From positions 1 through 29,131 of IMG/VR virus record IMGVR_UViG_3300023178_001900: DNA of 29,131 nucleotides. One strand, written 5' to 3'. Within the stretch, counting starts at the first letter, position 1; each line of letters begins with the position of its first letter. Positions 1-29,131 of the stretch are shown one piece after another. Both the position numbers and the translations under genes were made by a program. A model generated the notes under the pieces. That model made no database searches, was not told the origin of the DNA, and saw only the letters and a program-made list of their open reading frames with translations. Source of the stretch: a virus.

Positions 1-792
1 TGCCACCCTTTTTCTTGTGCCCATACGCTTGTAGCCTTTCCAACAAGCCTTGCCGTCAACGCCTTTTTGCTTTTCTGTTTCTACAGTCTTTTTTTTTGAT
101 TCGTACATGCTTTTTAGTTCTGCTCTAAGTTTTGCTTCTAGTGCCATAGGATTGTCACCGTCTGCTGCCTTAGGATGTGCGTTCTTTTCTTTGTTAAGTC
201 CGCCTGCTAAATCTCTAGTCATGTATTGTGTGTCTTTGTATTCTTCTTCTGGTTCGTTTGCATAGCAATCTTCGTCAACATCTTCTTCGTCTTCGTGCGG
301 ACTTGCGTGTTCACCACAGTCACTGCAGATACCCATACCGTTTTCGTAGTTCTTTATAGGGGCGTCACAGCATGAGCTGTTTGGTCCATCGTAACGGCCT
401 TCGCCCATATCTTCGTCTTCTGGGGCCATAATAGCCTTTAACTTGACCATTTCATCGCCTGCACTAGGAGGTCCCATTTTTGGTTCTGGCATTGGCATTG
501 GCATAGGTGCTTTAGGAGCATCTGCTCCAGTTGCCGCTCTAATTAATCCCATTAAATCTTCTACATTTTCTTTGCCTTTGGCGTTTAGATTTACATTGAT
601 TGACACTGGTTGTCCATCATCTTGCGGTGCCATTGGTGCAGGTGCTTGCATTGGCATGTCACCACACTCTGTTGTCGCCGCATCAAAAGATTCTAAAATC
701 TTTTTCATTTCGTTTGATTCTTGTTTTGCTGGGCCTTCAAATGTTCCATTTTCAATAGCATTTAAATTGCCTAGTAGTTTATTCATATCCAT
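1..792 (-). CDS. Partial acidic, zinc-ribbon-containing virion-like protein (C-terminus beyond window)
   Basis: An open frame starts at 792 and runs off the left edge after 264 codons without a stop. I do not recognise a defined family. The N-terminal third is ordinary. It is followed by a Met/Pro/Ala-rich linker (residues about 92-110) and then a probable zinc ribbon with Cys141-Cys142 and Cys156-x2-Cys159. After that come an acidic stretch (about 165-186) and a Lys-rich helix. The last visible residues include KACWKGYKRMG, which I recall as a short recurrent motif in proteins of marine T4-like phages; that is memory, not a search. The start is set by AGGAGG at 800-805, which is also the last two Gly codons of the upstream gene, so the pair is probably translationally coupled. 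A second in-frame ATG lies two codons in. Its place at the end of the packaging run suggests a capsid or core role, but that is only inference. Confidence 0.7.
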   Translation of the reverse strand, partial: MDMNKLLGNLNAIENGTFEGPAKQESNEMKKILESFDAATTECGDMPMQAPAPMAPQDDGQPVSINVNLNAKGKENVEDLMGLIRAATGADAPKAPMPMPMPEPKMGPPSAGDEMVKLKAIMAPEDEDMGEGRYDGPNSSCCDAPIKNYENGMGICSDCGEHASPHEDEEDVDEDCYANEPEEEYKDTQYMTRDLAGGLNKEKNAHPKAADGDNPMALEAKLRAELKSMYESKKKTVETEKQKGVDGKACWKGYKRMGTRKRVA

Positions 793-795
793 TTG

Positions 796-1347
796 TTAGC
801 CTCCTACAACCGATTTGGTGTTTTCTTCTGTGCTGATATCTGCAGACTCTCCTTTTGGAGCACCGTCTACAGGATCAATATCTCTTTCGTTGCGAGCCTT
901 TTCTAGTTCAGCAAGTAAACTCATTACTCTGCTAGTGCCTACTTCTTCCTGAGCTGATTCTCCGCCCATATCTTCTGTTTCTAGTTTTGTTTCATAAGGT
1001 GCATCTTCTTGACCATCTTGATATGCTTCTTGTGGCTCATTTACATTTCTTACAATTACATGTGCTTGATCAATGTTACAGCAATTACCTACATACTCAC
1101 GCATAATTTGAGGTGTAGTTGGATAGTCTAGCGTTGCTTCGTAGTAAGTAATTTCAACATTGTCTAATTGTGGAAAATCTAGAGGTCTTTTTTGAATTGG
1201 TGTTTTCTTGCCTGGGGAAATAGTGCCTTTAAATTTCTGTAAGGCAGTTTCAAGTGTATCTGCAAACCCTTCTGGAATCGGTCCTGCAACACCAATTTTA
1301 AATTCATATTGTTTTTTTGCTGTTTGTATATAATTTTCTAATAACAT
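796..1347 (-). CDS. Hypothetical acidic protein next to gp16
   Basis: This encodes a 183-residue protein that I cannot name. Residues about 1-110 look like a compact mixed alpha/beta domain with the stretch ITYYEATLDYPTTPQ followed by a Cys-Cys pair (NCCNID). The C-terminal 70 residues are strongly acidic and probably disordered. It lies 15 bases downstream of the small terminase gene, where T4 has the large terminase gp17. It is far too short for gp17 and shows no Walker or nuclease motifs. Its final codons (Val-Val-Gly-Gly-stop) contain the ribosome-binding site of the following gene. A late-promoter-like GATAAATA overlaps the stop of the gene before it. A structural or assembly role fits the context but is not shown by the sequence. 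Confidence 0.8.
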   Translation of the reverse strand: MLLENYIQTAKKQYEFKIGVAGPIPEGFADTLETALQKFKGTISPGKKTPIQKRPLDFPQLDNVEITYYEATLDYPTTPQIMREYVGNCCNIDQAHVIVRNVNEPQEAYQDGQEDAPYETKLETEDMGGESAQEEVGTSRVMSLLAELEKARNERDIDPVDGAPKGESADISTEENTKSVVGG

Positions 1348-1362
1348 AGTACACCTCTATAC

Positions 1363-1860
1363 TTATTTATCCATACCCTTTAGCTTTTCTAGCAAACTGT
1401 TACGATCTGTTATAACGTAACCTTCGCCATTTACAATATCTGCACCGTCAGGGTTGGCTTCTTTATCCATTTTTTCTTTCTTAAGTTGCAACTCTACCAT
1501 TTTTAATTTTTTATCTAGTTTAGCAACCTTGGCATCCAAACTTGTTTTTAACATACCGCCAGCAACTTCAAAAATTCTACCGCTATAACGACTTTCAACA
1601 TTCATGCCTAAGTCCATTAAATCTTCGTATGCTTGTGTTGCTTTTTCTGCTACATCATTAAGTTCTTTATCTGCCATTTCTCCCAAACCTTTAACAGCAG
1701 GAAGTGCCGCAGTAATTTTATCAAATTCTGCAATACGATCAAATGTATCTTCTTGAGTCTTTAACTCTTGTTTTGCTTTTTCTTTATTTTTAGATTTTTC
1801 TTCATCAATTAATTCTTTTGAATCAGGTAAATCTAAAAGTTCTTCTAACTTCTTAGTCAT
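1363..1860 (-). CDS. 16: Small terminase subunit, gp16-like
   Basis: This 165-residue protein is almost the same length as T4 gp16 (164). It is predicted to be almost entirely helical. A charged Lys/Glu-rich N-terminus is followed by a long helical hairpin (about residues 40-135), including NVESRYSGRIFEVAGGML and a Lys-rich coiled-coil segment. The C-terminal tail, GYVITDRNSLLEKLK, resembles the gp16 tails of marine T4-like phages. In this family the small subunit forms a ring that recognises DNA and stimulates the gp17 packaging ATPase. It sits directly after the head-completion gene gp4 and starts 11 bases past that gene's stop, downstream of GCTAAATAC. The large subunit is not in this window. 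The assignment rests on length, helical pattern and C-terminal motif, not on an alignment. Confidence 0.75.
   Translation of the reverse strand: MTKKLEELLDLPDSKELIDEEKSKNKEKAKQELKTQEDTFDRIAEFDKITAALPAVKGLGEMADKELNDVAEKATQAYEDLMDLGMNVESRYSGRIFEVAGGMLKTSLDAKVAKLDKKLKMVELQLKKEKMDKEANPDGADIVNGEGYVITDRNSLLEKLKGMDK
1364..1371 (-). promoter_or_regulatory. Late-promoter-like GATAAATA overlapping gp16 stop
   Basis: The minus strand reads ATGGATAAATAA at the end of gp16 (Met-Asp-Lys-stop). The octamer lies 16 bases before the next ATG at 1347. It may be coincidence, since Asp-Lys-stop would give it. Confidence 0.35.
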
Positions 1861-1867
1861 AACACTT

Positions 1868-1876
1868 GTATTTAGC
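1868..1876 (-). promoter_or_regulatory. Late-promoter-like GCTAAATAC before gp16
   Basis: GCTAAATAC on the minus strand includes the TAA stop of gp4 and lies 7 bases before the gp16 ATG. The core is identical to the site at 4072-4080. Confidence 0.45.
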
Positions 1877-2309
1877 GTCTACTGCCTTGGTGGAAAATAT
1901 CTTTCTCAGTCACTATTCTAAACTTAATACCTTTTTGTTTAGCCCAGGCATTTGCCGCTTCCCATTTTGCTTGATTTAAAATCCAATGAGCTTGATTTGC
2001 TCTACTTCTACCAGTCTTTTCTTTTACCGCTTGATTTTCTGGTTTAACTTCTATTACTTCTACATGATTTTTGCCATTTTTATCTGTATACTGTATAAAG
2101 AAATCAGGAACATAAATTGTTTGTTTTCCTGATAAAGGGTTTCTATATGGAATTTGTATTGCTTCACTTGCCCATCTGCTTATACTAGGAGATTCATCAC
2201 AAAATTTCATAAATGCAAACTCCCAACTTGATCTGTATGTAGGCTGTTTAGTACCAACATATTTGTCAGGGTTTTTTAGATTAAATTTTCCTTGGGCAAA
2301 ACGTGACAT
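1872..2309 (-). CDS. 4: Head completion protein gp4 (nuclease-like fold)
   Basis: This 145-residue protein matches the T4 gp4 (also called gp50/4) head-completion family in length (T4 about 150) and motif order. It has a Lys/Asn-rich N-terminus with GKFNLKNPDKYVG, then YRSSWEFAFMKFCDE, then IPYRNPLSGKQTIYVPDFF, then VIEVKPENQ. Glu30, Asp69, Glu87 and Lys89 form the E...D...ExK pattern of a PD-(D/E)xK-type nuclease, as in TnsA-like folds. In T4 the protein acts on filled heads after packaging and is required for tail joining. Its start overlaps the upstream stop by one base (TAATG), which implies translational coupling. Its own stop codon is nested in a late-promoter-like TAAATAC. Confidence 0.85.
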   Translation of the reverse strand: MSRFAQGKFNLKNPDKYVGTKQPTYRSSWEFAFMKFCDESPSISRWASEAIQIPYRNPLSGKQTIYVPDFFIQYTDKNGKNHVEVIEVKPENQAVKEKTGRSRANQAHWILNQAKWEAANAWAKQKGIKFRIVTEKDIFHQGSRR

Positions 2310-2698
2310 TATACAATGATGTTTCTTGCTTCTGTACGTTCAACGATATCTTCAATTTTAAATCCAATAGTACTAATTTTTTCTCTATTGTAATTCATAA
2401 TTTCAGTTACAACAACACTTAGTTGTAATTCGTTCAAACCTTTTAATGTATCAAGGATTTCAAAAACTTTAATACCGTCTAGTTTGGCTTGTTGCATAAT
2501 TACAGTGCCAACTGCAATGGCAGCCGATTCGTCAAAGTCTCTTTTACTAAAAAATCCAATTACAGCATCAACTTCATTGCTTGGAAAAGATAAAGGTTTA
2601 TTAAAATAATTTGTAAATGCAAGTTTTGTTTTATCTGCACTATCTGTTGATTTAGACTTAGGTAGGTTTAATTTTGTTACTGCTTCGTTCGCTTCCAT
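2309..2698 (-). CDS. Conserved small helical protein of marine T4-like phages, function unknown
   Basis: This encodes 129 residues. The N-terminal 35 residues are polar and probably disordered. The remainder looks all-helical, with stretches such as VIGFFSKRDFDESAAIAV and FEILDTLKGLNELQLS. From memory, proteins with this FFSKRxFDESAA motif are common in cyanophage and pelagiphage genomes near tail genes, but I know of no assigned function. Both ends overlap neighbours by a single base (TAATG at each junction), so it is translationally coupled to the tube-fold baseplate protein before it and to gp4 after it. A small tail or baseplate chaperone or structural factor would fit. Nothing in the sequence proves that. 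Confidence 0.8.
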   Translation of the reverse strand: MEANEAVTKLNLPKSKSTDSADKTKLAFTNYFNKPLSFPSNEVDAVIGFFSKRDFDESAAIAVGTVIMQQAKLDGIKVFEILDTLKGLNELQLSVVVTEIMNYNREKISTIGFKIEDIVERTEARNIIV

Positions 2699-4068
2699 TA
2701 GTTAAACTCTCCATTTTTTGCTCCTGATACTGCCGCATCTCTCTGATCTTGTTTAACACCTTCAGGTAAACTGTCCCAGGCCGCATTAATTGCATCCGGA
2801 GTTGCATCCCCGCCTGCGGCAATGTGTGCCTTTTTAAATGTAGTGGCTTTGGCTAGATCATCTTGTGCATTTCTATTACCTAACAATCCGCCACTTACGT
2901 CTGACCAGCTTTTTCCACTTAGCAATCCGCCGAGTGCAACAGTTCCTCCTGCTATTGCAAGGTTTTTCAAAGCACCGCTTCCGCTTCCTTTTGAAAATGC
3001 TGTATTTGCAACCCCACTTACATCGATGCCAGCCGCACTTCCGATTACATCTTTAAGAATACCAAATCCTTCTTGACGCAACCCATCACTTGATAAGTTG
3101 CCGCCTGCTCTAATTACATTGCTGGCTTTCAACACAGTGCCAAGTAAGTTGCTAGGATTTGCAAATGCGTTACCACTTGTAATATCTGACAGAACATCAA
3201 GGCCGCCTTCTAGTACGCCGCCTGCACCCATTAGACTTGTTACGCCGCCACCTTTTAAACTAATCGGACTTGGTGTTTTATCATAATGGTCAGTGGCAAA
3301 CCCTGCTGGAGCAGATCCTTCAGATACAGGTCCTCTAGTATAAAACACTGCTTCATATGCAATTTGGCAAGTGTTTGATACTGGATCACTTAACGATTGA
3401 TCCATAGTATCATGTTGCCATTGTGTAATAATAGGGTTAACTAAAACAAATGCTGTATAACGTTTTCTTGACATTTGATAAATTATAATACTATCAAAAA
3501 ACGGTTTAAAACTGTCGTTATCAAAACCAAATCTTAATTGGTTATTTTCAGGACTAGAAAAAGCACTACCTCTATTATAAGGTGAGGTTTCATTTGAAGG
3601 TGCTTTAAATGCCGGAACGTTTGCAACAGGCTTTCCTGCCGCGTCAACTTGAGCATAGTTACCATCTCTATAATAATACCTGTAATATGCTTCCCACATA
3701 GCGGTAGTAATACCAAAGTTATCGTCATGGAAAACACACGTAATTGGTTGGTAATCAATTCTTTGTTGTACTACACGCTTTTTATTATATTGATGTCTTG
3801 TTTGAGTTTCAACTTGAAACGATGGTAAATCAATTGACTTAACAAGCATGTTAAGTTCGTTACTGTGCTTTTCTCTTAGTTGAGGAATAGTTCTAGATGC
3901 TTCTCTATTAATATTAAAATTTACATGATAGAGAAATTTTGATTTAGGTGCAAGCCTAAATGCGTCATCTACGTATAGTCTAGCACCGTGTTGAAAATCC
4001 CCTAAGTTTCCTTTTGGGTTTCCTGCACCACTTGCTAAATTATCTAAGAATCCTTTTAATATGCTCAT
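2698..4068 (-). CDS. Tail-tube-fold baseplate protein (gp48/gp54-like)
   Basis: This 456-residue protein has two parts. Residues about 25-250 look like the tail-tube fold: SKFLYHVNFNINR, then LVKSIDLPSFQVETQ, a HQYNKKRVVQQRIDYQ strand pair, a loop rich in Tyr (YYRYYYRDG), and strands ending in YEAVFYTRG. The VKSIDLPSF and QRIDYQPI blocks correspond to strand pairs also present in gp19-type tube proteins. Residues about 270-400 are a Gly/Ala/Ser-rich, moderately hydrophobic segment. In T4, gp48 and gp54 share the tube fold and cap the baseplate to start tube polymerisation, so that is the likely role. It lies just past the terminator of gp19. A GCTAAATAC promoter-like site ends three bases before the ATG. 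Which of gp48 or gp54 it replaces cannot be decided by eye. Confidence 0.6.
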   Translation of the reverse strand: MSILKGFLDNLASGAGNPKGNLGDFQHGARLYVDDAFRLAPKSKFLYHVNFNINREASRTIPQLREKHSNELNMLVKSIDLPSFQVETQTRHQYNKKRVVQQRIDYQPITCVFHDDNFGITTAMWEAYYRYYYRDGNYAQVDAAGKPVANVPAFKAPSNETSPYNRGSAFSSPENNQLRFGFDNDSFKPFFDSIIIYQMSRKRYTAFVLVNPIITQWQHDTMDQSLSDPVSNTCQIAYEAVFYTRGPVSEGSAPAGFATDHYDKTPSPISLKGGGVTSLMGAGGVLEGGLDVLSDITSGNAFANPSNLLGTVLKASNVIRAGGNLSSDGLRQEGFGILKDVIGSAAGIDVSGVANTAFSKGSGSGALKNLAIAGGTVALGGLLSGKSWSDVSGGLLGNRNAQDDLAKATTFKKAHIAAGGDATPDAINAAWDSLPEGVKQDQRDAAVSGAKNGEFN

Positions 4069-4071
4069 ACT

Positions 4072-4080
4072 GTATTTAGC
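4072..4080 (-). promoter_or_regulatory. Late-promoter-like GCTAAATAC before tube-fold baseplate gene
   Basis: The minus strand reads GCTAAATAC followed by three bases and then the ATG at 4068. It resembles the T4 late octamer TATAAATA. The same core recurs in front of most units in the window. The spacing leaves almost no leader. Confidence 0.5.
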
Positions 4081-4108
4081 ACATTAGATTATGTACGCAG
4101 ATAAAAAA

Positions 4109-4131
4109 AAGGGCGAGAAAAAATCGCCCTT
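4109..4131 (-). terminator. Rho-independent terminator after gp19
   Basis: An 8-bp perfect stem (AAGGGCGA / TCGCCCTT) with a 7-base loop is followed, on the minus strand, by a run of eight T residues (complement of 4103-4110). It lies 24 bases past the gp19 stop. It separates gp18-gp19 from the next minus-strand operon, which begins with its own promoter. Confidence 0.9.
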
Positions 4132-4154
4132 CCTTATTAAGGTAAAGTCAGTTA

Positions 4155-4784
4155 TTAAACAGCACCGCCACCAGTTGATAGAGTATTAATTGTTCTACCT
4201 ACTGCTGTACCAATACCAGTACCTTGTGGTGTTTGGATTGCGTTGTCGTATCTAATTGACATTTGGATTTGTACAGGTTCAGAACTGTTATATGCTAACT
4301 GTTGGTAGTTTACGTTTTCTACGTAAGCACCATATAGCTCAAACGTTTCTAAAACACTAACATCATTTGCTCCGTTGCCACCATCTAGTATTTCAATACG
4401 TGCTACAAATTTGTAATCTGCACCACTTGCCGCACTAGATTGTTCAAAGAAATCAAATTGTTTCTGAATCTGTTCGCCGACTAACTTCTGAACTCCGCCA
4501 GTTACATCGTCTCTTACGTTTAACGTAATAGGTTCCCAAGTATGCTTACCAGCATAGTTAACTTTTGAGTTATAAACATGTAGTTCCATGTTTTCAAAAG
4601 TTAAATTAGGACGAGTAACGTCAATAACTTGTTTAGTTATTTCAGTGCTTGGTGAACTGACGCCAAAGTTTTCTAAAGTAACGCGGAAGCGATACTGTAG
4701 TTTTGGCATCAACAAGCCCTGACTGGAACTAGAAGCACTGCTGTCCAAAGGCACTGTTAATTTTGATAATGTTGAAATTGCCAT
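4155..4784 (-). CDS. 19: Tail tube protein gp19
   Basis: This is a 209-residue major tail tube protein that polymerises into the inner tube through which DNA passes. The sequence shows the expected tube-fold order: PKLQYRFRVTLENFGV, then TKQVIDVTRPNLTFE, then LHVYNSKVNYAGKHTWEPIT and NVRDDVTGG. An SVLETFELYGAYVENVNY strand pair and VQIQMSIRYDNA finish the fold. T4 gp19 is 163 residues, so this one is somewhat longer, mainly at the N-terminal Ser-rich segment and the C-terminal Gly/Thr tail. It follows gp18 by 30 bases. It has its own promoter-like GATAAATAT, a clear AGGAG ribosome-binding site about 8 bases before the ATG, and a strong terminator after its stop. Such arrangements suit a very highly expressed protein. 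Confidence 0.92.
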   Translation of the reverse strand: MAISTLSKLTVPLDSSASSSSQGLLMPKLQYRFRVTLENFGVSSPSTEITKQVIDVTRPNLTFENMELHVYNSKVNYAGKHTWEPITLNVRDDVTGGVQKLVGEQIQKQFDFFEQSSAASGADYKFVARIEILDGGNGANDVSVLETFELYGAYVENVNYQQLAYNSSEPVQIQMSIRYDNAIQTPQGTGIGTAVGRTINTLSTGGGAV

Positions 4785-4803
4785 TTATTTGCTCCTGTTA
4801 AAT

Positions 4804-4812
4804 ATATTTATC
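4804..4812 (-). promoter_or_regulatory. Late-promoter-like GATAAATAT before gp19
   Basis: The minus strand reads GATAAATAT 19 bases before the gp19 ATG, with AGGAG between them. It lies between the gp18 stop region and gp19, so gp19 could be transcribed independently of gp18. Confidence 0.55.
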
Positions 4813-4814
4813 CA

Positions 4815-7800
4815 TTAAAGGCCTGCTATTTCACCGGTGTTTTTCAAGCGTAGCGGAATGTAAATAAATTCAACTGCTTTCACTGGCTCAATCGCAATAT
4901 CTACATAAAGCTCGTTACGATCAATTCTATTTGGCGTGTTGTTTGATTCATCACACACAACTAGGAAGTCATAAAGTGCTCTCTGTCCCACAAGTTCTAA
5001 TAGTAAACTATCGACCTGCTGTTTGATTTCATCTCTTGTAATCTTATCGTTTGGTTCAAACACATAAGGTTTAGCAAGTTTGTTAAGTTGACTACGTAAG
5101 TAGATAACCAAACGTGCAACGTTAATTCTATCTAGTGAACTAGCGTTTCTAGCACGAGTTTTCTGACCGTAGTTAACAAGTCCTGCACCTTGTAAGAATG
5201 TTACAGGGTTAACATTGTTTGAGTACAATGTATCACGCTGTCCTTCATTAAGTGCAACACTTACAAATTCGCCCTCAGCATCAATGTAACCTGCCGCTGA
5301 AGCATTAGTAATACCACCGCGTCTTGTACCTGCTGGTGCAAACCATGGATAACTAACTTGATCACTTAGTGCCATTGTTCTTAAGATACCGTGTGATGCT
5401 GGAACAACAATGTTGTTACCTGCGTTATCACTAGTATATAAGCTCGGATAGAACACACCTAAGTATTCATCTCTTGACACAAGCCCTTCGTCGTTGTCTT
5501 CAACTGCTAAATTAACGTTAGTTGCCCATTCGTTAATTGATGTTGCATCTGGTGTTAGTCTAAATGGACTATCGCCAACGATAAATGCAGTTAAGCCTCT
5601 GTCGTTGTTTAGTGCAATCATTTCACCAATTAGTTCTGGATAACCTGGACATGCCATTACGTTAAACAATCTTGATTCATCATCGCGAATTTCTTGATTA
5701 CTGTTAACCAATGCTTGTAGTCCTTGTACAACAACTTTACGCTGTGCCTTGCGACCAAATGTACCTGCACCGTTTTCTTGGTTAGCTGATTCAGTAACCC
5801 AACGGTGTGGATAGTAGCCATCCATTGATTCGTCGTTAAAGCGACCATTATCATTTGCTTTATCAATGTAGTTACGAACAAACTTCTTAACATTAAAGCC
5901 GCTACGTCTTAGATTCCAAAGCAACATACCTTTTGGATATAGTGCTGGATCTGGAGCATCTGGGTCTAAGAAGTTACTAGTAAGTAACGCATCAATGTCT
6001 GCCATTTTATCGCTAGTAGCACCACTTGATCCCCAACGTGCATCAGCAAATAAAATACCGTCTTCAGTAGTTTGGTCACCTGTGTCTAACAAATTCCATT
6101 TTGCTGTTGTAGCATTGTACTTGTAAATTGTTGGATAGTTTTCGATGTCCGAAGTATCAATCCAAATGTCGCCTGTTTTTAGTGCAGTGCCATCTGATTG
6201 ACCATCAGGCTCAGTTGCACTAACAATAGGACCTGCAGGATCAGTTTGTTCTGCTTCGTCTGCATCGTAGAATGGGCTAGTAGTATCTAAGTAACCTACC
6301 CATGTGCTACCATTATGAATCATAAGGTCTACCTCGTCAACAATTGAGTTATACCAAAGTTGTCCATCTGTCGCTAGTGCAGTTGGAGCATCTTCACTTG
6401 CTGTGTAAGAAAGTACTTTCCACTGTGTAGCAACAAAATCATTTGCTGTGTCACCTGCTGGTGCCGCATACAAATTAGGTGTACCGTTGTTAGCATCAAC
6501 ATATGCCGCAAAGCCGATATCGCCTAGTATGCCATCAGTGTCAAGTAATCTAAAGTCACCTGCTTGTGCATGACTAATAACAACTTTGTTTTGTGCGTTA
6601 ACTGTTGCACTTACATGCTCAAAGTCGCCGCCGTTGATTGCTTCTGCGATTGCTTCAGCGTCTACTGTTGCGTCAGTACCACCAATAGTAACGCTTACAG
6701 TAATTGCCGCTTTTAATGCCGCTTCGCCTGTGTCACTTTCTTGAATGCTAATTTGGTATGAACCTGCTCCAAGTCCTGTTGTAACAACATTACTTGTAAT
6801 TGAAGTAGGACCAGTTCCAACTCTGCTAAACAATTTAAAATCAAACTCTGCATCTGAATCTTCGCTGACGTTATATTGTGCGTACAGTGTGCCAACTGCA
6901 AGATTCTGTCCACCGCCAGTTTTATCTAACTGTGCGAGTGCTGTTGAGTTATTTTCATAAATTGGTGCCGCGTTGTCTACCCAAAGTTTAGTAGAATCAT
7001 TCCATTTCTTAACTCTTAGTTTTGCACCTAAGTTAGGATCTGTTGTTTTAAACCAAATAGATCCAGTCGGACGTGGTGCTGAGTCAGTTGACTTAAATGC
7101 TGGAATGCTAGTATGTGGACCAATGTTTAGTTCAGGTGCCCAATAACTACCTGCTGTAATTCCTAAGTCTGATAATGGAGTACCAGTGTCATTAGAAATA
7201 ATAATATCAGCAGTTGAGCTGTCTGATGGTGCCCAAGAACCGTCACTGTAAAGTGCTAGTTTGCTGTTAACTTTCTTAGCAGTTACGCCTGTTACGTTTG
7301 TTACTGCATTGATGTTAGCAACAAGTGCGTCAATGTCTGCACCCATTAAAATTCTTTCATCGTTTAATTGAATTGCATCTGAAGCAGTCAATGAACTCGG
7401 AGTAGCTGTACCTTGTACTGCAATCCAGGCTTTTTTCCAAGCACTTGAACCAACTTTAACCCAAGTATTGTCACCGTTTTTATAGTACAATCTGTTAAGT
7501 GTTGTAGTAGCAACTAGTACATAGTCACCAATTGAACCAACACTAGGCTTAGGATCAGAAGTAGCATCACTGCCTACTAGTTGTGTTTTATCTGTAATGA
7601 TTGTAGGAACTTTGTTAGTGAATGTTTGGCCGCCTGTTGCTGTAATAGCATTGCCGTTCCATTCAAAAAGACCTACTCTTGAAATCTGTGTGTCAAACCA
7701 AGAAGTACCATCTTCTGGATCTGCCGCAGGTGCGTCTGCAGATGCAACTAGTTGATTTGTATCAACGTCTGCTCTTACAACATATGCTCTGTTGCTTACG

Positions 7801-8105
7801 CCTAAGAATGAGTAAGCCGCTTGTAAACCGTATTCGTTTAACTCGCCTGCGTGAATTGGATTATTGTTGTTATCTGTTAAAAAAGTTGGATCTCCAAATA
7901 AATCCGCTAATTCTCTCTGTGAAGTAACTAGGTAAGGTTTGCCGGCGTTTGCTTTTGTAGTTGCCGTTGCTGTGCCTGTTCCAGATGAATTTGTTTTGTC
8001 TTGTGCAGACGCTACAAAAATCATTGGAGTCATTCCTGGCTCAGCCGGGGTGTAAAAACTTTCGTCTATAACACTAACCTGTACTCCTGGTGATACTAAT
8101 GCCAT
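4815..8105 (-). CDS. 18: Contractile tail sheath protein gp18, with large insertion
   Basis: This 1096-residue protein is a tail sheath subunit. The start MALVSPGVQVSVIDES is the classic sheath N-terminus. The C-terminal region from about residue 725 carries the conserved core and polymerisation domain, including FNVMACPGYPELIGEM, YPWFAPAGTRRGGI, INVARLVIYLRSQL and a closing beta strand region (YVDIAIEPVKAVEFIYI). T4 gp18 is 659 residues. The excess lies between residues about 132 and 690, which hold five short modules of the type GDIWIDTS...YKYN...W (near 132, 193, 348, 581 and 645) and a Thr/Ala-rich immunoglobulin-like stretch (about 445-515). By analogy with T4, inserts here project outward from the sheath. 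An AGGAGAA ribosome-binding site and an AATAAATAC promoter precede it. gp19 follows directly. Confidence 0.93.
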   Translation of the reverse strand: MALVSPGVQVSVIDESFYTPAEPGMTPMIFVASAQDKTNSSGTGTATATTKANAGKPYLVTSQRELADLFGDPTFLTDNNNNPIHAGELNEYGLQAAYSFLGVSNRAYVVRADVDTNQLVASADAPAADPEDGTSWFDTQISRVGLFEWNGNAITATGGQTFTNKVPTIITDKTQLVGSDATSDPKPSVGSIGDYVLVATTTLNRLYYKNGDNTWVKVGSSAWKKAWIAVQGTATPSSLTASDAIQLNDERILMGADIDALVANINAVTNVTGVTAKKVNSKLALYSDGSWAPSDSSTADIIISNDTGTPLSDLGITAGSYWAPELNIGPHTSIPAFKSTDSAPRPTGSIWFKTTDPNLGAKLRVKKWNDSTKLWVDNAAPIYENNSTALAQLDKTGGGQNLAVGTLYAQYNVSEDSDAEFDFKLFSRVGTGPTSITSNVVTTGLGAGSYQISIQESDTGEAALKAAITVSVTIGGTDATVDAEAIAEAINGGDFEHVSATVNAQNKVVISHAQAGDFRLLDTDGILGDIGFAAYVDANNGTPNLYAAPAGDTANDFVATQWKVLSYTASEDAPTALATDGQLWYNSIVDEVDLMIHNGSTWVGYLDTTSPFYDADEAEQTDPAGPIVSATEPDGQSDGTALKTGDIWIDTSDIENYPTIYKYNATTAKWNLLDTGDQTTEDGILFADARWGSSGATSDKMADIDALLTSNFLDPDAPDPALYPKGMLLWNLRRSGFNVKKFVRNYIDKANDNGRFNDESMDGYYPHRWVTESANQENGAGTFGRKAQRKVVVQGLQALVNSNQEIRDDESRLFNVMACPGYPELIGEMIALNNDRGLTAFIVGDSPFRLTPDATSINEWATNVNLAVEDNDEGLVSRDEYLGVFYPSLYTSDNAGNNIVVPASHGILRTMALSDQVSYPWFAPAGTRRGGITNASAAGYIDAEGEFVSVALNEGQRDTLYSNNVNPVTFLQGAGLVNYGQKTRARNASSLDRINVARLVIYLRSQLNKLAKPYVFEPNDKITRDEIKQQVDSLLLELVGQRALYDFLVVCDESNNTPNRIDRNELYVDIAIEPVKAVEFIYIPLRLKNTGEIAGL

Positions 8106-8144
8106 GTGTTTTCTCCTGTACGCATAATAAGTTTATTTGCTACT

Positions 8145-8153
8145 GTATTTATT
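8145..8153 (-). promoter_or_regulatory. Late promoter AATAAATAC before gp18
   Basis: The minus strand reads AATAAATAC about 39 bases before the gp18 ATG, with AGGAGAA in the leader. Just upstream is a minus-strand terminator (8186-8208), so gp18-gp19 form a self-contained unit. Confidence 0.65.
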
Positions 8154-8185
8154 ATCTAATCAAGAAAATACCGTTATTAGCACTT

Positions 8186-8208
8186 AAAAAAAGGGACCAA
8201 AAAGGTCC
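8186..8208 (-). terminator. Rho-independent terminator upstream of gp18 promoter
   Basis: A 5-bp stem (GGACC at 8194-8198, GGTCC at 8204-8208) with an all-A loop is followed on the minus strand by a seven-T run (complement of 8186-8192). It would stop leftward transcription from the kinase gene before the gp18 promoter. The stem is short, so strength is uncertain. Confidence 0.7.
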
Positions 8209-8214
8209 GTTTGA

Positions 8215-8223
8215 TGTAAATAC
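8215..8223 (+). promoter_or_regulatory. Late-promoter-like TGTAAATAC abutting HNH-like gene
   Basis: TGTAAATAC is followed by TTGT and then the ATG at 8228. The same octamer and spacing occur at 28415-28430. If it is a promoter, the transcript would be leaderless or nearly so. Confidence 0.45.
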
Positions 8224-8227
8224 TTGT

Positions 8228-8560
8228 ATGAGACCGCTTTGTAAATGCAAATTAAGGCCTTGTGCTGTTAATTACAAAAAAGGTAACAAGGTTTACTATC
8301 GATCAAAATGCGAAGTTTGTCTCTATCACAAGTCTACAGTTTCGCCTTTGTGGAAACAAGCAGGATACACAAAAAAAGATTCTTGTGAAAAATGTGGATT
8401 TACTAGTCAGCACACAGAACAGTTTGATGTGTTTCACATTGATGGTGATTTAACAAATTGTAGATATTCAAACTTAAAAACAGTATGTGCTAACTGTCAG
8501 CGTATCATGCAGAAAGAAGGTGTAAGGTGGAAGCAAGGCGATCTTGTACCTGACCATTAA
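8228..8560 (+). CDS. Small zinc-finger HNH-like protein (degenerate HNH)
   Basis: This is a 110-residue protein from the ATG at 8228. Four Cys pairs are spread along it: LCKCKLRPC near the start, KCEVC, CEKCGF and CANC. The C-terminal half matches an HNH layout, with FHIDGDLTNCRYSNLKTVCANCQ read in parts: His-Ile-Asp-Gly-Asp, the Asn-Leu of the central helix, and Cys-x2-Cys. The first His of the usual His-His pair is Phe here, and the usual His after the last Cys is Gln, so cleavage activity is doubtful. A longer frame opens at 8090 but would overlap the gp18 start and the terminator. The promoter-like site just before 8228 supports the shorter form. It lies on the opposite strand to its neighbours, and its last 56 bases overlap the dNMP kinase gene. 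From memory, similar proteins ending in DLVPD(F/H) are frequent in marine T4-like phages. Confidence 0.75.
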   Translation: MRPLCKCKLRPCAVNYKKGNKVYYRSKCEVCLYHKSTVSPLWKQAGYTKKDSCEKCGFTSQHTEQFDVFHIDGDLTNCRYSNLKTVCANCQRIMQKEGVRWKQGDLVPDH

Positions 8561-9116
8561 GAGCATCTAGATCACTATCATTATAAATCACTTGATTAAA
8601 ATCTGTTTGAGCCCATTCCCATTCTGAGCGATGCACGTCTTGAGGCTCAACACCAATGTCTTGATACATCCTAAACCAAACAGGATCTGCTCCTCTTTTT
8701 ACAACCCATACTTGACCGTTAAGTTTTTTCACCATTTCGACTTCGTTTTTAAAACGTACATCTGGAATGACAAAGTTAACTGTAGGATTGTTTAGGATTT
8801 CTTGTTTTACAAGACTTACCCAAATGTTATCACTAAATCCATTACGCATACACTCAGTACCAAACTCTTGTAGTACTAGTCGTGGAGTAATTGTACGGCC
8901 TGTTTCTTTAGTCCAAAAATCATCTTGGGTTTCACGCCACTCTCTTGATTCAACTGTTTCACCTTCTAGCATATCTCTATCCCACCCAAACACAGATGCA
9001 ACTCCGTCTTTGAGTTTATCAGCAAAACTAATTTTTTTGAAGTTGTGTTTTTCAACTAGAGTGTCTGCGACAGTTCCTTTGCCGCTACCAATTAAACCGC
9101 AAATACCAATAATCAT
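8505..9116 (-). CDS. 1: Deoxynucleoside monophosphate kinase (T4 gp1-like)
   Basis: This 203-residue P-loop kinase phosphorylates dNMPs to dNDPs for phage DNA synthesis in the cytoplasm. The Walker A loop is GLIGSGKGT (residues 7-15). It is followed by KISFADKLKDGVASVFGW, the family's substrate-binding region, and by RLVLQEFGTECMR. A VIPDVRFKNEVEMVKK block matches the Asp-Val-Arg-Phe motif of the deoxynucleotide monophosphate kinase family. HRSEWEW near the C-terminus is also typical. T4 gp1 is 241 residues, so this is a somewhat compact version. It is an early-type metabolic gene sitting among late structural genes. Its AAAGGA ribosome-binding site lies at the foot of an AT-rich hairpin (9126-9165). 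Its 3' end overlaps the convergent HNH-like gene. Confidence 0.9.
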   Translation of the reverse strand: MIIGICGLIGSGKGTVADTLVEKHNFKKISFADKLKDGVASVFGWDRDMLEGETVESREWRETQDDFWTKETGRTITPRLVLQEFGTECMRNGFSDNIWVSLVKQEILNNPTVNFVIPDVRFKNEVEMVKKLNGQVWVVKRGADPVWFRMYQDIGVEPQDVHRSEWEWAQTDFNQVIYNDSDLDALNGQVQDRLASTLHLLSA

Positions 9117-9125
9117 TAAGATTCC

Positions 9126-9165
9126 TTTGTAAAATAAAATATATTATATGATATTTTATTACAAA
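9126..9165 (-). promoter_or_regulatory. AT-rich imperfect hairpin overlapping kinase ribosome-binding site
   Basis: The arms at 9126-9142 and 9151-9165 pair over 15 positions with a two-base bulge around an 8-base loop. In the minus-strand transcript the 3' arm ends in ACAAA, whose last bases belong to the AAAGGA ribosome-binding site of the dNMP kinase gene, so folding would partly cover that site. It fills most of the gap between the unknown gene's stop and the kinase start. Confidence 0.5.
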
Positions 9166-9167
9166 TG

Positions 9168-9812
9168 TCAACCATATTTTTTTATGCTAAATTGATTCAA
9201 AACTTTTTCTTGTTTTCCTATTAAACTTTCTAACGATTCCCAAACTCCAAAAGGAGTTTCTGCATTAATAATGTTCAAAGAGTTGTTAGTGTTATGTTTA
9301 TTAGGTATGTCAACAATTAAGTTATCTTTATAATAAATTTTTATTGTGCCGTGCATATTGGATACGTGTTTTTGAAAAACTACATTAACAAACTTTTTCC
9401 AGCTGTTATCCTCCTCATGCCAATCATCGGTTACAGGTGTATAGGATTGACTATGATATCTAAGTACGAACTTAGTTTTCAGTTGCTGTGTAGGATTTAA
9501 TAAAAATTCTGGAGGACAATGTTCGTCGTGTGCAATTATACAGTCTACAGTTTGATTTTGCATGTGGCCATAAATTAACCGCTGATTGCCAGGATTAACA
9601 AACAAGGACTGTGTATGTGGTATACTTTCAAAATAAGTACATGAAACTGGTACTTTAATTTTCGAACTGTAATGTAAAGCTACAAATACTTTAGCAGGAT
9701 AGGACCAATCCTTATTAGAAGAATACCATTTAGAATATCTGTCTTCTAAATATTCTTTTATAAGTTTATGTGATGTATCAATTTGTCCGGTTTGTACAAA
9801 TAGTTTAGCCAA
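9168..9812 (-). CDS. Hypothetical protein, TTG start
   Basis: This encodes about 214 residues with no family that I recognise. It is rich in Tyr, His, Asn and Lys, has no signal peptide or membrane segment, and contains mixed alpha/beta stretches such as KVFVALHYSSKIKVPVS and FVLRYHSQSYTPV. The only workable start near the 5' end is a TTG at 9812. An in-frame stop lies five codons upstream, and the next internal Met is around residue 83. It overlaps the end of the gp13-like gene by 8 bases, so it is probably read by translational coupling. No convincing ribosome-binding site is visible. It could be a late accessory virion protein or an unrelated insert between gp13 and gene 1. Confidence 0.7.
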   Translation of the reverse strand: MAKLFVQTGQIDTSHKLIKEYLEDRYSKWYSSNKDWSYPAKVFVALHYSSKIKVPVSCTYFESIPHTQSLFVNPGNQRLIYGHMQNQTVDCIIAHDEHCPPEFLLNPTQQLKTKFVLRYHSQSYTPVTDDWHEEDNSWKKFVNVVFQKHVSNMHGTIKIYYKDNLIVDIPNKHNTNNSLNIINAETPFGVWESLESLIGKQEKVLNQFSIKKYG

Positions 9813-10563
9813 TGGTAAATCCGTAACCTACGCCGCCTGGCACATTCATAGAAATGTCTACTTCTAATTTTTCCATTTCTGCTTGTGCTTCTGCTTTTAG
9901 TGCATCGCCGTTGAGGGCTGATCCACCTTGTGGTCCTGCGATAGTTGCGAATTTAGATCTTGCCTCGCCTAACATATACTTGCATTTAGCCAATGCATAG
10001 TCTTTAATCCATTGTTTGGCAAGATAGTCATCAAACAACTGAGAGTCAGGACGATAATTGTAAACATATAAAAGCAGTTCTTCTTCTGCTCTTGGACGTT
10101 GTAATATTGTTAGTTTTTTAGTAGTAGTATTCCAGTTAAATTCAATAAATGAACCAAACATGCGTCCTACTAGTTCTTGATAACTTGCAAACGCATTATA
10201 AGTTGCAAGTCCGCCCATGTTTGAACTTGACAGCAAATATGTATTAGTGTATGCCATATTAAATGGTTCAAACACAGTGCCGCCATCGCCGCCGCCTGTG
10301 CGTGATCCAATTGAGCGTCTAAAAATCTTTCTTACTTCGATAACTTCATTTGGCAAAATATATTCATTTTGGTCAATAATAGTTGGCATAAACAAATAAC
10401 TTTCTTCAACAGAGTTATCTGATCTTTGACGGAACTTGTTTAGTGCATTATCGATAGCAGTTTCATAGTGTATTGGATCTAATTCAACATCAACCATGCC
10501 GCCGCCGAGCATTGCGTAGATGTAATCTGTTATTTCTTTTTTCTGTGTTTGTAAGTCAGCCAT
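9805..10563 (-). CDS. Neck-associated virion protein, gp13-like
   Basis: This 252-residue protein begins with a helical stretch ending in IYAMLGGGMVDVELDP. It continues with NALNKFRQRSDNSVEESYLF, NEYILPNEVIEVRKIFRR and a Gly-rich loop. Then come LATYNAFASYQELVGRMFG, a TTKKLTILQRPR beta hairpin, and a C-terminal helical region with LGEARSKFATIAGPQGG. I recall this protein as a widely conserved virion component in marine T4-like phages, often labelled neck protein gp13. T4 gp13 is longer (309 residues). The neighbour across the divergent promoter is gp14, its T4 partner in the neck, which supports the call. GGAGA lies about 7 bases before the ATG, and GATAAATAC lies further upstream. The exact T4 equivalent is less certain than the virion role. 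Confidence 0.65.
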   Translation of the reverse strand: MADLQTQKKEITDYIYAMLGGGMVDVELDPIHYETAIDNALNKFRQRSDNSVEESYLFMPTIIDQNEYILPNEVIEVRKIFRRSIGSRTGGGDGGTVFEPFNMAYTNTYLLSSSNMGGLATYNAFASYQELVGRMFGSFIEFNWNTTTKKLTILQRPRAEEELLLYVYNYRPDSQLFDDYLAKQWIKDYALAKCKYMLGEARSKFATIAGPQGGSALNGDALKAEAQAEMEKLEVDISMNVPGGVGYGFTIG

Positions 10564-10577
10564 ATGAAGTCTCCATA

Positions 10578-10586
10578 GTATTTATC
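10578..10586 (-). promoter_or_regulatory. Late promoter GATAAATAC for gp13-like gene
   Basis: The minus strand reads GATAAATAC 14 bases before the ATG at 10563, with GGAGA in between. It is the left half of a perfect 8-bp inverted repeat with the promoter at 10592-10600. Confidence 0.7.
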
Positions 10587-10591
10587 ATACG

Positions 10592-10600
10592 AATAAATAC
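10592..10600 (+). promoter_or_regulatory. Late promoter AATAAATAC for gp14-gp15 operon
   Basis: AATAAATAC lies 7 bases before the gp14 ATG at 10608, facing away from the gp13-like promoter. It is the only promoter-like site seen ahead of the six-gene rightward operon. Confidence 0.7.
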
Positions 10601-10607
10601 ATGTGTT

Positions 10608-11738
10608 ATGCCGAGAATAAGTTTATATAAACCAGAAAAAGGAAATGACTATAATTTCCTAGACAAGCAGATAACCGAGATGTTTACTGTAGGAGGTACA
10701 GATGTATTTCTACACAAGTATCTTGGTCCTACCAATCCAAGTGATGCAGATGCTACTGCCGCTACGCCTCAGTATGATGCTGTTAAAGAAACAAACATTC
10801 AGGACATGCTATTTTTAGAAAATAGAGATAGAAAATATGATCCTGACATTTATCAAATTAGAGGCATCTATAATGTACAAGATATAGATTTTGATCTTAG
10901 TCAATTTGGTTTATTTTTACAAAATGATACACTGTTTATGACAGTTCCTATCAATTATACTGTAAAAACAATCGGTAGAAAAATTATGCCAGGCGATGTA
11001 ATTGAATTGCCACACCTTGTAGACGAACATGCACTTAATGATTATAGTGTAGCACTTAAAAGATTTTATGTAGTCGAAGATGTAAACAGAGCCGCAGAAG
11101 GTTTCAGTCAAACATGGTGGCCGCATCTTTATAGATTAAAATTAAAACAAATAGTAGACTCGCAAGAATTTAAAGATATTTTAGACTTGCCGGCAGAAGA
11201 AGGAAGCAGTCAAACATTGCGTGATGTGCTTTCAACATACGAACAAGAAATGCAAATTAATGATGCTGTTCTCGATCAAGCAGAAGCAGATGCTCCTAAG
11301 AGTGGATACGACACATCGCACTACTTTACATTACAAGTAGACGACAATGGCAAAACCGAGCTTGTAGATACAGATGCAGACGGTGTTGGTGATACAATGG
11401 CACCACCAGAAAGGACTGGTTATAGTGGTTACTTGTTAGGTGATGGTATACCTCCAAATGGAAATGCGTTTGGACATGGAATAACATTTCCTACTCAAAA
11501 TGAAGAAGGTGATTATTTCTTAAGGACAGATTTTATGCCAAATAGATTGTTTAGATACAACGGTGAAAGTTGGATTAAGATGGAAGATAGTGTGCGTCAT
11601 ACGTTATCTAACACTAATACAAGAAGCAACTTGAAAGGTACATTTATTAATAACACAAACTCTAGCGACATTGGCGGAGACACTGTTGAAGAAAGACAGA
11701 GCTTATCAGATGCATTGAAACCTAAGGCGGATAACTAA
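10608..11738 (+). CDS. 14: Neck protein gp14
   Basis: This 376-residue protein belongs to the T4 gp14 neck family, which caps the filled head and joins the tail. Matching features are DKQITEMFTVGGTDVFLHKY, IQDMLFLENRDRKYDPD, IRGIYNVQDIDFDLSQFG, GRKIMPGDVIELPHLVDEH and FSQTWWPHLYRLKLKQI. The frame could open upstream (10473), but that would run into the divergent gene and through both promoters. MPRISLYKPEKG at 10608 is the better start. T4 gp14 is 256 residues. The extra length is a C-terminal part with an acidic linker and a GDYFLRTDFMPNRLFRYNG module like those inserted in the sheath protein. The stop overlaps the gp15 start by one base (TAATG). Confidence 0.85.
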   Translation: MPRISLYKPEKGNDYNFLDKQITEMFTVGGTDVFLHKYLGPTNPSDADATAATPQYDAVKETNIQDMLFLENRDRKYDPDIYQIRGIYNVQDIDFDLSQFGLFLQNDTLFMTVPINYTVKTIGRKIMPGDVIELPHLVDEHALNDYSVALKRFYVVEDVNRAAEGFSQTWWPHLYRLKLKQIVDSQEFKDILDLPAEEGSSQTLRDVLSTYEQEMQINDAVLDQAEADAPKSGYDTSHYFTLQVDDNGKTELVDTDADGVGDTMAPPERTGYSGYLLGDGIPPNGNAFGHGITFPTQNEEGDYFLRTDFMPNRLFRYNGESWIKMEDSVRHTLSNTNTRSNLKGTFINNTNSSDIGGDTVEERQSLSDALKPKADN

Positions 11739-13177
11739 TGCAACACTTTTACGACGGACAAATTAGACGCTACATTACTCAAGTTATTCGGTTAATGAGT
11801 AACTTCTCTTACAAAGACGGTGATGGTGATTTAAAACAAGTTCCAGTAATGTATGGCGACATGACTCGACAAGTTGCTAATATTATTCGTGACAACTCGG
11901 AAAACAAAATACCAAGTGCTCCTAGAATATCTGTGTTCATTACAGGACTAGAAATGGATAGAAGTAGAACAAGTGATGCTACATTTGTCGACAAAATGTT
12001 TATTAGAGAACGTGCCTACGATGACGATAACCAAGAATATTTAAACACACAAGGTAAAAATTACACGGTCGAAAGACTTATGCCTACACCTTATATTTTA
12101 AAAGTGCAGGCTGATATTTGGTCAACAAATACTGAGCAAAAACTACAAATACTAGAACAGATACTAATGTTGTTTAATCCAAGTTTAGAAATACAAACAA
12201 CAGACAACTACATTGATTGGACCAGTTTAACTGTAGTTAACTTGGACGATGTAACATTTAGTTCAAGAAGCATACCTGTAGGTGTTGACAGTGATATTGA
12301 TGTTGCTAACTTAGTATTTTCAACACCAATTTATATTTCACCGCCAGTTAAAGTTAAAAAACTTGGTGTTATTACAAATGTTGTAATGAGCATATTCGAC
12401 GAGTCAAGAGGCAATATTGACCTCGGAAAGGCATTCCCACAGTTAAACACTTATGCTTCTGAGATACCTGGAACAGACGGAGATTGGGGTATGGGCACTG
12501 ACAGTCTTAACTTGCAAGTTAGCATGGGCAATGGATCTAGTGATGTAAGTACAGGATACGAAAGTTACGACTTAATTGTGTTAAATGGTTCTGCTCAACT
12601 TGCCGCACAAGGCAGGGTTGGTGTCGATAGATGGATAGATTTGTTTGATGCAATGCCAGGTACGTATCAAGCAGGCGTTACCCAAATTCAGCTTAAAAGA
12701 AATGATTTAGACTCGAGCGTAAATGCAACAGTAGCAATAAATGAGTTAGATGACACAAAACTAGTATTAAATTACGACCAAGATACTATTCCTACTAGCA
12801 CAGTAATAGTAGGTCCAGAAACAACTAGTGGCAATATTGATAAGATTATTGATCCGTTAAAATACAATCCCACCGACGATAAAACGCCAGGCTTTAGGTT
12901 ATTGCTATTAGGGCCAATTGGTGACGAAGGTAATGCTGATGGACCAGATGCTTGGAAGGGACCAAGCAATATAGACTTCCATGCAGACGAAAATGATATC
13001 ATTGAATGGGACGGAACCGAGTGGCAAATCATCTTTGATGCTAGTGCGGCAGATGATTCTAGCACAACATATGTAACTAACCTCAATACAGGAATACAAT
13101 ATAAGTTTGTAAACGGTAGTTGGATACTTTCATTTGAAGGCGAATACCGAAACGGCACCTGGAGAATAGTATTCTAA
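11738..13177 (+). CDS. 15: Tail completion / proximal sheath stabiliser gp15, C-terminally extended
   Basis: This is a 479-residue protein. The first about 220 residues match the T4 gp15 family, which forms the ring ending the tail tube and sheath and contacts the neck. Typical features are the start MQHFYDGQIRRYITQVIRLM, then VPVMYGDMTRQVA, APRISVFITGLEMDRSR, TPYILKVQADIWSTN, LEQILMLFNPSLEIQ and STPIYISPPVKVKK. T4 gp15 is 272 residues. Here an additional 200 or so residues include a beta-rich acidic domain and a C-terminal pair of short modules (IIEWDGTEWQIIF and IQYKFVNGSWILSF) ending in RNGTWRIVF. It is translationally coupled to gp14, which is also its partner in T4. The stop lies 13 bases before the Nudix gene. 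Confidence 0.85.
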   Translation: MQHFYDGQIRRYITQVIRLMSNFSYKDGDGDLKQVPVMYGDMTRQVANIIRDNSENKIPSAPRISVFITGLEMDRSRTSDATFVDKMFIRERAYDDDNQEYLNTQGKNYTVERLMPTPYILKVQADIWSTNTEQKLQILEQILMLFNPSLEIQTTDNYIDWTSLTVVNLDDVTFSSRSIPVGVDSDIDVANLVFSTPIYISPPVKVKKLGVITNVVMSIFDESRGNIDLGKAFPQLNTYASEIPGTDGDWGMGTDSLNLQVSMGNGSSDVSTGYESYDLIVLNGSAQLAAQGRVGVDRWIDLFDAMPGTYQAGVTQIQLKRNDLDSSVNATVAINELDDTKLVLNYDQDTIPTSTVIVGPETTSGNIDKIIDPLKYNPTDDKTPGFRLLLLGPIGDEGNADGPDAWKGPSNIDFHADENDIIEWDGTEWQIIFDASAADDSSTTYVTNLNTGIQYKFVNGSWILSFEGEYRNGTWRIVF

Positions 13178-13190
13178 AATAAGTATTTGC

Positions 13191-13622
13191 ATGACAGATA
13201 CTATTTCTTGTAGCGGTGGGTTATTCTACTGCATCGAAACTAAAAGATTTTTGCTACTACATAGAACAAATCCTCGGACACCGGTTTGGGGACTAGTAGG
13301 CGGCACAGGTAATCAAGACGAAACACCCTGGACTACTCTTCAACGTGAAATTGAGGAGGAAATTGGTCCTTTGCCTGACATTAAAAAGACTATACCGCTC
13401 GAAACGTTTGTATCCAATGATGAAAAGTTTTTATTCTACACTTACCTTATAGTAACTTCAAAAGAATTTATTCCTGCCCTCAACGATGAGCATGACGGGT
13501 ATGCATGGGTAAGTTTTGGTAAATGGCCAAAGCCTTTACACAACGGATTAAAGAACACATTACAAAACAAAGCAAACCAACAAAAACTTAAAACAGTATT
13601 TGAAGTAATAGACTTACTATGA
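13191..13622 (+). CDS. Nudix hydrolase
   Basis: This 143-residue protein carries a complete Nudix box from Gly38 to Pro60. Glu44 and the core REIEEEIG (Arg52-Gly59) sit at the expected spacing (G-x5-E-x7-REUxEExGU). Nudix enzymes cleave nucleoside diphosphates linked to another group, such as nucleotide sugars, oxidised nucleotides or ADP-ribose compounds. The substrate cannot be read from this sequence. The strand preceding the box (RFLLLHRTN...VWGLVGG) resembles sugar-nucleotide and GDP-mannose type members, but this is weak. It starts 13 bases after gp15 with no clear ribosome-binding site. Its stop overlaps the HldE start (ATGA), so it is coupled to ADP-heptose synthesis. A role in ADP-heptose or ADP-sugar turnover is therefore possible, as is general nucleotide clean-up. 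Confidence 0.88.
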   Translation: MTDTISCSGGLFYCIETKRFLLLHRTNPRTPVWGLVGGTGNQDETPWTTLQREIEEEIGPLPDIKKTIPLETFVSNDEKFLFYTYLIVTSKEFIPALNDEHDGYAWVSFGKWPKPLHNGLKNTLQNKANQQKLKTVFEVIDLL

Positions 13623-14872
13623 TTAAAGTATACGGCGACATAATGCTCGACAGATGGATTATCGGTAATGCGTCTAGAATTAGTCCAGAGGCACCTGTTC
13701 CTGTGCTAAAAGAAAACAGCCAAGAAATAGCACCAGGAGGTGCAGCCAATCTTGCACTCAATATTGCTAGTTTAAACGGAAATATAGGAGTGTTTGGATC
13801 TATTGCATCTGATAAAGAAGGTTATAGCATAATTGATTGTTTTAAAGATTATGAAAAAATTGACTTTCAAGCATCATTAGATTCTACAATGACAACAACT
13901 AAAAATAGATTAGTTGGCCAAGGTGGTCAACATATTATGCGTTGGGATCGTGAAGAAAAATACAAGGGTGTAGAAGCATTACATAGACTTTTAAACAATT
14001 TATCTTCTGATGATTTAGTTTGCGTAAGTGATTATGCTAAAGGCACAGTGCGTAATAATACTATAGAAAAAATTCTAAAACGTAATTGTAAAGTTTTAGT
14101 TGATCCAAAACAAGGTCCAGAAGTTTATAGAAATGCATTTCTTGTTAAACCAAATATGAAGGAATATACTGAATGGTTTGGCGAATTTAGAAAAGAAATT
14201 GCACTTGTAAAATTAAAAGAGTACGGCTGGAAATATCTTATAGTTACTGACGGTGCTAATGGGTTACACGTAATCAGCGATGATATGAAGTACGAACATT
14301 ACCAAGAGCCAGCACACGAAGTTGCAGATGTTACTGGTGCAGGAGACACTGTGCTTGCTGTGCTTGCATACTATATAGAACAAGGATTAGACGTATTTGA
14401 AGCGGCTAAACATGCTTGCTATGCCGCCGCAAGAGCAGTTGAACACAGAGGTGTTCATGTGGTAACACATGAAGATTTGAAGCAAGACATTGTGTTTACC
14501 AATGGTTGCTTTGATATTTTACACAAAGGACATTTAGAATTATTACAATACGCAAAAGGCCTTGGAAAACGTCTTGTAGTAGGTCTAAATAGCGATTTAA
14601 GCGTGAAAAAACTAAAAGGTAACAATAGACCTTATAACGATGAAAATACACGTTATAACAATCTTTTGTCTTTACCTTTTGTTGATGATGTGTTATTATA
14701 TGATGATAATACGCCTTACGAACTAATTAAAAAGATTCAGCCTAGTATAATTGTTAAGGGCGGCGATTATACATTTGACACGGTTGTAGGCAACGATTTA
14801 GCAAATGTTGTTATATTTCCAACAGTAGAAGGATATAGCACAACAAAGACATTAGAGAATATGCATGAGTGA
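13619..14872 (+). CDS. hldE: Bifunctional heptose 7-phosphate kinase / heptose 1-phosphate adenylyltransferase
   Basis: This 417-residue protein has the two HldE domains in the normal order. Residues 1 to about 290 are a PfkB/ribokinase-type kinase: GDIMLDRWIIGNASRISPEA, GGAANLALN, VKPNMKEYTEW, and the anion-hole motif VTGAGDTVLAVLA. Residues about 295-417 are a cytidylyltransferase-like nucleotidyltransferase: VFTNGCFDILHKGHLELL (the HxGH motif is HKGH), VGLNSDLSVKKLKG, RPYNDENTR, and IVKGGDYT. In bacteria HldE makes D-glycero-beta-D-manno-heptose 1,7-bisphosphate and, after dephosphorylation, ADP-D-glycero-D-manno-heptose. E. coli HldE is 477 residues, so this is trimmed, mostly in the linker and loops. 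All visible catalytic motifs are kept. It overlaps the Nudix gene (ATGA) and HldD (8 bases). Confidence 0.93.
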   Translation: MIKVYGDIMLDRWIIGNASRISPEAPVPVLKENSQEIAPGGAANLALNIASLNGNIGVFGSIASDKEGYSIIDCFKDYEKIDFQASLDSTMTTTKNRLVGQGGQHIMRWDREEKYKGVEALHRLLNNLSSDDLVCVSDYAKGTVRNNTIEKILKRNCKVLVDPKQGPEVYRNAFLVKPNMKEYTEWFGEFRKEIALVKLKEYGWKYLIVTDGANGLHVISDDMKYEHYQEPAHEVADVTGAGDTVLAVLAYYIEQGLDVFEAAKHACYAAARAVEHRGVHVVTHEDLKQDIVFTNGCFDILHKGHLELLQYAKGLGKRLVVGLNSDLSVKKLKGNNRPYNDENTRYNNLLSLPFVDDVLLYDDNTPYELIKKIQPSIIVKGGDYTFDTVVGNDLANVVIFPTVEGYSTTKTLENMHE

Positions 14873-15719
14873 AAAGAAGTATAACGGAAAGATTTTAATT
14901 ACAGGAGCTCGAGGATTTATTGGCCAAAACATGGTACAATATTTTCTTGCAAAAGATTATGATGTTGACGGTTTTGAATGGGTTCCTAACATTATTCCAG
15001 ACGTAACTCGTTATGATTGGGTAATACACTTAGGTGCTATCTCAGACACAACAGAACAAGATGTTGACAAAGTTTGGGAACAAAACTTTGAATTCACTAG
15101 TAGACTTATTCAAGTTTGTGATCAGTTTGGAGTTAACTTACAACTTGCTAGTACCAGTGCAGTATATGGTCCCGGGTATGACGGTTTTAAAGAAAATAGT
15201 AAATGTTTACCGCAAACCCCATATGCTTGGAGCAAGTATCTAATTGATAAAAGTTTGCGTGATGTAAGTTTTGAAAACTTTACTTCTCTTGTACAGTCAT
15301 TCAGATACTTCAATGTTTATGGTCCGGGTGAAGGTCACAAAGGCGATCAAATGAGTATGGTTAGTAAGTGGCAGAAACAAGCATCTCATGAAGGAAAAGT
15401 AAAGGTTTTTGAAAACAGCGATACTTTTCATAGAGATTTAATTTGTGTATATGATGTTTGTAGAATACATCATTTAATGATGAACAAAGATGTAAGTGGC
15501 ATTTTTAATGTTGGAACCGGAGAAGCAAACAATCTAGAAGAAGTTGCTAATACTATTGCAAAAAAATATAATGCAGAAGTAGAAACAATCAAAATGCCTC
15601 ATCATTTACAGGGTCAATATCAACCGTTTACACAAGCAGACACAGAAAAACTTTTAGAGCAGATAGGTGATCATAAGTTTTGGACAGTAGAGGAATACCT
15701 AAATGATCAAAGTGTATGA
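14865..15719 (+). CDS. hldD: ADP-glyceromanno-heptose 6-epimerase
   Basis: This 284-residue short-chain dehydrogenase/reductase of the extended type has a Rossmann motif TGARGFIGQN near the start, a substrate Ser in LASTSAVYGPG, and the catalytic YxxxK as YAWSK. The HldD signature is FRYFNVYGPGEGHKG; E. coli HldD has nearly the same block. In bacteria HldD converts ADP-D-glycero- to ADP-L-glycero-D-manno-heptose, the donor for inner-core LPS heptose. E. coli HldD is 310 residues. The start ATG lies inside the HldE 3' end, which implies coupled translation. A general UDP-sugar epimerase is the main alternative, but the neighbour HldE and the GEGHKG block argue strongly for HldD. Confidence 0.88.
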   Translation: MSEKKYNGKILITGARGFIGQNMVQYFLAKDYDVDGFEWVPNIIPDVTRYDWVIHLGAISDTTEQDVDKVWEQNFEFTSRLIQVCDQFGVNLQLASTSAVYGPGYDGFKENSKCLPQTPYAWSKYLIDKSLRDVSFENFTSLVQSFRYFNVYGPGEGHKGDQMSMVSKWQKQASHEGKVKVFENSDTFHRDLICVYDVCRIHHLMMNKDVSGIFNVGTGEANNLEEVANTIAKKYNAEVETIKMPHHLQGQYQPFTQADTEKLLEQIGDHKFWTVEEYLNDQSV

Positions 15720-15740
15720 CAATATTTTTTAAAAGGAACA

Positions 15741-16151
15741 ATGATGGAACAAACACGTTTAGAAGGTAAAGTAGATAAAGGTTGGGGATACGAAATTATC
15801 TGGGCAACAAACGACAAGTATGCTGGCAAAATCTTAGTTTTTACTAAAGCAGGAAACAAGTTTAGTATGCATTTTCATAAAGAAAAAGATGAAACTTGGT
15901 TTGTTAATAATGGCAGATTTTTGCTAAAATGGATCGATACTAAAGACGCTACCTTACATAGTCAAGAACTAAAAGAAGGAGAAGTATGGCGTAATCCTCC
16001 GTTACAGCCTCATCAATTAGTTGCACTAGAAGATAATTCAAGCATTACAGAAGTAAGCACTCCTGACTCAGTTGAAGATAATTTTAGAATTATTAGAGGC
16101 GATAGCCAACCTGATCTTCCTGAAGATACCGAAGAAAATACTCAAGCGTAA
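15741..16151 (+). CDS. Cupin-domain protein, sugar-isomerase-like
   Basis: This 136-residue single cupin begins with GWGYEIIWATNDKYAGKIL. Cupin motif 1 is SMHFHKEKDETWFVNNG (His-x-His and Glu for the metal), and motif 2 includes PPLQPHQLVAL with its His. This layout resembles type II phosphomannose isomerase and related sugar-phosphate or nucleotide-sugar cupins. The last 20 residues are acidic and probably disordered. The ribosome-binding site AAAGGAA is well placed 4 bases before the ATG; a second ATG follows at once. It is the last gene of the rightward operon, after HldE and HldD, so it probably acts on the same sugar. The actual reaction is unknown. The final codons Gln-Ala-stop lie in a palindrome shared with the convergent gene. 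Confidence 0.82.
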   Translation: MMEQTRLEGKVDKGWGYEIIWATNDKYAGKILVFTKAGNKFSMHFHKEKDETWFVNNGRFLLKWIDTKDATLHSQELKEGEVWRNPPLQPHQLVALEDNSSITEVSTPDSVEDNFRIIRGDSQPDLPEDTEENTQA

Positions 16152-16164
16152 TATTACGCTTGAG
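16141..16164. terminator. 24-bp perfect palindrome at convergent gene ends
   Basis: CTCAAGCGTAAT followed at once by its exact reverse complement forms a 24-bp palindrome. It contains the Gln-Ala-stop codons of both the cupin gene and the giant tail gene, which end 2 bases apart. There is no T-run on either side, so it is a candidate bidirectional stop or processing site rather than a textbook terminator. Confidence 0.55.
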
Positions 16165-19100
16165 CTTCACCCCATTTAATAATAATATTAGCGTTGACTG
16201 CCGCACCTGATGTTTTATATACGTTAATTGCTAGTACGTCCGGACCGTTCGGGAATGTACCTCTACCACCTAGTGTAGTATTTGTAAGTTCTTTCAATGT
16301 GTCCAAGTTAAGCACTGAACGTTCACCTGGTGTAGCAATGAATGAAAATACTGTTTCTCCTGGCTGTGCATATGGTGGCTGTCTAAATACAAAGTTAAAC
16401 ACATCACCCGCACTTACAGTACCGCTAGCCGCATTGTTAAATGCAACTCTATAATATTCAACATACTCTGATGGAATATCCGGATCACCAAATTCTAACG
16501 GACCTTCAACACTTGATACCGCAGTACCAGCTGGGAAATTAATATCACCTTGATCAGTTGGCGGATCAGCTAGTTCTGTACCTGCTTTGGCTCCTGCCGC
16601 CTCCCAACTTGCTGATGTAAAGTAAGCAAATGCTCTGTTATCTTGGTCGCCGCCAAATGCAAATGTAACATTTTGATTGTCAATCAAGTTGCTAGTTGAT
16701 GTGTTACTAAATCTAACAAACACATAACTTCCTTGGTTGGTAATCTGTGTAATTGTAGTACCACCTGGGAATTTTGGATCGTCAACTTCGTCGCCTACTT
16801 CTAAGTTCTTATCTAAGAACGTTGGATAGAAGTAAGCATAGTTTCTACGTCTGTTACTTTGTCTAGTGTCCATTTGTGCATTAACAGTAGTTCTTGGAAT
16901 AACTGTTGCTGTTGCAGTAGTTGATGTATCTCCTGAACTCCATACTACAGAACCACCTGATGCAACTTGAGCAAAGCTAGGCTGACCACCTTGTGCTAGG
17001 CCGCTTAGTCCCTGCCAGCCAACATCACTTGGGTTGATTGGATAGTTTTGTGGATTAAGAATACCTTCAACAACGATGCCGCCCAAGATAGTACTTCCAC
17101 TGCCATCTTCTCCGTCTGATGTGATTTCCATTTCTTGCATAAGCAACTGGGCTCTGTTTAGTAGTTCACGTTCACCTAAGTCACCTACAATAGCGTTTGA
17201 TACACTTGGTGCTAGACGTAGCAAGAATGCAGTTTGTCTTGTAGTTGAAATTTCTAGTCCTGTTTCTGTGTATGAGAAAATGTAACCTCTATCTTCATCA
17301 AAGTTACCATCTGTAATAAACGCAGAACCCCAGTGACTAATTAATGGAGTAATTGTATTACTTACAAGAACTACACCAGTATTCTTAAGGTGATCTGCCG
17401 CACTTCCTGCTGTATACTGTCTTAATGCACCTGCCTGGAAGTTTTGCATACTTACTCCTCTGTTTAATCCAGTTAGATTATTATTTGCGTAATCTACGCT
17501 GGTAAACTGAATTAATTCGTTATCAATATATACTGTGCCGCTACTTGGGAAGAAACGTGCATCTACTAGTGGAACAGTAGTTTGACTTGCAGTCATATTC
17601 TCACGTAGTTTACCGTTTGGTCCTTCGTTAGTAACTTCATAACGTACAGGCAAGTTACCTGAACGCATAAATGCTTCTGTGTTTACGTTTGAGTTACGCA
17701 TTCTGTGTGCAAACACAAAGTTACCATCTGATCCACGTAGCATCCAGTCGATAAAACCAGCACCATACCAGCTGTATTGAATACCGATCATCTGCATATA
17801 ACTAATATCAATATTGTAACCGCTCGGTCCTGAACCATCTAGTTTATCAAGATTGAATTCATCTTGTTTAACTTTTTTATCTGTTACCAAACATGTTTTG
17901 GCGGCCTGTACTGGTGTTACACCTCTAAAGTCTGGCGTTACTGTCATGCTAGTTTGACTATCAACGTGCGATACAACATGTGTCATACCTTTAATAACAA
18001 TCCTATCACCTGCTGTTAGCTGATCTCTAAATCTAGTTCCTGTACCTGTAATTAGGTTACTGTCTGGGTTGATTGCTATTGTGCCTGCAATCTGTTTAGT
18101 ACTTGTACGCTGTGCAACTTGAATATTTGTTCCGTCGTATTCCCAATAGATGCCGTTTTGGTCATCAAAAATACCTGAACGCACTGTTGCACCATGCCAA
18201 TTAACAACAGCAACTTGTGCCGCAAACCCAATTGTTGCTTCAATTGCACCTAATCTACGTGTGCTTGTTGTTTTAAATGTTCTTTCGTTAACAATTTGTG
18301 TAACAGTGTATAGTCCATTGTAACCTTCAGTTTCGACACCAATAAGTCTTACCTTACCTCCAACTTGCATGCCGTGGTCGTTATCATCTGTAGTAACTGT
18401 GATAGTTGAACCTACTTCTGTGCCATTTGCTGTTACTGTTGCAATGTCATAACTTGGTGCAAACAACGCACCTGTGGTATACATAATACCTTTACCTGAT
18501 TGATAACGAATATACTTTTTACTTTGACGAATTGCCTGTGCACCGTGTTGTGGTCCACCTGTACCTAATTGCACACCGCCGTCATACGGTCTGTGAATAA
18601 AGAATGAATCCGGTCTTAGATACAAACTAGCTAGAATTGAATCATTTCCCGAGTCGTCAATAAATCCCGGAGCTCTAGCAGGGAATCTAATAGTGTTATT
18701 GCTAGGTACCTGTGTAGCAATAAATGCACCTGCCGCCAATGCGTGATTGTTAGTTCCGCCGTCATCCGAGCTGACTGTAACAATAAATGTAGCACCTGGA
18801 ACAATACCGTGTGCAGAGCTAAATGTTGCTTCTAGTGTTGCTAGTGCTTCGAATGGAATGGTTTCTCCTGCCGAAATTGGAGCAGTAGTAAATTCTGACA
18901 TTGTAATTGCGTTTACAAGATTTAGACTGTCGCCTGTAATACTTGTACCTGCAACACTTACTCCGGTAATTACACCACTTGACACTGCTGTTACTGTAAC
19001 AGTTGCATCATTAGCAGGCGTTGCACCACCTAAATCAGTACCTAAAACTAGAATAGTGTTACCAACATTGTAGCCTGTGCCGCCGCCGCCTACTTCAATA

Positions 19101-22100
19101 GTGCTATATGAACTTCCGCTTCTAGTAATATTAAATTGAGCATTTGCACCAGCGTTTGCTACGTTTGTTCCTGCTACTGCGGTAAACGAATTAGCCAATG
19201 TAGGTGCTGTACCTGCAACACTTGCCGCTGTAATATTGCCTGTAGTTCCTACAGTTGTAATTGTAATTGTAGCATCGTTTGTAGGAGTAGTTCCTCCTAA
19301 TTCTGTACCTTCTACTGTAAAAGTTTGTCCTGCATGATAATCTTGACCTGCTGTATCAATTGTTACACTATAACTAACACCATCGTTTGCAATATCAAAC
19401 ACAGCACCTGAACCAACTAAGTCGCTACCTGATTTGCCAACAAACGATCCAGCATCAGCCGCTACTGGAAGAGAAGATACGTCAGTGCCTTCTAGTCTAA
19501 ATCCTTCAATTTCGCCACTAGCACCAATATCATTAATTCTTAATACCAAATCATTAGCAGGCGAAACACCTCCCATGTCTGAACCACTACAAGTAATACT
19601 ATCAGCGGTAGTATATCCTGTACCTGCCTGGCCAATATTTACACTGTAATTACCGCCACTTACTGTTACAGTAAATTGGAATCCGGTGCCTGAACCGCCT
19701 GTATATGTTAATTCTGTGCCGTCGAAGTTGTAGAGTCTATCTTCTGAAGGTGGAACACCAATACTCCAATCGCCTGTTGCAATACTTGCACCTGTAATTG
19801 AACCACTGCCGTCTACAGTGTCTACTTTAATAATACAGTCGTTGCCGCCGGTTTCAACAGATCCGTCAATGCCAGTTCCTGGTAAAACTTGACTACCTAA
19901 AATTCTAATTCTGTCACCTACTGCATAACCTGTTGTTGAGTTAGGAGAACCTAGTGTTACTGTGTCGTATGCACCGTCTAAATATGTAATGTCAAATTGT
20001 GGTAAAGAACTACCACCGTCATTGTTATTTGTTGTAGTAGGAGCCGCGTATGTAATCGCACCATCAAGTGCAGTACCACTAATAGTTGCCGCTGTAATAC
20101 CACCTGTACCATCTACTGTTGTAATTGTAATTGTAGCATCGTTTGCAGGAGTAGTACCGCCAATATTATCACCAGTTACTAGAATTTGATCACCTGCTTG
20201 ATAGTCACTACCTGCTTGTGAAATAGCATTAATACTGTAGACAGTTCCAGTTTTACTAATTGTAAATTCTGCGTTAACGCCTGATGCTGAATTTACAGTA
20301 CCGCTAATATTAGTATATGTTTCCTGCGATCTAGTCAATGTGGTTGTAAACTCACCACTCATTGTAATAGTGCTACCTGCAATGTTTGTTACGAAAATAG
20401 CATCACCGTCTCCGTTATCTGCCGCTAAGCCTACAACAATGCCTGTAATATCATCTACTTCAAAACTTGTATCGCCAATGTTAATATCAGCAGTTGTAAC
20501 TGGAACTAGTGCGTTACCGTCTGGTGTGCTTGAAACCGCAGTAACCTGCGAACCTGTAGGAATGTCAGGATAATCAATTGGTGCACCAATGTCTGGTACA
20601 TCACCTGTAAATGCAAGTCTATTTTCGCCGGTGCCTGCCGCAAGTGTTAGTGTCATATCACCTGCTGTACCGTTTGATAATACAGCAATATCAGGGTTGC
20701 CAACTGCCGCTCCTGTGTAAAAGTCTGCTTTTCTTAACTGTGTATATGTTGTTGAAAGAACTTGACCGTCTACAGTTCCAACTTTTGCTTTTGCATAGAA
20801 TGTAAATGTGCTGGTAGTTGGAACTGTTGTAATAACAAACGAACCTTCTGCACGTGATGCACCTACTACACTGTCTTCTAGTGCTTTAATTGTAATCGGA
20901 GTACCCGGTGTAAATCCGTGAGCACCTTGTGTAGTTACAGTAATTAAACTTGCACCAACACCATCTGATCCTGCTGAAGCATCTGTTACAACAGTTTTAA
21001 CTTCTGTGTCTGTTCCTGGTATTTCATAAATTGAAGGATATCCGCGTTGCATACCAATAGCAGACCATTTAGTAGGCTGTAGTCCATACTCAAAGTCAGC
21101 GTCAAGCATTGATAGTGGAGGTGCCATACGCATACGTTCAATAGCATCTGTACCAAAGTCGTATGGTCTAATTTTTTGTTCTGCTGTTTCTACATAAATT
21201 TGTATATCGTCATCTGTGTCATGATTTTCTGTGTTGTACTTTAAATTAATTGTTACGACACCGTCGGTAGTTTGTGTGTACTTTTTAAAGTCGTCGTCAG
21301 CATCATAGTTTGCATTTGTATAATCATACTTTACAATGTAGCCGCTTGAGTCTCTTGCAATGTCTTCTGTTTTTAAACTTAAAGTTGCACCTCTGGCAGG
21401 GTCACTAAAGTTAAACAAAATTTCGTTTCGAGTGCTGTTAGTAATTAATAGAATGTCGCTTAGGTCATAGTTACCGATAAATCTAATATGTCCTAGGCCT
21501 TTATTTTCTAGTTCAGGTAATGCCGAAGTACCGCTAGTTATAGTGTCAATTACTTGTCCGCTTAAGGTGCTAATAATGCTAGGAGCATTACCTTCAGCAG
21601 TTTTACTAGAGTCAATAACTTGAGCAATCTCTGTTTGATTTGGAGATGACTGAGCAACATTGTTTAGTACATTGTTGTTGATCAAATCTCTTGTAAATTC
21701 TTTTGCTCTAATCTCAGGAAGTCTGTCGCCGTCAACTTGTGCTACTTCGCCTTCCCAATATGTTCTAGCAATTCTTTGTGTTTCTTCGTTACCGCCATAA
21801 CGTAAGTCATGCAACCATGCTGTTAAGTTAAAGCCTGTGTCACGTTCACACTTTTCTTGATTATAAGTATACTCTGCGTCTGGAACAACTTCTGCAATAA
21901 TTGTCGTTTTGTTATTTTGAATTGCTGTGTATGCACTGTTTAGTGCCGCACTTGCCCAACCAATATTTGGAGTAGTTCTAGTTACACCAGTTAGTGTGCT
22001 TGTACCAGTGTTAACAACATCTTCAATGATTTGTAGCAATCCTTGTAGCTCTGCTCCAACAGTTGCATTTGAATTTGCCGCACTTGTATCTTGTGTTTCT

Positions 22101-22921
22101 GTGTTGCCAGTTTGTGGAGTAACTGCGTTACCTTGTACAATTTCTGCAACAATTAACGATAAATGATTATAAGCCGCAACAGTTTGTGCTTTGTGCGTAG
22201 GATCAATGCCTGGGTTGTTTGCCGCATCAAAGTAGTAAAAGAATCTAGCATTATCATAAGTTGCACTATTGCCGCCATAAAGTACATCATAAGCTAAAGA
22301 GTATAATGCATACTTTACATCACGTGTACATTTATCTTCGTCATGGTCATGATCTGGATAGTTTGTATCTACCCAAGCATTAACATCGGCTGCCATAAAG
22401 TCGATGTTATTCATAATTTGATTGTGTGCCGCTTCGTCGGCCGCATCTACATTTGACGGAATAGTAAACGTTCTAGCATCTGCATTTAATCTTCCGTTTT
22501 GTGCAATATCAATAACTTCGTCAAACGCCGCATTTACTCTTTCTACTGCTAAAGTAGATGCACGAACACCACTTAAATCTGCAAGACGAGCTTTTGCGTT
22601 TACAATAGTATTAATAACAGTGTTGTTAATTTCTAGTGAATTATATTCAGCTAAGCCTTGGAAAACAGCATTATAGTTTGTACCAAGAGCCATATCGTAT
22701 TGTACGCCCTCAACGATATATCCTAAGTCTCTAATACATTTTGCTCTGTTAAACAAAAAGTCTGGATTATTGTTATCTAGTTGTGCTTGGATCCAGGCTG
22801 CAACCTCGCGTTTAATAAATGCTTGGTTTTGATTTATTAAACTCCATGCGTCAGGATATCTGTTATCGTCTAGTCCAATTCCTGGTCTAAAAACGTAATT
22901 ATTAATCTTTTTCTTTGCCAT
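16154..22921 (-). CDS. Giant tail/baseplate-associated structural protein with tandem repeats
   Basis: This 2255-residue protein is the largest gene in the window. The N-terminal about 500 residues are mostly helical and hold three Cys-containing motifs (FNRAKCIRDLGYIVEG, DEDKCTRDVKYALYS, NQEKCERDTGFNLTA), so this part looks like an internal triplication. The middle (about 560-1450) is beta-rich, with five tandem modules around residues 880-1331. The last 700 residues include LRGSDGNFVFAHRMRNSN and a sheet-rich C-terminus ending in INVYKTSGAAVNANIIIKWG. I know proteins of this design from marine T4-like phages, where they are described as tail fibre or virion structural proteins. No tape-measure features (long coiled coil, membrane segments) are seen. 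It starts 6 bases after the small virion gene upstream and meets the cupin gene end to end. Confidence 0.8.
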   Translation of the reverse strand: MAKKKINNYVFRPGIGLDDNRYPDAWSLINQNQAFIKREVAAWIQAQLDNNNPDFLFNRAKCIRDLGYIVEGVQYDMALGTNYNAVFQGLAEYNSLEINNTVINTIVNAKARLADLSGVRASTLAVERVNAAFDEVIDIAQNGRLNADARTFTIPSNVDAADEAAHNQIMNNIDFMAADVNAWVDTNYPDHDHDEDKCTRDVKYALYSLAYDVLYGGNSATYDNARFFYYFDAANNPGIDPTHKAQTVAAYNHLSLIVAEIVQGNAVTPQTGNTETQDTSAANSNATVGAELQGLLQIIEDVVNTGTSTLTGVTRTTPNIGWASAALNSAYTAIQNNKTTIIAEVVPDAEYTYNQEKCERDTGFNLTAWLHDLRYGGNEETQRIARTYWEGEVAQVDGDRLPEIRAKEFTRDLINNNVLNNVAQSSPNQTEIAQVIDSSKTAEGNAPSIISTLSGQVIDTITSGTSALPELENKGLGHIRFIGNYDLSDILLITNSTRNEILFNFSDPARGATLSLKTEDIARDSSGYIVKYDYTNANYDADDDFKKYTQTTDGVVTINLKYNTENHDTDDDIQIYVETAEQKIRPYDFGTDAIERMRMAPPLSMLDADFEYGLQPTKWSAIGMQRGYPSIYEIPGTDTEVKTVVTDASAGSDGVGASLITVTTQGAHGFTPGTPITIKALEDSVVGASRAEGSFVITTVPTTSTFTFYAKAKVGTVDGQVLSTTYTQLRKADFYTGAAVGNPDIAVLSNGTAGDMTLTLAAGTGENRLAFTGDVPDIGAPIDYPDIPTGSQVTAVSSTPDGNALVPVTTADINIGDTSFEVDDITGIVVGLAADNGDGDAIFVTNIAGSTITMSGEFTTTLTRSQETYTNISGTVNSASGVNAEFTISKTGTVYSINAISQAGSDYQAGDQILVTGDNIGGTTPANDATITITTVDGTGGITAATISGTALDGAITYAAPTTTNNNDGGSSLPQFDITYLDGAYDTVTLGSPNSTTGYAVGDRIRILGSQVLPGTGIDGSVETGGNDCIIKVDTVDGSGSITGASIATGDWSIGVPPSEDRLYNFDGTELTYTGGSGTGFQFTVTVSGGNYSVNIGQAGTGYTTADSITCSGSDMGGVSPANDLVLRINDIGASGEIEGFRLEGTDVSSLPVAADAGSFVGKSGSDLVGSGAVFDIANDGVSYSVTIDTAGQDYHAGQTFTVEGTELGGTTPTNDATITITTVGTTGNITAASVAGTAPTLANSFTAVAGTNVANAGANAQFNITRSGSSYSTIEVGGGGTGYNVGNTILVLGTDLGGATPANDATVTVTAVSSGVITGVSVAGTSITGDSLNLVNAITMSEFTTAPISAGETIPFEALATLEATFSSAHGIVPGATFIVTVSSDDGGTNNHALAAGAFIATQVPSNNTIRFPARAPGFIDDSGNDSILASLYLRPDSFFIHRPYDGGVQLGTGGPQHGAQAIRQSKKYIRYQSGKGIMYTTGALFAPSYDIATVTANGTEVGSTITVTTDDNDHGMQVGGKVRLIGVETEGYNGLYTVTQIVNERTFKTTSTRRLGAIEATIGFAAQVAVVNWHGATVRSGIFDDQNGIYWEYDGTNIQVAQRTSTKQIAGTIAINPDSNLITGTGTRFRDQLTAGDRIVIKGMTHVVSHVDSQTSMTVTPDFRGVTPVQAAKTCLVTDKKVKQDEFNLDKLDGSGPSGYNIDISYMQMIGIQYSWYGAGFIDWMLRGSDGNFVFAHRMRNSNVNTEAFMRSGNLPVRYEVTNEGPNGKLRENMTASQTTVPLVDARFFPSSGTVYIDNELIQFTSVDYANNNLTGLNRGVSMQNFQAGALRQYTAGSAADHLKNTGVVLVSNTITPLISHWGSAFITDGNFDEDRGYIFSYTETGLEISTTRQTAFLLRLAPSVSNAIVGDLGERELLNRAQLLMQEMEITSDGEDGSGSTILGGIVVEGILNPQNYPINPSDVGWQGLSGLAQGGQPSFAQVASGGSVVWSSGDTSTTATATVIPRTTVNAQMDTRQSNRRRNYAYFYPTFLDKNLEVGDEVDDPKFPGGTTITQITNQGSYVFVRFSNTSTSNLIDNQNVTFAFGGDQDNRAFAYFTSASWEAAGAKAGTELADPPTDQGDINFPAGTAVSSVEGPLEFGDPDIPSEYVEYYRVAFNNAASGTVSAGDVFNFVFRQPPYAQPGETVFSFIATPGERSVLNLDTLKELTNTTLGGRGTFPNGPDVLAINVYKTSGAAVNANIIIKWGEAQA
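18930..20285 (-). repeat. Five tandem beta-repeat modules inside the giant tail gene
   Basis: About five 75-90-residue modules share the pattern YSxxxxxxGxxYxxGDxIxVxGxxxGGxxPxND followed by ITITTVDGTGxITAA. Nucleotide identity is still high in places: an identical tract of more than 25 bases occurs near 19253 and near 20123. Approximate boundaries are 20065-20285, 19765-20010, 19480-19695, 19205-19410 and 18930-19160. Confidence 0.8.
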
Positions 22922-22927
22922 TACCTA

Positions 22928-23479
22928 TTATGCTCCAAGTGCTATCGACAATGCAAGTGCTGTTGAATCAACATATGACTTAGGTGTAATGTCACCTGCA
23001 TTAGTCGGCGTACCTGTGATTCTTAGACTTCCATCTATTGTTACTATTCCTTCTAGTGTTGCTCCATCTGCATTAATTATACTTGCTGTCGAGTCTGGAG
23101 CACTCACCATTTCCAAATGATAAAATTTTGCCTGTCCGGGCGTTTCTAAACCAACGTTAACATTATTAAGTTCACCAGTGGTGTCAGGATCAATTGTAAT
23201 TGTTCCATTTGCTACACGAAGTTGTTGATTATTGTTATAGTTTACAAGAAGATTTGACGTTACTGTTAGACTTGCAACATTATCAAACGGGTTAGCAGTT
23301 TCGCCGCCGCCACCTGTATCACCACCGTCGTCGTCTTCCTGACCGACAAAAGGCACGCCATTAATCAAAATACTTTTTACGTCAATCCTTGGAGCAGTAA
23401 TCTGTCCTAATGCATTGACTGTAAAAGTGCCGCTTTCAAAGCCATATTCTGATTTAAACGCTTTTGTTATTGCCGCCAT
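22928..23479 (-). CDS. Small virion/fibre-associated protein
   Basis: This 183-residue protein is likely structural. It opens with FKSEYGFESGTFTVNALGQI. An Asp/Gly-rich linker (about residues 50-62, DDDGGDTGGGG) follows, and then a beta-rich C-terminal region with repeated short strands and a final segment TPKSYVDSTALALSIALGA typical of phage fibre-tip or coat-attachment proteins. It sits between the cupredoxin-bearing fibre and the giant tail gene, 10 bases after the former's stop. An AAGGAATAG ribosome-binding site lies close before the ATG. I cannot assign a T4 counterpart. A small fibre, or a connector between fibre and baseplate, is the best guess. Confidence 0.75.
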   Translation of the reverse strand: MAAITKAFKSEYGFESGTFTVNALGQITAPRIDVKSILINGVPFVGQEDDDGGDTGGGGETANPFDNVASLTVTSNLLVNYNNNQQLRVANGTITIDPDTTGELNNVNVGLETPGQAKFYHLEMVSAPDSTASIINADGATLEGIVTIDGSLRITGTPTNAGDITPKSYVDSTALALSIALGA

Positions 23480-23489
23480 TATCTATTCC

Positions 23490-24983
23490 TTATAAAGCAC
23501 TAATGTCTTTAATTGTAATGTTTCCACGCATTGCACTATGAACAGTACATTGGTATGCATAGTTTCCGCTAATATTGTGTGGAATCTTCCAATAAAGTGT
23601 GCCGCTTGTTTGTCCTTGTGCGTCGGCACCTTCGCTAACTGCTCCAGTGTTAGAAACGTGTACAAGACCTGTGTTATACGCTAAACCACCACTTGTTTCA
23701 ATTTGAAACGGATGACTGCTTAGTGTAGCGTCATTTAAATCAAATGCAATAGTCGTTCCACTAATTGCATAAATTGTTGGGTCTTGACTTGTACCATATT
23801 GATCAAATAAGTAACCTGTTGATCCCGATGCTTCAACCTTTAATGTAGTAATTGCAGGGTATGCAATCTGATCAATTGTCTGTGGTGCATTGGCCCAGTT
23901 TGTTCCATCGTACACAAGTACAGCACCGTCAACTGGTGATGTAATATTAGTATCTGTTAAGTTAGCAAATGTTACTCCGCCACCAGTGTAACTAATAGTA
24001 ATTGTATCACCACTTACTGATGTTTCAATGTCTGTGCCGCCGGCAATAGTTAATGTATCTGTAGCATTATCTGCTGCCGCAATACCCGAATCACCATTTA
24101 CAAAACTAAATGCATCTTGGTTAGCTTCACCTGAAAGTGCATCACCTACATAGTTAATTGTTAAAGTATCACCTTGTATAACTGTTGCAATATTTGTTCC
24201 GCCGGCAACAGTTAATGTATCTGTTTGTGAGTTAGCAGTAGTAGAACCAGTATCTGCTGTAAAAGTAGCAAACAAGTTTTGGCTGCCGCCTCCGCCGCTT
24301 TGATCAACAAACGCAAAGTTACCTGCACCGTCTGTTCCTAGTACCTGTCCATTAGTACCGTCGTCAATGCTTAAATCAGTTAATGCACTCGGAATAGTAG
24401 GCTTGTTTGAAAAGTTGTTCCAATTTAAGTAATATGAACCATCTTGTCCGTCAAGGGTATCAGCATCTAGTCCAGCACCGCCTGTTGTTACGTCAGTACC
24501 TGGTGCCCACTTGTTGCCGTCATATTTTAATACAGCACCAGTGAATGGCGTTACCGATTCTGTATCAACATCTGTCAAGTTATTAAGTGTTCCACCGTAT
24601 GCAACTTCTGATAGCGGATCTGTGTAGTTTGGAATTGCTCCTTCACTAGCATCTAATAGTAAAGATCTCCATGCATTACTGTGTGCAACATATACACCGC
24701 CTGTTTGGTGTACATGAAGAATAGTACCATGATAGTCACCTGGTTCAATTGCATCACGTTCTGCTGTTGACGGACATAGTAAACTGATCTTATTAATTTT
24801 TCCGTCTACTGGAGGAACATCAATTTCTAAATCCGAATTGACGAGAGTTTTTACATTAACTCCGTCGCCTAATGCGTTATATAATTCGTCACTGTTTGAG
24901 TTGATCTTGGTAGCACCAGCTCTGATACTATCACCCGTACCGTCATTTGCCGCTGTACCAATATTAATAATACTTTTTGCCAT
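23490..24983 (-). CDS. Tail fibre with C-terminal cupredoxin-like domain
   Basis: This 497-residue fibre starts with a conserved phage fibre attachment region: INIGTAANDGTGDSIRAGAT. Two pairs of internal repeats follow. One is the GAVLKYDGNKW / GAVLVYDGTNW pair; the other is DTLTVAGGTNI / DTLTIAGGTDI, each with a trailing strand. A Gly-rich linker (about residue 230) separates them. From about residue 376 to the end the protein looks like a blue-copper domain: an eight-strand-like beta pattern with His424 (SSHPF) and the loop YQCTVHSAM giving Cys479, His482 and Met485, the four ligands of a type-1 copper site. The start is set by a GTATAAAAGAATG context 4 bases after the upstream stop. Its place between other virion genes supports a structural role. 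Confidence 0.82.
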   Translation of the reverse strand: MAKSIINIGTAANDGTGDSIRAGATKINSNSDELYNALGDGVNVKTLVNSDLEIDVPPVDGKINKISLLCPSTAERDAIEPGDYHGTILHVHQTGGVYVAHSNAWRSLLLDASEGAIPNYTDPLSEVAYGGTLNNLTDVDTESVTPFTGAVLKYDGNKWAPGTDVTTGGAGLDADTLDGQDGSYYLNWNNFSNKPTIPSALTDLSIDDGTNGQVLGTDGAGNFAFVDQSGGGGSQNLFATFTADTGSTTANSQTDTLTVAGGTNIATVIQGDTLTINYVGDALSGEANQDAFSFVNGDSGIAAADNATDTLTIAGGTDIETSVSGDTITISYTGGGVTFANLTDTNITSPVDGAVLVYDGTNWANAPQTIDQIAYPAITTLKVEASGSTGYLFDQYGTSQDPTIYAISGTTIAFDLNDATLSSHPFQIETSGGLAYNTGLVHVSNTGAVSEGADAQGQTSGTLYWKIPHNISGNYAYQCTVHSAMRGNITIKDISAL

Positions 24984-24987
24984 TCTT

Positions 24988-25497
24988 TTATACCCTGTCG
25001 AAAGTCACCGTTGAATTATCAAAGGTTCCGTTAATTGTGTCGTATGTATTTATACCGCTATCATCTGTGCTGACATCAATAATTAAACTAGGCGGAGTTA
25101 GCGGATGAATTGTCTCTGCATATGTTGCATGAAAAATCAACTTTGCTCCGGTGTAACTTACGTCTGCTGGATTAACAATAACTTTACAAATACTTTTATC
25201 TACTTCTACACTTAAAGTAATAAGATCGTCATGAAGTGAAGCACGACCGTATACATTATATGATGCACGATCAGGTCTTGCTATAACATTCATTTGAATT
25301 GTTTCTTTTTGGTTAGAATCATATTCAACTGTAATCATGTAGTTAGCACTACTTACTTCGCCTACATGCCATTGGTCCATAATAGTGTTGTTGTGTACAC
25401 CAATCCAATTTCCTCTAAAAGAAAAGTTGCCGCGATCAGGTAAATGAATACTATTATTGCGTCCTTTCTTAAATAGATTTGTTACAGTTTTTGACAT
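24988..25497 (-). CDS. Conserved virion-like beta protein upstream of the fibre
   Basis: This 169-residue protein has a likely beta-sandwich pattern. Recognisable blocks are NFSFRGNWIGVHNNTI, VSSANYMITVEYDSNQKE, and ASYNVYGRASLHDDLITLSV. VSYTGAKLIFHATYAETIHP follows, with an acidic Thr/Asp-rich C-terminus. I recall proteins like this next to fibre genes in marine T4-like phages, without an assigned function. The gene is the first of the adhesion operon. It has GATAAATAC overlapping the GmhB stop and an AGGAG ribosome-binding site 8 bases before the ATG. It is most likely a fibre or baseplate component. Confidence 0.78.
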   Translation of the reverse strand: MSKTVTNLFKKGRNNSIHLPDRGNFSFRGNWIGVHNNTIMDQWHVGEVSSANYMITVEYDSNQKETIQMNVIARPDRASYNVYGRASLHDDLITLSVEVDKSICKVIVNPADVSYTGAKLIFHATYAETIHPLTPPSLIIDVSTDDSGINTYDTINGTFDNSTVTFDRV

Positions 25498-25514
25498 GCT
25501 TTGACTCCTATACT

Positions 25515-25523
25515 GTATTTATC
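25515..25523 (-). promoter_or_regulatory. Late promoter GATAAATAC for the fibre operon
   Basis: The minus strand reads GATAAATAC. Its GA and first T are also part of the TGA stop of the GmhB-like gene. A leader with TAGGAG follows before the ATG at 25497. Confidence 0.7.
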
Positions 25524-26088
25524 AACGCAACGGATTTAATGTGTTTGCAAAATCTAACAGTGTGTCGTAAACCTCAGTTTGTTTTTTCAAATCTTTGTTA
25601 GCAAATGACTTTAATTTTTCTACTGTTTCCTGTCCATGCCCTGTTTTGACTAATACGGGTCGTGCTTTCGCCTTTACAGCCGCCTTAAGATCGGATATCT
25701 TGTCACCTACATATACCCCGTTTTTCCAATCCACTCCAATTTCGTCGGCGGCTCTTTTAAACATTCCTATGTTAGGTTTGGCGTAGATATCTTCTTTTAA
25801 ATTTGTTGTTGCGTAATAAAGACCGTTGATGTTTTTGCAGCCGGCTTTTCCTAATAACTCTAACATATAATTATGTATAATATCTACATCTGCAGGATCC
25901 ATTAATCCTTTCATAATACCTGCTTGATTTGTAAGGATGACAACATCGTATCCCTTTTCTCTCATCATTTTAATTGCTTCTAAACTTCCTGGAATTGGTT
26001 CAAAGTCTGCCTTATTAGTTACATAGGTTCCTTTATCAATATTAATTGTTCCATCTCTATCTAATCCAACTACTGGAGTTTTAATCAT
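25522..26088 (-). CDS. gmhB: HAD phosphatase, GmhB-like (heptose bisphosphatase candidate)
   Basis: This 188-residue phosphatase of the HAD-IIIA type has the nucleophile motif GLDRDGTIN (Asp10 and Asp12), motif II as ILTNQAG, a Lys in the KPNIGMF motif, and motif IV as YVGDKISDLKAA. The overall length and the DRDGTIN start fit GmhB, which removes the 7-phosphate from heptose 1,7-bisphosphate between the two HldE steps. E. coli GmhB also has a zinc loop with three Cys and one His just before the KP motif. Here that loop has no Cys at all, so the zinc site is missing. A histidinol-phosphatase-like or other sugar bisphosphatase is the alternative. HldE and HldD in the same window favour the heptose role. 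It overlaps the SGNH gene by 8 bases. Confidence 0.75.
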   Translation of the reverse strand: MIKTPVVGLDRDGTINIDKGTYVTNKADFEPIPGSLEAIKMMREKGYDVVILTNQAGIMKGLMDPADVDIIHNYMLELLGKAGCKNINGLYYATTNLKEDIYAKPNIGMFKRAADEIGVDWKNGVYVGDKISDLKAAVKAKARPVLVKTGHGQETVEKLKSFANKDLKKQTEVYDTLLDFANTLNPLR

Positions 26089-26914
26089 CTGACCATCCTA
26101 TTTTTGTTGTATTCTGTTCTATCCAGCCTAGTGTTTGTAAGTCTGTAGGCTCAGCGGTTACTAATTTTTCTTGATATTCTTCTGCAAGTTCAACTACATC
26201 ATTACTTAATTTGTCTATGCCTAGATCACTTAAAATATGTTCTTCTAGATAATGTGCATGTTCAAAAGGCAATGGGTGCATCTCTGGACGAGCTCTACTA
26301 GCAAAATCTGTAACTAACGGACGACTGTGTATGTATTCTTCATCGCCTTCTGCCCAGCCAATCCAGGGCATTATTGCTGGCTTGTCCAGTTTTAAATAAT
26401 CTTTATATTGGTTAAGTATGCCCGGAATATCATCATATTCTAACGGAGTATCATGATTTAAAATTTTATCTTCTTTTATAAAATCAGAAAAAGCAAAGTA
26501 AATTGTCTTGCATCCTCTTTCTTTTAGCATTGTTTTAACACTACTAATCATTGCACAGTCACGCATTGTCATATGTATTGCATCTGCCCATTGATACTGA
26601 CTCTTGTATTGGAATGCATTTAGATCTAATGGCTGATCGTGTAACTGGCCTCTGTATATTCCTCCAGCCAAGTGCCAGCCGTGTCCTTCAATGAATCGAT
26701 CATCTCTAAACATTCCTGTGAATTGAACTATAACTATGTCATCTTTATTAAAATGATAGATCGAATCTGCCTCCCAGATCCGTGTAAAGATGTATTGATT
26801 GCCTGCACCAAGACGACCCCAATTTTGTCCGGTGCCGGTTTGTTTTATAAGAAGATCTGCCCAAGTAGGGTAAAAGAATTGTGTTAAACTGCAACCAAAT
26901 GTAAACAATCTCAT
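26081..26914 (-). CDS. SGNH/GDSL-like hydrolase
   Basis: This 277-residue protein starts MRLFTFGCSLTQ. Ser9 in GCSLT sits where SGNH esterases keep their nucleophile, though the usual GDS is GCS. NWGRLGAGNQYIFTRIW supplies the Gly and Asn blocks, and MHPLPFEHAHYLEE near residue 215 supplies a candidate catalytic His. Family members remove acyl groups from carbohydrates or lipids. From memory, the FGCSxTQ...PTWADLL type is common in marine phages and is not experimentally assigned. It shares an ATGA overlap with the halogenase and an 8-base overlap with the GmhB-like gene, so all three are co-translated. An acetyl-sugar esterase, or an acyltransferase acting on the same glycan, is a reasonable inference. 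Confidence 0.72.
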   Translation of the reverse strand: MRLFTFGCSLTQFFYPTWADLLIKQTGTGQNWGRLGAGNQYIFTRIWEADSIYHFNKDDIVIVQFTGMFRDDRFIEGHGWHLAGGIYRGQLHDQPLDLNAFQYKSQYQWADAIHMTMRDCAMISSVKTMLKERGCKTIYFAFSDFIKEDKILNHDTPLEYDDIPGILNQYKDYLKLDKPAIMPWIGWAEGDEEYIHSRPLVTDFASRARPEMHPLPFEHAHYLEEHILSDLGIDKLSNDVVELAEEYQEKLVTAEPTDLQTLGWIEQNTTKIGWSDD

Positions 26915-28368
26915 CTTATTTTTCTTACCAAACTAATAAATTCTTTATGGGGAATCTTTGGAAACTTGTTGTAATCATCACTGATTGCTTCTCTAGTTAG
27001 TTTACATAAGTTTTTAATGTCATCTGGTATTAAATCATATTGTTGCTTTATTGATTCCTTGTTTAAAAGTCCTAATCCTGCAAGTACTAAAACATAGTTG
27101 TTTGCACCAAATAACTTATAACCTTCGCCGCCAAAGTCTGCTTCGATAGGCATTCTATTTTTCCAAATAGGAAGCCAGCGTTCTAAATTAGGTGGTAATG
27201 GTAAATTTTTCACTGCCTTCCAAAATTCTGTATCTTCTCTTTCTGTAACGTAATGTAATGCAATAAAGTCTCGAATGTCTAAAAGTATTTCCTCAACTTC
27301 TTTATTGTAAACATCAATTACACCATCATTGTAATTTACAATCCTGTTTACTAGCATAAAGGCTTGTTGTATACTTGTGCCAATTGATGTGGCTTCTAGT
27401 GGCTCTACAAAACTTGCACTTAGTCCAACAGCAACACAATTTCCAATCCACACACGATCCAAGCATCCGGGATCAAATTCAATATGTTTGCTTATTTCAA
27501 TATCGTGTCCGAGATAGTTTTCAACTTCTGCTTTAGCTTCTTCGACAGTAATATAATTTTTGTCAAAGATATATCCGTTTCCTTTTCTCCCCCAGACAGG
27601 TATACGGAACATCCACCCTGCATCCATTGCTCTAGCAAGAGTCCACATAGGATACTCTTCCTCATCTCCTGTAGGAAATACTATAGCTGAGTTCATTTTT
27701 AGATAGTCTGAGTAACTTTGCCATTTAGCTCCAAGTTTTCCAATTAGTACTTTTTTAAAGCCAGTTGAATCAATATAAAAATCATATTTGTATTCTCTAA
27801 GACTGCTTTTTATTGTTGCAATCTCGCCATCTTCAATTTCTACATCTATAATAGTATCATCGAACACTGTAATATCAAATCTATCGGCAAGATTATGCAA
27901 GTATTCGTTTAACTTATGAGTGTTAAAGTGAAACTGTACTACTGGAAACTCTTTTAATGCTTCTTCAATGTTGTCATCAAATAGAACTTCGCTATTCCAT
28001 GCTTCTGGTGATGTCATCGGAAGATCTTTTAGATATAGTTCTGCATACTGTGCAGGATATTCATGATAAGTTTTTGAATACGCACCTTCAACTGTTTGCA
28101 TATAAGGGCGTTCCGACCAATTTTCAAACATGATGCCAGCTTTAAATGTTGCATCGCATGCCTTTAACATCTCGGGTTTGTCTATATCCATAAACTTTGC
28201 AAACTCATGCCAGTGTTCAGTTGAACCTTCACCCACACCGATGATACCTAACTTACTTGATTCGATAAGATCGATGTTGAAATTAGGAAAACTCTTTTTT
28301 AAAATAAGTGCAGTAACAAAGCCAGCAGTACCACCGCCAACAACACATATAGATTTTGGACACTTCAT
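26911..28368 (-). CDS. Flavin-dependent tryptophan-halogenase-family enzyme
   Basis: This 485-residue protein is a full-length member of the tryptophan halogenase family (usually 500-540). The FAD-binding motif is GGGTAG (residues 11-16). GVGEGST (44-50) follows, and the catalytic Lys is in ATFKAG (Lys76). WMFRIP (252-257) stands where the family has WxWxIP, so the second Trp is Phe. FVEPLEATSIG carries the Glu (Glu322) that partners the Lys. Such enzymes use FADH2, oxygen and a halide to halogenate an electron-rich ring. A cyanophage enzyme, VirX1, has been described as an iodinase with broad substrates, and this looks like a relative. No flavin reductase is seen here. The gene is first in an operon with the SGNH and GmhB-like genes. 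TATAAATAC lies four bases before the ATG. Confidence 0.9.
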   Translation of the reverse strand: MKCPKSICVVGGGTAGFVTALILKKSFPNFNIDLIESSKLGIIGVGEGSTEHWHEFAKFMDIDKPEMLKACDATFKAGIMFENWSERPYMQTVEGAYSKTYHEYPAQYAELYLKDLPMTSPEAWNSEVLFDDNIEEALKEFPVVQFHFNTHKLNEYLHNLADRFDITVFDDTIIDVEIEDGEIATIKSSLREYKYDFYIDSTGFKKVLIGKLGAKWQSYSDYLKMNSAIVFPTGDEEEYPMWTLARAMDAGWMFRIPVWGRKGNGYIFDKNYITVEEAKAEVENYLGHDIEISKHIEFDPGCLDRVWIGNCVAVGLSASFVEPLEATSIGTSIQQAFMLVNRIVNYNDGVIDVYNKEVEEILLDIRDFIALHYVTEREDTEFWKAVKNLPLPPNLERWLPIWKNRMPIEADFGGEGYKLFGANNYVLVLAGLGLLNKESIKQQYDLIPDDIKNLCKLTREAISDDYNKFPKIPHKEFISLVRKIR

Positions 28369-28371
28369 GCA

Positions 28372-28380
28372 GTATTTATA
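28372..28380 (-). promoter_or_regulatory. Late promoter TATAAATAC at the halogenase start
   Basis: This has the exact T4 late octamer TATAAATA plus C. TGC and then the ATG follow at once, so little or no 5' leader is possible. It is the best match to the T4 consensus in the window. Confidence 0.65.
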
Positions 28381-28414
28381 GGTGCCAGGACTAAGATCTA
28401 CAGATATTGGTATT

Positions 28415-28423
28415 TGTAAATAC
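28415..28423 (+). promoter_or_regulatory. Late-promoter-like TGTAAATAC before the oxygenase-like gene
   Basis: TGTAAATAC is followed by TTTC and the ATG at 28428. The region GTATTTGTAAATAC is nearly palindromic (6-bp arms). It faces away from the halogenase promoter 35 bases to the left. Confidence 0.5.
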
Positions 28424-28427
28424 TTTC

Positions 28428-29039
28428 ATGCAAACAAATATTACATCAAGTCCAATTGTTTCGTGTGAAGTTGACAGATTACTAATACACAACCACGAAC
28501 AAACTAAGATTAAACTTTTAAATCTAATCGAAGACATTTATAAAAGTAATATTAATTACAATACAGAACATCATGCCGAGCTTTGGCAAAGTCCGCCTGG
28601 GTTGCAAACAGTTACAAGTTTCGAAATGTTTTGCGAAAGTCCTGAAATGAGAACTTACTCAGAACTTTTAATTAACAGATACAAGATTAAGCCAACTCAT
28701 ACTATAGCAGTAACCAATTTATGGGTAAGTATTACTCCGCCAGGTAGTTTAAAGATGCCTAAGCGTTACACAAACGCTATTGCAACCGGCACTTACTTTC
28801 TACAGACACCAAATGAAAACGCAAGTATAAATTTTAAAAAACCTATTCCGCAAGAATGGTACAAAAAAGTAGAAGACCCGTTTAATAGAACAGAATGGAA
28901 TAGTATTGAAACACAATTAGCAATGGAAGAAGGGTACATGTATATATGGCCTAGTTACTTAGAAACATATACTACAACAAATGTATCTAATAATTCAAGA
29001 ATTTCAATTGACTTTACATTAGATGTGGTGCATAAATGA
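28428..29039 (+). CDS. 2OG-Fe(II) oxygenase-fold protein lacking metal ligands
   Basis: This encodes 203 residues from the ATG at 28428. The frame extends to a TTG at 28407, but that would place the start inside the promoter-like site. The C-terminal half has the layout of a putative 2-oxoglutarate oxygenase family (2OG-FeII_Oxy_5 type): NLWVSITPPG, then AIATGTYFLQTP, then EEGYMYIWPSYLETYTT, then NSRISIDFTLDV. In active members the first block is followed by a His-x-His or His-x-Asp pair and the PSxL block by a His. Here the corresponding positions read KMPKRYTNA and YLETYT, with no His. The Arg of the RISI strand, which binds 2-oxoglutarate, is kept. It may be a scaffold, or it may have a different activity. 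It overlaps the next start (ATGA). Confidence 0.6.
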   Translation: MQTNITSSPIVSCEVDRLLIHNHEQTKIKLLNLIEDIYKSNINYNTEHHAELWQSPPGLQTVTSFEMFCESPEMRTYSELLINRYKIKPTHTIAVTNLWVSITPPGSLKMPKRYTNAIATGTYFLQTPNENASINFKKPIPQEWYKKVEDPFNRTEWNSIETQLAMEEGYMYIWPSYLETYTTTNVSNNSRISIDFTLDVVHK

Positions 29040-29131
29040 ATATAGATAAATTATTTGAAGAAAATAACAAAAATCATTTTAGTTTTGTAACACTGTTTAC
29101 AAAAAACGTAAACAGGTTATTGAAAGATTAT
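29036..29131 (+). CDS. Start of a downstream gene (partial, unknown)
   Basis: An ATG at 29036 overlaps the TGA of the oxygenase-like gene (ATGA). The frame stays open for 32 codons to the window edge: it begins MNIDKLFEENNKN, followed by FSFVTLFTKNVNR. The composition is Asn/Lys-rich. Too little is present to name it. Coupling suggests that it acts with the preceding gene. Confidence 0.6.
   Translation, partial: MNIDKLFEENNKNHFSFVTLFTKNVNRLLKDY

Follow-up and report, generated by a model that had tools for sequence, protein, structure and literature searches.

An oxygenase-family gene beside a halogenase gene

The stretch of DNA analysed here (the window) is a virus record of 29,131 bases whose gene content, by our reading of its ORFs, appears to include tail-type structural genes, as in T4-like marine phages. 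The ORF studied here lies at the right end, begins with ATG and encodes 203 amino acids before its stop codon (Table 1). The product matches PF13759 (2OG-FeII_Oxy_5) above the gathering score (39.1 bits against a cut-off of 27, E 1e-9, residues 98-196), which bears out the assignment to a PF13759-type 2-oxoglutarate (2OG) oxygenase family made in a preliminary description of this DNA; no other Pfam family was matched at E up to 10. The best match in PHROGs was phrog_81, 2OG-Fe(II) oxygenase (E 8.9e-14), and NCBIfam TIGR02466 scored 53.9 bits, under its cut-off of 62.5. A tblastn search (E up to 10) matched 160 phage records, many of them weakly; the 60 listed, with identities of 21-32%, came from cyanophages, pelagiphages and marine viruses, where the annotation is 2OG oxygenase, phytanoyl-CoA dioxygenase or hypothetical protein.

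An AlphaFold2 model built with a 36-row alignment (pLDDT 91.7, pTM 0.86) has the double-stranded beta-helix fold of Fe(II)/2OG oxygenases. The closest solved folds among the matches listed were the PF13759-like proteins 3bvc from Roseovarius (Z 19.3, 190 residues, rmsd 3.1) and 2rg4 from Oceanicola (Z 18.8), and the next in that list were a prolyl 4-hydroxylase and other 2OG enzymes. As the preliminary description had proposed, the enzyme fold is retained, according to the model.

The gene also faces away from a halogenase gene, as had been noted, with 59 bp between the two. This neighbour is of the kind represented by the flavin-dependent halogenases of cyanophages (PrnA homologues). Each of the two genes is preceded by an element resembling the late promoter of T4. 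The string NNTAAATA occurs 22 times in the window, both strands counted, and 10 of these sites lie within 60 bases upstream of a gene, on its strand, against an expectation by area of 0.54 (the test used 24 hand-chosen genes, one of which, with start 10599, was listed 9 bases too far upstream, its element still being less than 60 bases away). The elements of the halogenase (TATAAATAC) and of the oxygenase homologue (TGTAAATAC) are two of the 10. We judged NNTAAATA by position because counts in the window were not clearly enriched for TGTAAATAC (2 found, 0.7 expected; 16 of 100 shuffles had as many) and not enriched for TATAAATA by itself (2 found, 3.2 expected). According to PMC2984593, the late promoter is NATAAATA in cyanophage S-PM2 and TATAAATA in T4; TGTAAATA differs by one base from each. 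Late expression of both genes is likely, to judge from their upstream sequence. A scan of 28300-28500 found no sigma-70 promoter (shuffle mean 0.7) and one terminator-like hit, on the minus strand at 28341-28321 (shuffle mean 0.0), inside the halogenase coding sequence.

Table 1. Coordinates of the genes, codons and elements discussed, in window numbering.
Feature	Position	Strand	Basis or remark
Pseudo-oxygenase ORF, PF13759 homologue without metal ligands	28428..29039	+	203 aa, double-stranded beta-helix fold (model)
Clade-specific N-terminal motif H23 ... N43-x-N45-x3-H49 ... GLQ (58-60)	28494..28607	+	alignments
K112 codon, position of first iron-ligand His	28761..28763	+	alignments
Y114 codon, position of second ligand (His/Asp/Glu)	28767..28769	+	alignments
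T180 codon, position of distal ligand His	28965..28967	+	alignments
R191 codon, retained putative 2OG-carboxylate arginine (RISI)	28998..29000	+	invariant alignment column
T4-late-promoter-like element TGTAAATAC	28415..28423	+	first base 13 before pseudo-oxygenase start
T4-late-promoter-like element TATAAATAC	28372..28380	-	first base 12 before halogenase start
Flavin-dependent (tryptophan) halogenase homologue, divergent neighbour	26911..28368	-	PF04820, 301.1 bits
Next gene (partner), start only, cut by window end	29036..29131	+	ATGA overlap; homologue of 143-144 aa partner in L016/L106/L108
Gene after halogenase, without Pfam match	26081..26914	-	ORFs with similar first residues in other loci
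GmhB-like heptose-bisphosphate phosphatase (HAD)	25522..26088	-	NCBIfam 142 bits, below cut-off 178
HldE-like heptose kinase/adenylyltransferase	13619..14872	+	NCBIfam 334 bits, below cut-off 521
HldD-like ADP-heptose epimerase	14865..15719	+	NCBIfam 232 bits, below cut-off 274.6

Loss of the metal ligands within one clade

The metal triad of Fe(II)/2OG oxygenases, H-x-(D/E/H)...H, is absent from the window protein. When the ligand columns were defined by alignment to 2rg4 and 3bvc, which unlike the window protein have H-x-H and a distal H at these positions, and to 12 phage relatives, the nearly invariant H112, H114 and H180 (window numbering) proved to be K, Y and T. The preliminary description had placed the replaced His-x-His/Asp pair and distal His within KMPKRYTNA and YLETYT, and had seen the arginine of RISI as kept; the codons confirm the former, and R191 indeed occupies a column that is invariant in the alignment with the 12 phage relatives. 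R191 is likely the arginine that binds the carboxylate of 2OG. The loss of the ligands is established by the sequence, and with all three gone Fe(II) chemistry should not occur. In profile match, size, fold and RIS-type C-terminal landmark the window protein is thus like the PF13759/TIGR02466/phrog_81 proteins of marine phages, but it differs from them in the replacement of all three metal ligands and in an N-terminal H23 / NxNxxxH / GLQ motif that belongs to its own clade.

Whether homologues keep the histidines had been named as a check on this reading, and most of them do. ORFs of the fetched loci with E below 1e-4 to a family profile (built with the window protein included) numbered 193, or 121 distinct proteins; the aligned columns read H-(H/D/E)...H in 113 of the 121, which as a whole are not a random sample of the family because the loci were fetched through the window gene, its neighbours or cyanophage hits. 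Two more (L173, L175) are gapped at the ligand columns and show HxD and a distal H by eye. The triad is absent from six, those of the window, L016/L017, L106/L107, L108, L018 and L066/L086, all of which are orthologues of the window gene. A later scan with patterns of the window's group added a seventh ligand-less protein, L198 (K, R and S at the ligand positions, Arg kept, by eye), and the locus L200, which has two intact, distant family members. Scores against PF13759 were 45.1 bits for L016, 33.7 for L166 (see below) and 16.4 for L018, and the L066 protein had no PF13759 match in Pfam.

These relatives came mostly through neighbouring genes and through clade alignments. A direct scan of viral contigs for close relatives of the window protein matched no pattern, and the 146 stretches matched in a scan of genome contigs with patterns from a five-row alignment included none that encodes a relative. 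Among literature titles and abstract starts we found neither a ligand-less phage 2OG oxygenase nor a pairing of a halogenase with a ligand-less oxygenase homologue.

Six ligand-less proteins form one clade with the proteins of L166 and L097 (support 100/98). L166 keeps HKE...H and the Arg; L097 has HMH and is a fragment of 110 residues, its contig ending before the third ligand. Inside the clade, one subgroup consists of the window, L016, L106 and L108 (100/98) and another of L018, L066 and L097 (100/99), and the position of L097, with its HxH, inside the second suggests that the ligands were lost twice. In a test on 15 rows (eight clade members and seven chosen relatives) from which the four key columns had been masked, a single ligand-less clade was mildly rejected (p-AU 0.033) and appeared in 0% of 200 bootstrap trees; grouping L018 and L066 without L097 was not rejected (p-AU 0.32), and the starred branches alone are compatible with one origin. 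Two independent losses are suggested, with the reservation that L097 is short and that its third ligand lies beyond the contig end.

Pairing with the halogenase and neighbouring genes

All seven distinct ligand-less proteins are encoded directly beside a divergent halogenase gene; besides the window, the loci with this arrangement include L016, L017, L018, L066, L086, L106, L107 and L108. The paired halogenases keep the GGGTAG FAD motif, the lysine of F/Y-K and WxFxIP, and they share a single branch, whose SH-aLRT of 89 is below the starred level. Trees of the halogenase and of the pseudo-oxygenase have the same order, ((L018,L066),(WIN,(L016,(L106,L108)))), the halogenase tree also having rows for L086, which carries a ligand-less gene, and for L001, which is the window. 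The pairing may reflect a single ancestral arrangement instead of a functional link.

We surveyed 76 halogenase ORFs, from 73 of the 76 loci of the halogenase query (L089-L091 fell under the score limit) and from L106-L108. The nearest ORF upstream of the halogenase is divergent in 13 cases and on the same strand in 62, and in one there is none in the locus. The 13 divergent ORFs comprise eight ligand-less genes, four intact family members (L068, L069, L080, L088) and one short unrelated ORF (L064). The four intact oxygenases come from another branch of their family and stand beside another halogenase lineage, so the slot does not require a dead one. In L080 and L068, where the intact gene in the slot is of PF13759 type, several ORFs that look halogenase-like from their first residues occur in one 11 kb stretch with several 2OG-oxygenase-like ORFs.

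Part of the pairing arises by construction, because it was the halogenase that led to L016-L018, L066 and L086. Two clade-pattern scans ran without the halogenase as query. The first returned the contigs of L016, L017, L018, L066 and L086 again, together with L097 and the intact, unrelated L098; the second returned those of L016, L017, L106, L107 and L108, together with L196 (whose protein is that of L108), L198 and L200. A halogenase is divergent beside each ligand-less gene in L194-L199, and the two scans gave no ligand-less gene without a halogenase, although one lying well away from any halogenase may have escaped; their outcome agrees with the pairing. Searched by record, the halogenase was found in six of eight, these being the six ligand-less records (five distinct proteins), and was not found in the records of the two ligand-keeping relatives, L166 and L097, an absence that is weak evidence because these are fragmentary contigs of 15 and 47 kb.

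On its other side the pseudo-oxygenase gene overlaps the next gene, whose first 32 codons, present in the window, match the N-terminus of a 143-144 aa protein in L016, L106 and L108. In L018 and L066 the gene at this place encodes a protein of 268-281 aa, and the partner matches its C-terminal half (hhalign probability 97.3, E 2.3e-11); the window's group has the half-length form and these two loci the full-length form. Neither Pfam nor PHROGs matched the partner significantly, and the matches of PF01075, in 2 of 9 records, were weak and below cut-off. A model of the long form, itself weak (pLDDT 75.7), resembles GT-B-type and other nucleotide-sugar enzymes, including heptosyltransferases, and DNPH1 with modest scores: Foldseek placed GT9/WaaC heptosyltransferases first (E 1.9e-4, TM 0.40), and a second aligner placed CalG1, DNPH1 and UDP-GlcNAc 2-epimerases first (Z 10-11), with heptosyltransferase II at 10.1. 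We tentatively regard the modelled fold as nucleotide-sugar-enzyme-like.

Beyond the halogenase, ORFs starting like the product of the following gene come after the halogenase in L016, L018, L066, L106 and L108 as well. The HldE-, HldD- and GmhB-like genes make up most of an ADP-heptose pathway within one phage fragment. HldE- and HldD-like genes were found in 7 of 9 records (the window and all six other ligand-less records searched), GmhB-like genes in 8 of 9 (the window, five of the six other ligand-less records and both ligand-keeping ones). A heptose-linked role is plausible on this gene content.

Radical SAM genes occur in the same region of L106, L107, L108, L016, L018 and L066, and several of these loci have genes that look, from the starts of their ORFs, amidinotransferase-like and carbamoyltransferase-like; the amidinotransferase-like ORFs had no significant match in Pfam. 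Lying beside tail genes, such genes are possibly a modification cluster. L018 also encodes, at 7361-8014, a heme-oxygenase-like protein (PF01126, 23.2 bits against a cut-off of 23), and ORFs with similar starts lie at L066:8167-8796 and L097:2062-2637.

Possible functions of the ligand-less protein

The closest informative pair of ligand-less genes, L106 and L108, has a dN/dS of 0.055 (differences at 69.0 of 111.2 synonymous sites and at 34.0 of 491.8 non-synonymous sites), and L066 and L086 differ by 4 synonymous and 0 non-synonymous changes in the gene. For the window and L016 dN/dS is 0.158 with synonymous sites near saturation, and in deeper pairs these sites are at or near saturation. Purifying selection has thus acted after the catalytic residues were lost, as is expected of a pseudoenzyme; its strength indicates that the gene is not decaying, and therefore that the protein does something.

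On balance we favour, by no wide measure of confidence, the reading that the protein is a pseudo-oxygenase, derived from an iron/2OG oxygenase and retained in a phage halogenase module for a function other than catalysis. Ligand loss, fold, selection, pairing with a single halogenase lineage, overlap with the partner gene and late-promoter-like elements are given by the sequence or the model. A role as a binding or partner protein, in a halogenase/heptose module that is probably expressed late, is what we infer as the best reading. The barrel would bind the substrate of its ancestor through the N-terminal motif, which ligand-keeping relatives have in common with it; alternatively, the pseudo-oxygenase would hold the halogenase, the coupled partner or both on that substrate, late in infection. 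The chemistry would be left to other proteins of the module. The ADP-heptose genes, together with the partner's fold, tentatively like that of nucleotide-sugar enzymes, suggest a heptose-containing glycan or a glycosylated virion protein as a candidate substrate.

The residues at the three ligand positions and at that of R191 are K/Y/T/R in the window protein, K/R/S/R in L016, L106 and L108, R/Y/L/A in L018 and H/Q/V/A in L066. K112 could speak against a pseudoenzyme and for new chemistry, since Lys is conserved at the first position in five of the seven ligand-less proteins (window, L016, L106, L108, L198). That the emptied pocket performs metal-free chemistry, with K112, and R191 beside it, in a catalytic or charge-stabilising part, is unlikely but the strongest of the alternatives: four of those five proteins have Arg at the second position, all five keep R191, and the strong purifying selection would fit a repurposed enzyme too. 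L018 and L066, however, occupy the same locus without these residues and have lost the Arg.

The N-terminal motif bears on a second alternative, in which the protein would still be a metalloenzyme through other ligands, such as H23 and H49. These histidines, like N43 and N45, are invariant in the seven aligned clade members and are present in L097 too. Yet H23 and H49 also occur in relatives that keep the usual ligands, L166 (His-x-Glu...His) and L097 (His-x-His, third ligand unseen), and therefore probably predate the ligand loss; the model, moreover, puts H23 at the start of the first helix and H49 in a loop. We regard this alternative as quite unlikely. Being common to ligand-keeping and ligand-less members, the motif fits a binding surface older than the loss, as the pseudo-oxygenase reading would have it.

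Very unlikely, in our view, is a metal-free binder of 2OG or another dicarboxylate, in which the Arg would anchor the carboxylate, the Lys would replace the charge of the metal, and the protein would sense or sequester 2OG. It has been proposed that cyanophages modulate the 2OG levels of their hosts, with 2OG oxygenases among the means (PMC3037559), and R191 is kept in five of the seven ligand-less proteins; but Ala replaces the Arg in L018 and L066, so 2OG binding cannot be the common function of the clade. A ligand-less member should not consume 2OG.

A decaying remnant or a sequencing or assembly artefact, which might account for the variable residues at the ligand positions (K/Y/T, K/R/S, R/Y/L, H/Q/V), is scarcely credible given seven distinct open ORFs at the same locus on separate contigs, and decay is contradicted by the selection signal.

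Non-catalytic proteins with the 2OG-oxygenase fold are known in eukaryotes, JARID2 being an example. Like the window protein they have kept the fold after iron chemistry was lost, but they are chromatin proteins of an unrelated lineage. A broader version of the pseudo-oxygenase reading is possible, if doubtful: in one lineage of marine phages an iron/2OG oxygenase would have turned, probably on more than one occasion, into a subunit without catalysis of its own, dedicated to a flavin-dependent halogenase module and supplying the halogenase with its substrate, the iron ligands being lost where it is paired with the halogenase and kept elsewhere. Many 2OG oxygenases and halogenases of marine phages have no assigned substrate. 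With a ligand-less member linked to a single halogenase lineage, binding and catalysis come apart in the family, and the two genes offer a testable pair; if the pseudo-oxygenase does bind the halogenase or its substrate, it would be a usable bait for the target of phage halogenation. For the family at large, the annotation '2OG-Fe(II) oxygenase' made from a profile alone need not mean an oxygenase.
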